Of a stretch of DNA of 64,000 nt, positions 1 through 64,000 are shown piece by piece. Source of the DNA: Cytophagaceae bacterium (GTDB lineage: Bacteria; Bacteroidota; Bacteroidia; Cytophagales; Spirosomataceae). Each line of letters starts with the position of its first letter. Position 1 is the stretch's first letter. The notes under the pieces were generated by a model. That model saw only the letters and a program-made list of their open reading frames with translations, did not search any database and was not told the origin of the DNA. The stretch is from the NCBI GenBank assembly GCA_027486845.1, contig JAIXOL010000068.1, positions 1 through 64,000 on the forward strand, given 5' to 3'. The position numbers and the translations under genes are program-made.

Positions 1-85
1 ACTTATTTGATTAGGGGTGTAGGTCTTAAAAACGACCCGATTTCTTGGATGTTTCATAACCCTAAGTTACAAATAAATCTGCAAA

Positions 86-117
86 TAAAAAAGAGACTGC
101 CCTTTTGAGACAGCCTC
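86..117 (-). terminator. Intrinsic terminator after the aminotransferase gene
   Basis: Read on the minus strand, a nine-pair stem (GAGGCTGTC with GGCAGTCTC, two G-U pairs) is followed by a run of six T. It lies about 20 bases past the stop codon of the minus-strand aminotransferase gene, so it probably ends that transcript. The 85 bases to its left show no gene. Confidence 0.75.
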
Positions 118-139
118 ATTTTCAATTATACATTATCCA

Positions 140-1261
140 TTAAGCCAAAACTTTCTTCAAAGCATCTAAGAAAATATCTGCTTCTTTAATAGTCATGGCG
201 AGGCTTGGCAAAAGTCGCATTGTGTGCGTTCCTGCTACGCCAGTAAATATTTTATGTTCAAAAAGCATAGCATTTCTGATTGGCCCAACGGGTTTTTCAA
301 ACTCGATCCCTATCATTAAACCTTGTCCACGTAATTCTTTTATTCCTGCAATTCCTTTGAGATTTTCCATGAAATAATCGCCGATATTGGCTGCGTTTTG
401 AATCAATTTTTCTTTTTTGATAATATCCAAAACTGCATTTGCGGCCGTACAAGCCAAATGATTTCCACCAAAAGTTGTACCAAGCATTCCGTGTTTTGCT
501 TCAAATTTTGGAGAAATCAACACCCCACCAATCGGGAAGCCATTTCCCATACCTTTGGCCGTTGTGATAATATCGGGTTTTACGCCACTGTGTTGGAAAG
601 TGAAGAATTTTCCCGAACGACCATAACCACATTGTACTGAATCATGGATAAAAATCGCCCCAGTTTTATCGCAAGCCTTGCGAATGGCTTTCATAAATTC
701 ATCAGTAGCAACATTTATTCCTCCCACACCTTGAATACCTTCAACGATAACCGCACAAGTTTCGTTATCAACCGCTTTTTTTAAAGCTTCTACATCATTA
801 TAAGGTAAAATCTGGACGTGATTAGCAAAGTTGATTGGTGCTTGAATCGACGGATTATCAGTTACTGCAACCGCTGCTGATGTACGTCCGTGAAAACCTT
901 TCGAGAAAGCAATTACTTTCGTTCTGCCATTATAAAAAGAGGCCAATTTCAAGGCATTTTCGTTAGCTTCCGCCCCCGAATTGACCAAAAACAAAGAATA
1001 ATCTTTCAAACCCGAAAGCTTACCCAATTTATCGGCCAATTCTTCTTGCGAAGGAATTTTAACTGAATTTGAATAAAAACCTATATTTTTTAATTGTTGC
1101 GTAATTTTTCGTACATAATATGGATGCGTGTGTCCCACCGAAATAACTGCATGACCACCATAAAGGTCGAGATATTCCTGTCCGTTCTTGTCCCAAAGAT
1201 AAGAACCTTGAGCCTTAACTGGCTCGATGTCGTAAAGAGGATATACGTTAAAAAGAGTCAT
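140..1261 (-). CDS. Class-III PLP aminotransferase, acetylornithine aminotransferase (ArgD)-like
   Basis: This 373-residue protein is a cytosolic fold-type I, class-III aminotransferase. The pyridoxal-phosphate lysine is K236 in the segment TTAKGMGNGFPIGG, the phosphate-binding segment NSGAEANENA is at 94-103, and the cofactor-nitrogen aspartate is D207. Length and these motifs fit the acetyl- or succinylornithine aminotransferases of arginine synthesis, but no arginine genes are nearby, so the substrate is inferred only. One oddity is that the usual D-E-V-Q segment reads D-S-V-Q (207-210). The gene is monocistronic or follows the thioredoxin-like gene, about 100 bases upstream in the same direction, and a terminator follows it. 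Confidence 0.85.
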   Translation of the reverse strand: MTLFNVYPLYDIEPVKAQGSYLWDKNGQEYLDLYGGHAVISVGHTHPYYVRKITQQLKNIGFYSNSVKIPSQEELADKLGKLSGLKDYSLFLVNSGAEANENALKLASFYNGRTKVIAFSKGFHGRTSAAVAVTDNPSIQAPINFANHVQILPYNDVEALKKAVDNETCAVIVEGIQGVGGINVATDEFMKAIRKACDKTGAIFIHDSVQCGYGRSGKFFTFQHSGVKPDIITTAKGMGNGFPIGGVLISPKFEAKHGMLGTTFGGNHLACTAANAVLDIIKKEKLIQNAANIGDYFMENLKGIAGIKELRGQGLMIGIEFEKPVGPIRNAMLFEHKIFTGVAGTHTMRLLPSLAMTIKEADIFLDALKKVLA

Positions 1262-1281
1262 TATTTTATAGTCGAAAGTAA

Positions 1282-1308
1282 ACTATGGGCAGCGTTCTGC
1301 TCCATAGT
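1282..1308. repeat. Imperfect inverted repeat between two minus-strand genes
   Basis: ACTATGG and CCATAGT face each other around an inner GCAG/CTGC pair, giving an 11-pair stem with one bulged T. There is no T-run on either strand, so it is not a classical terminator. It may be one of the dispersed intergenic repeats seen elsewhere in the window. Confidence 0.5.
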
Positions 1309-1341
1309 CAAAATTTAAAATTTGATGATTTTATATTAATG

Positions 1342-1358
1342 TGGACTGTCGTCCGTTG
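1342..1358 (+). repeat. Copy of a degenerate GGACTG-type intergenic repeat
   Basis: The 17-mer TGGACTGTCGTCCGTTG has a 13/17 match, inverted, at 27540-27556. It also shares the 10-mer TGTCGTCCGT, inverted, with the spacer near 49137-49146. All three copies are intergenic. Function is unknown. Confidence 0.4.
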
Positions 1359-1363
1359 ACTTT

Positions 1364-2596
1364 TTATTTTAATTCTCCAACCAATTTATTGATACTTGTT
1401 TCGATTGAAGCTACCAATTTCTTGAGATTCGGGTCAGTTACCTTTACTTTTGCGGCAGTGATGCTGGTTTTTGCAGCAGTAATTTCCTTTTTAGCATTAG
1501 CTAAATCACCTGATTTCTGATATAAACGAGCAGATTCGTAGTTTAGATTAGCTATCTCTTGCTCTGTTTTGAGTTGTGGCCGAGCAGAAGATAGCCATCG
1601 TCGGACTTCAGCTGCAAATTTCCCATCGGGGAATGTGTTGTTGTAGAACGTAACGTAATAAACCAGTAATTGAGGTTGAGTTTGGGAATTAATTAAGTTT
1701 TTCAAGAAATTAAAAGCCACATCTTGTCCTTTTTCACGCAGCAAAGCTGGGCATTCTATTTGCCAAGTATTTGCTGTAACGTAGGGTCCCGCACCCAATA
1801 ACTCCATGTAACGCTTGAGTGTATTTACTTTGGCCAGAGAATAGGTCGATGCTTTTGATGAGAAAATCTCTAATTGCAATAATCGTCCGAGAGCATTTCC
1901 TTCTTGCCCCGCATGACCTTCTGCGGCCTCGTATTTTCCGCCAATTGCCAAATTTTTGAGCCAAAATTGCGAAAATCCATTATCTAAATCCATGATACAC
2001 TTCTTCATGATGGCCCAACTAAATTTATCGCCAAGTTGGTCTTTTGGATACGCTGCATAAAGTGCATCGGCTACTTGCTTGTTTTTAAGTGTATCTTGCG
2101 TAATACGTAAATAATATGCCAAACCAACCATTGTATTTACATCTCTATCGCCCGCTTGAAATTTCTTCCAAAAACCACCTGTTTGTTGATTAGGGTCAAG
2201 AGCTGTTTGAGCATGTTTAATAAAATCTTTTGGAGTATTGGTTGGGTCGGTATTATGAATGAGATTTTGGTCTTTATCAAAGTAGAAAAACAATGGAAAA
2301 CCTGGCAAATAAATATTCTTTTTGTTCAAGAAAGCCACTTGTTTAGCATCTTCAACATTGAGTTTGAAACTCACGAAATTTTGATTGTAAAATTTGCCTA
2401 CTTCGGAATTTTTGAGTGTTGGCTCTAAACTCATACATACTGGGCATTTTGGCGAATAGCATTCTACAAAGACCTTCTTTCCCGAAGCTTTCGCTTTCTG
2501 AAAAGCGGCCTCAATTGTAGGTTCAAACACAATTCCTTGTGCAAACACAAAATTGATAATAAGTAGAAAACCTCCAAGCAAAAATATTTTTTTCAT
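1364..2596 (-). CDS. Secreted thioredoxin-fold protein
   Basis: This 410-residue protein starts with a clear signal peptide of about 20 residues ending in F-A-Q, so it should act in the periplasm. A thioredoxin-like domain follows, with a C-P-V-C redox motif at 51-54, in the style of the thioredoxin_7/DUF255-type folds that open with an amphipathic 'A-F-x-K-A-K' helix. The remaining 250 residues are alpha-helical and carry no motif I recognise; they resemble the helical extensions of other Bacteroidota periplasmic thioredoxins. A role as disulfide reductase or isomerase is inferred from the CxxC motif. No partner is evident in the neighbouring genes. Confidence 0.8.
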   Translation of the reverse strand: MKKIFLLGGFLLIINFVFAQGIVFEPTIEAAFQKAKASGKKVFVECYSPKCPVCMSLEPTLKNSEVGKFYNQNFVSFKLNVEDAKQVAFLNKKNIYLPGFPLFFYFDKDQNLIHNTDPTNTPKDFIKHAQTALDPNQQTGGFWKKFQAGDRDVNTMVGLAYYLRITQDTLKNKQVADALYAAYPKDQLGDKFSWAIMKKCIMDLDNGFSQFWLKNLAIGGKYEAAEGHAGQEGNALGRLLQLEIFSSKASTYSLAKVNTLKRYMELLGAGPYVTANTWQIECPALLREKGQDVAFNFLKNLINSQTQPQLLVYYVTFYNNTFPDGKFAAEVRRWLSSARPQLKTEQEIANLNYESARLYQKSGDLANAKKEITAAKTSITAAKVKVTDPNLKKLVASIETSINKLVGELK

Positions 2597-2691
2597 GTAT
2601 TTTTAGATGTTTTTAATAGCAAATTAGTTGATTTTTTGAGAAAAAGCTTAAAAATTGCTATTCTTTTACAAGTTGTTAACAGCAATTATAT

Positions 2692-2740
2692 CGGCGAACA
2701 GGATGCGACCGAGCGTCGGCCGCCGTCGCTCGGTTCGCCC
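2692..2740. repeat. GC-rich two-stage hairpin, copy A
   Basis: Outer arms GGCGAAC/GTTCGCC enclose inner arms ACCGAGCG/CGCTCGGT, an abrupt GC island in AT-rich DNA. It starts only 7 bases past the stop codon of the minus-strand SDR gene. A related hairpin sits at the same place relative to the DUF3467 gene near 52714-52747. It could act as a transcript-end structure or be a mobile palindromic repeat. Confidence 0.6.
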
Positions 2741-2746
2741 CACAAA

Positions 2747-3517
2747 TTAATTATTCAATTTCACGAAACCACCATCAATTAGGTAATCACAACCTGTAAT
2801 AAACGCTGCCTCATCAGAGCATAGGTAAACCGCCAATGAGCCAATTTCATCGGGTTTTGCCATTCGTCCGATTGGTTGGGTTTTTGAAAGTTTATCAAAC
2901 ATTTCCTTTTCTTTACCGGGGTAAGTTTTCTTCAAAAAACCATCAACAAATGGCGTATGTACACGAGCTGGCGAAATACTATTGGAACGAATATTATATT
3001 TAAGATAATCTTTTGCAACCTGCAACGTCATGGTATAAACCGCTCCTTTCGACATCGAATAGGCAAATCTATCTGGAATACCAACAGTTGCTGCAATAGA
3101 AGCCACATTTAGAATTACGCCACCTCGGTCTTTCATGTAAGGAATAACCGAATGAAGACAATTATAAGTTCCTTTTACATTTACATTGTAAATTCTGTCT
3201 AAATCTTCTTCGGTTGTTGATTCTACCGTTCCAACGTGGGCGATTCCTGCATTATTTACCAAAATATCAATCGCATTTTCTTTCGCTATTTTGTCGATTA
3301 CTTTTTTCACATCTTTCTGTTTCGAGACATCTACTTTATGAAAATAGGCTTCTCCGCCATTGGCATTGATGAGATCGGCTTCACGCTCGGCTTGGTCGAT
3401 ATTTAGCTCCAAAATATGTACAACTGCCCCTTGTTGAGCAAAAAGTCTAGATATAGCAAGTCCGATACCACTTGCACCTCCCGTTACGATGGCTACTTTG
3501 TTGTTAAGACGAAACAT
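2747..3517 (-). CDS. SDR family NAD(P)-dependent oxidoreductase, probable sugar-acid dehydrogenase
   Basis: This 256-residue classical short-chain dehydrogenase has the cofactor motif TGGASGIG at 12-19, the NNAG motif at 88-91 and the catalytic Ser140, Tyr153 and Lys157 (YSMSK). The segment SPARVHTPFVDGFL near 188-201 is, as I recall, typical of SDRs acting on 2-keto-3-deoxy sugar acids such as 2-keto-3-deoxy-L-fuconate; this substrate is an inference. The gene is divergent from the altronate dehydratase-family gene, and the shared 372-base spacer has a direct repeat, which suggests joint regulation in sugar-acid breakdown. Confidence 0.85.
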   Translation of the reverse strand: MFRLNNKVAIVTGGASGIGLAISRLFAQQGAVVHILELNIDQAEREADLINANGGEAYFHKVDVSKQKDVKKVIDKIAKENAIDILVNNAGIAHVGTVESTTEEDLDRIYNVNVKGTYNCLHSVIPYMKDRGGVILNVASIAATVGIPDRFAYSMSKGAVYTMTLQVAKDYLKYNIRSNSISPARVHTPFVDGFLKKTYPGKEKEMFDKLSKTQPIGRMAKPDEIGSLAVYLCSDEAAFITGCDYLIDGGFVKLNN

Positions 3518-3889
3518 TTTTAATTTATGTTTAGATTTGTTTCAAATGGTTTAAAAATTGTTGTAGATAGTTGTTAAACAATGTGCAATCAAAAAAACAA
3601 CAATGCAACATTTTTCAATCTTACTTTTATATGAAAAATAACTTAATTCTAATATTTTTTTGATAATTGGGCTAAAAATGCCACTTTTATCCTTCAAAAT
3701 TACTTTTCAAAACTGGAACAAAAAATAAAACGCTTTACATTTGCTAAAATAATTATTCAACCTATAATTTACCAATTGTTAAAAATTGTTGCAAGAAATT
3801 GAAAAGTCACAAATAGTTTGATTTTCTACTTACACCTTTCAACAATGGATAAACATTTTCAACAAAGTAAACAAAATTAAACTATTCCT
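3518..3889. promoter_or_regulatory. Divergent control region with a 13-base direct repeat
   Basis: This spacer separates the SDR and altronate dehydratase-family genes and has no reading frame of note. The word TTAAAAATTGTTG occurs at 3551-3563 and again at 3779-3791, one copy near each gene. Several further TTGTT/AACAA words lie in between. These could be operator sites for a shared regulator; no regulator gene is adjacent. Confidence 0.4.
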
Positions 3890-5551
3890 ATGCACACTGT
3901 TTTAAAACTACATAAAAACGACAACGTAATTGTTGCTTTACAAAACCTAAAGGCTGGTGAAATTGTAACTTGCGACAATGAAAGTTACGAAATTCAACAC
4001 GATATTGAGGCAAAACATAAATTTGTTACTGAAGATTTATCGGTAGGCGACCACGTGACCATGTACGGCGTTTTGGTAGGAAATGCTACGCAGCCAATCA
4101 AACGTGGGGCACAAATAACAACTTTCAATCTCAAACACGAATCAGACCCCTATTCGGTAGAAAAACGCCAACCAGCACCAGCATGGACTCCATTCGATGT
4201 TGAATCATGGAAAAGCAAAACTTTCAATGGTTATCACCGAGCCAATGGCAGTGTTGGAACTCGTAATTTTTGGTTGGTTGTCCCTTTAGTTTTTTGCGAA
4301 AACCGGAATATTTTAATTATAAAAGATGCTTTCGAGCGTGAATTAGGTTATTCTCAGCCAGAAATTTATCGTAATCAAGTAAGAGATTTATTAGCTGCCT
4401 TTCATTCGGGGAATACCAAAGCTCTTGAAACAATTTCTTTGGCCGACCCAAGTAGCGAAAAAATCAAAATTTCGCCTACGCATATATTTCAAAATGTTGA
4501 TGGTATCAAATTCTTGACACATGAAACTGGTTGTGGCGGAACAAATCAAGATACCGATGCTCTCTGCGATTTATTTGCAGGAATGATTGTAAATCCCAAC
4601 GTAGCGGGCGTAACGGTTCTAAGTTTAGGTTGTCAAAAATCTCAAATTGATTATCTAAAAGCTGAAGTTTTAAAACGTGACCCACTGTTCGACCGTCCAA
4701 TTTTATATTTCGACCAACAAACTTATGGTTCTGAACATACAATGATGTCAGACGCCATTCGTGAGACATTCAAAGGAATTATAGAAATCAATAAACAAAC
4801 TCGTCAGCCAGCACCAATCAGCAAACTTACTATTGGTTTGAAATGCGGTGGCTCAGATGGTTTTTCGGGAATTTCTGCCAACCCAGCAATCGGACATTTA
4901 TCTGATATTATGGTAAGCTTGGGCGGAACAACGCTTTTAGCTGAATTTCCGGAGCTTTGCGGTGTTGAGCAAGAATTAATCAATCGCTGTGCTGATGAAC
5001 CTAAAGCTCAAAAATTTGCCGATTTAATGAAAGAATACTCCGACCAAGCAGCAGCCGTAGGAGCAACTTTCGATATGAATCCTTCGGTTGGTAATATTAA
5101 AGATGGATTGATTACTGACGCTATCAAGTCGGCGGGTGCAGCCAAAAAAGGTGGAAACGCCCCAATAGCCGATGTCTTAAATTATACTGAACAACCTACG
5201 CAAGCAGGTTTACATTTGCTCTGTACGCCAGGAAATGATGTTTTGGCAACAACAGGAATGGCCGCTTCGAGTGCTACGATTATATTGTTTACGACTGGAC
5301 TTGGCACACCAACCGGAAATCCGATTACACCAACAGTAAAAATTTCAACTAATAATAAATTGGCCGTAAAGATGTCAGATATTATTGATTTTAGTTCAGG
5401 AAAAATCATCACAGGCGAAGAAACTATTGAGCAAAATGGCGAATCTTTATTGAATTGGTTGATTGGACTTGCTAATGGGGATTATCTAACCAAAGCCGAA
5501 CTTTTAGGTCAAGACGACTTCATTCCGTGGAAACGTGGGGTGAATTTATAA
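3890..5551 (+). CDS. Altronate dehydratase (UxaA)-family hydro-lyase, full length
   Basis: This 553-residue protein joins an N-terminal SAF-like domain (about 1-80) to the large D-galactarate/altronate dehydratase domain (about 105-553). Conserved family segments visible are GYHRANGSVGTRN (114-126), HETGCGGTNQDTDAL (211-225) and GLKCGGSDGFSG further on, whose cysteines and histidine probably bind the catalytic iron. Family members remove water from altronate, galactarate or other aldonates to give 2-keto-3-deoxy acids. Pairing with the divergent SDR suggests a sugar-acid route (dehydratase then dehydrogenase). The exact substrate cannot be read from sequence. The ATG lies about 50 bases downstream of the last poly-pyrimidine block of the spacer. 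Confidence 0.87.
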   Translation: MHTVLKLHKNDNVIVALQNLKAGEIVTCDNESYEIQHDIEAKHKFVTEDLSVGDHVTMYGVLVGNATQPIKRGAQITTFNLKHESDPYSVEKRQPAPAWTPFDVESWKSKTFNGYHRANGSVGTRNFWLVVPLVFCENRNILIIKDAFERELGYSQPEIYRNQVRDLLAAFHSGNTKALETISLADPSSEKIKISPTHIFQNVDGIKFLTHETGCGGTNQDTDALCDLFAGMIVNPNVAGVTVLSLGCQKSQIDYLKAEVLKRDPLFDRPILYFDQQTYGSEHTMMSDAIRETFKGIIEINKQTRQPAPISKLTIGLKCGGSDGFSGISANPAIGHLSDIMVSLGGTTLLAEFPELCGVEQELINRCADEPKAQKFADLMKEYSDQAAAVGATFDMNPSVGNIKDGLITDAIKSAGAAKKGGNAPIADVLNYTEQPTQAGLHLLCTPGNDVLATTGMAASSATIILFTTGLGTPTGNPITPTVKISTNNKLAVKMSDIIDFSSGKIITGEETIEQNGESLLNWLIGLANGDYLTKAELLGQDDFIPWKRGVNL

Positions 5552-5569
5552 ATTTCCATAGCCCATTTG

Positions 5570-5608
5570 TTTTTATGCAAATAAAAATTTCTCTTATTTG
5601 CATAAAAA
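5570..5608. repeat. Perfect 15-base inverted repeat between uxaA-like and nuclease genes
   Basis: TTTTTATGCAAATAA at 5570-5584 is mirrored exactly at 5594-5608 across a 9-base loop. No T-run follows, so termination is uncertain. The right arm overlaps a possible upstream start codon of the next gene, which supports the later start chosen for it. Confidence 0.6.
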
Positions 5609-5636
5609 CATCAAAATGCCCTTTGGGGCTGGGTAT

Positions 5637-7031
5637 ATGAAAATTCAATTCTACGGAGCGGCTCAACGAGTTACGGGCAGCAAACACCTTGTAACGACCA
5701 ATAAAGGAACAAAAATATTACTCGATTGTGGGCTTTTTCAAGGAATTGGCACAACCGAACTAAATCTACATTTTGGGTTTGACCCCAAAGATGTAGATTT
5801 TCTTATTTTGAGCCATGCTCACATCGACCATACTGGTCTTGTTCCTCGTTTAGTAAGAAAAGGCTTCAAAGGCACTATTTACTCCACTCCAGCTACCAAA
5901 AATTTATGCGAAATAATGCTCATGGATTCGGCTTTTATTCAAGAAAAAGACCTCGAACGCATTAATAAAAGAAGAATCGGCCGAAACGAAGAACCTTACG
6001 AATTGCTCTACAATGGTGAAGATGTAGAAGCAGCTTTAAGTTTGTTCAAAACAGTTGGTTACGAGACTCCTTTTGTGATTGAAGAAGGTGTTACCGCCAA
6101 ATTCTATGATGCAGGTCACTTGCTCGGAAGTGCAGGAATCTATCTGACTTTTGAAGATGAAAACCATGAAAAAAGTTTATTTTTTACAGGCGATATTGGC
6201 CGACCAAACGATAAAATTTTAAGAAGTCCGCAGCCGTTTCCACAATCCGATTATATCATTTGTGAATCAACCTACGGAAACAAACTACACGAACCAGAAG
6301 CTGACATAAAAGCCCATTTACTTAGAATTGTTAATGAGACTTGTGTCGAGAAAAAAGGTAAATTACTTATCCCTGCATTTGCAGTTGACCGAACACAAGA
6401 AATAATTTACGCTCTCGACCAACTCGCACACGAAGGACTTTTGCCCAAAATCCCTGTTTACATTGATAGTCCATTGTCAGTAAAAGCAACGATGGCAATG
6501 CGAGAAAACGAAGAATGTTTTAACCCCGAAATATTAGCCTACATCAAACACGATGGCGATGCTTTTGATTTTGAAAACCTTCATTACATAAGCGACGTGT
6601 CGGCATCAAAAGCACTCAACGAAAGCCATGAGGCTTGTATCATTATTTCGTCTTCTGGCATGGCCGAAGCTGGTCGAATCAAACATCACATCAAAAACAA
6701 TATTGAAAAACCAACAACAACCATTCTTTTAGTAGGCTATTGTTCCCCAGAAAGTTTGGGGGCTATTCTGAAAACAAAACCTAAAGAAGTAAGAATTTTT
6801 GGTGAAAAATTTGAAGTCAATGCCGATATTGAAGTAATGGATTCATTTTCAGGTCATGCCGATTATAATGAAATGATAGCACATTTGTCATGTCAGGATG
6901 CAACCAAAGTCAAAAAACTTTTCTTAGTACATGGCGATATTGAAAATCAACTTATGTTTAAAAATCGCTTGAGCCATGTAGGGTTTCAAGAAATTTGTAT
7001 TCCCATGCAAGGTGAAGGCTTCGATTTGTAA
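5637..7031 (+). CDS. MBL-fold beta-CASP RNA nuclease-like metallohydrolase
   Basis: With the start at the MKIQFYGAAQ methionine the protein has 464 residues. That start begins exactly at the conserved first beta-strand of the fold; a start 39 bases upstream would put the codon inside an inverted repeat. The zinc motif HAHIDH is at 60-65, with later metal ligands in GHLLGSAG and FTGDIGRP, and a C-terminal beta-CASP region including SGMAEAGR and SGHAD segments. The family includes YSH1/CPSF-like and bacterial RNA-processing enzymes; exonuclease or endonuclease activity is inferred from the family. It is likely cytosolic. A TAnnTTTG element after the stop suggests that the next gene has its own promoter. 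Confidence 0.88.
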   Translation: MKIQFYGAAQRVTGSKHLVTTNKGTKILLDCGLFQGIGTTELNLHFGFDPKDVDFLILSHAHIDHTGLVPRLVRKGFKGTIYSTPATKNLCEIMLMDSAFIQEKDLERINKRRIGRNEEPYELLYNGEDVEAALSLFKTVGYETPFVIEEGVTAKFYDAGHLLGSAGIYLTFEDENHEKSLFFTGDIGRPNDKILRSPQPFPQSDYIICESTYGNKLHEPEADIKAHLLRIVNETCVEKKGKLLIPAFAVDRTQEIIYALDQLAHEGLLPKIPVYIDSPLSVKATMAMRENEECFNPEILAYIKHDGDAFDFENLHYISDVSASKALNESHEACIIISSSGMAEAGRIKHHIKNNIEKPTTTILLVGYCSPESLGAILKTKPKEVRIFGEKFEVNADIEVMDSFSGHADYNEMIAHLSCQDATKVKKLFLVHGDIENQLMFKNRLSHVGFQEICIPMQGEGFDL

Positions 7032-7062
7032 TATATAAAATAGCTTTTATAACATTCCTTCG

Positions 7063-7070
7063 TAATTTTG
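7063..7070 (+). promoter_or_regulatory. Candidate -7 element for nadK
   Basis: TAATTTTG fits the Bacteroidota -7 consensus TAnnTTTG and lies about 95 bases before the nadK start. I see no clear -33 TTTG at the usual distance. Confidence 0.35.
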
Positions 7071-7127
7071 CCACAATAAATCTAAAATCAAGGGTAAATT
7101 TTGATTTGTGAATTTGTTTTTTATTTG

Positions 7128-7158
7128 CTCATTCTAATATTCACTAACTCACTCATTA
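7128..7158 (+). repeat. Short CATTCACT-type repeat before nadK
   Basis: Degenerate copies of a CATTCAC/CTCACT word run up to the nadK start, in the same style as the cleaner array at 29275-29306. Function is unknown. Confidence 0.4.
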
Positions 7159-7164
7159 TTTTTA

Positions 7165-8049
7165 ATGAAAATAGCCATACACGGTCGAAAATTTAGTGTA
7201 GAATCTGTTCCTTACATTCAACAAGTTTTCGACGAACTAAAGCAACACAAAGTTGAAGTACAAATTTCTGAGCCATTCAAACGTATTCTTCTGCAGTCTG
7301 GAATTCGTTTGGATACAAAAGACGTTTATACCACACCCGAAGAAATTTTTGATGCAGACTTTGCTTTTAGTCTTGGTGGCGATGGTACTTTCCTAGAAAC
7401 CCTTGCTCATGTAGGCAAACGAGAAATTCCGATTCTGGGCTTTAATTTTGGACGTTTGGGCTTTTTAGCCGCCATTTCTCCCGAAAAAATACAACGTACT
7501 GTTTATCAACTCATTAATGGTTACTATACCGTCGATGAACGAACCATGATTTCGGCAGCTTCCGAAACTGAACTCTTTGAAGAAGGCACGAATTTTGCAC
7601 TCAACGAAATAGCGATTTCAAAAACAGATACATCCTCGATGATTGTCATACATGCCTACATCAACGGAGAATTTTTGAATACCTATTGGGCTGATGGACT
7701 GATGGTTGCGACGGCAACAGGTTCTACTGGTTATTCATTGAGTTGCGGTGGACCGCTCGTTATGCCACACTCTGCCAATTTTATTATTACGCCAATTTGT
7801 CCGCACAATTTATTTGTTCGACCAATGATTGTTTCTGATGATAGCGTAATTTCGTTTAAGGTAGAAAGTAGAAGTAATAACTTTCTGGTTTCGATGGATT
7901 CGAGAGCAAAAATAGTTGGCTCTGACGATGAGACAACCATTACTGTCAAGAAAGAAGATTTTAAGGCCAAGATGGTCAGGATGGAGGGTGATGATTTTTT
8001 GAGTACATTACGAGGAAAACTAAAATGGGGTATTGATGCCCGAAATTAA
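7165..8049 (+). CDS. nadK: NAD kinase
   Basis: This 294-residue enzyme phosphorylates NAD to NADP in the cytosol. The diagnostic GGDGT motif is at 71-75, followed by the family segments FNFGRLGFL, NEIAISK and ATATGSTGYSLSCGGP. The length is normal for bacterial NAD kinases. It heads a run of plus-strand genes (two DUF6089 proteins, uppS, bamA, two skp), an order I recognise as common in Bacteroidota, with a 55-base gap to the next gene. Confidence 0.95.
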   Translation: MKIAIHGRKFSVESVPYIQQVFDELKQHKVEVQISEPFKRILLQSGIRLDTKDVYTTPEEIFDADFAFSLGGDGTFLETLAHVGKREIPILGFNFGRLGFLAAISPEKIQRTVYQLINGYYTVDERTMISAASETELFEEGTNFALNEIAISKTDTSSMIVIHAYINGEFLNTYWADGLMVATATGSTGYSLSCGGPLVMPHSANFIITPICPHNLFVRPMIVSDDSVISFKVESRSNNFLVSMDSRAKIVGSDDETTITVKKEDFKAKMVRMEGDDFLSTLRGKLKWGIDARN

Positions 8050-8104
8050 CAATAAACCCTTCTGTGTTTACGTTAAATAAATTCGACAAACCTTACTAAT
8101 TCGT

Positions 8105-9160
8105 ATGAAATTGTTAAAAACTAACAAATTGGCATTTGGCCTAATATTAAGTTTTTCAATAGTGCTTTTAGCAACGCAAGAAAACTTCTCACAATCTGGA
8201 ATTTTCAGTAAAAAAAACCAACTCAATCAATATTCTACCGTAGGAATTGGCGGAGGCAGCTCTCACTATTTTGGTGATTTATCGCCTTATGGCTATTTCT
8301 ATTACGGCCTGATTACAACCGTAAGATGGAATGCTACCATTAATTATACTCGTCAGTTATCTCCACAAATAGCTGCTCGAGTGGGTTTTACTTGGGCAAG
8401 AATCGCTGGTGATGATTATACCTTTTCTCAGCGAAATATTGCTAAGTTTTCTCAACCATTTTTGAGAAATTTGCATTTTCGTAATGATATAAAAGAATTC
8501 ACCCTTACGGGACTTTTTAATTTATCACAACAATACAGTAAAGGCCCTCGAGGTAAAAGTTCAATAATGCCTTATAGCTTTATTGGTTTTGGTTTTTTTG
8601 CCCATAATCCACAAGCAAGAGACGTTGCAACCATTAACCCTACCAATGGAAATATATTATTAGGAGGTTGGACAAATCTAAGAGATAAACAAACTTCAGG
8701 ACAAGGCATTAACCCAACTTATCCGAAATCATACTCATTGATACAACCTGTTTTTCCGGTAGGTTTAGGAGTGAAAATCAAAATAAATGATAAATTTGAT
8801 TTAGGACTTGAGGGTGGATTTAGAATTACCCTATTTGATTATTTAGATGATGTGGGTAATAGTGACTACCCTGATCCAGCCGACCTAATAGCAGTTTCGC
8901 CATTAAGTCTTGCCTTTGCCAATCGTGCTGGAGAAGATTATTCAGCTTTTAATGGAGCAAGTAGAATAGCTCAATTTGTTGATATTGCTACAAATAAGCT
9001 TAATCTTACTCCACCAGGAACCCCCGCTAGTAATGGTTTGGCAGCATTCGGTTTTCCAAATTATGCAAGAGGGTCACGAAGACTGGATTCATACTTTACA
9101 AGTCAAATAACGCTAAACTATACTATTTCAAGCCAAGTAAAATGTCCGCCTATTAAATAA
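8105..9160 (+). CDS. DUF6089-family outer-membrane beta-barrel protein (first copy)
   Basis: This 351-residue protein has an N-terminal hydrophobic export segment (about 8-30) and then alternating beta-strand sequence rich in Gly, Tyr and Phe. The segment GGGSSHYFGDLS is typical of DUF6089 proteins, which lie next to uppS and bamA in many Bacteroidota. It ends in a strand followed by VKCPPIK; the paralogue downstream ends similarly in VHCPPRR. The precise function is unknown. Its place before BamA and Skp suggests a role linked to the outer membrane, perhaps as an assembly partner or scaffold; this is inference. Confidence 0.78.
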   Translation: MKLLKTNKLAFGLILSFSIVLLATQENFSQSGIFSKKNQLNQYSTVGIGGGSSHYFGDLSPYGYFYYGLITTVRWNATINYTRQLSPQIAARVGFTWARIAGDDYTFSQRNIAKFSQPFLRNLHFRNDIKEFTLTGLFNLSQQYSKGPRGKSSIMPYSFIGFGFFAHNPQARDVATINPTNGNILLGGWTNLRDKQTSGQGINPTYPKSYSLIQPVFPVGLGVKIKINDKFDLGLEGGFRITLFDYLDDVGNSDYPDPADLIAVSPLSLAFANRAGEDYSAFNGASRIAQFVDIATNKLNLTPPGTPASNGLAAFGFPNYARGSRRLDSYFTSQITLNYTISSQVKCPPIK

Positions 9161-9205
9161 ACCCACTACTACATATTCTATGTAAGCATTAAAAACTATT
9201 CCTTG

Positions 9206-9976
9206 ATGATTATTTATTATTCGATAGTAAGAAAGACTTTCTTCTTAATTTATCTATTTACGTTATCTTCAACTACCTATGCCCAAAGGTGGGAAGTGGG
9301 AGTTGGAGCCGGATTGTGCAATTACAAAGGAGATATTATGCCTTCTTTCAAACCTTTTGTTGCTCGACCTGCAGTGAGTACTTTTATGCGTATGAATTGG
9401 ACTCGCTCTGTTTCCTTTAAAGTACAAGGAATGTTCGGCGGAATTGCAGGTAATGATAAAGCCATAAAATCAGACCCCTATCATCAAGCAAGAGGGCATA
9501 GTTTTAATGCAATAATCCTAGAAGGAATAGGCCAAGTAGAATATAATTTCGCTAACTTTCGTACAACAGCATCAAGAATAGTAAATAACTGGACTCCATA
9601 CGTATTTGGTGGTTATGGCGGAACTGCTATCCAAACTAGAGCTAAACTTGTGAGCATTAATAATATTTCATACACAACAAGGTCAAGCCCTAACTTCTTG
9701 GCCTTAGGTATTGGATTTAAAAAAGAATGGAAAACCCAATGGAACTGGGGGATTGAATTTGGTTCCAGATGGACAAATACAGACCTAATTGATGCCGTAG
9801 GCTATAAAGACGGAATAGTTCAAATAGCCCCTAGCACTTCACCTCCTTCAATAGTTTTTCCATACTCATACCAAAAAAACCAAACGCCAGGTACAAAAGT
9901 CAACGATATGTATTATTATACAAACTTTTCTATCAGCTATTTATTCTACAAAGTACATTGTCCCCCTCGTCGATAA
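9206..9976 (+). CDS. DUF6089-family outer-membrane beta-barrel protein (second copy)
   Basis: This 256-residue paralogue of the preceding gene has a signal peptide ending in YAQ and a small barrel, with the segment GAGLCNYKGDI matching the first copy's GGGSSHYFGDL. I chose the ATG over the TTG immediately before it. The terminal strand ends in VHCPPRR, close to the VKCPPIK of the first copy, so a cysteine near the C-terminus is conserved between them. The gap to the first copy is 45 bases, so the two are probably co-transcribed. The role is unknown. Confidence 0.75.
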   Translation: MIIYYSIVRKTFFLIYLFTLSSTTYAQRWEVGVGAGLCNYKGDIMPSFKPFVARPAVSTFMRMNWTRSVSFKVQGMFGGIAGNDKAIKSDPYHQARGHSFNAIILEGIGQVEYNFANFRTTASRIVNNWTPYVFGGYGGTAIQTRAKLVSINNISYTTRSSPNFLALGIGFKKEWKTQWNWGIEFGSRWTNTDLIDAVGYKDGIVQIAPSTSPPSIVFPYSYQKNQTPGTKVNDMYYYTNFSISYLFYKVHCPPRR

Positions 9977-10094
9977 TCGACTTCAAAAACTAATTTTTAT
10001 AACATAAATTGTAACTTCATCTGCGTTTTTAGTATAAAAACTTTATAATCAGCTACAATTCATTAAAAATTTATCAAACACCGTTCTTTTTTTC

Positions 10095-10102
10095 TACCTT
10101 TG
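10095..10102 (+). promoter_or_regulatory. Candidate -7 element for the uppS-bamA operon
   Basis: TACCTTTG followed by C-A is a close match to the Bacteroidota -7 consensus and lies 47 bases before the uppS start, after a 173-base spacer. No TTTG is seen at the -33 position. Confidence 0.5.
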
Positions 10103-10149
10103 CAATCCTTTTTGCACTAATCGTTAAATAAAGTGCTGATAATTTATTA

Positions 10150-10905
10150 ATGTTAATTGATTTACCAGTGAAAGAAAACATTGATTTAGGCAATTTACCT
10201 GCTCATATAGCCGTTATTATGGACGGTAACGGGCGTTGGGCAAAACAACAAGGTGCAATGCGAATATTCGGGCATCACCATGGAGTTAAATCAGTGCGAG
10301 ATACTGTTGAAGGTTGTGTAGAGTTGGGCGTAAAATATCTTACATTATATACTTTTTCTACCGAAAACTGGAATCGCCCTAAATTAGAAGTTGATGGAAT
10401 CATGCAGCTATTGGTAAAAACAATTGCTGAAGAAGTTCCTGAATTGCATAAAAACAATGTTAGAGTCAAAACAATAGGCAATCTTAATAGTCTTCCGGCA
10501 TCGGCACGTAAGAAAATGATGGATGCTGTTGAATTAACAAAAAACAATACTGGTTTAACTCTAATTTTGGCTTTAAGTTATAGCGGTAAATGGGAAATTG
10601 TACAAGCAACTAAGCAGATTGCAACGAAAATTAAAACTGGTGAACTCGCTGTCGAAGATATTTCTGAAAATGTATTTTCACAATATTTGGCAACTGAAGA
10701 TGCTCCCGATGTGGATTTAATGATTCGAACAGGTGGCGACCATCGAATCAGCAATTATCTACTTTGGCAATTGGCTTATGCGGAATTATATTTTATGGAC
10801 GATTTGTTTTGGCCAGAATTTCGCAAAAATCACTTGTTTGAAGCAATAGCATCGTATCAAAACCGTGAAAGACGTTTCGGCAAAACCAGTGAGCAAATAA
10901 AGTAA
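10150..10905 (+). CDS. uppS: Isoprenyl transferase (undecaprenyl diphosphate synthase)
   Basis: This 251-residue cis-prenyltransferase makes the C55 lipid carrier for peptidoglycan and surface polysaccharides from farnesyl diphosphate and isopentenyl diphosphate. The pyrophosphate-binding MDGNGRWA is at 24-31, FSTENWNRP at 69-77, and the C-terminal block RTGGDHRISNYLLWQ at 193-207 is followed by AYAELYF with the metal-binding glutamate E212. The block reads G-G-D where the E. coli enzyme, as I remember it, has G-G-E; this is a conservative change. Its place just before bamA is common in Bacteroidota. The likely cellular site is the inner face of the cytoplasmic membrane. Confidence 0.95.
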   Translation: MLIDLPVKENIDLGNLPAHIAVIMDGNGRWAKQQGAMRIFGHHHGVKSVRDTVEGCVELGVKYLTLYTFSTENWNRPKLEVDGIMQLLVKTIAEEVPELHKNNVRVKTIGNLNSLPASARKKMMDAVELTKNNTGLTLILALSYSGKWEIVQATKQIATKIKTGELAVEDISENVFSQYLATEDAPDVDLMIRTGGDHRISNYLLWQLAYAELYFMDDLFWPEFRKNHLFEAIASYQNRERRFGKTSEQIK

Positions 10906-10984
10906 ATTAGAAATTGAGCTTTTTAAATTTATATATACAATCGAAGCGTTCCTCAAATAGATTTTTCTGATATCTTATTATATT

Positions 10985-13588
10985 ATGCGTATCCAAAAGT
11001 TACTTTCTTTTCTTATTTTACTGCTTGTTACCACCAATGCCATAGCACAATTCCCTTTGGGGCTGGGTCGTAAATACGACCAACCAAAAGATGCTGCTGT
11101 CAGCTATGAACGACCAAAAGAATATACTATTTCTAAAATCTCGGTAAGTGGCGTAAAATTCTTAGATCCCAATACACTTATCTCGGTGTCAGGTCTAAAC
11201 ATCAACGATAAAATCAGTATCCCAGGCGAGCGTATTAGTACAGCCATTCGTCGTTTGATGGAGCAAGGTATTATCGAAGATGTTGCAATTAATATTACCA
11301 AAGTAGAATTAGATAAAGTTGAACTAGATATTCGCCTTCGTGAGCGTCCACGTCTCAATAAATTTGTTTTTAAGGGAATCCGTAAAGGCGAAATTGATGC
11401 TGTAAGCGAAAAAGTAAAAGCAAATAAAGGTAAAGTAATCACAGATGCCTTAATCAAAAATATTCAGCTAACCATCAAGCGTGTTTATATCGAAAAAGGT
11501 TTCTTGAACACTAATGTTCAGATAAAGCAAATTTCGGATACAATTAGAGCAAACAATGCTGCTTTAATCGTTACTATTGATAAAAAGAGTAAAGTGAAAA
11601 TTGATGATATTCAATTAGTTGGTGTGACAGAATTGCCTGACTACAAGGTTTTATCAAAGCTAAAAGGCACAAAAATCAAAGCACCACTACGTATTTTCAC
11701 GCCATCGAAATTTATTCCGAAAAAGTTTGAAGAAGACAAAGAGAAAATTGTAGAATTTTATAATAAAAAGGGATACCGTGATGCTCAAGTAACTTCTGAC
11801 TCAGTGATTTCAACCGATGGTAATAATATTAGGTTGATAATTAACATCAACGAAGGAACTCGTTTTTATTACAGAAATATCACTTGGACAGGTAATTATC
11901 TACGTAAAACCAAAGATTTAGAAACAATCCTCGCCGTAAAGAAAGGTGATGTTTATAATCCAGAAGACCTTAATAAAAAAATAAACGGAATTCCTCAAGG
12001 CGATGTTAGCTCGGCCTACATGGATGATGGTTATTTGTTTTTCCAATGCGAGCCAATTGAAATAGCGGTTGAAGGCGACTCTATCGACATCGAAATGCGT
12101 ATACGTGAAGGAAAACAAGCAACAATCAACCGTATTATTTTAAACGGAAATACCAAAACTAGTGACCACGTTGTAATGCGTGAACTTTTGACTCGCCCAG
12201 GACAAAAATTCAGCAAAACCGACCTTATCGAAACGCAGCAAACTCTTTCAAGATTAGGCTATTTCGACCCACAAAAAATCGAACCTAAACCTGTCCCACA
12301 AGCCGACGGGACAGTCGATATCGAATATAACGTAGAAGAAAAGCCGAGTGATAATATTGAGCTTTCAGGCGGTTGGGGTGGTCTTCAAGGCTTTGTTGGT
12401 ACTTTCGGAGTTGTTTTCAATAACTTTTCGGCAAGAAACATTAACAATCTTAAAAAATGGAAACCACTTCCTGCGGGTGATGGTCAGCGTCTAGCTCTAA
12501 GATTACAAGCTAGTGGACGTTTCTACCAAACTTATTCATTATCATTTACGGAGCCTTGGCTCGGTGGAAAAAAACCAAACTCATTTGCGGTAAGTATTTT
12601 CCATACATCCTCTGATAATAGAGGTTACCAAAGGGCTTTAGAGCGTCAGTATGGAGCAAATGCAGCTCTTTTCGGTGGCGGACTTGGTGGTTTTAATACG
12701 GGTTTCTTTAAAAATACTGGTGGTTCAATTACTTATGGTAAACGTCTAAACTGGCCTGATAGAAATTTTAGTTTCAATGCATCGCTTTCTTACCAAAGAT
12801 ATAATGTTGATAACAGTTTCTTTATTCCAGGCTTTCAGAAAGGGGTTGCCAATGACCTTTCAATGGCATTCGTTTTATCAAGATATAGCTTAGACAACCC
12901 ACAGTTTACACGTTCGGGTTCTCAATTTACCTTAAATGCAACCTTTAATCCGCCTTATTCATTGTTTAGAGAAACTCCAGTAATTGATAAATTCAAATGG
13001 ATTGAAGGACATAAATGGATGTTTGACGGCGATTGGTACGTTCCTGTTGTTGGAAAACTCGTTTTCCACGCAAAGGCAAACATGGGTTTCTTGGGTAAAT
13101 ATAGCCAAAGTGCAGATTTTAGTCCATTTGGAAGATTTATCTTAGGTGGTGCTGGTATGGGTATGCAAAACTCAATGAACGTAGGTGCTGACTTGATTGG
13201 ATTGAGGGGCTACGATGAAGGTGTTGTCAGAGAATTATCTTATGATGAAGCTGAGAAACTACGTACAAGTGATGGCAGCGTAACTCTCAGTCGCTTAGGA
13301 GGTATTGTTTACAGTAAATATGCTTCTGAATTACGTTATCCAGTATCATTAAATCCACAAGCAACCATTTTCGTTTTGGCTTTTGCTGAAGCAGGAAATA
13401 GTTGGGGAAGTTACAAAGATTTCAACCCATTCAAACTCCGTCGTACGGCAGGTATTGGAGCGAGAATCTTTATGCCAGCGTTCGGTTTGATTGGTCTTGA
13501 CTTCGGAAAAGGCTTCGACCCAATTCCTGGAATTTCGAATCGTGGTTTGAAATCATTTACCTTTAGTATCGGTCAGCAAATTCGTTAA
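10985..13588 (+). CDS. bamA: Outer membrane protein assembly factor BamA
   Basis: This 867-residue protein has a signal peptide of about 22 residues, a run of POTRA domains (about 45-430, probably five) and a C-terminal 16-stranded Omp85 barrel (about 450-867). The central features visible are the repeated POTRA patterns (GVKFLDPNTL, GNTKTSDHVVMRELLTRPG) and the barrel segments GLRGYDEG and GIGARIFMPAFGLIGLDFG. It folds beta-barrel proteins into the outer membrane. It is followed by two skp genes, whose products would deliver clients to it. Length is within the usual 800-900 range. Confidence 0.96.
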   Translation: MRIQKLLSFLILLLVTTNAIAQFPLGLGRKYDQPKDAAVSYERPKEYTISKISVSGVKFLDPNTLISVSGLNINDKISIPGERISTAIRRLMEQGIIEDVAINITKVELDKVELDIRLRERPRLNKFVFKGIRKGEIDAVSEKVKANKGKVITDALIKNIQLTIKRVYIEKGFLNTNVQIKQISDTIRANNAALIVTIDKKSKVKIDDIQLVGVTELPDYKVLSKLKGTKIKAPLRIFTPSKFIPKKFEEDKEKIVEFYNKKGYRDAQVTSDSVISTDGNNIRLIININEGTRFYYRNITWTGNYLRKTKDLETILAVKKGDVYNPEDLNKKINGIPQGDVSSAYMDDGYLFFQCEPIEIAVEGDSIDIEMRIREGKQATINRIILNGNTKTSDHVVMRELLTRPGQKFSKTDLIETQQTLSRLGYFDPQKIEPKPVPQADGTVDIEYNVEEKPSDNIELSGGWGGLQGFVGTFGVVFNNFSARNINNLKKWKPLPAGDGQRLALRLQASGRFYQTYSLSFTEPWLGGKKPNSFAVSIFHTSSDNRGYQRALERQYGANAALFGGGLGGFNTGFFKNTGGSITYGKRLNWPDRNFSFNASLSYQRYNVDNSFFIPGFQKGVANDLSMAFVLSRYSLDNPQFTRSGSQFTLNATFNPPYSLFRETPVIDKFKWIEGHKWMFDGDWYVPVVGKLVFHAKANMGFLGKYSQSADFSPFGRFILGGAGMGMQNSMNVGADLIGLRGYDEGVVRELSYDEAEKLRTSDGSVTLSRLGGIVYSKYASELRYPVSLNPQATIFVLAFAEAGNSWGSYKDFNPFKLRRTAGIGARIFMPAFGLIGLDFGKGFDPIPGISNRGLKSFTFSIGQQIR

Positions 13589-13627
13589 AAACCATCAGCA
13601 AATGTTAAATATCTGTTAATGTTATAA

Positions 13628-13635
13628 TAATTTTG
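13628..13635 (+). promoter_or_regulatory. Candidate -7 element for the skp pair
   Basis: TAATTTTG lies in the 154-base spacer after bamA, 107 bases before the first skp gene. A weak GGTTG/CAACC hairpin follows at about 13678-13694. An internal promoter would let the chaperones be made apart from bamA. Confidence 0.35.
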
Positions 13636-13742
13636 TATATATCATACGTTAGTAAGGTTAAAATACAAAACATAAAAGGTTGTTTTAGTCAACCATTAAA
13701 TAAAAAACATTCAATAATTTACTCATTGAAAATTTTTTTTGA

Positions 13743-14300
13743 ATGAAAAAAACAATATTTTTATTATTTTTGACACTTGTTTGTGTAAAAAGCTTTGCTC
13801 AAAAGTTCGGATACATTGATTCTGAGTTCATTACAAGCAAAATGCCTGAGTATAAAAAAGCCCAAGAGGATATGGATAAGTACTCCGAAAAATGGGTGGC
13901 TGATGTTCAAATAAAGTATTCGGAGTTAGAAAAAATGCGTCAACAGTTTCAGCAAGAAGAGATTTTGCTAACAGCAGAAATGAAGCGAGAACGTCAGAAG
14001 AACATTGACGATAAAGAAGCCGAACTAAAAGAATTGAACAATAAAGTCTTTGGAATGAACGGTCTATTATTTCTGAAAAAGAAAGAAATAATGAAGTCAA
14101 TCCTTGATGATATTTACAAGGCTTGTGAAAAAGTGGCTCGACAAAAACAATTAATGTTTATTTTTGATAAAGCATCAGATATGAGCATGATTTACACTGA
14201 CCCACGTCACGATTACACTGATTATGTAATGGAAGCCTTAGGGATTTCGTTGAAAGAAGATAAAAATCAAAATAACCAAGTAACCAAACCAAAAAAATAA
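13743..14300 (+). CDS. OmpH/Skp family periplasmic chaperone (first copy)
   Basis: This 185-residue protein has a signal peptide ending in SFAQ, then the typical OmpH opening 'K-F-G-Y-I-D-S-E-F-I', followed by long charged helices (about 35-115) forming the tentacle-like coiled coil. Skp trimers hold unfolded outer-membrane proteins in the periplasm on the way to BamA. The last 20 residues are polar and probably disordered. It is 8 bases before the second copy, so the two are co-transcribed. Confidence 0.9.
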   Translation: MKKTIFLLFLTLVCVKSFAQKFGYIDSEFITSKMPEYKKAQEDMDKYSEKWVADVQIKYSELEKMRQQFQQEEILLTAEMKRERQKNIDDKEAELKELNNKVFGMNGLLFLKKKEIMKSILDDIYKACEKVARQKQLMFIFDKASDMSMIYTDPRHDYTDYVMEALGISLKEDKNQNNQVTKPKK

Positions 14301-14308
14301 GTATAAAG

Positions 14309-14887
14309 ATGAAGACAAAATTTTTCGCCGCAATTATCACGGCTCTAATGTTTGTTGGTATGGCAAATGCCCAAACTACAAAAATTGGATATACCAACGT
14401 TGACTATATCCTCAACAATCTCCCTGATGCAAAAGATATTGAAAATAAATTGAAAACTGAAAAAGCTCAATATGACAAGCTTTTGCAAGATAAAATTGCG
14501 GCCTTTCAAGGAAAATATGAAGATTATCAAAAAAATGGTGCAACAATGTCAGCAGTAATCAAAGCTGATCGTGAAAAAGAATTACAATCAGGTCAAACAG
14601 CTATCCAAGAATTCCAACAAAACTCTGAAACTGCTTTGCAACAAAAACAACAACAATTGTTGGCTCCAGTTTTAGAGAAAATCGACAAAACTGTAAAAGA
14701 AGTAGCTAAAGAAGCTGGTTATACTTACGTTTTCAATACAGATGCTGGCCCTGGTACAACTCCAATTCTTTTGGTTGCTCCAGATGCTGATAACATTTCT
14801 GATTTGGTATTCAAAAAATTGGGCGTTACACCTCCTGCAAAAACAGCAGCGGCAACTCCAGCTCCGACAGCAGCACCTAAAAAGTAA
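14309..14887 (+). CDS. OmpH/Skp family periplasmic chaperone (second copy)
   Basis: This 192-residue protein has a signal peptide ending in ANAQ, the conserved 'K-I-G-Y-T-N-V-D-Y-I' strand, and a Gln- and Lys-rich coiled coil (about 45-125). Unlike its neighbour it ends in an Ala/Pro/Thr-rich tail. Two tandem but diverged skp genes after bamA are frequent in Bacteroidota; a division of labour between them is inferred. A strong intrinsic terminator follows. Confidence 0.92.
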   Translation: MKTKFFAAIITALMFVGMANAQTTKIGYTNVDYILNNLPDAKDIENKLKTEKAQYDKLLQDKIAAFQGKYEDYQKNGATMSAVIKADREKELQSGQTAIQEFQQNSETALQQKQQQLLAPVLEKIDKTVKEVAKEAGYTYVFNTDAGPGTTPILLVAPDADNISDLVFKKLGVTPPAKTAAATPAPTAAPKK

Positions 14888-14910
14888 TTGCTACAAAAAG
14901 TATAAAAAAA

Positions 14911-14942
14911 CTGCAAAGATTGATTAATCTTTGCAGTTTTTT
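14911..14942 (+). terminator. Intrinsic terminator after the skp genes
   Basis: An 11-pair perfect stem (CTGCAAAGATT with AATCTTTGCAG, loop GATT) is followed by six T. It closes the nadK-bamA-skp gene run. Confidence 0.9.
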
Positions 14943-14960
14943 CGTTTAATTTAAATACTT

Positions 14961-14994
14961 AGACAAAAGACACGAGACAAAGATTCGAGATAAG
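14961..14994 (+). repeat. Degenerate GAGACAA-type short repeat
   Basis: About four degenerate copies of a 7-9 base word (AGACAAA, AGACACG, AGACAAA, CGAGATA) lie in the 273-base spacer between convergent genes. A similar patch is at 60810-60837. The rest of the spacer shows nothing else. Confidence 0.5.
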
Positions 14995-15160
14995 TAACTT
15001 ACTACAAATTATTTATGTCTTTTCAATTTATTGATTTATTCTGTCCCATTACTTAGTTTATCTTTTTGATAAAACTTATTAATGATTAGTATTTTATAAA
15101 CTTTGTTTTACAAGTGCAAATGCTCGAAAAATAGATTCAATCATTTGCACTTGTAGCCAT

Positions 15161-16723
15161 TTATTTTTTCAGTTCTCCGTCAACTAATCGCCAAATATTC
15201 AGTGGATTATCGACTTTCAGTTCATCAACCAATAAGCTATCAGGAAAATTCTGATAACAAACTGGTCGTGTAAAACGTGTAATGGCCATCGTTCCGACCG
15301 AAGTACTTCTCGAATCGGTTGTCGCTGGGAAAGGCCCACCATGCACCATTGCATGCGAAACCTCCACTCCTGTCGGGAAACCATTAATCAAGATTCTACC
15401 AACTTTCTGTTCCAAAATTTCTATTAAATCGGCATATTCAGCCAAATCTTCGGGCGTTCCATGAACAGTTGCCGTTAGGTGCCCTGTTAGGCTTTGAGCG
15501 GCTACTAGTAATTCATCTTTTGTATTGGCTTCAACTACCAAACTTGTTGGTCCAAAAATTTCTTCTGATAAATGAGGGTTTTGCGTAAAATCCTCAATCG
15601 AAGCATGAAAAATTATAGGTTCTACGGCAGTCAAACCTTCGGGTGCCTTTCCTACACCAATCACTTTTGTATAATTTTTAGTATTTTCAATGCCTCTCAT
15701 ATATGCATCCCGTATGCCAGTTGTGAGCATTACACCTCCCGTACTAATGTTGGTATTCTGTTCGATAGCTACGATAAATGCTTCATTTTTTTGTAATAAA
15801 AGCATTCCTGGGTTTGTACAAAACTGCCCAACGCCCAAAGTAACCGAACTCACAAAGTTCTGGGCAAGCGTCGCTCCATTTGCATCAAGGATGCGAGGCA
15901 ATATAAATACTGGATTTACACTTCCCATCTCGGCATAAACTGGAATCGGTTCGGGGCGAGCGGCAGCAGCATCATAAAGTGCTTTTCCTCCTTTGTACGA
16001 ACCGGTAAAACCAATAGCTTTTATATTTGGGTGTTTTACCAGTGCCAAACCTATTTCGTGTCCATCATCAAATAATAATGAGAAAACCCCATCAGGCATA
16101 TTGGTTGCAGCGGCAGCTTTTTGAATGGCTTTTCCCACAAGTTCAGATGTACCTAAATGTGCAGGGTGTGCTTTAAAAATAACAGGGCAACCAGCCGCCA
16201 ATGCTGAGGCTGTATCGCCACCTGCTACCGAAAACGCCAATGGAAAATTACTCGCACCAAAAACTCCAACAACGCCAAGCGGCCGCTCAACCGAACGAAT
16301 ATCAGGGCGTGGTAATGGTTGACGGTCAGGCAATGCGGTATCAATTCGTGCATTTACCCACGAACCGTCTCTTAACAGTTGAGCAAACAAACGAAGCTGT
16401 CCAGTTGTTCGTCCACGCTCGCCCATTGCACGACCTTGCGGAAGTCCAGATTCGGCTATGTATCTTTCGATGAGTGCGTCGCCCAAATTTTCTATTTCTT
16501 CGGCAATTTTCTCCAAAAACTCGGCTTTTTGTTTTCCTGATTGTTTTCTGTAAATCTGAAAAGCTTTTTCGGCTTTTTGGGCAGCAAGGCTTAATTCGTC
16601 AACAGTAGCTTTATAAAACAATGGAGCGAGTGTCTCGCCATTGGCTGGATTGATGGCTTGAATAGCTACCGTTCCTTCCGAAAAAGTTTCAAAACCAATA
16701 ATATTTCTTCCTGTAAGTTGCAT
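15161..16723 (-). CDS. NADP-type aldehyde dehydrogenase, probable 2,5-dioxovalerate (2-oxoglutarate semialdehyde) dehydrogenase
   Basis: This 520-residue aldehyde dehydrogenase has the catalytic cysteine C302 in GQFCTNPG and the general-base glutamate E265 in YAEMGSVNPVF, with the cofactor segment GFTGS at 238-242. The M-G-S-V-N-P form and the length match 2-oxoglutarate semialdehyde dehydrogenases, which finish non-phosphorylative pentose and hydroxyproline breakdown by making 2-oxoglutarate. The upstream same-strand gene encodes a KdaD-like dehydratase that would supply exactly this substrate, 44 bases away. I am sure of the family and fairly sure of the substrate. Confidence 0.88.
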   Translation of the reverse strand: MQLTGRNIIGFETFSEGTVAIQAINPANGETLAPLFYKATVDELSLAAQKAEKAFQIYRKQSGKQKAEFLEKIAEEIENLGDALIERYIAESGLPQGRAMGERGRTTGQLRLFAQLLRDGSWVNARIDTALPDRQPLPRPDIRSVERPLGVVGVFGASNFPLAFSVAGGDTASALAAGCPVIFKAHPAHLGTSELVGKAIQKAAAATNMPDGVFSLLFDDGHEIGLALVKHPNIKAIGFTGSYKGGKALYDAAAARPEPIPVYAEMGSVNPVFILPRILDANGATLAQNFVSSVTLGVGQFCTNPGMLLLQKNEAFIVAIEQNTNISTGGVMLTTGIRDAYMRGIENTKNYTKVIGVGKAPEGLTAVEPIIFHASIEDFTQNPHLSEEIFGPTSLVVEANTKDELLVAAQSLTGHLTATVHGTPEDLAEYADLIEILEQKVGRILINGFPTGVEVSHAMVHGGPFPATTDSRSTSVGTMAITRFTRPVCYQNFPDSLLVDELKVDNPLNIWRLVDGELKK

Positions 16724-16767
16724 TTATGGGGCTAATAATGAGTTTAAAATTAGAGTAAATGTTAAAA

Positions 16768-17610
16768 CTATTTCATTTCAACGGTATTGATTAATGTACC
16801 TATACCTTCGATACTGATTGTGACGACATCACCTACTTCGAGTGTAAAATCATCGTGTGGAACAATACCTGTTCCTGTCATCAGAAAACAACCTTGCGGG
16901 AAAGACATTTCACGAAATAAATATTCTACCAAATCAGTATGCTTTCGTTTCATACGATTGATTTCAATAGAATCAGTAAAAAGTGGGATATCATACCGTG
17001 AGATTTCTAATGTGATTTTTGAATCATTATCAATCGGACTGCCAAAAATAGCAATACATGGCCCAATAGCTGCACTTTTATCATAAGATTTAGCTTGGGG
17101 CAAATAAAGGGGGTTTTCGCCCTCAATATCTCGCGAACTCATATCATTTCCGACTGTATAGCCCGAAATCTGTCCTTTTGAATTAATAAACAATGTAAGT
17201 TCTGGCTCTGGCACATTCCATTTAGAGTCTTTTCTGATTCTTACTGCCTGTCCAGACCCAACTACTCGCTGAGGAGCGGACTTAAAAAATAACTCTGGGC
17301 GTTCGGCGTCATAAACTCTATCATAAAAATTATCACCACCCGCTATTTTCGATTCTTCCATGCGTGCATTACGGCTACGCAGATACGTTACGCCCGATGC
17401 CCAAACTTCCTGCGACTGAATCGGTGCTTGCAAGCCATTATCTATTAGAGATTTATATTCAGCTGCTGCGGGTAATATTTGTATTTCTCGTTGCAACTCA
17501 AAAAATAAATCTTCCCGATTGATAAATAAGTCCCAATCTGTGTGTCGAGAGATATAGTAATGCCCTTTATGTTCGATAACGAACCCTTGTATGGTTTTAT
17601 AAATTTTCAT
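16768..17610 (-). CDS. FAH-fold 2-keto-3-deoxy-pentonate dehydratase-like protein
   Basis: The protein has 280 residues from the [10 protein letters not shown] start; an ATG 30 bases upstream would add an unconserved polar leader. The fumarylacetoacetate hydrolase fold carries metal ligands E135, E137 (VPEPEL) and probably D156. The segments [19 protein letters not shown] and [19 protein letters not shown] agree, from memory, with archaeal 2-keto-3-deoxy-D-arabinonate dehydratase (KdaD), which makes 2-oxoglutarate semialdehyde. With the next gene, it forms the last two steps of a Weimberg-type route to 2-oxoglutarate. An acylpyruvase-type hydrolase is the alternative. Confidence 0.82.
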
Positions 17611-17782
17611 GAAGTAAAATGTACATTTATTAGAACCCAATATTAATCAAAAAGAAGCATATTCGGTATTTTTTTATGACTACTTTTTTGAAATCGCCGT
17701 GCAAAAAACTAAAAGGTATCAAATTTTTTCAAAAAAGTTTGGAAATACAAACGAAAGTAAATTTCTTTGTCATAGAAACTGT

Positions 17783-17804
17783 TCGCATTTAGCGAATATT
17801 CGCA
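17783..17804. promoter_or_regulatory. Overlapping inverted repeats upstream of the ilvD leader
   Basis: TTCGC, GCGAA and TTCGC follow one another with spacers of five and two bases, so the middle GCGAA can pair with either flank. The right pair forms the perfect 12-base palindrome GCGAATATTCGC (17793-17804). It lies in the 378-base region divergent between the KdaD-like gene and ilvD and could be an operator for either. Confidence 0.4.
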
Positions 17805-17854
17805 ACTAGAGAATACTTTTTGATGAAAAATAATATAGTTCTAATTTACCCAGT

Positions 17855-17940
17855 TTTTCTTCTGCTCGTATAAAATGAGTGGAGAAGGATTTGTTACGAA
17901 CAACCAAAGCCTTCTTCACACCAAGTGAATAAGGCTTTTT
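17855..17940 (+). promoter_or_regulatory. ilvD leader: conserved stem plus attenuator-like terminator
   Basis: A stem made of CTTCT/AGAAG and GCTC/GAGT (17859-17887, two-base bulge) is followed by TTTGTTACGAA and then by a terminator: AAAGCCTT pairs with AAGGCTTT around TTCAC/GTGAA, one mismatch, then five T (17936-17940). The terminator stands about 50 bases before the ilvD start, so it would stop ilvD transcription unless relieved. A possible leader peptide starts at 17875 and ends inside the hairpin; it has a Leu-Leu pair but no strong run of Ile, Val or Leu codons. The same order of sequence blocks occurs before leuA. Confidence 0.7.
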
Positions 17941-17988
17941 CCTTATCAAATGATTATTTTAAATTTTAATAAAGTTTTTAAATTAAAT

Positions 17989-19665
17989 ATGGAACTAAAT
18001 AAATTCAGTCGCACCCTTACGCAAGAAATTCATAACCCTGCAGCCAAAGCTATGCTTTATGGTATTGGTCTGACAGAAGAAGATATGCAAAAAGCCCAAA
18101 TCGGTATCGCAAGTACTGGTTATGAAGGAAATACTTGTAATATGCATCTTAATGGCTTGTCAGTTCACGTAAAGAAAGGCATCCAAGAAAACGGAATGGT
18201 GGGTTTGATTTTTCACACTATCGGTGTTTCGGATGGCATGACTAACGGTAATAACGGCATGAGTTATTCATTACCAAGTCGTGATATTATCGCAGATTCG
18301 ATTGAAGATATCGTGGCCGCTCAATGGTACGATGGTGTAATTGCCGTGGTTGGTTGTGATAAAAATATGCCTGGTGCAATGATGGCAATTGCTCGTTTGA
18401 ACCGCCCGGCAATGTTGGTTTATGGAGGAACTATCCGTACTGGATTGTATAAAGGCAAAAAACTTGATATAGTATCGGCTTTTGAAGCATTAGGTCAAAA
18501 ATTTGCTGGCACAATTTCTGATGAAGACTACGAAGGAGTTATAAAAAATGCAATTCCGGGTGCGGGTGCTTGCGGTGGAATGTACACTGCCAACACAATG
18601 GCCTCGTCAATGGAAGCAATGGGTTTGACTTTACCTAATTCATCAAGCTATCCTGCAACACATGAAGGCAAAAAAGCTGAGTGTCTTGCAATCGGAGCAG
18701 CTATGAAAAACATGTTGGAAAAAAATATTTGTCCACATGATATTATGACCCGCAAAGCATTCGAAAATGCCATGACAATGGTAATCGTCATGGGTGGTTC
18801 AACAAATGCTGTGCTACACTATTTGGCCATTGCAAGTGCCGCAGGTGTAGATTTTACACTAAAAGATATTCAAGATATTTCAGACCGCACGCCATTAATC
18901 GCTGATTTGAAACCATCAGGAAAATATTACATGGAAGATATGCTTGCCATTGGCGGTGTACCTGCATTGATGAAATATTTGCTCAAAAAAGGCCTTATAC
19001 ATGGCGATTGTATGACGATTACAGGTAAAACAATCGCAGAAAACTTAGAAGAAGTTCCAGATTTAGACTTTGATTTACAAAAAATTATTCAACCACTCGA
19101 ATCTCCAATCAAAGCAACTGGTCACTTACAAATTCTTTACGGAAATTTGGCTGAAGGTGGAGCCGTTGCAAAAATCACAGGTAAAGAAGGCGAGAAATTT
19201 GAAGGAATTGCTAAAGTCTGCGAACGTGAAGAAGATGTAATTGAATACTTAGAAAAAGGCGAAATCAAAGCTGGTCATGTAATTGTAATCAGAAATGAAG
19301 GGCCAAAAGGTGGACCTGGAATGCCGGAAATGCTTAAACCAACGTCGGCCGTTATGGGTGCAGGATTAGGAAATAGTGTAGCGATGATTACTGATGGGCG
19401 TTTTTCGGGTGGAACACACGGCTTTGTAGTTGGCCACATCACACCAGAGGCTTTTGAAGGCGGAACAATAGCTTTAGTGAAAGATGGAGATAAAATCACA
19501 ATTGATGCCGTTGATAATAAACTTATTTTGCACGTTTCAGATGAAGAATTAGCCGAACGTAAAGCTGCCTGGAAACAAATTCCATCAACATTTACGAGAG
19601 GGGTTTTAAGAAAATATATCAAAAACGTAAGTTCAGCCAGCGAAGGTTGTGTAACTGACTTGTAA
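17989..19665 (+). CDS. ilvD: Dihydroxy-acid dehydratase
   Basis: This 558-residue enzyme dehydrates 2,3-dihydroxy-isovalerate and -3-methylvalerate to the keto acids of valine and isoleucine. Iron-sulfur cysteines are C50 (EGNTCN), the one in [10 protein letters not shown], and that in [15 protein letters not shown] chose the MELNKFSRT start because an upstream ATG would add 13 unconserved residues. It leads ilvB, ilvN and ilvC with short gaps, which separates it from related sugar-acid dehydratases even though a pentonate module lies just upstream. An attenuator-like terminator precedes it. Confidence 0.96.
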
Positions 19666-19723
19666 GAGATACGGAGTACAACAAACCAAACATAAAATTT
19701 TATCCTAAAATATCTCAGACGTT

Positions 19724-21484
19724 ATGGGAAATTTACTCGAAATAGAATTAAAGCAAGAAACATTCGTAACACCCGCTCAAGAGAAAGAAGGTCAAACTTT
19801 TCTTTCGGGAGCCCAAGCTATGATGGAGTGTTTGTTGGCTGAAAACGTAGATACAATTTTTGGATATCCAGGAGGGGCAATTATGCCAACTTATGATGCC
19901 CTTTATGACTATATTGATAGAATCAACCATATTTTGGTTCGCCACGAACAAGGTGCTGGACACGCTGCACAAGGCTTTGCTCGAGTGAGTGGACGTACAG
20001 GAATTTGTTTGGTAACTTCTGGCCCAGGTGGCACAAACCTCATTACACCTATTGCCGATGCAATCATTGATTGCACACCATTAGTTTGTATTGTAGGTCA
20101 AGTAAAATCGAATTTATTAGGTACCGATGCTTTCCAAGAAACAGACATGATTGGTGTAACTACGCCAGTTTGTAAATGGAATTATCAAATTACCGACCCG
20201 AACGAAGTGCCAGAAATCATGGCAAAGGCTTTCTTTATTGCAAAATCGGGAAAACCTGGCCCAGTAGTGATTGATTTTGCTCGTGATGCACAAGCTGCAA
20301 AAATGACAAAACCATTTGTCTATAAAAAAGTAGAGAAAATGGTAAGTTATAATCCGCGAGTTGTGCCAAAACAAGAGCAAATCGAAAAAGCAGCTGAGTT
20401 AATTAATAAAGCCAAACGCCCATACATTTTATTCGGTCATGGAGTTTTGATTGCTGATGCCGTGCAAGAATTGCTTGATTTTGTTGAAAAAACTGATATT
20501 CCTTGTGCAAGCACATTACTTGGACTATCGGCAATGCCAAACAATCACCCAAATTACATGGGTTGGTTGGGTATGCACGGTATGTACGCTCCAAACGTAA
20601 TGACTGATGAATGCGATGTCTTAATTGCCGTTGGTATGCGTTTCGATGACCGAGTAACGGGCGATTCAACCAAATTTGCTCCACAGGCACGCATTATTCA
20701 CATCGAAATCGACCCTTCAGAGGTTGATAAAATTAAAAAAGCGGAAGCTCCAGTAATAGGAGATGCCAAAGAAGCCCTAAAAATGCTTATGCCTTTGGTT
20801 AAAAAAGGAGACTTTACTGGCTGGAAAAACGAATTCCGCAAACTTGATGTTAAAGAATACGATAAAGTTACACTCCGTGATTTAAGCCAAGAAGGAAAAA
20901 TCAAAATGGCAGAGGTTGTGGCTTTACTTTCTGATAAAACTAATGGCGAAGCCTGCATCGTGGTTGACGTTGGTCAGCACCAAATGGTTACGGCACGTTA
21001 TTACCAATTCAAAAAAGCAAATTCATTCATCGCCTCGGGAGGACTTGGCACGATGGGCTTTGCCATTCCTGCATCATTTGGGGCTAAAGTTGGAGCTCCT
21101 GACCGTGAAGTTGTGGGGATTATCGGCGATGGTTGTTTCCAAATGACAATTCAAGAACTCGGTACAATTGCTCAAAGTGGATTAGCCGTAAAGATGATTA
21201 TCTTGAATAACAATTTCTTAGGGATGGTGCGTCAATGGCAGCAATTATTTTATGACAACCGCTACTCATTCGTAGAATTACAAAATCCAGATTTTATTAC
21301 AATTGCTCGTGGTTTCGGTATTGATGGACACACTTGTTCGCAAAGAGAAACGCTAAGCGATTCATTGGATAAAATGCTGGAATCAAAGAAAGCGTATTTA
21401 CTCGAAGTTATCGTAGAAAAAGAAGAAAACGTATTCCCAATGGTTCCTGCGGGAACAAGTGTGAGCGAGATTAGATTGGAGTAG
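19724..21484 (+). CDS. ilvB: Acetolactate synthase, large (catalytic) subunit
   Basis: This 586-residue thiamine-diphosphate enzyme condenses pyruvate with pyruvate or 2-oxobutyrate, the first common step to valine, leucine and isoleucine. Visible are GYPGGAIMPTYDAL with the downstream catalytic Glu in RHEQGAGHAA, and the cofactor motif GDGCFQMTIQEL ending in NNN. The first 25 residues are a short extension before the domain. It follows ilvD by 58 bases. Its stop codon lies within the left arm of a C-rich inverted repeat that fills the gap to ilvN. Confidence 0.96.
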   Translation: MGNLLEIELKQETFVTPAQEKEGQTFLSGAQAMMECLLAENVDTIFGYPGGAIMPTYDALYDYIDRINHILVRHEQGAGHAAQGFARVSGRTGICLVTSGPGGTNLITPIADAIIDCTPLVCIVGQVKSNLLGTDAFQETDMIGVTTPVCKWNYQITDPNEVPEIMAKAFFIAKSGKPGPVVIDFARDAQAAKMTKPFVYKKVEKMVSYNPRVVPKQEQIEKAAELINKAKRPYILFGHGVLIADAVQELLDFVEKTDIPCASTLLGLSAMPNNHPNYMGWLGMHGMYAPNVMTDECDVLIAVGMRFDDRVTGDSTKFAPQARIIHIEIDPSEVDKIKKAEAPVIGDAKEALKMLMPLVKKGDFTGWKNEFRKLDVKEYDKVTLRDLSQEGKIKMAEVVALLSDKTNGEACIVVDVGQHQMVTARYYQFKKANSFIASGGLGTMGFAIPASFGAKVGAPDREVVGIIGDGCFQMTIQELGTIAQSGLAVKMIILNNNFLGMVRQWQQLFYDNRYSFVELQNPDFITIARGFGIDGHTCSQRETLSDSLDKMLESKKAYLLEVIVEKEENVFPMVPAGTSVSEIRLE

Positions 21485-21562
21485 CCCCCAAGCCCCCAAA
21501 GGGGGTATTAAAGGCATTAATAATTTTATTTAATTTATTCCCCCTCTGGGGGTTAGGGGGCT
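21483..21562. repeat. AGCCCCC-type inverted repeat between ilvB and ilvN
   Basis: Two 23-base arms, 21483-21505 and 21540-21562, are reverse complements with four mismatches. Each arm has the form AGCCCCCnAnCCCCC followed by AnAGGGGG. The left arm overlaps the ilvB stop codon and the right arm ends three bases before ilvN. I recognise this C-rich word from other Bacteroidota genomes as a dispersed intergenic repeat. It could fold into a strong intercistronic hairpin. Confidence 0.75.
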
Positions 21563-21565
21563 GTT

Positions 21566-22105
21566 ATGACAACATACACTATTTGCGTATTTACCGAAAA
21601 TACCATCGGATTACTCAATAAAATCACAATTATATTTACACGCCGCAGAATCAATATTGAGTCTCTGACGGTTTCAGAAACAGAACGTAAGGGTATTTCT
21701 CGTTTCACCATTGTTATCAAACACGAAAAACGTGAGGAGGTAGAAAAACTCGTACGACAGATTCGTAAAATCATTGAAGTTTTAGCCGTTTTTGGTTATC
21801 TCAATGAAGATATTGTTTATAACGAAATCGCTTTATACAAAATTTCTACCCCGCTGAACGGCAAATCTGTTGATGTTGAAACCATCAATAAAGTCTATAA
21901 AGCATGGGTTGTTTATTGGGGACTCGACTACGTTGTTATCGAAAAAACAGGCACTGAAACTGAAATTTTTGATTTCTTTAGGTATATAAAACCTCACGGA
22001 ATTATTGAATTCGTTCGTTCGGGAAGGGTTGCAGTAGGTAAAACACCTCAAGGACTAATCGAATATTTACCAGAAGAAATTACCGAATGGGAGTATTATT
22101 TGTAA
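21566..22105 (+). CDS. ilvN: Acetolactate synthase, small (regulatory) subunit
   Basis: This 179-residue protein begins with an ACT domain (about 3-75: YTICVFTENTIGLLNKITIIFTRR) and has the C-terminal small-subunit domain. It binds the large subunit and gives it valine feedback control. The ilvB-ilvN order and 81-base gap support pairing. The strong hairpin in the gap may set the ratio of the two subunits. Confidence 0.93.
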   Translation: MTTYTICVFTENTIGLLNKITIIFTRRRINIESLTVSETERKGISRFTIVIKHEKREEVEKLVRQIRKIIEVLAVFGYLNEDIVYNEIALYKISTPLNGKSVDVETINKVYKAWVVYWGLDYVVIEKTGTETEIFDFFRYIKPHGIIEFVRSGRVAVGKTPQGLIEYLPEEITEWEYYL

Positions 22106-22173
22106 ATTTGTTAATAAAAAATCATAAAAAATAAATTTTAGTTGTAGCATTCAATAAAACAAATTCAATAAAA

Positions 22174-23217
22174 ATGGCAAAATTAAATTTCGGCGGAGTT
22201 GATGAGGAAGTAGTAACCCGTGAAGAATACCCTCTCGAAAAATCAAGAGAATTTTTGAAAAAACAAACCATTGCTGTAATCGGCTACGGTGTACAAGGCC
22301 CAGGTCAAGCAATGAACATGCGTGACAATGGTTTCAACGTAATAGTTGGACAACGCCCTGGCAAAACTTATGACAAAGCCGTTGCTGATGGCTGGGTTCC
22401 AGGAAAAACGCTTTTCGGTATCGAAGACGCATTGAAAAAAGGCACAATCATTTGTTTCCTTTTGTCGGATGCAGCTCAAATAGCTCTTTGGCCAACAGTA
22501 AAACAATACCTTAAAAAAGGCAAAACATTATATTTCTCTCACGGATTCGGTATCACATACAGCAAAAAAACTGGTATCAAACCACCTAAAAATGTTGACG
22601 TAGTTTTGGTTGCTCCAAAAGGTTCGGGAACTTCACTTCGTCGTTTGTTCGTTGAAGGGAAAGGACTAAACTCATCATTCGCAGTTTTCCAAGATGCTTC
22701 AGGTCATGCTCGTGAAACAGCAATCGCAATGGGTATTGGTGTTGGATCAGGTTATTTGTTTGAAACCGATTTCTACCGTGAAGTAACATCTGACCTTACA
22801 GGAGAGCGTGGAACTTTGATGGGTGCTATCCAAGGTATTTTTGCTGCTCAATACGAAGTATTGCGTGAAAATGGTCACTCTCCTTCTGAGGCTTTCAACG
22901 AAACTGTTGAAGAATTAACACAATCATTGATGCCACTCGTAGCAGAAAACGGAATGGATTGGATGTATGCCAACTGCTCTACAACTGCACAACGTGGTGC
23001 GTTAGACTGGTGGAAACCTTTCCACGATGCAACAAAACCTGTTTTCAAAAAATTGTATCAAAGTGTAAAATCACAAAAAGAAGCAACACAATCTATCGAA
23101 CGTAATTCTCAACCAGATTATCGTGAAAAATTGGAAGTTGAATTAGCCGAACTTCGTGAGTCAGAAATGTGGCAAGCAGGTAAAACTGTTCGTAGCTTAC
23201 GTCCAGAAAGAAACTAA
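22174..23217 (+). CDS. ilvC: Ketol-acid reductoisomerase
   Basis: This 347-residue enzyme isomerises and reduces acetolactate with NADPH. The Rossmann motif GYGVQGPGQAMNMRDNG is at about 38-54 and the C-terminal knotted helical domain carries the magnesium glutamates (ETDFYREVTSDLTGERG, ENGHSPSEAFNETVEE). Length is that of the short form. The sequence, including RENGHSPSEAFNETVEE and CSTTAQRGALDW, looks much more like fungal mitochondrial Ilv5 than like the E. coli long form, judged from memory. It ends the ilv operon, with a terminator behind it. Confidence 0.95.
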   Translation: MAKLNFGGVDEEVVTREEYPLEKSREFLKKQTIAVIGYGVQGPGQAMNMRDNGFNVIVGQRPGKTYDKAVADGWVPGKTLFGIEDALKKGTIICFLLSDAAQIALWPTVKQYLKKGKTLYFSHGFGITYSKKTGIKPPKNVDVVLVAPKGSGTSLRRLFVEGKGLNSSFAVFQDASGHARETAIAMGIGVGSGYLFETDFYREVTSDLTGERGTLMGAIQGIFAAQYEVLRENGHSPSEAFNETVEELTQSLMPLVAENGMDWMYANCSTTAQRGALDWWKPFHDATKPVFKKLYQSVKSQKEATQSIERNSQPDYREKLEVELAELRESEMWQAGKTVRSLRPERN

Positions 23218-23229
23218 GTTTTGTAATAT

Positions 23230-23263
23230 AAGGAAGGCTTCGCTTTGAGCGAAGCCTTCCTTT
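23230..23263 (+). terminator. Intrinsic terminator after ilvC
   Basis: AAGGAAGGCTTCGCT pairs perfectly with AGCGAAGCCTTCCTT across a TTG loop, followed by T and G. The left arm nearly repeats in hairpins at 42784-42816 and 50066-50126. Confidence 0.85.
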
Positions 23264-23277
23264 GCATGATATATTTA

Positions 23278-23310
23278 AAAAAGCACAGAGTCAAAATCTC
23301 TGTGCTTTTT
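23278..23310 (+). terminator. Second intrinsic terminator between ilvC and ilvA
   Basis: AAAAAGCACAGAG pairs with CTCTGTGCTTTTT around a seven-base loop. It is symmetrical and could work in both directions. With the hairpin 15 bases upstream it forms a tandem barrier that isolates ilvA from the ilv operon. Confidence 0.8.
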
Positions 23311-23311
23311 G

Positions 23312-23319
23312 TATATTTG
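23312..23319 (+). promoter_or_regulatory. Candidate -7 element for ilvA
   Basis: TATATTTG directly follows the second terminator and lies 36 bases before the ilvA start. The -33 position falls in the hairpin and has no clear TTTG. Confidence 0.4.
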
Positions 23320-23355
23320 AGCGTATTATAATAATACACATCAAAACTTCATACA

Positions 23356-24639
23356 ATGACATCAACAAACACTAAAAAAAATTCAGATTTTATTCTCCCC
23401 GATTTAGACAACATTTATCTCGCCGCCGAGCGATTGCAAGGAGTAGCTGTGCATACACCTTTGATGCACAATTTGAATCTTTCAGAATGTTATGGAGCAA
23501 ATATTTATCTTAAACGTGAAGATTTACAGGTTGTTCGTTCATACAAAATCAGAGGTGCCTATAATAAAATGGCGACCCTCTCGAAAGACCAACTTGCAAA
23601 GGGTGTAGTATGTGCAAGTGCGGGAAATCATGCACAAGGGCTTGCATATGCTTGTAGAAAATTGGAGGTCAATGGAACAATCTTTATGCCAACGACCACT
23701 CCTGCCCAAAAAATCAAACAAGTCGGAATGTTTGGGAAAGAGTTTGTAAAAATCGAACTTGTGGGCGATACTTACGATGACGCTTTTTATGCAGCTAAAA
23801 AATATTGTGAAGAACAAAATGCAACTTTTGTACATCCATTTGATGATTTGCAAGTGATGGAAGGACAAGGAACAGTCGGGCTTGAAATATTTAAAGACTC
23901 TAATTTCAAAATTGATTATTTGGTTTTTGCTATTGGTGGAGGTGGTTTAGCCTCGGGAGTATCGACAGTTTTTAAACAACTTTCGCCAAAAACCAAGCTT
24001 GTAGCAGTTGAACCACTTGGCTCGCCAACCATGAAGACAGCCTTGGAACAAGACCAAGTTGTTACGCTCAAAGAAATAGACACATTTGTAGATGGAGCAG
24101 CCGTAAAACGTGCAGGAGACTTAACTTTCCAAGTTTGTAAACAAAACCTCAATCACGAAATTTTGCTCATTCCCGAAGGAAAAGTTTGCTCAACAATTCT
24201 TCAGCTTTATAACGAAGAAGCCATCGTTGCCGAGCCAGCAGGAGCATTATCGGTTTCGGCACTCGACTTCATAAAAGATGAAATAAAAGGAAAAAATGTA
24301 GTTTGTATTATTGGTGGAGGCAATAATGATATTACCCGTACCGAAGAAATAAAAGAGCGTTCATTGCTTTACGAAGGACTAAAGCATTACTTCATTATAC
24401 GCTTCCCACAGCGAGCTGGGGCATTTAAAACTTTCTTGAATGATGTACTTAGCCCAACTGATAATATTGTATTTTTTGAATATTCAAAGAAAACCGCCCG
24501 TGAACGTGGACCCGCATTGGTAGGTATTGAGCTCAAACAACAATCTGATTTTCAGCCACTAATTGAGCGTATGAACCAAAACAATATTCAGTTCGAATAC
24601 ATCAACGACAAGCCCGAAATTTTCGAGTTTTTGATATAG
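23356..24639 (+). CDS. ilvA: Threonine ammonia-lyase (threonine deaminase)
   Basis: This 427-residue PLP enzyme turns threonine into 2-oxobutyrate, the start of isoleucine synthesis. The cofactor lysine is K64 in SYKIRGAYNKM, and the glycine loop is SAGNHAQG and later GGGGLASG. The C-terminal 90 residues hold a single ACT-like regulatory domain (YFIIRFPQRAGAFKTFLNDVL), making it the shorter one-domain regulatory type. The position after ilvDBNC supports the biosynthetic rather than the catabolic form. Confidence 0.94.
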   Translation: MTSTNTKKNSDFILPDLDNIYLAAERLQGVAVHTPLMHNLNLSECYGANIYLKREDLQVVRSYKIRGAYNKMATLSKDQLAKGVVCASAGNHAQGLAYACRKLEVNGTIFMPTTTPAQKIKQVGMFGKEFVKIELVGDTYDDAFYAAKKYCEEQNATFVHPFDDLQVMEGQGTVGLEIFKDSNFKIDYLVFAIGGGGLASGVSTVFKQLSPKTKLVAVEPLGSPTMKTALEQDQVVTLKEIDTFVDGAAVKRAGDLTFQVCKQNLNHEILLIPEGKVCSTILQLYNEEAIVAEPAGALSVSALDFIKDEIKGKNVVCIIGGGNNDITRTEEIKERSLLYEGLKHYFIIRFPQRAGAFKTFLNDVLSPTDNIVFFEYSKKTARERGPALVGIELKQQSDFQPLIERMNQNNIQFEYINDKPEIFEFLI

Positions 24640-24676
24640 TTTATTACAAAAAGCATAATAAAAGAAGGGCTTTCAT

Positions 24677-24684
24677 TATCTTTG
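24677..24684 (+). promoter_or_regulatory. Candidate -7 element for the putative glycan cluster
   Basis: TATCTTTG lies 28 bases before the start of the large membrane-protein gene. No -33 TTTG is visible. If active it would drive the six co-directional genes that follow. Confidence 0.4.
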
Positions 24685-24711
24685 TATCGTTAAAGCTCTT
24701 ATTCTGATTCA

Positions 24712-26751
24712 ATGTATTTACTTTTTATAGCATTATTTCTTGTTTTTCTTTGGCAAATTCATCGGAATACCTCGTGTATTTCCGAAAGCCTCAACGACTA
24801 TTTAATCAAGTATTTCGTTGGATTGGTTTCTTGCATTATTCCAACAGGCTTCTTTTTATCTGAACTCAACCAACTTGGTCATGCGGTATCTTGGGGTTTA
24901 GGCATAAACTTTTCGGCTTTATTATTTTATTTCTTTTTTACAAAAATCTCCGAAAACCACCAATATTCGCTTTTTAATTCCCTTAAAAATATATCAAAAA
25001 GCATTTTTAACATTTGGCAGACCCAAGGTTTTTTAGGCAAAGCTATATTTGGAATATTAGGTTTAGGCTTAGTAATTGTCAGTATTTTAAATTTGGGAAT
25101 ATTTTTCTTAACTTATCCTAACGAATGGGATAGCATGACTGGGCATTTGGTAAAATGTGCTTTATACCTCCAAAATGGTAACATGAATCGCCTACAAGGC
25201 ACAACTTGGACGATTGATTTTTACCCAAATTCATTGCCAACTTTACAGATGTTTGGCTTTCATCTTTTTGGTGAGCAAGGATTTAAAGTTATTCATTACT
25301 TATCTTATTGGCTTTTTGCAATATCAGCTTACGGAATAACTTTTAAAATAACTAAAAGCAAATCTGCCTCCTTACTTGTTTTTTTACTTTCAGCTCTACT
25401 TCCAACGGCATTAGTACAAGCGACTACCACTGAAACTGACATCGTTTTGTCCGCCTATTTAGGATGTTTGACCTATTTCATGTTTTCGTTTAAAGACAAG
25501 CCTTCTCAGCTCAATGTTTCGCTTATTGCATTGATGTCAGGTATTTGGATTGGACATAAAGTTACCTTCTTACTGATTGCACCAGCAGCAATGGTTGTAG
25601 CGTTTCATACGGTTTTGCTAAAAAAGCAGTTTTATCAACACATCAAACTGTTTATAATTGTATTTATCACGGCAATAAGCATTTATGCCCTGCCAACTGG
25701 CTATATCGGTAATTTAAAAGAATCTAAAAAATTTAGTTTGGGAAGCCTTTCTGCACCCCAAATGGTTATGCAATGGCACGGCATTGAGCATTATACAGGA
25801 AAAGAAAAAATCAAAAACTTAACATACAATATTGGTCGCTATTCTTCTGATTTTTTAAATATGGATGGACTTAGAAGTTCGCCTTTAGGTAAAGAATTAA
25901 ATGATATTGTACGATATTGGCCAAATAAAGCATTTAGGGAATTGAATCTTGAGGGTGGACACTTCACGGTTGTTTCATATTTTTCTTTTGAACATCCGGT
26001 AAGATTTTATCTCGAAAGACCTTTTTGGGGATTTATTGGCTTTGGCTTGATACTGCCATGCATCTTTTTTTTGGGTTGGAAAGTTTTGCAAAATTTTAAG
26101 AAATTAAATAGTGTAGAAAAAAGCTTTTTGGTACTTGGTTTTGCAGCAATATTACACTTTTTATCGCTGTGTTATTCAGCTCCTTATGACCCTATCAAGG
26201 CTCGTTATTTTCTGAATATGGCGGTTTGGTGCATGCCGATACTTTCGTTAATTGTCTTATCTTGGTTTCAGAGAAAATCAATCCTTAAAAACATATTCTT
26301 GATAAGCATTTGCTGTTTAATTGTTCTTTCGGCAATACCTGCAATTCTATACTTGCGTATTCATCCTGTTTTTGAGGAGAAAAATATCTTTAATACAACT
26401 CGTTTAGAATTGATTATGATTGCTCGACCTAATGTATACGAGGCCTACAAAAAATTTGACGAATTAGTACCGAAAGATGCCATAGTCGCACTCGGAACCC
26501 AACAAGAACACGAAGATTTTGAATATCCACTTTGGGGAGAAGACTTTAAACGAAAACTTATACCGATTCATCCATTTAGAAGTCTCGTAAAACCTATTCC
26601 TGCCGAAGCACAGTATTTATTTTATTCAAAAGGAGTTATTCCGTTTCAAGAAGGAGATATTCAGCTCAATTCTATCATTACCAAATCGCATATACCTGTC
26701 AATGATAGTGAGTTTTATTTAAGAAAGTTAACCCCCAAAGTGGAATTTTAG
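24712..26751 (+). CDS. Large multi-span membrane protein, possible GT-C glycosyltransferase
   Basis: This 679-residue protein has about a dozen hydrophobic segments and a soluble C-terminal part (about 570-679). The first long extracytoplasmic loop holds the acidic segment YPNEWDSMTGHLVKCALYL; an acidic residue in that loop is the catalytic mark of lipid-linked GT-C enzymes such as ArnT and PMT families. I cannot name a family with confidence. A role in transferring a sugar from a polyprenyl-linked donor is inferred from topology and from the sugar-modifying neighbours. The next gene starts 5 bases after its stop. Confidence 0.65.
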   Translation: MYLLFIALFLVFLWQIHRNTSCISESLNDYLIKYFVGLVSCIIPTGFFLSELNQLGHAVSWGLGINFSALLFYFFFTKISENHQYSLFNSLKNISKSIFNIWQTQGFLGKAIFGILGLGLVIVSILNLGIFFLTYPNEWDSMTGHLVKCALYLQNGNMNRLQGTTWTIDFYPNSLPTLQMFGFHLFGEQGFKVIHYLSYWLFAISAYGITFKITKSKSASLLVFLLSALLPTALVQATTTETDIVLSAYLGCLTYFMFSFKDKPSQLNVSLIALMSGIWIGHKVTFLLIAPAAMVVAFHTVLLKKQFYQHIKLFIIVFITAISIYALPTGYIGNLKESKKFSLGSLSAPQMVMQWHGIEHYTGKEKIKNLTYNIGRYSSDFLNMDGLRSSPLGKELNDIVRYWPNKAFRELNLEGGHFTVVSYFSFEHPVRFYLERPFWGFIGFGLILPCIFFLGWKVLQNFKKLNSVEKSFLVLGFAAILHFLSLCYSAPYDPIKARYFLNMAVWCMPILSLIVLSWFQRKSILKNIFLISICCLIVLSAIPAILYLRIHPVFEEKNIFNTTRLELIMIARPNVYEAYKKFDELVPKDAIVALGTQQEHEDFEYPLWGEDFKRKLIPIHPFRSLVKPIPAEAQYLFYSKGVIPFQEGDIQLNSIITKSHIPVNDSEFYLRKLTPKVEF

Positions 26752-26756
26752 AATAA

Positions 26757-27527
26757 ATGGAAGAGAAATTGAAGAGAAAATGCAATAATAGCTCTCATTT
26801 AATGATTGGGGGTGATGAGCTTGTAATTGGCATTATGCAACCTTACGTTTTTCCATACATTGGCTATTTTCAGCTCATCAAGGCAGTTGATAAATTTATT
26901 GTATACGATGATGTAGCATTTATCAATAAAGGTTGGATAAATCGAAATAACATTCTAGTCAATGGAAAAGCATCTATGTTTACTATTCCTTTGGTTGGAG
27001 CAAGTCAAAATCGACTAATTCGAGATATTGAGGTAGATAACTTAGCGGCTTGGAGTAAAAAGTTTTTAAAAACCATTGAGCAATCATACAAAAAAGCACC
27101 GTTTTATAAACAAGGTTTCCAGTTATTAGAGCAAATTTTCAACTTACCAACAGCAAATATTGCTGAATTAGGAGTAAATAGTTTGAAAGAAACCTGCAAA
27201 TACTTAAATATCAAAACTGAAATTATAGAAAGTTCAACGATTTACAATAACCAGGATCTAAAAGCACAAGTCCGAATTTTGGATATTTGTTTGCAAGAAA
27301 AAGCCAATCATTACATCAATCCAATTGGTGGAATGGCTATCTATGACAAACAACTTTTTGCGGATAAAGAAATCTTACTTAATTTTATCAAAGCAAAACC
27401 CATTCAATATAAGCAATTTAACAAGTATAATGAATCTTTTGTACCGTGGCTTTCTATCATCGACTTCCTGATGTTTTGCTCTGTAGAAGAAATCAACGAA
27501 CATTTAAATAAATTTGAATTAGTCTGA
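26757..27527 (+). CDS. WbqC family protein
   Basis: This protein of 256 residues (241 if the ATG at 26802 is used) begins its conserved core at VIGIMQPYVFPYIGYFQLI, then VDKFIVYDDVAFINKGWINRN, which is the signature of the WbqC family found in O-antigen and other surface-polysaccharide clusters. The biochemical role of WbqC proteins is poorly known; they are suspected of acting on amino-sugar or amino-acid decorations. The core starts shortly after the internal methionine, so the later start is quite possible. It almost abuts the membrane-protein gene, so the two are probably co-translated. Confidence 0.82.
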   Translation: MEEKLKRKCNNSSHLMIGGDELVIGIMQPYVFPYIGYFQLIKAVDKFIVYDDVAFINKGWINRNNILVNGKASMFTIPLVGASQNRLIRDIEVDNLAAWSKKFLKTIEQSYKKAPFYKQGFQLLEQIFNLPTANIAELGVNSLKETCKYLNIKTEIIESSTIYNNQDLKAQVRILDICLQEKANHYINPIGGMAIYDKQLFADKEILLNFIKAKPIQYKQFNKYNESFVPWLSIIDFLMFCSVEEINEHLNKFELV

Positions 27528-27539
27528 TAAGTCGATAGA

Positions 27540-27556
27540 CCACAGGCGGCAGTCCA
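27540..27556 (-). repeat. Copy of the degenerate GGACTG-type intergenic repeat
   Basis: Read on the minus strand the 17-mer TGGACTGCCGCCTGTGG matches the copy at 1342-1358 at 13 of 17 positions. It is the only unusual sequence in the 65-base gap before the acyltransferase gene. Confidence 0.4.
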
Positions 27557-27592
27557 TAGTAGTGTTTTAAATTCTAAAAACTAAAAATAAAA

Positions 27593-28252
27593 ATGGCCAA
27601 AGTAGTAGTTTTCGGTACGGAACTGGTGGCAGAATTAGCCCATTATTATCTCACAAATGATTCAGAACATGAAATCGTAGCATTTACAGTTAACAAAGAA
27701 TATATCAAAGAAGATATTTTCTGTGGCTTGCCAGTTGTGCCTTTTGAAGATATAACTACACTTTATCCACCTGCCGACTATAAATTTTTCGCCCCTTTGA
27801 GCGAGCGTAAAATGAATATGATTCGTGCCAAAGTCTATGCCGAGGCCAAAGAAAAAGGCTACTCTTTCATTTCGTACATAAGTTCAAAAGCAACAGTTTT
27901 GACTGACCAAATCGGTGAAAATTGCTTTATTCTCGAAGATAATACAATACAGCCTTTCGTAAAAATCGGAAACGATGTTGTGCTTTGGAGTGGTAATCAC
28001 ATCGGCCATCATAGCGAAATCAAAGACCATGTCTATTTTACTTCGCACGTAGTATTATCGGGACGATGCGTAGTTGGCGAATATTCATTCTTTGGTGTAA
28101 ATGCCACAATCAGAGATGGCTGTACGCTTGGCGAAGGCACTCTCGTAGCTATGGGTGCAAACATAACCAAAACAAAAACTGACTCTTGGAGCATTTGGAA
28201 AGGCAATCCTGCCGTAAAATCTGAAGTATCGAGCAAAGACATTAATTTATAA
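27593..28252 (+). CDS. Left-handed beta-helix sugar acyltransferase, NeuD/PglD-like
   Basis: This 219-residue protein has an N-terminal Rossmann-like region (KVVVFGTELVAELAHYYL) and a C-terminal hexapeptide-repeat beta-helix (about 110-205: VKIGNDVVLWSGNHIGHHSEIKDHVYF). This two-part build is that of NeuD/PglD-type O- or N-acyltransferases that modify sugars in surface glycans using an acyl-CoA donor. The acceptor is unknown. It lies between the WbqC gene and a methyltransferase gene, in keeping with a decoration cluster. Confidence 0.8.
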   Translation: MAKVVVFGTELVAELAHYYLTNDSEHEIVAFTVNKEYIKEDIFCGLPVVPFEDITTLYPPADYKFFAPLSERKMNMIRAKVYAEAKEKGYSFISYISSKATVLTDQIGENCFILEDNTIQPFVKIGNDVVLWSGNHIGHHSEIKDHVYFTSHVVLSGRCVVGEYSFFGVNATIRDGCTLGEGTLVAMGANITKTKTDSWSIWKGNPAVKSEVSSKDINL

Positions 28253-28325
28253 TAAAACGTAGATAGCTTTTAAAAACGGTTCAAAAACTCGAACTTTGAG
28301 CCTTAATCTTTGAATATTTCTGAAA

Positions 28326-29210
28326 ATGAATCAATTTTTTGACCAACTAATTTGTCCAAAAACACATACAAAACTTGTTTTATCGGCCGATGGCAAAACC
28401 CTTAATAATACTTCAAGCGAAGAACCTGTAAGCTATGACGTAAACGACATCGTTGATTTGGTTTTTCCGAGAGAACTTTTTGAGCAAGACCGTAAAGAAC
28501 AAGTAGCCTACAACGATGCACACGCTCGCTACGACCGTGGCGTTTCTTGGGTTTTTGAATCACTTCATGCCAACGAAGCAGCTACTCGTAAGCAAATGAT
28601 TAGTTTATTAAAATTGAAACCTGGCATGAAAGTGCTTGAGGTTGGTGCGGGAACTGGTAAAGATTCAGCTTTTATTATTGATAAAATTACCCCCGGCGGA
28701 CACGCTGTTTTGTCCGATTTATCACCAGCAATGTTGAGCCACGCAAAAGAAAAATTTGCTGATAAAAAAGACGTTACGATTGATTACTTCATCGGAAATG
28801 GCTCTTATCTGCCATTTGAAGATAATACTTTCGATGCACTTTTCCATTTCGGAGGAATCAATACTTTCTCGGAAAGAGCAAAAGCTTTTGAAGAATTTAA
28901 CCGTGTAGTAAAAGTTGGCGGACGAGTTGTAGTTGGCGACGAAAGCGTGGGAGCATGGCTTCGTGACCAAAAAACATATCAAATCTTGATGGATGCCAAT
29001 CCAATGTTTGCTGATTTAGTTCCAATGCAAGATTTACCGAAAAACATCAAAGACGTAAAACTTCAATGGATTTTCGGAAATGGCTATTATGTGCTTGATT
29101 TTCGTAAAACAAAAAAAGCTCCAACTGTAAATGTGAATTTACCTATTCCCAACAAAGATTTTGTTGATAATTGGAAATTGCGTGCTATTAAAAATCGTAA
29201 AACGAAATAA
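28326..29210 (+). CDS. Class I SAM-dependent methyltransferase
   Basis: This 294-residue protein opens with a short region reminiscent of Trm112-like domains (about 5-50, CPKTHTKLVLS) but without a complete zinc-binding cysteine set. A class I methyltransferase domain follows, with motif I VLEVGAGTGKDS at 103-114 and the acidic post-motif LSDLSPAMLSHAKEKF. The C-terminal 80 residues are basic. The substrate is not evident; from the neighbours it could be a glycan or lipid-linked intermediate. Confidence 0.82.
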   Translation: MNQFFDQLICPKTHTKLVLSADGKTLNNTSSEEPVSYDVNDIVDLVFPRELFEQDRKEQVAYNDAHARYDRGVSWVFESLHANEAATRKQMISLLKLKPGMKVLEVGAGTGKDSAFIIDKITPGGHAVLSDLSPAMLSHAKEKFADKKDVTIDYFIGNGSYLPFEDNTFDALFHFGGINTFSERAKAFEEFNRVVKVGGRVVVGDESVGAWLRDQKTYQILMDANPMFADLVPMQDLPKNIKDVKLQWIFGNGYYVLDFRKTKKAPTVNVNLPIPNKDFVDNWKLRAIKNRKTK

Positions 29211-29274
29211 CACTAATTACAGCAAAACCAAAATTGTAAAGATTTTTGTGGCGAATGAATAAGAAAAATATTCC

Positions 29275-29306
29275 CTCATTCACACATTCACTCATTCACT
29301 CATTCC
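29275..29306 (+). repeat. Tandem CATTCACT repeat just before the beta-propeller gene
   Basis: Four near-perfect copies of an 8-base word (CATTCAC plus one base) end four bases before the start codon. The array lies where the ribosome would bind, so copy number could affect translation. A degenerate version precedes nadK. Confidence 0.6.
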
Positions 29307-29309
29307 ACA

Positions 29310-30242
29310 ATGTGGCAGAAAAAAGGACTCGTTTACAAGCCCGATGGTAGTTTATCGCATAGCCGTTCGCACGCACAAGTCCCTTATGCGTTCAAGCATA
29401 AAGACTTTTTGAGAGTTTATTTCTCTTCAAGAGATGATAACGGGTATTCTCGCCCAACATTTATTGATGTTGATTACGACGACCCAACTAAGATTCTTTA
29501 CATCCACGATACATTTGTATTGGACTTAGGTGGTCCAGGCGAGTATGACGAAACAGGTGCTATGCCATCATGGTTTGTACCGCAAGCAAATGGAGACATT
29601 TGGTTGTATTATACTGGTTGGAACAGAACTCACAATTCATATCGTCTTTCGATGGGACTTGCTGTAAGCACCGATGATGGCTTGAATTTTAAAAAAATGT
29701 TTCGTGGGCCTATTATGGATCGCTCGATTCATAACCCGATTTGGGCAGCACAGCCCTCGGTGATGTTTGTCAACGGAAAGTGGATGATGTGGCATATTTC
29801 GGGTCAGAAATGTGAGTATATTCACGGCTATCCTGAGCCTTTCTACGATTGTCGAGTTGCAATTTCAAATGATGGCATCAATTGGACACCAACTGGTGAC
29901 GTGGCACTTCCTTTTGATGATTTTCTTCATGCAGTAGGCCGCCCGAGTGTATTTCACGAAAACGGTATTTTTAAAATGTATTATTCTTATCGACATACAC
30001 TTGATTATCGCACTGACCGCAATCAAAGTTACAGAATGGGATATGCCGAATCAGTTGATGGTTACAAATGGGAGCGTAAAGATGACCTAGTTGGTATTCA
30101 TAAATCAGAAAACCCAGCCGATTTTGACTACCAAATGATAAATTATGCTCACTGTTATGAACATAATGGTAAAAAATATTTGTTATATAACGGTAATGGT
30201 TTTGGAGCAGCTGGTTTTGCCTATGCTGTTTTAGAAAAATAA
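29310..30242 (+). CDS. Five-bladed beta-propeller protein, glycosidase-like (GH43/GH130-type fold)
   Basis: This 310-residue protein has the repeated blade patterns of glycoside hydrolase/phosphorylase propellers: RVYFSSRDDNGYSRP, IWLYYTGWNRT, WAAQPSVMFVNGKWMMWHISG, VGRPSVFHENGIFKMYYSYR and YEHNGKKYLLYNGNG. There is no signal peptide, so it is probably cytosolic. Close relatives, as I recall, often sit in polysaccharide or methyltransferase clusters and are uncharacterised. Acidic residues at the propeller centre (for example in EYDETGAMPSW) could be catalytic, but the reaction is not predicted. Confidence 0.72.
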   Translation: MWQKKGLVYKPDGSLSHSRSHAQVPYAFKHKDFLRVYFSSRDDNGYSRPTFIDVDYDDPTKILYIHDTFVLDLGGPGEYDETGAMPSWFVPQANGDIWLYYTGWNRTHNSYRLSMGLAVSTDDGLNFKKMFRGPIMDRSIHNPIWAAQPSVMFVNGKWMMWHISGQKCEYIHGYPEPFYDCRVAISNDGINWTPTGDVALPFDDFLHAVGRPSVFHENGIFKMYYSYRHTLDYRTDRNQSYRMGYAESVDGYKWERKDDLVGIHKSENPADFDYQMINYAHCYEHNGKKYLLYNGNGFGAAGFAYAVLEK

Positions 30243-30344
30243 ATCAATTACTGACAATTATCATTATTTTCTCAATCAGTAACATCTAATTTTACTAAAA
30301 ATTAAAATCCCCCTTTAGGGCGAGATGCGTAATAGTTAGGAATT

Positions 30345-31151
30345 ATGAAACAACAATTTAACAAAGACGGATATATTATCATCAAAAACTTCTTTTCAAA
30401 AGAAGAAATTAATAAAATTTATACCGAAGCACGTAGCCTTTTTGCCCTGCAAATTGAGCGAGTTTTGGGCAAAAAAGTTGACATCAACGACCGTGATACT
30501 TTCGAGCAAGCCATGTTCGATTTATTCGAGGCCGATTTTACAACTTTTGTAAATACAGGAAAACAGGCACAACACCTAATTTCTTTGCATCATTTAGGTA
30601 CTGACCCTAAAATCATTCAAGTATTGAAAGATTTAGGTTATGAATTCCCGATGATTGGAGTTCGTCCTGCGATGCAATTCAACAGTCGATATTTATCAAA
30701 AGGCGGAAGCCATTGGAAATTGGGTGCTCACCAAGATTGGCGTACAGGTCAAGGCTCATTAGATAGTATAGTTATGTGGTTTCCGATGGTTGATTGTGGT
30801 GCTGATTTAGGTGCTTTACAAATCCTTCCTGCAAGCCACAAAGATGGACTTCTAAAATCTGATACTTCAGGTTATTTGGGAAGTATTCAAGAAGATTTAC
30901 CTGAAGAAGATTATATTCAAACATCTTTTAAAGTGGGTGACTTATTGATTTTCTCTGCGTTTTTGATTCACCGTTCGGGCGAAAATATTACCAAAAATAT
31001 TCGTTGGTCAATTCAGTTGCGTTATAATAATATGGCCGAGCCGACTTTTAAAGAAAGGGGTTTCCCGATGCCATATATCTACAAACCAGAAGAAAACTTG
31101 GTAACACCTGATTTCCCGACAAAAGAACAACTTGAAGAAGTTTTCGCATAA
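30345..31151 (+). CDS. Phytanoyl-CoA dioxygenase (PhyH) family oxygenase
   Basis: This 268-residue protein is a non-heme iron, 2-oxoglutarate-dependent oxygenase. The iron triad is H129-x-D131 (GAHQDWRTG) and H209 (FLIHRSGEN), and R220 probably binds the 2-oxoglutarate carboxylate. Bacterial members hydroxylate amino acids, sugars and secondary metabolites. Here it ends the six-gene cluster, so hydroxylation of the cluster's product is a reasonable inference. A large terminator-like hairpin lies 40 bases behind it. Confidence 0.86.
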   Translation: MKQQFNKDGYIIIKNFFSKEEINKIYTEARSLFALQIERVLGKKVDINDRDTFEQAMFDLFEADFTTFVNTGKQAQHLISLHHLGTDPKIIQVLKDLGYEFPMIGVRPAMQFNSRYLSKGGSHWKLGAHQDWRTGQGSLDSIVMWFPMVDCGADLGALQILPASHKDGLLKSDTSGYLGSIQEDLPEEDYIQTSFKVGDLLIFSAFLIHRSGENITKNIRWSIQLRYNNMAEPTFKERGFPMPYIYKPEENLVTPDFPTKEQLEEVFA

Positions 31152-31191
31152 ATTAACTTAGGCGAATAAGATATTCTTCTCAAATTGATAC

Positions 31192-31257
31192 AAAGCGTAG
31201 TAAATTAAGACGAAAACCATTTTTTTAGATGGAATTTCTTGATTTGCTACGCTTTTT
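31192..31257 (+). terminator. Long terminator hairpin after the PhyH gene
   Basis: AAAGCGTAG (31192) and CTACGCTTT anchor a 19-pair stem with two wobble pairs, and a small CCAT/ATGG hairpin lies in its loop. The 3' arm ends in five T. It probably ends the putative glycan cluster. The remaining spacer to nagB is AT-rich with no gene. Confidence 0.8.
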
Positions 31258-31385
31258 GCTTATTTTCGCAATTATAGTTATTCATTGCTTAGGTTTTATT
31301 AAAAAAATATTTTTTAATAAATTAAGTTATAGTAAAATATTATATCTTTCAGCCATAATTATGATGTACTAAAATAAATAATTTT

Positions 31386-31393
31386 TACCTTTG
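31386..31393 (+). promoter_or_regulatory. Candidate -7 element for nagB
   Basis: TACCTTTG followed by T-G lies 46 bases before the start codon and is identical to the uppS -7 element. No -33 TTTG is evident. Confidence 0.5.
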
Positions 31394-31439
31394 TGAAAAT
31401 TTTTTATTTTAACGAATAAAACCAAAAACTACGACAATA

Positions 31440-33362
31440 ATGAAGCAACAGCTTATTACAACTGACCCTATTGCTTACGAAAAGATTCCAACCAAGATTT
31501 TTAAAGATTCAAAGGAAGCATCAAATGCCGTGGCTCACGAAATAGCCGAATTAATTAGAGAACGACAACGCCAAAACCGAAATTGTATTTTAGGTCTTGC
31601 TACAGGTTCGTCTCCAAAAACAGTTTATGCAGAGTTAATCCGTATGCACCGTGAAGAAGGTTTGAGCTTTAAAAATGTGGTTTCTTTCAACTTAGATGAG
31701 TATTTTCCGATGGAACCAGACTCTTTGCAGAGCTATGTAAGGTTCATGAAGGAACAACTTTTCGATCATGTGGATATTCCAAAAGAAAATTATTTTATTC
31801 CAGATGGAACAGTTCCTGCAAGTAAAGTAAAAGATTTTAGTGAAGAATATGAGCGTAAAATAGATGCAGTCGGTGGCTTAGATTTTCAATTATTAGGTAT
31901 TGGTGCAAACGGACATATTGGATTCAATGAGCCCGGTTCATTGGTTAATTCACGTACCCGTTTAATGATGCTCGATCACTCAACTCGTGTGGCCGCAGCT
32001 TCTGACTTTGGTGGTAGCTTAGTAAAAGTGCCCAAAAAGGCCATTACAATGGGTGTTTCAAAGATTTTGAGTGCGAAAAGAGTAGTTTTATTAGCTTGGG
32101 GTGAAAGAAAAGCTCCAGTAATTGCCGAAGCCGTTGAAGGCCGTGTAACCGAAACAATTCCAGCATCTTATCTACAGACACACCCAAATGCGATGTTTGT
32201 AATCGACGAACGTGCCGCTCACGAGCTTACTCGTATGCGTACGCCTTGGGTGGTAGAAGACGTTGAGTGGACAAGTGAGATGGTCAAGAAAGCCGTGACA
32301 AACTTGGCTCTTACACTTGGAAAACCAATCTTGAAGTTGACAAACAAAGAATATAACGATAATGGTTTAAGTGATTTATTAGCTCGCCACGGACAAGCGT
32401 ATGAGATAAATATTGATATTTTTAATCAATTACAGCATAGTATCTCTGGCTGGCCAGGTGGAAAACCTAATGCTGATGACACCAATCGACCAGAACGAGC
32501 TTTGCCTGCTAGAAAACGTGTGATAATTTTCAGCCCACACCCTGACGATGATATTATTTCGATGGGAGGAACTTTCCAACGTTTGGTTGACCAAGGACAC
32601 GATGTACACATTGGCTATCAAACTTCAGGAAATATCGCCGTAGCTGATGATGAAGCTATTCGTTTTATTGACTTTGTAGTTGATTTCAACGAAAAATTTG
32701 AAATCGAAAACAAAGAAACGCAACAACTTTTTGCGGATGCGAAAGCGTTCTTGAAAAACAAAAAAGACAGCGACGTAGATACTGATGCGGTACGATATGT
32801 AAAAGGCATTATACGCCGAGGTGAAGCAAAGGCAACTTGTCGTTTTGTGGGAATTCCAGAAAAAAACGTTCATTTTATGGATATGTCTTTTTACGAAACT
32901 GGACGAATCGAGAAAAAACCACTCGGTGCAGATGATGTTGCAGTAGTTGCCAATTTGATAGAATCAATCAAGCCTCACCAGGTATATGCAGCAGGCGATT
33001 TAGCCGACCCACACGGCACGCATAAGGTTTGTTTAGATGCCATTTTTGCGGCAGTTGAACAACTTAAACATAAAAATTTCATGAAAGATTGTTGGGTTTG
33101 GTTATATCGTGGTGCTTGGGCAGAATGGGATATTCACGAAATCGAAATGGCAGTACCCATGTCGCCTGACCAAGTTCTGCAAAAACGTATGGGTATTTTC
33201 AAACATCAATCTCAAAAAGATGGAGTGGTGTTCCAAGGAACTGATGCCCGTGAGTTTTGGCAACGTGCCGAAGAGCGGAACCGCGGAACGGCTCAACTGT
33301 ATAACAAACTAGGCTTGGCAGAATACGAAGCAATGGAAGCTTTTGTTAGATGGAAATTCTGA
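31440..33362 (+). CDS. nagB: Glucosamine-6-phosphate deaminase fused to a PIG-L/LmbE-type deacetylase domain
   Basis: This 640-residue protein has an N-terminal NagB domain (about 1-280) with LGLATGSSPK, the catalytic NLDEY (D86) and GIGANGHIGFNEPGS (153-167), which turns glucosamine-6-phosphate into fructose-6-phosphate and ammonia. From about 358 a PIG-L-type domain carries the zinc motif HPDDD (367-371) and a later histidine in DPHGTHKVC. PIG-L domains deacetylate N-acetylglucosaminyl compounds, so the fusion could remove acetyl groups before deamination. This fused form is known in Bacteroidota. It stands alone between two strong hairpins. Confidence 0.93.
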   Translation: MKQQLITTDPIAYEKIPTKIFKDSKEASNAVAHEIAELIRERQRQNRNCILGLATGSSPKTVYAELIRMHREEGLSFKNVVSFNLDEYFPMEPDSLQSYVRFMKEQLFDHVDIPKENYFIPDGTVPASKVKDFSEEYERKIDAVGGLDFQLLGIGANGHIGFNEPGSLVNSRTRLMMLDHSTRVAAASDFGGSLVKVPKKAITMGVSKILSAKRVVLLAWGERKAPVIAEAVEGRVTETIPASYLQTHPNAMFVIDERAAHELTRMRTPWVVEDVEWTSEMVKKAVTNLALTLGKPILKLTNKEYNDNGLSDLLARHGQAYEINIDIFNQLQHSISGWPGGKPNADDTNRPERALPARKRVIIFSPHPDDDIISMGGTFQRLVDQGHDVHIGYQTSGNIAVADDEAIRFIDFVVDFNEKFEIENKETQQLFADAKAFLKNKKDSDVDTDAVRYVKGIIRRGEAKATCRFVGIPEKNVHFMDMSFYETGRIEKKPLGADDVAVVANLIESIKPHQVYAAGDLADPHGTHKVCLDAIFAAVEQLKHKNFMKDCWVWLYRGAWAEWDIHEIEMAVPMSPDQVLQKRMGIFKHQSQKDGVVFQGTDAREFWQRAEERNRGTAQLYNKLGLAEYEAMEAFVRWKF

Positions 33363-33376
33363 TAAATTAAACAATA

Positions 33377-33426
33377 AAGGCATAAAAATAGCTGATTGCG
33401 AGTTCAATCGGCTATTTTTATGCCTT
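33377..33426. terminator. Bidirectional hairpin between nagB and lpdA
   Basis: AAGGCATAAAAATAGC and GCTATTTTTATGCCTT form a perfect 16-pair stem, extended by TGATTG/CAATCG. It lies between the convergent nagB and lpdA genes. A T-run is lacking, but its size and site suggest transcript-end function in both directions. Confidence 0.65.
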
Positions 33427-33489
33427 AAACCTTTCAAAGTTGGGTCTTTGACTTCGTTCAGCAACCAACCTTGATTCTTATCAATATTC

Positions 33490-34881
33490 TTACAAGTGAA
33501 TAACCTCACCATAAGCAGCGGCTGCCGCTTCCATAATGGCTTCTGACATTGTAGGATGTGGGTGAACCGACTTGATGATTTCCATACCTGTTGTTTCAAG
33601 TTTGCGTGCTACGACTGCCTCAGCAATCATTTCGGTTACATTATTACCAATCATGTGGCAACCTAACCACTCGCCGTATTTAGCATCGAAAATAACTTTT
33701 ACAAACCCTTCTGGTACGCCACCAGCTTTTGCCTTACCTGATGCAGAGAATGGGAATTTACCAACTTTTATTTCGTATCCAGCTTCTTTGGCTGCCTTTT
33801 CGGTATAACCAACTGATGCAATTTCTGGTGAACAATAAGTACAACCTGGGATATTTTTATAGTCAAGTGGCTGTGGGTGGTGACCCGCAATTTTCTCAAC
33901 ACAAATGATACCTTCGGCCGATGCTACGTGAGCCAATGCTTGTCCCGGAGTTACATCACCGATAGCATAATATCCTGGGATATTCGTTTCGGCAAAGCCA
34001 TTTACCAAGATTTTGCCTCTGTCGGTTGCGATTCCCACATCTTCTAAACCAATGTTTTCGATATTTGCTACGATACCCGCTGCTGAAAGTACAACATCGG
34101 TTTCAATTTTGATTTCTCCTGTTGGTGTTTTTATTGTCGAAATACAACCACTTCCTGAAGTATCTACTTTCTCTACGCTTGAACTAGTATAAATTTCGAT
34201 GCCTAATTTCTTATAGATTTTTGCCAATTCTTTAGAAATGTCTTCATCTTCTACTGGAACAATATTTGGCATAAACTCTACGATAGTTACTTTCGTACCC
34301 ATGCTTGCATATACGTATGCAAACTCAACACCGATTGCACCCGAACCCATCACTAACATCGAAGATGGTTGTTTTTCGAGGCTCATAGCTTTTCGGTATT
34401 CGATTACTTTCTCACCATCAATCGGTACGTTGGGCAATTGTCTTGCTCTTGCACCAGTTGCAATGATAATGTTCTTTCCCTCTACATCAGTTTTTTTACC
34501 TTCAGCATCAGTAACTTCTACTTTCTTGCCTGTCTTTACTTTTCCGTAACCATTGATTACATCTATTTTATTTTTCTTCATCAAGAAAGTTACGCCTTTG
34601 CTCATGCCTTCGGCAACACTGCGTGATCGCTTGATAACCGCACCAAAGTTTGCATGAGATTCGCCAACTTCGATACCATAATCTTTTGCGTGCTTGATGT
34701 ATTCAAATACTTGGGCCGATTTTAACAACGCTTTTGTTGGAATACAACCCCAGTTAAGGCAAATGCCACCTAAACTTTCTTTTTCGATGATGGCTGTTTT
34801 CAAGCCTAATTGTGATGCACGAATAGCAGCTACATAGCCGCCAGGACCACTTCCAAGTATAACAACGTCGTATTGAGCCAT
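33490..34881 (-). CDS. lpdA: Dihydrolipoyl dehydrogenase (E3)
   Basis: This 463-residue flavoprotein reoxidises dihydrolipoamide in 2-oxoacid dehydrogenase and glycine-cleavage complexes. The FAD motif is GSGPGG (10-15), the redox disulfide is C41/C46 in GGICLNWGCIPTK, and the C-terminal active-site pair is in SVHPHPTMSEA. The NAD-binding motif VMGSGAIGVEF lies mid-protein. No E1 or E2 genes are adjacent, so it may serve several complexes. A good promoter lies upstream. Confidence 0.95.
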   Translation of the reverse strand: MAQYDVVILGSGPGGYVAAIRASQLGLKTAIIEKESLGGICLNWGCIPTKALLKSAQVFEYIKHAKDYGIEVGESHANFGAVIKRSRSVAEGMSKGVTFLMKKNKIDVINGYGKVKTGKKVEVTDAEGKKTDVEGKNIIIATGARARQLPNVPIDGEKVIEYRKAMSLEKQPSSMLVMGSGAIGVEFAYVYASMGTKVTIVEFMPNIVPVEDEDISKELAKIYKKLGIEIYTSSSVEKVDTSGSGCISTIKTPTGEIKIETDVVLSAAGIVANIENIGLEDVGIATDRGKILVNGFAETNIPGYYAIGDVTPGQALAHVASAEGIICVEKIAGHHPQPLDYKNIPGCTYCSPEIASVGYTEKAAKEAGYEIKVGKFPFSASGKAKAGGVPEGFVKVIFDAKYGEWLGCHMIGNNVTEMIAEAVVARKLETTGMEIIKSVHPHPTMSEAIMEAAAAAYGEVIHL

Positions 34882-35516
34882 AAAATGTTTCTTGTTAATT
34901 GAAAACTTGATGCAAAATTAGACAAAATAGCTGATACTCAAAAGGTAGGGCAGAATATGTTAAAAATGAGGCAAAAAAGTATTGGAGATACTTTGTTTTA
35001 ATAATGAAACAAGGGAAAATAGATAAAAGAAATAAACAAATCCTCTTTTACTTAATACAACTCAATGAACAACTCAAAACTACAAGTCGTTTATTTTCAG
35101 TAATTTTTATTGGAAAACAATATTGTGATTAAATATTTAGAATGTCCAAAAAATGTATAAAAGAGCAAAAACCTCAGAAAAGATTAAGTTTTAAACTTAA
35201 ATCCAAATATGAAAAAACTAAAAATCAATCAGGCGAATGATGAAGTTTTATCTCAACAATAAATCAAAACTGAAAATATTTAGTTTTTCAAAGCGTGTCA
35301 AAATAACTTGTTGCTCGGTTTTTCCGACCAATAATTGCCAAGGAAAACATTTTCATTTAATTAAATTGAATTCAATTGGGATATTAAATGACTTTCAAAA
35401 AATGTCATAATAATAAGCGTGCAATTAAATACAAAACGCCAAGCTACTTTTTCTCCCTTAATTCATAGCAAATCTACTTTTTCTTTCCCAATTTTGGGGT
35501 AAAAAAATACGATTAT
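34882..35516. other. 635-base spacer, no gene seen
   Basis: This divergent region between lpdA and the FAD/Fe-S dehydrogenase is AT-rich and has no convincing reading frame or tRNA-like fold. The lpdA promoter is at its left end. The word CTACTTTTTCT occurs twice in the last 75 bases, and a CCCAA/TTGGG inverted repeat lies close to the dehydrogenase start; either could be a control site for that gene. Confidence 0.4.
34913..34943 (-). promoter_or_regulatory. Promoter candidate for lpdA
   Basis: On the minus strand TTTG is followed after 18 bases by TAATTTTG, close to the Bacteroidota consensus TTTG-N19-TAnnTTTG, with a 31-base gap to the lpdA start codon. Confidence 0.6.
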
Positions 35517-38429
35517 ATGTTTGATGCGTTGCAGAGCGAATTTGAAGGCGAGCTTTACTTCAAAAATACAACTACCGACAAAGCCTTAAAGAAAGTTTAT
35601 TCGACCGATGCTTCGGTTTATCAAGAAGAACCGCTAGCTGTGGCCATTCCCAAGACTATAAATGATATAAAAAAACTCATCAAATTTGCTGATAATGAGC
35701 AAATTACGCTTATTCCTCGTGCTGCTGGTACATCGCTAGCTGGACAGGTTGTTGGAAAAGGACTTGTTGTTGATATTTCAAAAAACTTTATCAATATCCT
35801 CGAAGTAAACAAAGACGAAAAATGGGTAAGAGTACAGCCCGGTGTCATTCGTGACGACCTCAACGCTTATCTAAAACCGTATGGTTTGATGTTTGGTCCA
35901 GAAACCTCAACATCGAGCCGTGCCATGATTGGTGGCATGATTGGCAATAATTCGTGCGGACTTCACTCTATTATTTGGGGTGCAACTCGAGATAATCTCT
36001 TAGAAGTAAAAGCTTTATTATCAGATGGTAGCGAGGTACTTTTCGGCGATTTAGACAAAAAAACATTTCAAGAAAAATGCAATTTAGAAACGCTAGAAGG
36101 CAAAATTTATCAAAGTCTTGAAAAACTAATAAACAATCCAAAAAACCAAGCAGCTATAAATGAAGGTTTCCCTAAAGCCAATGTAAAACGTCGAAATACA
36201 GGTTATGCATTAGATGCTTTGAAGCCCCACCCATCGAATGCGGATTGTGCTTTTGAGTTCAATCTCTCCAAACTAATCGCAGGTTCAGAAGGTACACTTT
36301 GTTTTATTACTGAAGCAAAACTGAAACTTTTCGACCTTCCTCCCAAAGAAGTAGGGATGGTAGCCGTTCATACGCATACGCTCAATGAGTCGCTTTTGGC
36401 TAATTTGGTGGCTCTCGAACATCATTGCTCGGCCTCAGAGTTGGTCGATGATTTTATTCTGGAATTCACAAAAACGAATATAGAGCAATCAAAAAACAGA
36501 TTTTTTATCGAAGGCGAGCCTAAAGCCATTTTGATGGTTGAATTTTTTGATGAAACCCAAGAAGGTCTTATGCAAAAAACCAATAATTTAATAAAAGATT
36601 TCAAAGAAAAAAATCTGGGTTACGCTCACCCTATCTTGCTCGGTGATGACTCCAAAAAGGCGTGGGAAGTACGAAAAGGTGGCTTAGGCCTACTCCGCAA
36701 CCTCGAAGGGGATACACAGTGCGTAAACTTGATTGAAGACTGTGCCGTTGACCCACAAGATTTGCCAGCATATATTGAAGATTTGGAGGTTTTACTAAAA
36801 AAACTTAATGTTCAATACTCAATGTACGCCCACGCAGGAGCGGGCGAGCTACACGTTGAGCCGATGATTAATCTAAAAACGACCGAAGGACGACAACTTT
36901 TTCGAACAATTTTGGCCGAAACAGCAATTTTGGTAAAAAAATATGGTGGCTCACTCTCGGGTGAACACGGAGACGGGCGTCTGCGTGGTGAATTCATTCC
37001 ATTTATGATGGGCGAAAAAAACTACGCACTTTTCAGAGAAGTAAAACAAATATTTGACGAAAAAGGCATTTTCAACCAAGGAAAAATCATTGATTCTCCT
37101 CCAATGAATGAGTTTTTAAGATATGAAGCTGACCTACCAACGCCCAAACATCAAACAGTTTTTGATTTTTCAAAACAAGAAAGTATTTTACGTTTGACCG
37201 AAAAATGTAGTGGTTCGGGTGACTGTCGCAAAACCGAAATCACAGGCGGAACGATGTGTCCAAGTTATATGGCAACTCGTAGCGAAAAAGACACCACTCG
37301 TGCTAGAGCCAATGTTTTGAGGCAATATTATACCAATGAGCAAGCAATTACGCAGGAAAGCGTGAAAGAGGTACTTGATTTGTGTCTTTCGTGCAAAGGT
37401 TGTAAATCAGAGTGTCCATCGAGTGTTGATGTGGGCAAGATGAAAGCCGAGTTTTTGCAAAAAACCTATGACACAAAAGGCATTCCATTCCGCTCGAAAT
37501 TAATTGGGACTTTTACAAAACAAATGAGGCTAGCCTCGATTGCTCCATGGGCATATAATTTTATCTTCAAGACCGAGGCCATTCGCCGAATCGCTAACCG
37601 AATTGTAGGTTTTCACCCTGACCGCACAATGCCTCTATTGCATAGCACAACATTGAAAGAATGGTTTGGCAAGCAACCTTCTTCACAAAATGATAAAAAA
37701 GTATATTTCTTCTGCGATGAATTCACCAACTACAACGATGTAGAAGTAGGCAAAAAAGCGATTTTGTTGTTACAAAAACTTGGTTATGAGGTAATTATAC
37801 CAAATCACTTAGAAAGTGGACGCACTTATTTATCAAAAGGAATGGTGCGTGAAGCCAAGAAAATCGCTATTAAAAATGTTGAATTGCTGAAAGATATTGT
37901 ATCAGAAAATAGGCCAATTATTGGACTTGAGCCATCGGCAATTTTGACTTTGAGAGACGAATATTTGGAACTTGTACCGCAAGGTTTAAGAGATTCTGCT
38001 GAAAAAATCGCTAAAAATGCTTTTCAATTTGATGAATGGTTTGCTCGTGAAATTGACCTAGGAAAAATCAAAAAAGAAGCTTTTTCAAACGAAAAACGAT
38101 TGATAAAACTGCACGGACATTGTCACCAAAAAGCTTTATCATCGCTTACGCCTACCAAGAAAAGTTTGTCTTTACCCACAAATTATGAAGTCCATTTGAT
38201 TCCATCAGGTTGTTGCGGAATGGCAGGTTCATTTGGCTACGAAGCCGAGCATTATGAAGTCTCAATGAAAGTTGGAGAGTTAATACTTTTTCCAACCATC
38301 AGAAAACAAGCAGAAAATGTAATAATTGCAGCTCCAGGCACAAGCTGCCGCCATCAAATAAAGGACGGAACGGGCAGAATCGCCCAGCATCCTGCCGAGA
38401 TTTTGTATGAAGCCCTTTTGGGGAATTGA
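35517..38429 (+). CDS. FAD-linked oxidase / Fe-S oxidoreductase, D-lactate dehydrogenase-like
   Basis: This 970-residue protein joins three parts: an N-terminal FAD-binding PCMH domain (about 25-270; PRAAGTSLAGQ, GGMIGNNSCG), an FAD-oxidase C-terminal domain (about 270-540; GEHGDGRLR), and a ferredoxin-like plus CCG-type region (about 560-970) with CLSCKGCKSECP near 621-632 and CCGMAGSFG near 898. Such fusions oxidise D-lactate or other 2-hydroxyacids and pass electrons to the quinone pool. The substrate is inferred. The stop codon lies in the first unit of a short tandem repeat. No co-transcribed transporter is present. Confidence 0.88.
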   Translation: MFDALQSEFEGELYFKNTTTDKALKKVYSTDASVYQEEPLAVAIPKTINDIKKLIKFADNEQITLIPRAAGTSLAGQVVGKGLVVDISKNFINILEVNKDEKWVRVQPGVIRDDLNAYLKPYGLMFGPETSTSSRAMIGGMIGNNSCGLHSIIWGATRDNLLEVKALLSDGSEVLFGDLDKKTFQEKCNLETLEGKIYQSLEKLINNPKNQAAINEGFPKANVKRRNTGYALDALKPHPSNADCAFEFNLSKLIAGSEGTLCFITEAKLKLFDLPPKEVGMVAVHTHTLNESLLANLVALEHHCSASELVDDFILEFTKTNIEQSKNRFFIEGEPKAILMVEFFDETQEGLMQKTNNLIKDFKEKNLGYAHPILLGDDSKKAWEVRKGGLGLLRNLEGDTQCVNLIEDCAVDPQDLPAYIEDLEVLLKKLNVQYSMYAHAGAGELHVEPMINLKTTEGRQLFRTILAETAILVKKYGGSLSGEHGDGRLRGEFIPFMMGEKNYALFREVKQIFDEKGIFNQGKIIDSPPMNEFLRYEADLPTPKHQTVFDFSKQESILRLTEKCSGSGDCRKTEITGGTMCPSYMATRSEKDTTRARANVLRQYYTNEQAITQESVKEVLDLCLSCKGCKSECPSSVDVGKMKAEFLQKTYDTKGIPFRSKLIGTFTKQMRLASIAPWAYNFIFKTEAIRRIANRIVGFHPDRTMPLLHSTTLKEWFGKQPSSQNDKKVYFFCDEFTNYNDVEVGKKAILLLQKLGYEVIIPNHLESGRTYLSKGMVREAKKIAIKNVELLKDIVSENRPIIGLEPSAILTLRDEYLELVPQGLRDSAEKIAKNAFQFDEWFAREIDLGKIKKEAFSNEKRLIKLHGHCHQKALSSLTPTKKSLSLPTNYEVHLIPSGCCGMAGSFGYEAEHYEVSMKVGELILFPTIRKQAENVIIAAPGTSCRHQIKDGTGRIAQHPAEILYEALLGN

Positions 38430-38464
38430 GAATGCAGAATTAAGAATGTAGAATTGAGAATGAT
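38423..38464 (+). repeat. Three tandem 14-base GAATTGAGAATG repeats
   Basis: Units GAATTGAGAATGCA, GAATTAAGAATGTA and GAATTGAGAATGAT follow one another. The first contains the stop codon of the dehydrogenase gene. This is one of several short-period repeat families in the spacers of this window. Confidence 0.75.
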
Positions 38465-38503
38465 AAACAAAAAGCGATGTAAAGGCATTCTACATTCTTA
38501 ATT
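38438..38503. terminator. Hairpin between the convergent dehydrogenase and leuA genes
   Basis: A 17-base arm at 38438-38454, inside the tandem repeat, pairs perfectly with 38487-38503 (ATTCTACATTCTTAATT). It lies between convergent genes and may terminate transcription both ways, though the stem is AT-rich and has no T-run. Confidence 0.5.
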
Positions 38504-38510
38504 AATAAAT

Positions 38511-39653
38511 TTAAGCCCTCATTAACTTCACCAAATCTTTATCATTGACTTCTTTAATTTGGTCGGCTAAGTCAAGGAAACGCTTGTAAGTATCATCTAA
38601 TAAAGGTTTTTCAAGTTTAAAACCAAGCATTTCGAGGCGATGCTTCAATGCATGGCGACCGCTTCTGGCAGTCAAAACAATCATTGATTTATCAACACCA
38701 ACTTCGAGCGGATTGATAATTTCGTAAGTATCAGTATGTTTCAAAAAACCATCTTGGTGAATACCCGACGAGTGAGCAAAAGCATTACGCCCAACTATTG
38801 CCTTATTGGCTTGTACCTGCATACGCATTGTTTCTGAAACCAATTTACTCATCGGAAATAGTTTCGTGCTATCAATATCTGTATGAAAACCAAGATTTTT
38901 ATGCACTTTCAAAATCATCGCAACTTCCTCCAACGAAGTATTTCCAGCTCTTTCTCCAATGCCGTTGATTGTTACCTCTACTTGCCTTGCTCCCGCCCTG
39001 ATTCCCGCAATCGTATTGGCTGTTGCCATGCCCAAATCATTATGATTATGCATCGAAAGAATTGCTTTGTCAACGTTTGGTACATTGTTCATTAAATAAT
39101 TAATGCGGTCAAACATATCGTTTGGTAAAACATACCCCGTTGTATCAGGAAGATTCACCACCGTAGCACCTGCTTTGATGACACTTTCGGTCAATCTTGC
39201 CAAAAACTCTAAATCAGCACGGCCAGCATCTTCGGCATAAAACTCAACATCATCAACCAAGTTTCTGGCATGTTTTACAGCATCAATTGCTTGCTCAATG
39301 ATTGCATCTCGGTTACTATTAAATTTATGTTTAATGTGAATATCCGATGCACCAATTCCTGTATGAATACGAGGGCGTTTGGCAAATTTCAATGCTTCGC
39401 CAGCGGCATCAATATCGCCTTTTACAGCACGTGATAATGCACAAACTGTTGGCTCGGTAACGGCTTTAGAAACCTCTACAACAGAACGAAAATCGCCCGG
39501 ACTCGATACTGGAAATCCTGCTTCGATGATATCAACCCCCAGCTTTTCAAGTTCTTTAGCAATCATTACTTTTTCGTCAGTCGTTAACTGACAACCCGGT
39601 ACTTGCTCGCCATCTCGCAAAGTAGTGTCAAAAACATAAATTTTATCGCTCAT
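38511..39653 (-). CDS. leuA: 2-isopropylmalate synthase, short form without the regulatory domain
   Basis: This 380-residue protein is the catalytic TIM barrel of the LeuA/homocitrate-synthase family: [13 protein letters not shown] (9-21), the metal histidines in [26 protein letters not shown], and a short linker region. It condenses 2-oxoisovalerate with acetyl-CoA in leucine synthesis. The roughly 110-residue C-terminal domain that binds leucine in classical LeuA is missing, so feedback inhibition is not expected. Homocitrate or citramalate synthase are alternatives, but a leucine-type leader supports LeuA. leuB, leuC and leuD are not in the window. Confidence 0.85.
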
Positions 39654-39705
39654 TTCTGATGAGATTAATATTGGTTAAGTAAGAATCGTGTCAATCTGTT
39701 TTCAC

Positions 39706-39795
39706 AAAAAAGCCCTTTCTTAAGTTTATAAGAAAGGGCTTTCGTATATACAAAATCTCCATTTCTCACACCAACAGGTTGAGTAGAAGGAGAAT
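39706..39795 (-). promoter_or_regulatory. leuA leader: conserved stem plus perfect attenuator-like terminator
   Basis: Reading the minus strand, TCTCC/GGAGA encloses CTCAACC/GGT-TGAG (39756-39793), then TTTTGTATATACGAA, then a perfect 14-pair terminator with a six-base loop (39709-39742) and six T (39706-39711). The terminator points into leuA and lies about 55 bases before its start codon. The order of the blocks YTTCTRCTC, GAG, TGGAGA, TTTGT, ACGAA and AGCC terminator matches the ilvD leader. No leader peptide with a Leu run is seen. Confidence 0.75.
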
Positions 39796-39846
39796 TGAAT
39801 TTGCGATTGACGAATGTTTCAATGGTTTTGTTTTTTTTATTTGATA

Positions 39847-39877
39847 CAAATTTAGACAAATATTTTTTTTAGACAAA
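39847..39877 (-). promoter_or_regulatory. Promoter of leuA
   Basis: On the minus strand TTTG, exactly 19 bases, then TAAATTTG, a full match to the Bacteroidota promoter consensus. A start about 7 bases on gives a leader of roughly 185 bases that contains the conserved stem and the terminator. Confidence 0.75.
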
Positions 39878-40166
39878 AAAAATCACTTTTTTTTCAAAAA
39901 AATCAATCTCAGAATATGGCTTTTCCAAGTTGATTTACTTTAGATTTAATACATAAAAAGTTGCTTTTTTGTGTTTTATGGTGCTTTTTATGAATTATTT
40001 TTGATAATTTATGCTAATATAAAGAGGTTTTAAGTCGCTGATTATAAGATTATTAATTGTTTTTTCAAAAAACCTTCTTCCTTTCTGTGTCAAATATTCT
40101 GAAATTCTCACTAATAGTTAGTATTTTTGCACAATTCCTAAGCCGAAGAAAAATTTTATTTCACCT
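39878..40166. other. Divergent spacer before pyk, no gene seen
   Basis: About 290 AT-rich bases lie between the leuA promoter and pyk. They contain the pyk -7 element near the right end and several T-tracts. No reading frame or fold stands out. Confidence 0.4.
40122..40129 (+). promoter_or_regulatory. Candidate -7 element for pyk
   Basis: TATTTTTG followed by C-A lies 37 bases before the pyk start codon. No -33 TTTG is clear. Confidence 0.45.
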
Positions 40167-41618
40167 ATGCAAAGAAAAACCAAAATAGTAGCAACTGTCG
40201 GACCTGCTTCCGAAAGCGAAGAAATGTTATTGGCATTGGCAAAAGCTGGTGTAAATGTTTTCCGTTTGAATTTTTCCCACGGAACGCACACCGATCACCA
40301 AACTCGTATCGACCGTATTCGTAAAATCAATAAAGAGCATGGTTACAAGTGTGCCATATTGCAAGATTTGCAAGGCCCTAAAATCAGAATTGGTCTGATG
40401 GAAAGCGGCAATGATGGCGTTGAAATTTTTGCAGGAAATCAGTTAAGATTTGCCAGTGACGACATCATTGGAAATGCTGAAAGAGTAAGTACTCCATATA
40501 AAGGAATGTACAATGACGTACAAGTTGGAGAACGAATTTTAATGGATGATGGGAAATTAGAGGTAAAAGTTATAGGAAAAGATGGTACTGACGTAATCAC
40601 AGAAGTGGTTTATGGCGGTCTTTTAAAACAAAAGAAAGGCGTAAATCTTCCGAATACAAATATTTCTCAGCCATCGGTAACCGAAAAAGATTGGGAAGAT
40701 TTGAAGTTTGGGTTGGCAAATGACGTTGATTGGGTTGCCCTTTCATTTGTTCGAACTGCTGAAGAAATTCAAGATATTCAGAAATATATTAAAGAGCAAG
40801 GCAAAACAGCCAAAGTAATTGCAAAAGTTGAAAAGCCGGAGGCGATTACAAACATGCAAGAGATAGTTGATGCAAGTGATGCTATTATGGTTGCCCGTGG
40901 CGATTTGGGTGTTGAACTTCCTTCGGAAGATGTGCCGATGATTCAAAAACGATTGGTTGAAATGTCTAATTTAGCAGCAAAGCCGGTTATCGTTGCAACG
41001 CAAATGCTCGAAAGTATGATAGACAGTCCACGTCCAACTCGTGCGGAAGTTGGTGACGTTGCAAATGCTGTGTTAGATGGTGCTGATGCCGTAATGCTAA
41101 GTGCAGAAAGTGCTTCGGGAAAATATCCGATTTTGGCAGTTGAAACGATGGTCAATACAATCGTGAAAGTAGAAGAGTTGGCTGATGAGAAAAAATTGTA
41201 TTTCCGCCATCACACTCGTGTTACGGAAGACGATTATATTTCAGACGAAAAAGAAAATGATAACGTGGTAATGACAGCGTGTCGTTTGGCTCGTGACTTG
41301 AAAGTAAAAGCCATTATTGGTATTACTACTTCGGGTTATACAGCTGTTCGTTTATCACATCACCGACCTAAAGCAGGTTTATTTATTTTTACAAATAACG
41401 AAAAATTATCAACTCAATTGAGCCTTTATTCGGGTGTTCAGGTTTTTATGACCGAAACAATGAAAGGTAAAAATGTAGAAGAAGTTGTTGATGCGATTAG
41501 AGACATTTTGGTTAAAAAAGGTGAGCTAAATCAAGGAGATTTGTTTATCAATACCTTGAGTTTACCATTACAAGACAATAACCGCACAAATACCGTAAAG
41601 TTGAGTAAGGTAGAGTAG
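40167..41618 (+). CDS. pyk: Pyruvate kinase
   Basis: This 483-residue glycolytic enzyme makes pyruvate and ATP from phosphoenolpyruvate and ADP. Family segments visible are KIVATVGPAS (5-14), FRLNFSHG (32-39), the catalytic lysine block AKVEKPEAI, the metal site MVARGDLGVELP, and the pattern TQMLESMIDSPRPTRAEVGDVANAVLDG. A C-terminal allosteric domain is complete. It is a single-gene transcript with its own promoter and a strong terminator. Confidence 0.96.
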   Translation: MQRKTKIVATVGPASESEEMLLALAKAGVNVFRLNFSHGTHTDHQTRIDRIRKINKEHGYKCAILQDLQGPKIRIGLMESGNDGVEIFAGNQLRFASDDIIGNAERVSTPYKGMYNDVQVGERILMDDGKLEVKVIGKDGTDVITEVVYGGLLKQKKGVNLPNTNISQPSVTEKDWEDLKFGLANDVDWVALSFVRTAEEIQDIQKYIKEQGKTAKVIAKVEKPEAITNMQEIVDASDAIMVARGDLGVELPSEDVPMIQKRLVEMSNLAAKPVIVATQMLESMIDSPRPTRAEVGDVANAVLDGADAVMLSAESASGKYPILAVETMVNTIVKVEELADEKKLYFRHHTRVTEDDYISDEKENDNVVMTACRLARDLKVKAIIGITTSGYTAVRLSHHRPKAGLFIFTNNEKLSTQLSLYSGVQVFMTETMKGKNVEEVVDAIRDILVKKGELNQGDLFINTLSLPLQDNNRTNTVKLSKVE

Positions 41619-41633
41619 TTGCAACATTGAGAT

Positions 41634-41667
41634 AAAAAGCCTTTTTCGCAAGCGAAGAAGGCTTTTT
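41634..41667 (+). terminator. Intrinsic terminator after pyk
   Basis: AAAAAGCCTT and AAGGCTTTTT flank an inner TTTCG/CGAAG stem; five T follow. The symmetry would allow it to stop the convergent CobW gene too. Confidence 0.85.
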
Positions 41668-41761
41668 ATGTTCTATCCTACCCTAAGCTAAATCCAATAC
41701 GAAGTTGCAATTGTAACTAAAATATAGTAATTGAAATATACGCTTATAGTTTTTGAAAATA

Positions 41762-42751
41762 TCAATTTTCGTCCAAACATTCTCTCAATTTCACTTCAAA
41801 AACCAACCAATCTAAATCATAATTGGCAATGAGTTCGATGCGGCTATCTCTGCGATAGGCAATATATTGCACCGAAAATTCTCGGTCAACGGCATTTATC
41901 AAAACCCAATCTTTGCCCGTTCGGAAAACACCTTTAGCTCTATCAACGCCTTGAAGTGTGCTAAAAAACTGACGTAACTTTGACAAACTAAAAACTTCAT
42001 CGGGAGAAAAAACCCAACCACAACTGTACATTCCCAAGCCTTTGTTTAGTTTTTTGATGGGTTTCCCGATTTCAGGAATTGCTTCTATTTCCTCCGCGTA
42101 GTGATGATAATGCTCGTGCGAATGTGTTTGCGGGAATTCGGCCTTTCGACCTGCAAATGGCTCAATATCGAGCCATTCTACATTTATTTTACCATTTAAA
42201 ACTGTTTCTACCAAAAGTTTGGGTGGAAACAGAGACGTTGCCCAAAGTTTAAATTTCTCGGCAAGCTCCTCCCCTACTAGGTCAGCTTTATTAGCCACCA
42301 ACACATCGGCCAAATTGATTTGGTCTTGAAAAGTCTCGTGCGAACGCACATTTGCATCAGCCCAACGACGTGGGTCAACCAAACAAATTGTTGCTCTGAT
42401 TTCGAGAATATCTTTCAAATATTTATTTTGCAATAAATCTAAGATACTGGCAGGATGACCGATGCCTGTCGGTTCAATCAAAATTCGGTCGGGCTTTTGG
42501 TTGCGTAAAATTGAGGTAAGCGTTACTTGCATAGGCACATTAGCCGTGCAGCAAATACAACCGCCTGCTACTTCTTTAATTACGAGTCCGTCTTGTTCGT
42601 CAATGGCCGTATGGTCAATCGAAACTGCTCCAAATTCATTGATAATAATTGCCCAACGCTCATTGGCGGGTTTATTTGACAGAATATGTTTGATGGCAGT
42701 GGTTTTACCCACACCCAAAAAGCCTGTGATGATATTTACTGGTATTTTCAT
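41762..42751 (-). CDS. CobW/COG0523-family GTPase, metal chaperone
   Basis: The start at MKIPVNIITGFLG gives 329 residues; a start 48 bases upstream would overlap the terminator of the DUF1080 gene. Walker A is GFLGVGKTT (10-18), the family metal motif CxCC is C-I-C-C at 65-68, the switch region is EPTGIGHPA, and NKADL is the guanine-binding motif. A His-rich stretch (HSHEHYHHYAEE) lies near 200 and may bind zinc. COG0523 proteins insert or store zinc or other metals; which client it serves here is unknown. Confidence 0.9.
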   Translation of the reverse strand: MKIPVNIITGFLGVGKTTAIKHILSNKPANERWAIIINEFGAVSIDHTAIDEQDGLVIKEVAGGCICCTANVPMQVTLTSILRNQKPDRILIEPTGIGHPASILDLLQNKYLKDILEIRATICLVDPRRWADANVRSHETFQDQINLADVLVANKADLVGEELAEKFKLWATSLFPPKLLVETVLNGKINVEWLDIEPFAGRKAEFPQTHSHEHYHHYAEEIEAIPEIGKPIKKLNKGLGMYSCGWVFSPDEVFSLSKLRQFFSTLQGVDRAKGVFRTGKDWVLINAVDREFSVQYIAYRRDSRIELIANYDLDWLVFEVKLRECLDEN

Positions 42752-42783
42752 AAAGAGAAGATTCTTTGTCGATATAAAATCAA

Positions 42784-42816
42784 AAGGAAGGCTTCGCATA
42801 GAGTGAAGCCTTCCTT
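42784..42816 (-). terminator. Intrinsic terminator after the first DUF1080 gene
   Basis: AAGGAAGGCTTC and GAAGCCTTCCTT pair across a nine-base loop. On the minus strand it is followed by TTTG. The left arm shares 14 bases, AAGGAAGGCTTCGC, with the hairpin after ilvC. Confidence 0.7.
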
Positions 42817-42844
42817 AAAAATAACACCTTTTATGTAAAAAAGT

Positions 42845-43777
42845 TTACTTAGCTGGAGTAATAACAATGTTTCTGTATTCAATTGGGCCATGGTCGCCTT
42901 GGAAGAAAATTGGACCAGGTTCGCCTTCGTTGCTATCTAAAGCACCGCCCGTAATTCCAGGAATTTCATTTTTATAGATGATTGTTTTGCCGTTCAAAAC
43001 AACTGTAACTACTCTTCCTACCAATGTAATATCAAAACTTTGCCATTCGCCTGCTGCTTTTGCTGGCATTTCGAGCGGAGCGATAAAACCATAAACAGCA
43101 CCCAGTTGGTCTTTTAGTGGTTCACGACCTTTGCTATCAGTTACTTGTACTTCGTAGCGACCTCTTAGGTAAACTCCACTATTACTTTCTTCAGGGTACT
43201 TAAACTCAACGTGTAGTTTAAAATCTTTGAAAGTTTTAACCGTACGAAGATTAGCACCTGATTTTGGACTTTTCAGAATACCGTTTTCTACAACCCATTG
43301 GTTTTCGCCACTTACAACTTGCCAGCCATCAAGATTTTTACCGTTGAAAAGTTTGATTGGCGTTCCCCAAACTGGGTTTATCGTGCTATTTAACTTGGGA
43401 GCTCTAACCCCAACCCAACTTAATGTTTCGCCACTTGGCGTGTTCATTGTGCCTGTTAGTTTATCATCTTTCAAAACAGCCTCAACTGACAAGTCTTTTT
43501 CGGCTCTATCCCATTGTGGTGGAATTGAGAATGACATTTTATCATCAGCGAAATTGAGTCGAGAAATTGGCCTAGCACTTCCGCCATCTCCCACAAAATG
43601 ACCATTTAGGTATTTTACACCCGAATGATTTACTTCTAACCAAGATGGCACTTTTTTATCACCTTTGGTAATCGTAATGTCCCAACGCCCTTCAATACTT
43701 TTGATTGGGGCAAGTTGTGCCATGAGGGAGTTGCTGATAAGGATTGCTCCTAAAATTTTTACATAGTTTTGCTTCAT
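42845..43777 (-). CDS. Secreted DUF1080 (3-keto-disaccharide hydrolase fold) protein
   Basis: From the MKQNYVKILGAIL start the protein has 310 residues with a signal peptide ending in LMAQ; a longer start would put 17 residues before the signal. An N-terminal beta-rich region (about 25-140) is followed by the concanavalin-like DUF1080 domain (about 145-310: GWQVVSGENQWVVENGILKS, FKYPEESNSGVYLRGRYEVQ). DUF1080 proteins have been linked to hydrolysis of 3-keto-glycosides; activity here is inferred. A second DUF1080 gene lies 13 kb away. Confidence 0.85.
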   Translation of the reverse strand: MKQNYVKILGAILISNSLMAQLAPIKSIEGRWDITITKGDKKVPSWLEVNHSGVKYLNGHFVGDGGSARPISRLNFADDKMSFSIPPQWDRAEKDLSVEAVLKDDKLTGTMNTPSGETLSWVGVRAPKLNSTINPVWGTPIKLFNGKNLDGWQVVSGENQWVVENGILKSPKSGANLRTVKTFKDFKLHVEFKYPEESNSGVYLRGRYEVQVTDSKGREPLKDQLGAVYGFIAPLEMPAKAAGEWQSFDITLVGRVVTVVLNGKTIIYKNEIPGITGGALDSNEGEPGPIFFQGDHGPIEYRNIVITPAK

Positions 43778-43873
43778 GTTTGTTTTTGGTTGAATAGAAA
43801 ATTTGGTTAAAATTGGATTATAGCACAATTTTCTAAATTGTAAACTTTGAACGAATTAAAATCTAAAAATGGG

Positions 43874-44012
43874 GCATCGCACCTAAATATTTGTAGCTGA
43901 AAAGGTAAACCAATTATAAGTTGCATCGCACCGTAATATTGCGTTGCAATGCAACTTACAATTGAGTTTTTTTTGCAAATTACCACAAATATTTAGCCGT
44001 TCTACGGCTAAA
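43874..44012. repeat. Repeats and hairpins in the spacer upstream of the first DUF1080 gene
   Basis: GCATCGCACC occurs at 43874-43883 and 43923-43932. AAGTTGCAT/ATGCAACTT (43918-43957) and TTTAGCCG/CGGCTAAA (43992-44012) form two hairpins. They lie in a 286-base gap between same-strand genes and may end the BNR-protein transcript or be intergenic repeats. Confidence 0.5.
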
Positions 44013-44063
44013 GTTCATAATCTGTCTAACCTTAGATATAATTTAGAAAATTGTGCCACAAAT

Positions 44064-47000
44064 TTACTTCTTCGTTTCTTCAAAACCCATGTCTTCGTAC
44101 CATTCTTCAAATTCAGATGGCGACGCGGTTGGTTTCGGACTCATTGCTCTGCGTGAGCGACGCTCCGATGCTTTGATTTCAAGGTCTTTTTCTACTTTAT
44201 CGCCGTTGAGTTCGATGATAACTTTATATTTCGCTGGACGGAAATATATCTTTTTATCATCAGCGAGTTCTAATTTTATATCTTTATCGTCTTTTTTCTT
44301 TACATCGTTCAAATACTTTTCGTAATCACCTTTTGAGGCTAAATCAATTGCTTGGTCGAAGTTTAGGTAATTTAAACCAGCTTCAGCATCGTCAGTAATA
44401 TTTTTAATTATTAAACCCTTATCAGTTTGAATTTTAATCGTTGCCTTTCCTGCTGCTTTTGCGTAGTAAGTAATGTTATATTTACGTTCTTCTGGCTCAG
44501 CATATTTATCAAACATTTTGCCCCAAGAAGCATTATAATTGATTGTTGATAAATCGTATAAATACACATTTTTGGATAAAACATCGCTATTCAATGCTTG
44601 TAATGGTTTCACATCAGCAATATAAATTGAACGTCCATGCGTGCCGACTACCAATTCATTTTCTCTTGGGTGAATCACCAAATCGTGGATTGAGACACTT
44701 GGCATTCCGTCGCCATTGCCACGCATGAAGGTTTTGCCTTTATCCATCGAAATATACAAACCGTTATCGGTTCCAATATAAATGATATTCGCATTTTTCG
44801 GGTCTTCTTTCACAACGTTGATTGGCTCGGCTGGCAAATCGGTACCGATTGCTTGCCAATTTTGACCGTAATCAGTCGAAACAAACAAATATGGTTTGAA
44901 ATGGTCAGCACGATAAGCGTTTAGTGAAGCATAAACCGTTCCTTCAGCATGAGCCGAAACCGAAATCCCACTTACCCAAAGGTTTTGTTTATCCATGATT
45001 TTGCTGAAAGTATAACCACCATCTTTCGAGACATAAATCAACCCATCGTCAGAACCTGTATAAATCAAACCAAATCTACTCGGTGATTCTTCGATAGTTG
45101 TAAGAGTTCCGAAAGGTACATCGCCTTCTTTGCGGCCACGGGTCAAATCTCCCGAAAGGGTTTTGAAAGTATCTCCTTTATCAAAACTTCTATGGAATTT
45201 ATTTGAACCAAAATAGATAATATCTTGATTATGGCGTGAAATCGTAAGCGGAGATTCCCAATTAAAACGGAAAGGTGCTTCGCCTAATTCACGTGGAACT
45301 TCCAATCTTTTGCGTTCGTTGGTTGCTTTATTGATTCTGAAATAGTTTCCAAACTGAAAACCTGCGTAAACAGTATTATTATCTCGCCAATCGACTTGTA
45401 CTTGCATTCCATCGCCACCGAGCAAGAATTTATAGCCATCACCATTATCGAAAATGCCATAGTTATAATCAAACGAATTGGTTGATGAACCAAACCAAAC
45501 GCCATTATCTTGCAAGCCACCATAAACATTATAAGGTTTGGCCATATCGACCGACACGTGGTAAAGCTGTCCTACAGGAATTGAATTTGCCTTAAACCAA
45601 GTTTTACCGTCGTCATATGTAATATTTATTCCGCCATCGTTTCCGTTGATATAATGTTTAGGATTTTTCGGGTCGAACCACAAAGCGTGGTGGTCGGAGT
45701 GTACGTTTTCTCGCTCAATACTTTTGAAACTTTTACCGCCATCTTCCGAACGCACGATTGGCACACCGACAATCACGATTTTCTTATCATCGGTTGGGTC
45801 AACCCAAATTTGTCCAAAATAGTAGCCATAAGTAAAGTAAATATTTTCCAAATAATCGGCATGTGTGCGTTTCCAAGTTGCACCAGCATCCTCACTTCGG
45901 TACACCTCTGCTCCTGTTACTTGCGTATCGAACAAATCATTATTGCCATTGTAAGTATATTCGTAAATATCTTGTACCTTAATTTTATCGGCTTTTAAGT
46001 CTTCTTTGAACACCTTTGCCGTAAATTTTTCAGGAAAACCTTGTCCATCTAAATATTCATTGATAGTCGCATCGCTCAAAGCCAAAAACTCATCTTTGGT
46101 GATGGTTTTCATTCTTTTTGTGGTCAGACGGCTGGCATCTTCTTTTTCTTCTTTCTTTGGTCTATTAGCCTGATTATCAATGATTGCGTAAACGATATTC
46201 GGATTTTTTGGATAAACCGCCAAACCTATGCGACCATTGCCAGAACCTGTCGGGAAGCCACTTCCCTCGCCCGAAATCAATTTCCAAGTTTCACCCGCAT
46301 CGGTACTTTTATAAATACCCGATTCCTTGCCCCCTTCTACAAAATTCCATGCTGTACGTTCTTTGTACCACATAGTTGCATATAGAATATTGGCATTATT
46401 TGGGTCGAGTTTTACATCTATCGCACCCGTGTTTTCGTTGATGTAAAGCGTTTGTTTCCAAGTTTTACCGCCATCGGTGGTTTTATACATTCCACGCTCT
46501 TTGTTTGGTGAATACAAATGTCCCAAAACCGCCGCCCAAGCAATATTTGGGTCGGTTGGGTGCAAAGCAATTCGCCCAACGTGGTGCGACTCAGGCAAGC
46601 CAAGATACTCCCAAGTTTTACCATTATTGGTTGATTTGTACATTCCTACGCCCGAATACGAAGATCGACTTGAATTATTTTCGCCCGTACCAATCCAAAT
46701 AGTGCGAGTTTTCCAGTCAACGGCAATATCGCCGATTGTTATAACTGCCTCATTATCAAATATTGGCGAGAAAGATTGACCGTTATTGACAGTATGCCAA
46801 AGCCCACCTGAAGCGTAGGCGGCATAAAACTCGGTTGGGTTCTCAGGATTTGCATCAATATCTACAATACGGCCACTCATAACGGTTGGACCAACATTTC
46901 TGAATTTCAGATTTTTTACGAGCGATGCTTCTTGCAATTTTTTGCGTTGCTCATAACCTGCCATTCGCTCAGTAGCTGATGTTGGAGAAACTGCATCGGC

Positions 47001-47105
47001 GGTGACTACTGGAGCTGTTTCAGCTATAACTTTCTTCTTTTTCTGGGAAAAACCAGCAAAACAAGTGATTGATAGCAAGGTGATTAGGGTTAGTTGTTTT
47101 TTCAT
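44064..47105 (-). CDS. Exported BNR/Asp-box beta-propeller protein
   Basis: This 1013-residue protein has a signal peptide ending in FSQ and a chain of BNR/sortilin-type repeats (about 60-800), with many 'S-x-D-x-G-x-T-W' boxes such as STDAGETW, SEDAGATW and SKDGGYTF. A C-terminal region (about 850-1013) is beta-rich and then acidic to basic. Such proteins resemble the VPS10/sialidase-like exported glycosyl hydrolase family of Bacteroidota, but no catalytic set is clear. It may bind or process extracellular polymers. It stands between the DUF1080 and gamma-glutamyltransferase genes, all exported and on the same strand. Confidence 0.85.
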   Translation of the reverse strand: MKKQLTLITLLSITCFAGFSQKKKKVIAETAPVVTADAVSPTSATERMAGYEQRKKLQEASLVKNLKFRNVGPTVMSGRIVDIDANPENPTEFYAAYASGGLWHTVNNGQSFSPIFDNEAVITIGDIAVDWKTRTIWIGTGENNSSRSSYSGVGMYKSTNNGKTWEYLGLPESHHVGRIALHPTDPNIAWAAVLGHLYSPNKERGMYKTTDGGKTWKQTLYINENTGAIDVKLDPNNANILYATMWYKERTAWNFVEGGKESGIYKSTDAGETWKLISGEGSGFPTGSGNGRIGLAVYPKNPNIVYAIIDNQANRPKKEEKEDASRLTTKRMKTITKDEFLALSDATINEYLDGQGFPEKFTAKVFKEDLKADKIKVQDIYEYTYNGNNDLFDTQVTGAEVYRSEDAGATWKRTHADYLENIYFTYGYYFGQIWVDPTDDKKIVIVGVPIVRSEDGGKSFKSIERENVHSDHHALWFDPKNPKHYINGNDGGINITYDDGKTWFKANSIPVGQLYHVSVDMAKPYNVYGGLQDNGVWFGSSTNSFDYNYGIFDNGDGYKFLLGGDGMQVQVDWRDNNTVYAGFQFGNYFRINKATNERKRLEVPRELGEAPFRFNWESPLTISRHNQDIIYFGSNKFHRSFDKGDTFKTLSGDLTRGRKEGDVPFGTLTTIEESPSRFGLIYTGSDDGLIYVSKDGGYTFSKIMDKQNLWVSGISVSAHAEGTVYASLNAYRADHFKPYLFVSTDYGQNWQAIGTDLPAEPINVVKEDPKNANIIYIGTDNGLYISMDKGKTFMRGNGDGMPSVSIHDLVIHPRENELVVGTHGRSIYIADVKPLQALNSDVLSKNVYLYDLSTINYNASWGKMFDKYAEPEERKYNITYYAKAAGKATIKIQTDKGLIIKNITDDAEAGLNYLNFDQAIDLASKGDYEKYLNDVKKKDDKDIKLELADDKKIYFRPAKYKVIIELNGDKVEKDLEIKASERRSRRAMSPKPTASPSEFEEWYEDMGFEETKK

Positions 47106-47230
47106 TTTTTATGTTTGAAGTGTTTTATTTAAGTTTATTTTTTTTGTAGAACAACCGCATCATGCTCCAACTTATAAATTGTTTCGTGTTTAGGAAATAA
47201 TTTACAAATTTGTTGAACAATAGCTAAAAA

Positions 47231-48925
47231 TCAAAACCCAGCCGCCTGACCATCTTTTCGAGATTCTGATGCTCCGAAATAAACCTTTCGCACAGAGTCA
47301 TAACGAATCGCTTGATAACCACCATATTGGCCAAGCGTATAGCCAACTTTATGACCTTTTTGCATCAAACCTCTGATGGTTTCATAAGGTATCCCCGACT
47401 CCATCGTTATCATACCTACGCCTTCCATTGGCTCGCCCGTTGGCTCTGACGAACCATCGTGGTTGAGTCTCGGGGCATCGCCTGCTTCTTGAAGATTCAT
47501 GCCGAAATCTACCACATCCATAATTATCTGTACGTGTCCCATTGGCTGAAATGCCCCACCCATTACGCCAAAACTCATAAATGGCTTACCATCTTTGGTT
47601 ACAAATGCAGGAATAATTGTCTGAAACGGACGCTTGTGCGGAGCATAAGTATTGTTTTCGCCTTCTTTCAAATTATATAATTCGCCACGGTCTTGGAAAA
47701 TAAACCCTAAACCATCGGCCATCATTCCTGAACCAAAACCACGATAATTACTTTGTATCAATGAAACCATATTTCCGTCTTTGTCAGCAACTGTTAAATA
47801 AATTGTATCACCTTCACGCAAAGCTGGATTTCCTGCATCGTAGTGAGTAGCTGCTTTATTTGGGTCGATAAGTTTACGTCTTTCGGCCGCATATTCTTTC
47901 GAGATTAATGATTTTACTGGAATTTTAGCAAATTCGGGGTCGGCATAGAATTTTGCACGGTCTTCAAAAACTAATTTCTTAGCTTCGGTGAAAAGATGCA
48001 CGTGTTCGGTGCTTCCGTAAGGTATTTTCGAGAAATCATAAGCTTCCAAAATATTGAGCATCTGCAAAGCGGCAATTCCTTGTCCGTTTGGTGGTAATTC
48101 CCAAACATCATAGCCACGATAATTAGTTGAAACAGGCTCAATCCAAGTTGAAGTATGGTCGGCAAGGTCTTTTGCACTCAAAAAACCACCGTTTTTCTTC
48201 ATAAAACCATCAATCGTCTGAGCAATTTCCCCTTTATAAAAAGCATCACGACCGCCTTTGGCGATTTTTTCTAAAGTATTTGCCAAGTTTGGATTTTTGA
48301 AAACATCTCCCCTCTTTGGCACTTCTCCATTCGGATAATAATGTTCTTTTATGTTCGGAAAACTTCCATACAACCGTGGAACATTTCTCAAACTCATCGC
48401 CAGCTCGTCATGCACAGGAAAACCGTTTCGGCCATAACTGATAGCGTGCGACAATATTTTTTCCATTGGCAACTTACCAAACTTTTTGTGTAACTCAAAC
48501 CAACCATCCACACAACCTGGTACGCTGATTGGCAAAGGACCTGTGGCAGGAATGTGAGTTAAACCTCTTTTTTTAAATTCTTCTAAAGTCAAAGAGTATG
48601 GTGAGCGACCAGAACCATTCAGGCCATAGAGTTTTTGAGATTTAGCATCCCATACTATGGCGAAAATATCTCCTCCGATTCCATTTACGTGTGGTTCGAC
48701 CATTCCTTCCATAGCGTTAGCGGCAATGGCGGCATCAACTGCACTTCCTCCTGCACGAAGAATCTCCACAGCGGCTTGGGTCGAAAGTGGGTGCGACGTA
48801 CAGACCATGCCGTTTTGTGCCATTACTTCGGAGCGGCCAGCCCATGTCTTACCGTACATTCGGTCTTGGGCAAAACTGGAAATTGAAAAAATAAAAAGTG
48901 AAATGACGGTTAGGTGTTTTTTCAT
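47231..48925 (-). CDS. ggt: Gamma-glutamyltransferase
   Basis: The MKKHLTVISL start gives 564 residues with a typical signal peptide ending in SFAQ; in-frame upstream ATGs would lengthen the charged leader. The Ntn-hydrolase precursor cuts itself before T374 in EGDTIYLTVAD, and GGxG-type segments GFGSG (396-400) and GVMGGAFQ follow. It removes gamma-glutamyl groups from glutathione and peptides in the periplasm. The sequence is of the acylase-like branch common in Bacteroidota, so a cephalosporin or other gamma-glutamyl substrate is possible. Confidence 0.9.
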   Translation of the reverse strand: MKKHLTVISLFIFSISSFAQDRMYGKTWAGRSEVMAQNGMVCTSHPLSTQAAVEILRAGGSAVDAAIAANAMEGMVEPHVNGIGGDIFAIVWDAKSQKLYGLNGSGRSPYSLTLEEFKKRGLTHIPATGPLPISVPGCVDGWFELHKKFGKLPMEKILSHAISYGRNGFPVHDELAMSLRNVPRLYGSFPNIKEHYYPNGEVPKRGDVFKNPNLANTLEKIAKGGRDAFYKGEIAQTIDGFMKKNGGFLSAKDLADHTSTWIEPVSTNYRGYDVWELPPNGQGIAALQMLNILEAYDFSKIPYGSTEHVHLFTEAKKLVFEDRAKFYADPEFAKIPVKSLISKEYAAERRKLIDPNKAATHYDAGNPALREGDTIYLTVADKDGNMVSLIQSNYRGFGSGMMADGLGFIFQDRGELYNLKEGENNTYAPHKRPFQTIIPAFVTKDGKPFMSFGVMGGAFQPMGHVQIIMDVVDFGMNLQEAGDAPRLNHDGSSEPTGEPMEGVGMITMESGIPYETIRGLMQKGHKVGYTLGQYGGYQAIRYDSVRKVYFGASESRKDGQAAGF

Positions 48926-49120
48926 ATAGTTTGTTAAATTTTTCATAAATATAATTTTTTTAGACACCGCTTCCAACCAAATTCTATAAACCAGAATCAA
49001 TATTGTTGAAAAGGGTAATTTACTCAGACAGAAACATCTTGTTTCGTCGTGGGAGGAGAGGTAAGTAATTTTTTGTGATTCTCACTTTTTTCTTCTCCCC
49101 GACAAACTGAGTTTTTTAGT

Positions 49121-49146
49121 TCACAGTCCTTCGGCCACGGACGACA
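49121..49146 (-). repeat. GGACTG/GTCGTCC-type intergenic repeat
   Basis: On the minus strand this stretch contains TGTCGTCCGT, also found at 1347-1356, and GGACTGTGA. GTCC and GGAC can pair. It lies in the 256-base divergent spacer before the lipoprotein genes. Confidence 0.4.
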
Positions 49147-49181
49147 ATTTTTATAATTATTAAATCTACAAATTTACAAAA

Positions 49182-49589
49182 ATGAATAAACCAAGTTTTC
49201 TTTTGGTTTTCGCCGCCTTATTTGCATTTTCTTGTACAAATGAGGGAGTTTTGACAACAGCAACAAGTACTTCATTAGCTGGCGATTGGCGTTGGGTTTT
49301 GTCAAAGGGCGGAATTGCAGGTACAACTATCACTCCTACTTCGGCTGGATATCAGTTGAAGCTTGTTCTTACTTCCGATTTTAAATTCTCGCTATATAAA
49401 AGTGCGGTTTTAGAAAAATCAGGGACTTATGAAATCATCAAAGCAAAATCAATTTACAAAATAGAATTGGTTGATTTTATAAAGTTTAGCGATGGCACAT
49501 CTTTCGTAATCATGAGCCATTCAGACGATGAGCTTTCACTCGCCGATAATATTTATGATGGTTTTAGTGATGTTTATAAACAAATTTAA
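49182..49589 (+). CDS. Small lipoprotein, lipocalin-like
   Basis: This 135-residue protein has a lipoprotein signal (lipobox F-S-C at about 18) and a small beta-rich domain with the opening LAGDWRWVLSKGGIAG and later VLEKSGTYEI, a pattern of META/lipocalin-like domains. Its function is unknown. The next gene also encodes a small lipoprotein with a 'LLGQWKF' opening, so they look like diverged paralogues. The gap to it is 10 bases. Confidence 0.75.
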   Translation: MNKPSFLLVFAALFAFSCTNEGVLTTATSTSLAGDWRWVLSKGGIAGTTITPTSAGYQLKLVLTSDFKFSLYKSAVLEKSGTYEIIKAKSIYKIELVDFIKFSDGTSFVIMSHSDDELSLADNIYDGFSDVYKQI

Positions 49590-49599
49590 AAGTAAATCC

Positions 49600-50052
49600 A
49601 TGAAATATTTGTTAAAATTAATTTTAATCAACACTTTTCTTTTAAGTGCATGTTCAAAAGAAATGGTAGAAGCAGATGCTATGAAAAACAGTGCATTGAG
49701 ACAGTCTGAACTGCTCGGTCAATGGAAATTTAAAAGTTATGCCGATGGTAAAACTCCTGCTTTCGATGTTACGCTCGAAATCAAAGATGAAGCAGGTAAA
49801 TATGCTTTCAGCGGTCGTTCGTCGGTGAATTTTTATTTTACATCTCCCAAAATTGACGAAAGCAAAAAGACTATTTCAATTGAAGATGTAGGAAGTACCA
49901 AAATAGCAGGTACGTTCGAAGCCAATCAGTTTGAAGCGGCCTACTACGAAAACCTCCGAAATGTTGAGCGTTACGAATTGAAAGATAAAAATACACTCGT
50001 TTTTTATCTTTCAAAGCCTACAAAAGAGGCGATGTTCTTTGAAAAGAAATAA
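49600..50052 (+). CDS. Small lipoprotein of the same style
   Basis: The MKYLLKLILI start gives 150 residues with a lipobox L-S-A-C (cysteine near 17). An upstream start would overlap the previous gene and place a hydrophobic stretch out of order. The domain begins ELLGQWKFKSYADG and is beta-rich, in the manner of META/HslJ-like lipoproteins. Function is unknown. It sits between a similar lipoprotein and a lipoprotein serpin, suggesting a short run of envelope proteins. Confidence 0.75.
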   Translation: MKYLLKLILINTFLLSACSKEMVEADAMKNSALRQSELLGQWKFKSYADGKTPAFDVTLEIKDEAGKYAFSGRSSVNFYFTSPKIDESKKTISIEDVGSTKIAGTFEANQFEAAYYENLRNVERYELKDKNTLVFYLSKPTKEAMFFEKK

Positions 50053-50065
50053 ACAAATTCAAAAC

Positions 50066-50126
50066 AAGGAAGTCTTCACTTGGCGGCATTCGCTAAAAGA
50101 GAATTTCGCACGTCGAAGACTTCCTT
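50066..50126. repeat. Inverted repeat just upstream of the serpin gene
   Basis: AAGGAAGTCTTC and GAAGACTTCCTT pair perfectly across a 37-base loop. The 3' arm ends 13 bases before the serpin start codon. The arms resemble the terminator arms after ilvC and the first DUF1080 gene. Without a T-run it may instead affect translation. Confidence 0.6.
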
Positions 50127-50139
50127 AAAATCTAAAAAA

Positions 50140-51351
50140 ATGAAAAATTTATTAAATCTAACCTTCGCCGGGGCATTATTTTTGATGGCTACTAGTTGTA
50201 ATGATTCACATTCGGTGACTCCAAACAAGCAATTACAGACAATTCCAACTACTTTTTCAGACCAATCCAGCGAATTTGCTTTTGATTTCTTGAAAAAACA
50301 CAATTCCGAAGAAAAGGCCGATAAAAATTATTTTGTATCCCCGTTGAGTTTACACGTTGCCCTCGGAATGTTGCTCAACGGTGCCGATGGTAAAACAAAG
50401 GAAGAAATTCAGAAAGGTTTGCGTCTTTCATCTGACTTGACAGCCAATAATAACATTTATAAAAGTTTGATAGAAAGTTTGCCAAATTCAGACCCAAAAG
50501 TGACAAACACAATTGCCAATTCGGTTTGGTATCGCAATAGTTTTACGGTCGAAAAATCTTTTTTAGATGTCTTAAAAACATCTTTCAATGCAACAGTTTC
50601 AGCAGAAGATTTTAATAATACCGCAACTGTTGGCAAAATCAATACATGGGCAAGCGATAATACCAATGGAAAAATCAAAAAAGTGATTGAGCAAATCGAC
50701 CCTTCCCAAGTGATGTTTTTGATGAATGCTCTTTATTTTAAAGGCGATTGGAAGATTCCTTTCAAAGTAGAAAACACTCGTGATGAAAATTTTGTAGGGA
50801 CAATTGGCACGAAAGCAGTAAAAATGATGAATATGCTAGAAAATGTAAAATACGCTAAACGCACTGATTATCAAGCACTTGAATTGGCTTATGGCGAAGG
50901 AAACTATGTTATGACAATTTTACTTCCTAATGAAAAAACACCAGTTAGCAAGGTTATCAACACAATGTCGGGAACTGAGTGGAAAAGTCTGAATACAGCC
51001 TTTTCTGAACAAAAAGTTATTGTTGGTTTGCCAAAATTCACGCTTGAATATGAAACAAATCTCAATAAAGTTCTGGAAAATATGGGAATGCCAACGATGT
51101 TTAGCGATGCGGCTGATTTATCAAAAATTTCTGCTCCTGCTGGAAAGATTAAAGTTGGCTTCGTGAAACAAAATACTTTCGTAGCCATCGACGAAAAAGG
51201 CACAGAAGCAGCGGCCGTAACGACTATCGATATTAAGCTTACCTCTGCTCCAATTTTACCAGAGTTTATCTGTAATCGTCCATTTGCTTTCTTTATCAGC
51301 GAAAAACAATCAAATACTATTCTTTTTGCGGGTAAAATTGTGAATTTATAA
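50140..51351 (+). CDS. Lipoprotein serpin (serine protease inhibitor)
   Basis: The MKNLLNLTFAGALFL start gives 403 residues with lipobox A-T-S-C (C20), so it should be lipid-anchored in the envelope. The serpin fold is complete: FVSPLSLHVALGMLLNGADG, NTIANSVWYR, VMFLMNALYFKG, and the C-terminal NRPFAFFI and FAGKIVN. The hinge DEKGTEAAAVTT has the small residues of inhibitory serpins. By spacing from the hinge, P1 would be Thr in KLTSAP, though the loop is two residues longer than that of antitrypsin. The target protease is unknown. Confidence 0.9.
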   Translation: MKNLLNLTFAGALFLMATSCNDSHSVTPNKQLQTIPTTFSDQSSEFAFDFLKKHNSEEKADKNYFVSPLSLHVALGMLLNGADGKTKEEIQKGLRLSSDLTANNNIYKSLIESLPNSDPKVTNTIANSVWYRNSFTVEKSFLDVLKTSFNATVSAEDFNNTATVGKINTWASDNTNGKIKKVIEQIDPSQVMFLMNALYFKGDWKIPFKVENTRDENFVGTIGTKAVKMMNMLENVKYAKRTDYQALELAYGEGNYVMTILLPNEKTPVSKVINTMSGTEWKSLNTAFSEQKVIVGLPKFTLEYETNLNKVLENMGMPTMFSDAADLSKISAPAGKIKVGFVKQNTFVAIDEKGTEAAAVTTIDIKLTSAPILPEFICNRPFAFFISEKQSNTILFAGKIVNL

Positions 51352-51527
51352 AATTTCCCATAAATTTATAGACGTTTCGTCTCTACAATTTTAAAATTAC
51401 CACAAAGCTTGCCGTAATAATCTTTGTAACCTGTGCCTCTGTGATAAATTTCAATAAATACGGTTTTCTTTGGCTGTGATTCAGTAGAATTTTTATCTTT
51501 ACTAAAAATCAATCAAAGAAAACCAAA

Positions 51528-52661
51528 ATGAATAAACCCCTCCTACTCGTTATTTGCATACTATCAAACTTCACAATTTTTGCTCAAAAAAAGCGAGCAA
51601 GAGACTATGGTATTGAAATCGGTGTACTTCGTACAGGCAAACTTAACGCCATTACTGATGTTTCAGGTGTAAAAGTCGGACAGGTAACTTTCCATCAAAC
51701 CGATGGCGTACATACGGGTGTAACAGCCATTTTACCACACGACAAGAATATTTTTCAATACAAAATTCCTGCCGCCATTCATATCGGCAATGGTTTCGGA
51801 AAACTGGCGGGCTACTCGCAAGTCGAAGAATTAGGAAATATCGAAACACCAATTATACTCACTAACACACTTTCAGTCCCAGAAGCCTCAGCAGGAATCA
51901 TTGATTATATTTTTCAATCTCCAGAAAATAAAGATGTCAGAAGTGTAAATCCCATCGTGGGCGAAACCAACGATGGTGGACTTAACGATATTCGTAAAAG
52001 ATTCATCACCAAAGAACATGTACTTGAAGCTCTCGAGAAGGCTCAAACAGGAGCTTTAGAAGAAGGCAACGTCGGTGCAGGTGCAGGAACTGTATGCTTC
52101 GGGTTCAAGGGCGGTATTGGCACTTCTTCGAGAGTTTTACCAAAATCAAAAGGTGGCTACACAGTTGGTGTTTTGGTACAATCTAATTTTGGCGGAGTTT
52201 TGCAAGTCAATGGTGTTCCGGTTGGCATCGAACTAAAAAAACATAAATTCATTAAAATAGACGAAGCCTACAAAGATGATGGCTCATGTATGATTGTAGT
52301 CTTAACCGATGCCCCGCTCAGTGCCAAAAATTTAAAAAGATTGGCAACCCGAGCAATGCTCGGTTTGAGCAGGACTGGCGGAATGGCAGCCAACGGCAGC
52401 GGCGATTACGTAATTGCAGCTTCAACCACCGAAGATTTAAGAATTGTCCATAACTCAGATTCAATGTTTGAAACATTTAAAGTATTAAGAAACAATGACT
52501 TAGATTTACTTTTTGAAGCCGTAATTGAAGCAACCGAAGAAGCAATCATCAACTCACTCTTTGCAGCAGAAACTGTGACAGGCTTTGAAAATACCAAGAT
52601 CGAAGCTTTACCAATTGATAAAACTATTGAAATTTTAAAGAAATATAATAGAGTTAAATAA
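51528..52661 (+). CDS. P1 family peptidase, DmpA/BapA-like aminopeptidase
   Basis: This 377-residue protein has a signal peptide ending in FAQ and then the P1 (S58) fold: GVKVGQVTF, TNTLSVPEA, GETNDGGLND, GAGTVCFGFKGGIGTSSR. Self-cleavage is expected between G252 and S253 in DDGSCMIVV, giving the nucleophile serine, in line with DmpA. Family members cut N-terminal amino acids or beta-amino acids from peptides. A strong terminator follows. It is about 175 bases after the serpin, possibly with its own promoter. Confidence 0.9.
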   Translation: MNKPLLLVICILSNFTIFAQKKRARDYGIEIGVLRTGKLNAITDVSGVKVGQVTFHQTDGVHTGVTAILPHDKNIFQYKIPAAIHIGNGFGKLAGYSQVEELGNIETPIILTNTLSVPEASAGIIDYIFQSPENKDVRSVNPIVGETNDGGLNDIRKRFITKEHVLEALEKAQTGALEEGNVGAGAGTVCFGFKGGIGTSSRVLPKSKGGYTVGVLVQSNFGGVLQVNGVPVGIELKKHKFIKIDEAYKDDGSCMIVVLTDAPLSAKNLKRLATRAMLGLSRTGGMAANGSGDYVIAASTTEDLRIVHNSDSMFETFKVLRNNDLDLLFEAVIEATEEAIINSLFAAETVTGFENTKIEALPIDKTIEILKKYNRVK

Positions 52662-52667
52662 TGTTAA

Positions 52668-52708
52668 AAAACTTAAAAAGCCTCGAAATTCGAGGCTTTT
52701 TAAGTTTT
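52668..52708 (+). terminator. Intrinsic terminator after the P1 peptidase gene
   Basis: AAAACTTAAAAAGCCTCGA pairs with its mirror across a tiny AAT loop, ending in a T-rich tail. The symmetrical form could work for both strands. Confidence 0.85.
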
Positions 52709-52713
52709 AAATA

Positions 52714-52747
52714 GTCGAACTTGGAGACGGCCGACGCTCAGTTCGCC
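52714..52747. repeat. GC-rich hairpin, copy B
   Basis: GTCGAAC and GTTCGCC face each other around GGAGACGGCCGACGCTC. The end GTTCGCCCCA lies five bases before the stop codon of a minus-strand gene, as in copy A near 2692-2740, with about the same spacing. The two copies share the arms and parts of the core. Confidence 0.55.
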
Positions 52748-52754
52748 CCATAAT

Positions 52755-53084
52755 TTATGCTTCGCCCATCGGGCCACCAAAATTCATTGGAAAAGGCATT
52801 GGCTCGCTAGTTTCTCTTATACTGCCAAAATTATCTTCATATTTAGCGATATTGTCCTGTAACGCAGTCAATAAACGCTGTGCATGTTCGGGTGTTAAAA
52901 TGACTCTCGACTTTACTTTTGCCTTCGGAACACCAGGCATTAATCTGATGAAATCAATTACAAATTCTGTATTAGAGTGAGCTATCATAGCCAAGTTTGC
53001 GTAAACTCCTTCAGCCATTTCTTCTGATAACTCAATATTTATTTGTTGTTCAGGTTCTTCCTGATTGTCCTTGCGTTTTGCCAT
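52755..53084 (-). CDS. DUF3467 domain protein
   Basis: From the MAKRKDNQEE start (or MFMAKR, two codons earlier) this is a 109-residue acidic cytosolic protein. The core INIELSEEMAEGVYANLAMIAHSNTEFVIDFIRLMPG with KAKVKSRVILTPEHAQRLL matches DUF3467, a widespread small family of unknown function. The C-terminus is Pro/Met/Gly-rich. It is a single gene between the P1 peptidase and kdsA, with a GC-rich hairpin right after its stop. Confidence 0.85.
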   Translation of the reverse strand: MAKRKDNQEEPEQQINIELSEEMAEGVYANLAMIAHSNTEFVIDFIRLMPGVPKAKVKSRVILTPEHAQRLLTALQDNIAKYEDNFGSIRETSEPMPFPMNFGGPMGEA

Positions 53085-53217
53085 AAACATTTGTATATTT
53101 AAGTAGTTGGGAGTCATCAATTTTGGTTGGTTAACCAAATATAAGAATCATTTTCTTAAAAATAAAATTCCCCCTAAATTTGTTATTTTATGGTTAGATT
53201 TCTTTAAAAACCATATC

Positions 53218-54027
53218 TTACATCACCGCTTGACGCACTCTCAGTAATTTTTCGAGTAATCCTTCTAGCTTATCAAGAGCCAACATATTTGCACCATCAG
53301 ATTTAGCTAAAGAAGGGTTTGGGTGTGTTTCGATAAAAATTCCATCTGCACCAACGGCAATAGCCGCTTTGGCAATCGTTTCGATAAGTGCTGGTTTTCC
53401 ACCTGTTACGCCCGAAGATTGATTTGGTTGCTGAAGCGAGTGCGTACAATCCATAATAATGGGTACCTCAAAGGCTTTCATTTCAATAATATTTCTGTAA
53501 TCAACCACAATATCGGAATAACCAAATGAATTTCCGCGATCAGTCAACATTACATCAGCATCTGGATTTACGGCTTTTACTTTTTCAACAGCAAATCCCA
53601 TTCCTGAGCCGTGCATAAATTGTCCTTTTTTAACATTTACGGCTTTACCTGTTTTTGCTGCAGCAACTAAAAGTTCGGTTTGTCGACAAAGAAATGCAGG
53701 AATCTGTAAAATATCAACGTACTGAGACGCCAAAACAGCTTCTTCTGATTCGTGAATATCGGTTACGGTTGGCACTTCAAAAGTTTGTCCAACTTCCTTC
53801 AAAATTCCTAGAGCCAGTTCATCGCCGATACCTGTAAATGAATCCAATTTTGTTCGATTCGCTTTGCGATACGAAGCTTTAAAAATGTAAGGAATTTCCA
53901 GACGGTCAGTAATAATTTTTATTTTTTCGGCAATTTCCAATGCCATATCACGTCCTTCAACAACGCAAGGGCCTGCAATTAGGAAAAAATTACCAGAATT
54001 CTGATTTTTTAAATGATTGATTTTCAA
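53218..54027 (-). CDS. kdsA: 3-deoxy-8-phosphooctulonate (KDO-8-phosphate) synthase
   Basis: This 269-residue enzyme condenses phosphoenolpyruvate with arabinose-5-phosphate to make KDO-8-phosphate for the lipopolysaccharide core. Family segments are FFLIAGPCVVEG, FKASYRKANRT, LTDRGNSFGYSD, DCTHSLQQPN and IETHPNPSLAKSDG. The only in-frame start giving a full N-terminus is a TTG; the next ATG falls after the GPCV motif. It is divergent from acpP. Confidence 0.94.
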   Translation of the reverse strand: MKINHLKNQNSGNFFLIAGPCVVEGRDMALEIAEKIKIITDRLEIPYIFKASYRKANRTKLDSFTGIGDELALGILKEVGQTFEVPTVTDIHESEEAVLASQYVDILQIPAFLCRQTELLVAAAKTGKAVNVKKGQFMHGSGMGFAVEKVKAVNPDADVMLTDRGNSFGYSDIVVDYRNIIEMKAFEVPIIMDCTHSLQQPNQSSGVTGGKPALIETIAKAAIAVGADGIFIETHPNPSLAKSDGANMLALDKLEGLLEKLLRVRQAVM

Positions 54028-54268
54028 TGCTTTGTATATTTTTATAATTATTATTCACATTTCTTTTATTTGTCAAGTGAATAGTTTTCAACGCAAATAC
54101 GGCATTTTTGATAACATTTTGCCTAATTTTTCGTTGTAAATAAGCGTTTTAACAAAATCTACTACAAAGGTCTAAACAATTCTCTTACTAAAAAAATTTC
54201 CTGTATTTTGTTGTTTTCGTTTAAAAGCGTTTTCTTTGCAGTCGTTTTTCACCAAACTACAGTTCAAA

Positions 54269-54505
54269 ATGTCAGCAATTGCAACTAAAGTAACGCAAAT
54301 TATCGTTGAGAAACTCGGCGTTGATGTATCGGAAGTAACTCCAGAAGCTTCATTCACAAATGACTTGGGAGCTGATTCACTCGACACCGTAGAATTGATA
54401 ATGGAATTTGAAAAAGAATTTAATGTCTCTATTCCAGACGACCAAGCAGAAAATATCCAGACCGTAGGTCAGGCTATCACTTACTTGGAAGAAAATTCTA
54501 AATAA
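54269..54505 (+). CDS. acpP: Acyl carrier protein
   Basis: This 78-residue acidic protein carries fatty acids on a phosphopantetheine arm at S37 in [10 protein letters not shown]. The [10 protein letters not shown] start is used; an upstream frame extension has no homology. The spacing to fabF is 128 bases and contains a degenerate repeat. The acpP-fabF-rnc order is a conserved bacterial arrangement. A near-consensus -7 (TTTCTTTG) lies about 35 bases upstream. Confidence 0.96.
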
Positions 54506-54516
54506 GTATTCTTATT

Positions 54517-54595
54517 ACCGAGTACCGAGTATCGAGTTTGGTGTGCTTAAATTTCTTTGCATATTTATCCACTCCGAACCCGATACCACGAACTC
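54517..54595. repeat. Short-period GAGTACC/TCGAGT repeats between acpP and fabF
   Basis: ACCGAGTACCGAGTATCGAGT at 54517-54537 repeats a 7-8 base word three times. ACTCCGAACCCGATACC and a further ACGAACTC at 54571-54595 are the same words in inverse orientation. This lies in an intergenic gap inside a fatty-acid operon. Confidence 0.6.
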
Positions 54596-54632
54596 TGTAT
54601 TCTTTTACTTTGACAAAAAACATTTACACTTT

Positions 54633-55880
54633 ATGGCATTTAAACGAGTAGTTGTAACAGGATTAGGAGCATTAACACCTATCGGAAATACGGTAGAAGA
54701 ATTTTGGCAAGGGCTATCAACTGGAAAAAGTGGAGCGGCTACTATTACCAGATTTGATGCAAGTAAGTTTCGAACACAATTTGCCTGTGAAGTAAAAGAT
54801 TTCGATGTTACGAAGTATATTCCTCGTCAGGACGCTCGTAAGATGGATTTGTTCACCCAGTTTGCGATGATTGTTGCGGACGAAGCCGTCAAAGATTCGG
54901 GCATTGATTTAGAAAGTATTAATAAAAATAAAGTTGGAGTAATATGGGGTTCAGGTATTGGCGGATTGAAAACTTTTGAAGAGGAAGTTATTAATTTTTC
55001 TAACGGCGACGGAACTCCAAAGTTCAATCCATTCTTTATTCCAAAAATGATTGCAGATAGTGCTTCTGGCCAAATCTCAATTAAATATGGTTTCCGTGGA
55101 CCAAACTACATTACGGTTTCAGCTTGTGCTTCAACTAATAATGCAATCATTGATGCCTTCAACTATATTCGTTTGGGTAGAATCAATCTTTGTGTTTCAG
55201 GTGGCTCAGAGGCAGCTGTAACCCAAGCAGGTATTGGTGGATTTAATGGTCTTCGTGCTATGTCTGAAAGAAACGATGACCCATCAACAGGCTCTCGTCC
55301 TTATGACAAAGATCGTGATGGCTTTGTACTCGGTGATGGTGGTGCGGCTTTGATTTTGGAAGAATACGAACACGCTGTTGCTCGTGGAGCAAAAATCTAT
55401 TGTGAAATTATCGGTGGAGGTTTCTCATCCGATGCTTATCACATTACAGCTCCACATCCTGAAGGTGAAGGTGCATATTTATCAATGGTTGATGCTCTTG
55501 ATGATGCTGGAATAAAGCCTGAAGAAATTGATTACATCAACACGCATGGAACATCAACACCGCTCGGCGACCCTCAAGAAATCAAGGCAATCGAAAGGTT
55601 ATTTGGAGACCATGCCTATAAAATGAGTATTAGCTCAACCAAGTCTATGACAGGTCATTTACTCGGAGCGGCAGGAGCTGTTGAGTCTGTAGCAGCAATC
55701 TTAGCAATTCAACATCAAGTTGTTCCACCAACCATTAATCTCTTCAATATTGATGAATCAATTGACCCTCGAATAGATTTGACACCAAATGTTGCGAAAG
55801 CTCGAAAAATAGATGTAGTTTTGAGTAACTGTTTTGGTTTCGGTGGGCATAATGCTACCTTGATATTTAAGAAAATTTAA
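54633..55880 (+). CDS. fabF: Beta-ketoacyl-ACP synthase II
   Basis: From the MAFKRVVVTGLG start this 415-residue condensing enzyme elongates acyl-ACP with malonyl-ACP. The nucleophile cysteine is C165 in TVSACASTNN; catalytic histidines are in NTHGTSTPLGD and SMTGHLLGAAG. An upstream in-frame start would add 30 residues that do not fit the family. It lies between acpP and rnc, 10 bases before the latter. Confidence 0.96.
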   Translation: MAFKRVVVTGLGALTPIGNTVEEFWQGLSTGKSGAATITRFDASKFRTQFACEVKDFDVTKYIPRQDARKMDLFTQFAMIVADEAVKDSGIDLESINKNKVGVIWGSGIGGLKTFEEEVINFSNGDGTPKFNPFFIPKMIADSASGQISIKYGFRGPNYITVSACASTNNAIIDAFNYIRLGRINLCVSGGSEAAVTQAGIGGFNGLRAMSERNDDPSTGSRPYDKDRDGFVLGDGGAALILEEYEHAVARGAKIYCEIIGGGFSSDAYHITAPHPEGEGAYLSMVDALDDAGIKPEEIDYINTHGTSTPLGDPQEIKAIERLFGDHAYKMSISSTKSMTGHLLGAAGAVESVAAILAIQHQVVPPTINLFNIDESIDPRIDLTPNVAKARKIDVVLSNCFGFGGHNATLIFKKI

Positions 55881-55890
55881 TTTCGAATTC

Positions 55891-56640
55891 GTGTTGTCGG
55901 TAGTAAGCAATTCTTTTTGGGAACTTTTCAAATCTGATTCTAAGGAACGCAGTTTTAGAAAATCGGTAGAGCAGATAATTGGTGCCAAACCAGGAAATCA
56001 GTTGCTTTATCAGCTTGCATTCAGACACACGTCTGCATCGAAAGAAACAAATATTGGCGGTTTCAGAGAATCAAACGAAAGACTCGAATACCTTGGTGAT
56101 TCGGTTTTGGGAATGATTGTAGCTGAATATCTCTTCAAAAAATATCCTTTTAAAGATGAAGGTTTCTTGACTGAGATTCGCTCTCGTATTGTAAACCGTG
56201 AGTCTTTAAACATTTTAGCACGTAAGATAGGTTTAGAGCGACTCATTGAGTTCGATGGTCAAAGAGTCGCTCATAATCGAACTTCTATGTATGGCGATGC
56301 CATGGAAGCCTTAATCGGTGCAATTTACTTAGATAAAGGTTTTCGTTTTACGAAAAAATTTATTTTAAAAAAACTCATCGCCAATTACTTCGATCTTGAT
56401 ACGGTCATTCAAACAAATACAAACTACAAGAGTATCCTGCTTAGTTGGTCGCAACAAGATGGCAAAAAGGTTACGTTCGATATTATCCAAGAAAATGGCA
56501 AACACCACTCCAAAGAATTTGTAGCTCAAGTTTCGGTAGATGGCGAAGCTGTGAGTAAGGGTGGGGGATGGAACAAAAAGAAAGCCGAACAAGAAGCCGC
56601 TCGCCGTGCTTGCGAGGCTTTGGGGGTAAAATTGCAATAG
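55891..56640 (+). CDS. rnc: Ribonuclease III
   Basis: This 249-residue dsRNA nuclease has the signature ERLEYLGDSVLGM (63-75), the second acidic site in DAMEALIGAIYLD, and a C-terminal dsRNA-binding domain (about 180-249). No ATG precedes the conserved helices, so the GTG 10 bases after fabF is the likely start. It processes rRNA and mRNA duplexes. Pairing with fabF and acpP is common in bacteria. Confidence 0.94.
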   Translation: MLSVVSNSFWELFKSDSKERSFRKSVEQIIGAKPGNQLLYQLAFRHTSASKETNIGGFRESNERLEYLGDSVLGMIVAEYLFKKYPFKDEGFLTEIRSRIVNRESLNILARKIGLERLIEFDGQRVAHNRTSMYGDAMEALIGAIYLDKGFRFTKKFILKKLIANYFDLDTVIQTNTNYKSILLSWSQQDGKKVTFDIIQENGKHHSKEFVAQVSVDGEAVSKGGGWNKKKAEQEAARRACEALGVKLQ

Positions 56641-56915
56641 GGGGGGTACAAATCCATACGTGCTTTCACAAAAAATCTCTATTGTAAATTGAGAATGCTC
56701 TCATAACCCTCTTTTCGATTGTTAATGACTTAAAGATTTTTTCATTCAAAATCGTTTAAGAAAATCGAATTTATTATTTATCTGCTGTCAAACACTACTA
56801 TTTACGAATACGTAGCTGTAAATTTGCTAATTCAAAATCAACTGCTTAATTTTAAGAACTTTCAAAGAATCAAAGTAAGTCTTTCAAAAATTTTAAAATT
56901 CAACTTTCTAAAACA
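56641..56915. other. 275-base spacer after rnc, no gene seen
   Basis: A G-run follows the rnc stop codon. The rest is AT-rich, without a clear hairpin, repeat or frame. It must hold the promoter of the second DUF1080 gene, but I see no good TAnnTTTG element. Confidence 0.35.
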
Positions 56916-57575
56916 ATGAAAAAAATAATGGTTTTAGCACTTGTTGCTTGTAGCTCATTTGCTTATGCCCAAAAAGGCAAAACAGTAAACTTATTCGATG
57001 GCAAAACTACCAATGGTTGGCATACTTGGCACGAAACTACGGTAAAAGGCTGGCACGTAATGGATGGCGTATTAATGACGCAAGGAGGAAATGGTGATTT
57101 AGTAACTGATAAAGAATACGAAGATTTTGAGTTAACTTTTGAATTCAAGGCTGCTCCAAAAGGCAATAGTGGTGTAATCTACAAAGTTTTGGAAACTCCG
57201 GAAGCAAGTGCTTCGTATATGTCTGGACCTGAATACCAAATCATTGATGATAAAAACTATCCTTCGCCAATTAAAGATGTACAGAAAACCGCTGCCAATT
57301 ATGACATGCAAGTTCCTGCCGACTTAACGGTTGTAAAGCCAGCAGGGCAATGGAACATAGGCAAAATTATAGTAAAAGATAACCATGTTGAACATTGGCT
57401 GAATGGCAAGAAGATGGTTGAATACGAATACGGTAGCACTGACTGGCAGGTGATGGTAGCCAAAAGTAAATTTGCCAAGGCGGAGTTTGCAAAAGCCCAT
57501 GCAAAAGGCAAGATTGCTCTTCAAGACCACGGAGATATGGTTTCGTTTAAGAGTATCAAGATAAAAGAATTATAA
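56916..57575 (+). CDS. Secreted DUF1080 (3-keto-disaccharide hydrolase fold) protein, second copy
   Basis: This 219-residue protein has a signal peptide ending in AYAQ and a single DUF1080 domain: VNLFDGKTTNGWHTW, GWHVMDGVLMTQGGNGDLVTD, FEFKAAPKGNSGVIYKV and the end KGKIALQDHGDMVSFKSIKI. It is shorter than the first copy, lacking the extra N-terminal region. A hydrolytic role on glycosides is inferred from the family. It is a single gene closed by a terminator. Confidence 0.88.
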   Translation: MKKIMVLALVACSSFAYAQKGKTVNLFDGKTTNGWHTWHETTVKGWHVMDGVLMTQGGNGDLVTDKEYEDFELTFEFKAAPKGNSGVIYKVLETPEASASYMSGPEYQIIDDKNYPSPIKDVQKTAANYDMQVPADLTVVKPAGQWNIGKIIVKDNHVEHWLNGKKMVEYEYGSTDWQVMVAKSKFAKAEFAKAHAKGKIALQDHGDMVSFKSIKIKEL

Positions 57576-57614
57576 CAAAAAAAGGAGAGCCGTTGAAAGC
57601 TCTCCTTTTTTGTT
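57574..57614 (+). terminator. Intrinsic terminator after the second DUF1080 gene
   Basis: AACAAAAAAAGGAGAGC pairs with GCTCTCCTTTTTTGTT across an eight-base loop, with the T-run in the 3' arm. It starts at the stop codon. Confidence 0.9.
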
Positions 57615-57701
57615 AATCTATAAATTTTAACGTGATAACCAATGAACTTATGAAGGCAACTTAGAATAAGTAAACAGAAAATTGAAATTGTGTTTTTGTG
57701 A

Positions 57702-58022
57702 TTATTTATGTTTACTGATTTCTATAAATCTCTCTTTTAGTTTTAATCGTTTTATTATTCCTCTCAAAATGTCTTGCCAAGTATAAATTAATATTGGCAA
57801 AACAATAAAACTTAAAGAATTAAAATAAAGAGCTTCCTCTAAATCAAAATGGATAAGATGCATTATTGCTCTTGTAATTCCACAACCATAACATTCAATA
57901 TCCAATAACATCACTGACAAACAAACTGATTTTCCGTTATCAAAAAAATTCGCTGGTAAAATTAGTAATGTTATTGGAATAAGTATTAAAAGTATTAACT
58001 TTATATATTGTATTAATTTCAT
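57702..58022 (-). CDS. DUF2752 small membrane protein
   Basis: This 106-residue protein has two hydrophobic segments and the family signature ECYGCGITRAIMHLIHFD at about 42-59, which marks DUF2752. The cysteines of CYGC could bind a metal or form a disulfide. Its start codon overlaps the stop codon of the TM2 gene by one base (TAATG), so the two are probably translated together. Function is unknown. Confidence 0.88.
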   Translation of the reverse strand: MKLIQYIKLILLILIPITLLILPANFFDNGKSVCLSVMLLDIECYGCGITRAIMHLIHFDLEEALYFNSLSFIVLPILIYTWQDILRGIIKRLKLKERFIEISKHK

Positions 58023-58648
58023 TAAAGCTTATCAGTGTATGAACCATCTTTTGGACCTAACTTACCTGTTGCAATATTTATAATATCAATCAAATACCAT
58101 ATTCCACATCCACCTGCTGTTAACAATTGGATAATACCGTATTTTGTATATCCCAAATAAAAACGATGTATTCCTAATCCACCAAGAAATATTGCCAAGA
58201 GTAAAGCAACCAATTGGCTTTTTCCTTCTTCGGCAGGCTTACTAGTTTTCTTTACTACTTTCTGCAATTCCTTTAATTTCAAGACTTGACCAAATGTCAT
58301 TTTCTTGCCCGTAATTTCTTTTATTTTATTTGGCGACAAAGCTAAAATTTCATTTCGAGTCGATTGTTTCATTTCTACAACTTCTTGCGAAATATCATTT
58401 GAAACTGACTTTACTTCTAAAACTGTTGCGATTGCGGATTCTTCAGAAGAAGCTAATAAGTTCGGAGCAGCAATCTCTGAAGGAGCGATTTGCGATTCTT
58501 CTACTTGTGAAGCAGATACTTTAACGTTCTTTTTATGTACAAAGTTTTCAACTTTGCCTTGTTGAACATAACCATATTGTTTTTGATGACAATTGGTAAA
58601 AGAAAAAGTTACAAGTAATGTTAAGATGATAGATAATGTTTTTTTCAT
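58022..58648 (-). CDS. TM2-domain lipoprotein
   Basis: This 208-residue protein begins with a lipoprotein signal (lipobox F-T-N-C, C20), runs through about 120 polar, Ser/Glu/Lys-rich residues, and ends in a TM2 domain (about 143-200) with the hairpin of two membrane helices, GGLGIHRFYLGYTKYGIIQL and the following segment with GCGIWYLIDI. A lipid anchor at one end and a membrane hairpin at the other is an unusual topology. The pair with DUF2752 is one I have seen in Bacteroidota. Function is unknown. Confidence 0.88.
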   Translation of the reverse strand: MKKTLSIILTLLVTFSFTNCHQKQYGYVQQGKVENFVHKKNVKVSASQVEESQIAPSEIAAPNLLASSEESAIATVLEVKSVSNDISQEVVEMKQSTRNEILALSPNKIKEITGKKMTFGQVLKLKELQKVVKKTSKPAEEGKSQLVALLLAIFLGGLGIHRFYLGYTKYGIIQLLTAGGCGIWYLIDIINIATGKLGPKDGSYTDKL

Positions 58649-58815
58649 AGATTTTGGAACGTTTTAAAAGTGATTAATTTATTTATGTTTGCTTTGCAAT
58701 ATACTATCAATTTTAAATACGCAAAAACTTTTCAATAATTTTTCATAAAACATTTACTATTCGGTCAAAATTATTTTTCACTTTAAGAATGAAAAACAAT
58801 TTTGACCGAAAAACC

Positions 58816-59388
58816 TTACTTAATCCTATCACCAAAAACTTTCTTGAATTTCTCAACCTTTGGTTTTACTACCATCTGACAGTAAGGATTATGACCATTC
58901 AGATTGAAATAATCTTGGTGATAATCTTCAGCCTTGTAGAAAATACTCACCTCCTCGAAAGTAGTGACGATTGGAGAGTCAAAAGCTCCCGACTGAATTA
59001 AATCATTTTTAATGTTTTCAGCAATTCGTTTTTGAGAGGCATCATGATAAAATACTGCCGAACGATATTGCGTGCCTACGTCGCCACCTTGACGATTGAG
59101 TGTAGTAGGGTCGTGAGTTTTCCAAAAAACTTCCAGTAACTCCTCAAACGAAATGATATTAGGATTGTAGGTAATCTGACAAACTTCTGCGTGCCCCGTT
59201 TGACCTGTACATACATCTTTATACGTCGGATTTTTAATTGTACCACCCATGTAGCCAGATTCTACTTTTTCAACACCTTTTAGTTTTTGAAATACAGCCT
59301 CAACACACCAAAAACAACCCGCGGCTAGCGTAGCAACAATATTTGTTGATACTGCCATATTTTCTTCTTTTACATTTTCTTGATTCAT
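58816..59388 (-). CDS. msrA: Peptide methionine sulfoxide reductase A
   Basis: This 190-residue enzyme reduces methionine-S-sulfoxide in proteins. The catalytic cysteine is C25 in GCFWC (24-28); other motifs are GYMGG, TGHAEVCQI and EDYHQDYF. No MsrB domain is fused. The N-terminus has an extra ten polar residues; a start at the second methionine (MAVSTN) is an alternative. It is divergent from ppk2. Confidence 0.94.
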   Translation of the reverse strand: MNQENVKEENMAVSTNIVATLAAGCFWCVEAVFQKLKGVEKVESGYMGGTIKNPTYKDVCTGQTGHAEVCQITYNPNIISFEELLEVFWKTHDPTTLNRQGGDVGTQYRSAVFYHDASQKRIAENIKNDLIQSGAFDSPIVTTFEEVSIFYKAEDYHQDYFNLNGHNPYCQMVVKPKVEKFKKVFGDRIK

Positions 59389-59419
59389 TTTCTTAACTTT
59401 GTTTATTATGACCTTAGCA

Positions 59420-59434
59420 TTGGAAAATTTCCAA
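59420..59434. promoter_or_regulatory. Palindrome between msrA and ppk2
   Basis: TTGGAAAATTTCCAA is a perfect inverted repeat around a central A, and a half-site GTTGGAAAAT lies about 18 bases on. The position in the divergent spacer fits an operator, but this is only positional evidence. Confidence 0.3.
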
Positions 59435-59573
59435 CAAACTGCAATATAGTTCGTTGGAAAATATATTTCATTTTAACAATTTATTTTTGGGTTATGTTTC
59501 CTTATTATCGCGTTTTTTAATTTAATGTTTATGAAAGCATCTTGCTACATTGGGTAGCAAAAACTACAAACTA

Positions 59574-60464
59574 ATGAAGAAAATAGATATTGACGATTTT
59601 AAGTTTGATGGTACAGGTAAGTTTTCGATTAGGAAATCTCAAACCAAAGTTACTGATTTTTATAATGATAAAGAAGATTATGAAATTGCTTTAAAGTCGA
59701 TTCAAACCGAACTTGACGAGCTACAAGAAAAAATGTTTGCTCATAATAGATATGGTTTACTTGTTATTTTTCAGGCATTGGATGCGGCTGGAAAAGATGG
59801 AACTTTGAAAGCTGTGTTTTCGGGAGTTAATCCGCAAGGTGTGAAATTTTATTCTTTTAAGCGGCCAACTGAAACCGAGCTTGAACATGATTATCTTTGG
59901 CGAACAAATATGCATTTGCCTGAACGTGGAACAATTACGGTTTTTAACCGTTCTTACTATGAAGAAGTTTTGGTCGTAAAAGTTCATCCAGAAATACTTT
60001 TAAATACTCAACGACTTCCAACTCAAATTTCTGATAACTTAGAAAAAATTTGGGAACACCGATACGAGGATATTGCTAATTTGGAGAAATATCTCAGTCG
60101 AAATGGTATTCAAGTTGTGAAGTTTTTTTTGAATGTTTCAAAAAAAGAACAATCGAAAAGATTAATTGAAAGGATTGAAGACCCTTCAAAAAATTGGAAA
60201 TTTGAAGAACAAGATGTAAAGGAAAGAGAATTTTGGAACGACTACCAAAAAGCGTATGAGGATGCTATCAATGCCACCTCGACCTTGCAATGTCCATGGT
60301 ATATTATTCCTGCCGACGACAAAAAAAATATGCGATTGATTGTTGGGAGTATTCTGGCCAAAAAGCTAAAATCTCTTGATATAGATTATCCAAAATCTGA
60401 TGTAGTAAGACAAGAAACTCTTAAAGGAATGATTGAAAAAATTTTATTACAAAACAAAATTTAA
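59574..60464 (+). CDS. Polyphosphate kinase 2 family protein
   Basis: From the MKKIDIDDFKFDG start the protein has 296 residues; the TTG 24 bases upstream is less likely. It has the PPK2 Walker-like loop DAAGKDG (70-76), FSGVNPQGVKFYSFKRPT, the lid RSYYEEVLVVKVHPE, and WEHRYEDIANLEKYL. PPK2 enzymes transfer phosphate between inorganic polyphosphate and nucleotides; whether it acts on mono- or diphosphates is not certain. It stands alone. Confidence 0.92.
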   Translation: MKKIDIDDFKFDGTGKFSIRKSQTKVTDFYNDKEDYEIALKSIQTELDELQEKMFAHNRYGLLVIFQALDAAGKDGTLKAVFSGVNPQGVKFYSFKRPTETELEHDYLWRTNMHLPERGTITVFNRSYYEEVLVVKVHPEILLNTQRLPTQISDNLEKIWEHRYEDIANLEKYLSRNGIQVVKFFLNVSKKEQSKRLIERIEDPSKNWKFEEQDVKEREFWNDYQKAYEDAINATSTLQCPWYIIPADDKKNMRLIVGSILAKKLKSLDIDYPKSDVVRQETLKGMIEKILLQNKI

Positions 60465-60809
60465 TGTCGCCTTAAAACAATATAATTAACAAATTACGAT
60501 ATTCTCAAATTATTGTCTATTTACTTTTAATTACAAATAAATTGCGTTTTTTTAGTTTATTTAATTGTCAAATCTCTCAATTATATACGTTTTTATGACT
60601 TTTTGGGCAAATTAAGAGTCGTTTAGATAAATTTTTATTAGTATTTTTTAGTATGCTTTAATCAATAAAAATCTAAAATCGATTGTAAAAATGTAATTAA
60701 TACTCTAAAGTTTTGTTTAAGAATTTTAAAAAACACAACTATACATTCGCATTTAAACAAAATAAAAAATTTATTACGACACAAACATATAGTTTTTTGT
60801 CTAAGTTTA

Positions 60810-60837
60810 GAGACAAAAGAAAAGAGATAAGAGACGG
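60810..60837 (+). repeat. Degenerate GAGACAA-type short repeat
   Basis: Copies of a GAGACAA/GAGATAA word, as in 14961-14994, lie in the large spacer after ppk2. Confidence 0.45.
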
Positions 60838-61007
60838 TTAACATATTTAATAAAATGCTCGCTATCAACAATTTATTGTATGTTGAATTATCGTTTTATA
60901 ATGTCCTTTTACTTAAAAAAAGCTATACATTATTTGTTAAAATATTTACCAAATTTCTGTTTTTCATATATTTCTAAACTTTAGGAACAATATTGAAAGT
61001 CGTTTTT

Positions 61008-61015
61008 TACATTTG
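61008..61015 (+). promoter_or_regulatory. Candidate -7 element for mfd
   Basis: TACATTTG lies 67 bases before the mfd GTG, with the hairpin in between. No -33 TTTG is visible. Confidence 0.45.
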
Positions 61016-61029
61016 TATAATAATTAGCA

Positions 61030-61053
61030 GGACGCAGAATTCTATCTGCGTCC
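61030..61053 (+). terminator. GC-rich hairpin in the mfd 5' region
   Basis: GGACGCAGA pairs with TCTGCGTCC around ATTCTA, followed by CTTTCG. It lies between the candidate -7 element and the start of mfd, so it could be an attenuator or a weak terminator of upstream transcription. Confidence 0.5.
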
Positions 61054-61081
61054 CTTTCGTATTTATAAAAGCATAATTAAA

Positions 61082-64000
61082 GTGAAAGCTCACGATTTAT
61101 TAAAGATTTACGAAGAGGATAGTTTTATCAAAACTCTTCTTGAAGAAATAAAATTAAAAAAGAATCTTTACATCAAAGGTCTTTCAGGTAGTTTAGATGC
61201 CATCATTGCTGCGGTCAATTATAAGATAAATCCACAACATAATATCTTTATTTTAAGTGATAAAGAAGACGCGGCTTACTTTTATAACGATTTGCAAAAT
61301 TTATTGGGTGAAGAAAATGTATATCTTTTTCCGATGTCATATAAAAAACCATATTTATATGAAGAAATTGATAATGCGAATGTACTTCAACGTTCAGAAG
61401 TTTTGAATCAACTTAATAACGAAAAGACCAATTTACTAATCGTTACTTATCCAGAAGCTCTTTCCGAAAAAGTAATTAACAGAAAGTCATTGATTGCCAA
61501 TACGCTTCAAATCAAAATAGGAGAGAAGCTAGATGTAAGTTTTATTTCGGAGTTATTGATTTCATACGATTTTGAAAAGACAGACTTTGTTTATGAGCCT
61601 GGTCAGTTCTCAATCCGTGGTGGTATTGTTGATATTTTTTCTTATGCCTCCGAATTTCCTTGTCGTATCGAGCTCTTTGGTGATGACATCGATAGTCTAC
61701 GTCTTTTCAATCCAGAGTCCCAATTGTCTCTTCAATCTGTCAATCAAATAAATGTTATTCCAGATGTTCAGAATAAACTTATTCAAGAAACTAGAGAGTC
61801 TTTTTTTAATTTTATTCGTAATAAAAGTACAATATGGATAAAAGATACTGAATTTTCTTTAGAGAGTATTGAAGAGTGTTATAATAATGTAGAACAACAA
61901 TTCCACAAAATCCTAGAAAAAAGCGGCGGAATCAAAATAATTTTAAAACCAGAAGAATTGTTTGAAACCCGTAGAAGCTACTTAAACGAACTAAAAAAGT
62001 TTGATATAATTGAATTTGGTACGAAATCTTACTTCAAAGATTCGGAGAAAATGATTTTTCCATCAAAGAGCCAGCCTTCATTTAATAAAGATTTCAAACG
62101 ACTAATTGATAATGTTAAGGAAAATCAAATCAATGGTATTTCAACGCTTATTACCTCAGATTCTCTCAAACAATTAAATAGACTTGAATCAATCTTTGAA
62201 GAAATTGACCCTTTGACTAAATTCCAATCCTTGGAGGTTTCACTTCGTGCGGGGTTTATTGATGAAATTACCAAAGTTGCTTGCTATACTGACCACCAAA
62301 TTTTTGACCGTTATCACCGATTTAAAGTCCGTGACAAATTCAGTAAATCAAAAGCACTTACTTTAAAGGAACTGAAGTCTCTTCAAACTGGTGATTTTGT
62401 TACACATATTGATTATGGTATTGGTCGTTTTGTGGGTTTGGAGAAAATCATAGTAGGTGAAAAAGAGCAAGAAGCTGTAAGACTCATTTATCGTGACAAC
62501 GATATTTTACTAGTTAATATACATTCTTTACATAAAATTGCGAAGTATTCAGGTAAAGAAGGCACTCCGCCAACGATGAGTAAATTAGGTTCGGGAGAAT
62601 GGGAAAACAAAAAATCAAAAGTTAAACGTCAAGTAAAAGATATTGCCAAAGAACTAATTTCTCTTTATGCCAAACGTCGTCTTTCTCCAGGGTTTCAGTT
62701 TTCAAAAGATGGTTTTATGCAAGCTGAATTGGAATCTTCTTTCCTTTACGAAGATACACCTGACCAAGCAAAATCAACTGCTGATGTGAAAGACGATATG
62801 GAAAAACCATATCCAATGGATAGACTCGTTTGTGGTGACGTAGGTTTCGGAAAAACAGAAATTGCTATTCGGGCGGCCTTCAAAGCTGTGGCCGATAGCA
62901 AACAAGTTGCTGTTTTAGTACCAACAACAATTTTGGCCATGCAACACCACAAAACTTTTGCCGAACGTCTTTCCAAATTGCCAGTTAATGTAGAGGAAAT
63001 TAGTCGTTTTCGAACTGCAAAAGAAATTACGCAGACCCTCAAAAACATCAAAGATGGCAAAACAGATATTCTTATTGGTACGCACCGAATTTTAAATAAA
63101 GACATAGATTTCAAAAATCTCGGACTTTTGATTATTGATGAAGAACAAAAATTTGGTGTAAAAGCAAAAGACCGTTTGAAGGAAATCAAACATAATGTAG
63201 ATGTATTGACCTTAACAGCAACACCGATACCAAGAACTTTACATTTTTCTTTATTGGGTGCAAGAGATCTTTCAATTATCTCAACACCTCCACCCAACCG
63301 CCAACCTGTAACGACTGAAGTTCATGTTTTCAAAGAAGAACTTATTAGAGATGCTATCAGCTATGAGCTAAAACGAGGCGGACAAGTTTTCTTCGTACAT
63401 AATAGAGTGAATGATATTGAGTCAATCGCCAATATTCTCCTCCGCCTTGTGCCAGATGCAAAAATTGGTATAGCACACGGACAAATGGATGGTGATAAAC
63501 TTGAAAAAGTTATGATGAAATTCATTGAAGGTGAATATGATATTCTGGTTTCAACCAATATTATTGAGTCAGGCCTTGATATTTCAAATGCCAATACAAT
63601 TATCATCAATCAAGCTCAAAATATCGGCATGTCAGACCTTCATCAGATGAGAGGTAGGGTAGGGCGTTCTAATCGAAAAGCCTTTTGTTACTTACTTACA
63701 CCGCCTATTTCGTTACTTTCAAAAGATGCACGAAAACGTCTGCAAACCCTTGAAGAGTTTTCTGATTTGGGCGATGGCTTCAAAGTTTCAATGCGAGATT
63801 TAGATATTCGTGGGGCAGGGAATCTTCTTGGAGCTGAGCAAAGTGGATTTATCAATGATTTAGGGTATGAAACTTACCACAAGATTTTGGATGAAGCTGT
63901 TCAAGAGTTAAAAGAAAATGAATTTAAAGAACTTTTCACGAAAGATTTATCTTCGGTGGTTGATTTGCGACTTCCAGACTGTCAAATTGAAACTGATTTA
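61082..64000 (+). CDS. mfd: Transcription-repair coupling factor, 3' end outside the window
   Basis: The frame opens with GTG ([13 protein letters not shown]) and stays open for 973 codons to the edge of the window. The UvrB-like N-terminal region ([19 protein letters not shown]) is followed by the RNA polymerase-interacting domain ([20 protein letters not shown]), then the superfamily 2 translocase with Walker [10 protein letters not shown] near 583-591, the box DEEQKFGV near 683, and [13 protein letters not shown]. Mfd removes stalled RNA polymerase and recruits UvrA. The C-terminal UvrA-binding region lies beyond the edge. No earlier ATG is in frame near the start. Confidence 0.95.

Follow-up and report, generated by a model that had tools for sequence, protein, structure and literature searches.

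The window analysed here, a 64,000-nucleotide stretch of DNA from a Cytophagaceae bacterium (contig JAIXOL010000068.1), carries ilvD at the head of a gene block and leuA on the opposite strand. An earlier note on this DNA had described an attenuator-like leader common to these two branched-chain amino acid genes and, having seen no leader peptide in which Ile, Val or Leu codons form a run, had suggested that the leader may sense something other than ribosome stalling. The locus raises the question of what such leaders would respond to, and the following features bear on it.

17989-19665, plus strand: ilvD, heading the block ilvD-ilvB-ilvN-ilvC-ilvA, which ends at 24639
17823-17873, plus strand: leader peptide ORF of ilvD, MKNNIVLIYPVFLLLV*, with ILV-rich counterparts in relatives
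17859-17867, plus strand: control codons CTT CTG CTC of the ilvD leader (region 1)
17879-17888, plus strand: region 2 of ilvD, 5′ side of the antiterminator, forming 10 pairs with region 3 (covariation)
17910-17919, plus strand: region 3 of ilvD, common to antiterminator and terminator (folds and covariation)
17906-17938, plus strand: predicted intrinsic terminator of ilvD, formed by regions 3 and 4 and leading into a T-rich stretch (fold and covariation)
38511-39653, minus strand: leuA, 2-isopropylmalate synthase, 380 residues
39766-39822, minus strand: leader peptide ORF of leuA, MKHSSIANSILLLLNLLV*, with a TTG start and counterparts in relatives
39759-39768, minus strand: region 2 of leuA, starting at the leader stop codon (covariation)
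39709-39743, minus strand: predicted terminator of leuA, with region 3 at 39729-39738 (folds and covariation)

The closest named relatives of IlvD, at 97% identity, are encoded by metagenome-assembled genomes labelled Emticicia in one case and Cytophagaceae in the other, a comparison from which the window's own genome was possibly excluded. Directly 3′ of ilvA, an ORF of 679 residues (24712-26751, plus strand) had no match in Pfam or NCBIfam.

Each window leader contains a short ORF in which branched-chain codons are abundant, and the YTTCTRCTC block, which was judged the most alike between the two leaders, is the run of Leu control codons itself (CTT CTG CTC or CTT CTA CTC). A ribosome-mediated transcription attenuator should contain such an ORF, with consecutive codons for the end product of the pathway. 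The codon run thought to be missing is thus carried by both leaders, the interval 17855-17940 given for the ilvD leader having excluded the ORF start at 17823, and the idea that something other than ribosome stalling is sensed finds no support. The leuA ORF requires a TTG start, which counts against the attenuation reading.

The two-part stem and the terminator aimed into ilvD that had been placed at 17855-17940 are present, with alternative pairings. A simple consensus scan revealed no plus-strand terminator before ilvD, presumably because the stem contains a mismatch; folding reveals one. In both leaders, region 3 pairs either with region 2, forming the antiterminator, or with region 4, forming the terminator; such mutual exclusion is the other property looked for in a ribosome-mediated transcription attenuator. 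When the RNA was folded as ending at region 3 with a ribosome over the control codons, the antiterminator formed in both leaders. With the ribosome at the stop codon, the antiterminator of leuA was lost, and that of ilvD was shortened, its energy rising from -16.5 to -7.5 kcal/mol, which counts against the reading. When region 4 was included, the antiterminator was favoured in the stalled ilvD RNA and the terminator formed with the ribosome at the stop codon. The best fold of the stalled leuA RNA with region 4 was still the terminator; this counts against attenuation and suggests that leuA depends on which helix folds first. The blocks listed by the earlier note do occur, in the same order, in the leuA leader (minus strand, 39.7-39.8 kb). 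Its by-eye alignment was right in block order and partly wrong in register, as region 2 of ilvD, GTGGAGAAGG, matches GTGAGAAATGG of leuA and not the leuA TGGAGA. Among relatives there is weak conservation of TTTGT and none of ACGAA.

These observations point to the following mechanism. A ribosome would trail RNA polymerase while translating the short leader peptide. With charged tRNA-Leu in short supply (in the ilvD leader, tRNA-Ile or tRNA-Val as well), the ribosome would stall at the control codons and leave region 2 free, so that 2:3 pairing would block the terminator and the operon would be transcribed. If charged tRNA were plentiful, the ribosome would reach the stop codon, beside or inside region 2, and cover it; region 3 would then pair with region 4 and transcription would end before the gene. 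Stalling, transcription-translation coupling and the direction of the response are what we infer here. Judged from sequence, the ilvD and leuA leaders are very probably classic ribosome-mediated transcription attenuators, and branched-chain amino acids are probably synthesized only when their shortage makes ribosomes stall.

The codon content of the leaders differs with the gene that follows. Ile and Val make up 0.66 of the ILV residues before ilvD versus 0.30 before leuA (p = 4e-13). Ile, Val and Leu are about equally frequent in the ilvD peptides (0.19, 0.20 and 0.19 of residues), and the leuA peptides contain mainly Leu (0.29; Ile 0.09, Val 0.03). In the window's genus, TTA and TTG account for 2 of 55 leader Leu codons versus about 59% of 698 Leu codons in 16 window genes, a tally whose leuA part spans 6 of 7 genomes and whose codons are not independent because the leaders are related; pairing needs may contribute in part to this low TTR share. 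Among 12 genomes searched, the window's own included, WWW leaders preceded trpE in 9 of the 11 upstreams examined, a count without a shuffle comparison. The own-genome trpE (L366, from 1292) is preceded by the leader ORF MTQYSNIVKIWWWRPAK and then a terminator, an arrangement that looks like the same attenuator design applied to trp. No leader was found in 600 bases upstream of hisG in 12 genomes, where hisG is possibly not the first gene of its operon; this counts against the attenuation reading.

We searched 101 genomes of the window's family for related leaders. An ilvD match above the cut-off was present in 97 of them, and 91 upstreams, including two short ones of 73 and 428 bases, were taken from 89 genomes; leuA was matched in 99 of the 101, yielding 90 upstreams. 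With a leader defined by at least 5 of 8 residues being ILV, plus a terminator, ilvD was preceded by such an arrangement in 42/91 copies, compared with 3/91 on the opposite strand and 0/455 shuffled sequences. The corresponding figures for leuA were 30/90, 0/90 and 3/450. A looser definition (4 of 8 ILV, a gap of 18-38 bases, second copies G053b and G016b dropped) gave 42/89 for ilvD and 44/90 for leuA, with both present in 28 genomes; one ilvD case (G016) proved false on inspection, leaving 41 of the 42. An ilvD or leuA leader was thus undetected in about half of the family, which counts against the attenuation reading. Leaders can escape detection: a covariance model places sites before ilvD in genomes outside the upstream set (for example G020), one genome (G003) carries the missed leader MNQAVHLVILLVSIQ, and a leuA leader plain by eye in G085 was skipped by the automatic step. 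In two genomes, G095 and G075 (L072 and L068), ilvD is preceded by a tandem pair of ILV-rich leader ORFs, and a separate terminator accompanies each of them.

In a phylum sample, ilvD was strongly matched in 86 of 118 genomes, and 70 upstreams from 69 genomes were taken, 30 from the search output and 40 picked by hand. An ILV-rich leader with a terminator was found in 15/70, versus 0/70 on the opposite strand and 1/350 shuffles. By family, it occurred in 8 of 11 upstreams examined in f22, 2 of 4 in f2 and 3 of 8 in f7; the two leaders of f16 have gaps above 50 bases and may be due to chance. The attenuator is best read as patchy in the window's family and as present in some other Bacteroidota too.

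To examine the helices, we aligned 62 non-redundant leaders (30 ilvD and 32 leuA). Two-sided changes were seen at 9 of 10 antiterminator pairs and 10 of 12 terminator pairs, with 85.2% of cells paired versus 76.2% after shuffling in the former and 89.7% versus 78.9% in the latter, figures somewhat favoured by drawing the structures from the window's ilvD row and coming from mutually related leaders. Slid registers left less than 62% paired. An alignment-free permutation test on region 2/region 3 duplex energies gave the same picture: the mean for a leader's own duplex was -18.6 kcal/mol versus -14.0 across genomes for ilvD (32 leaders) and -16.3 versus -13.8 for leuA (35 leaders), and in each case 0 of 2000 permutations were as low. 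Comparison across genomes shows the leader peptide, its codon content and two exclusive pairings with covariation, and bears out the shared attenuator-like leader of the earlier note.

A covariance model built from the 62 leaders scored the two window sites at 73.4 and 60.9 bits, matches by construction because both were included; the next-best window match scored 29.1 bits. The model matched 86 of the 101 family genomes at E ≤ 0.01, which is not a tally of attenuators since the 62 training sites lie in the same genomes and some matches are gene-end terminators. Compensating changes in both helices and related leaders in many genomes accord with the shared leader of the earlier note. The window's own genome had 8 matches, two being the window sites; of three more that were read, two resemble gene-end terminators, and the match on C7 is preceded by a short ORF. 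Three other matches (L387, L388 and L394 in G005, G036 and G001) have leader ORFs with Leu and Trp before a transporter gene, which belongs to the EamA family by Pfam after the first two and by resemblance only after the third.

Structure and a terminator ahead of amino acid genes would also fit a riboswitch or a tRNA-binding leader of the T-box kind, one that senses an amino acid or a tRNA itself and needs no translation. Rfam 15 at the gathering score returned no match for the window and 11 related loci, and with E-values up to 10 the ilvD leader gave only chance-like matches below threshold. Moreover, codon content and two exclusive helices are kept in place of a conserved aptamer-like core, and we regard direct sensing as very improbable. 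The short ORF upstream of the gene might instead act through translation of that gene, by reinitiation or coupling, the hairpin being incidental. The accessible part of PMC4833913, which cites Lopatovskaya et al. 2010, proposes reinitiation at leader genes for bacteria including Bacteroidetes, with about 11-14 bases from stop to start. By contrast, more than 100 bases and a terminator separate the leader stop from the ilvD start, and both terminator and antiterminator covary, making this explanation just as improbable. That ordinary terminators are preceded by chance ORFs, as the several further model matches resembling plain gene-end terminators and the presence of a leader peptide in only part of the family might suggest, is scarcely credible given the shuffle and opposite-strand controls and the covariation of an antiterminator, a helix that plain terminators do not need.

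Ribosome-mediated attenuation is thus the preferred reading, and its mechanism is already known. The enterobacterial leu and ilvGMEDA operons have leader-peptide attenuators, in which a short ORF with runs of end-product codons and exclusive antiterminator and terminator helices precede the biosynthetic genes. The window's leaders resemble these in all three respects. Unlike them, the leaders described here have no Rfam match, the stop codon lies within or overlaps the antiterminator helix in 38 of 62 leaders, and the 1:2 protector (pause) hairpin is weakly supported: it was seen in folds of both window leaders, and over the 62 its mean energy was -8.71 versus -8.00 when shuffled, better in 39, which counts against the reading.

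Within the same phylum, the amino acid operons of Flavobacterium psychrophilum were reported to show strong clues of attenuation by leader peptides, the proposed mechanism and the place before biosynthesis operons being alike; the accessible part of that source (PMC9723704) names neither operon nor peptide, and overlap with ilv/leu may exist. Leader-like short ORFs in B. thetaiotaomicron are mentioned in the part of PMC7366714 that was available. The ilvD motif (WRC-18-2) also precedes ilvD, with a terminator in some members; by contrast, the accessible text of PMC8632094 presents it as a weak candidate riboswitch that shows little covariation and is restricted to Veillonella. In the open literature covered (titles and beginnings of abstracts, with subscription papers mostly outside), we recognised no ilv/leu attenuators for the window's family, and as far as seen the ilvD and leuA members are new.

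Upstream of the ilvD leader, a second kind of control may operate; a possible promoter box of leuA is listed with its elements.

17792-17803: palindrome GCGAATATTCGC, putative operator
17775-17786: second, weaker putative operator, GAAACTGTTCGC, a copy placed 17 bases upstream of the main palindrome
39847-39854, minus strand: TAAATTTG, possible -7 box of the leuA promoter, fitting the TAnnTTTG consensus of PMC9723704

The palindrome pattern GCGAAWWTTCRC occurs at most 400 bases upstream of the match start in 65/90 ilvD and 34/90 leuA upstreams, and the weaker copy at its 17-base upstream spacing stands out among relatives. Exact palindrome sites numbered 1-6 per genome in 8 genomes, compared with 0-3 for a reversed control pattern. 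Where an exact TAnnTTTG box, the promoter consensus named in the accessible part of PMC9723704, was found, it mostly ended 18-22 bases upstream of the palindrome, with exceptions at three sites (2, 2 and 50 bases); many sites had no exact box. The palindrome also lies close before ilvD in genomes without a detected leader, and the window's leuA leader has none. Its dyad form suggests a DNA-binding repressor, and the position of GCGAAWWTTCGC near the promoter suggests that it is a candidate repressor site as well, beside the attenuator. A divergent LysR-type regulator was considered as its reader and rejected, the neighbour at 16768-17640 being a fumarylacetoacetate-hydrolase-like protein; no regulator gene was recognised in the ORF lists around four further sites of the palindrome (L184, L187, L192 and L196).

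The 380 residues of LeuA aligned with only the first ~380 positions of synthase models of 494-523 positions. Pfam shows no C-terminal regulatory domain in LeuA, so leucine feedback on the enzyme may be missing. Taking these elements together, we tentatively propose, as a possibility we hold rather doubtful, that the window's family often uses a reduced two-helix switch, in which the stop codon forms part of the antiterminator, the terminating ribosome would free the terminator and the 1:2 hairpin would be unneeded, layered on tandem operators that a putative repressor would bind close to where transcription starts. For leuA, whose enzyme apparently has no regulatory domain of the usual kind, the attenuator might be the main leucine control.

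Leader-peptide attenuation requires tight coupling between the ribosome and RNA polymerase, and to our knowledge little has been described of amino acid regulation in Bacteroidota, leader-peptide attenuation included. Shine-Dalgarno sequences are absent in Flavobacterium according to the accessible part of PMC9723704. The palindrome adjoining the leaders hints at a further putative regulator of branched-chain amino acid synthesis. The ilv and leu leaders would be ready leucine-responsive parts, and the ilv, leu and trp attenuators would make ribosome-polymerase coupling testable in Bacteroidota.
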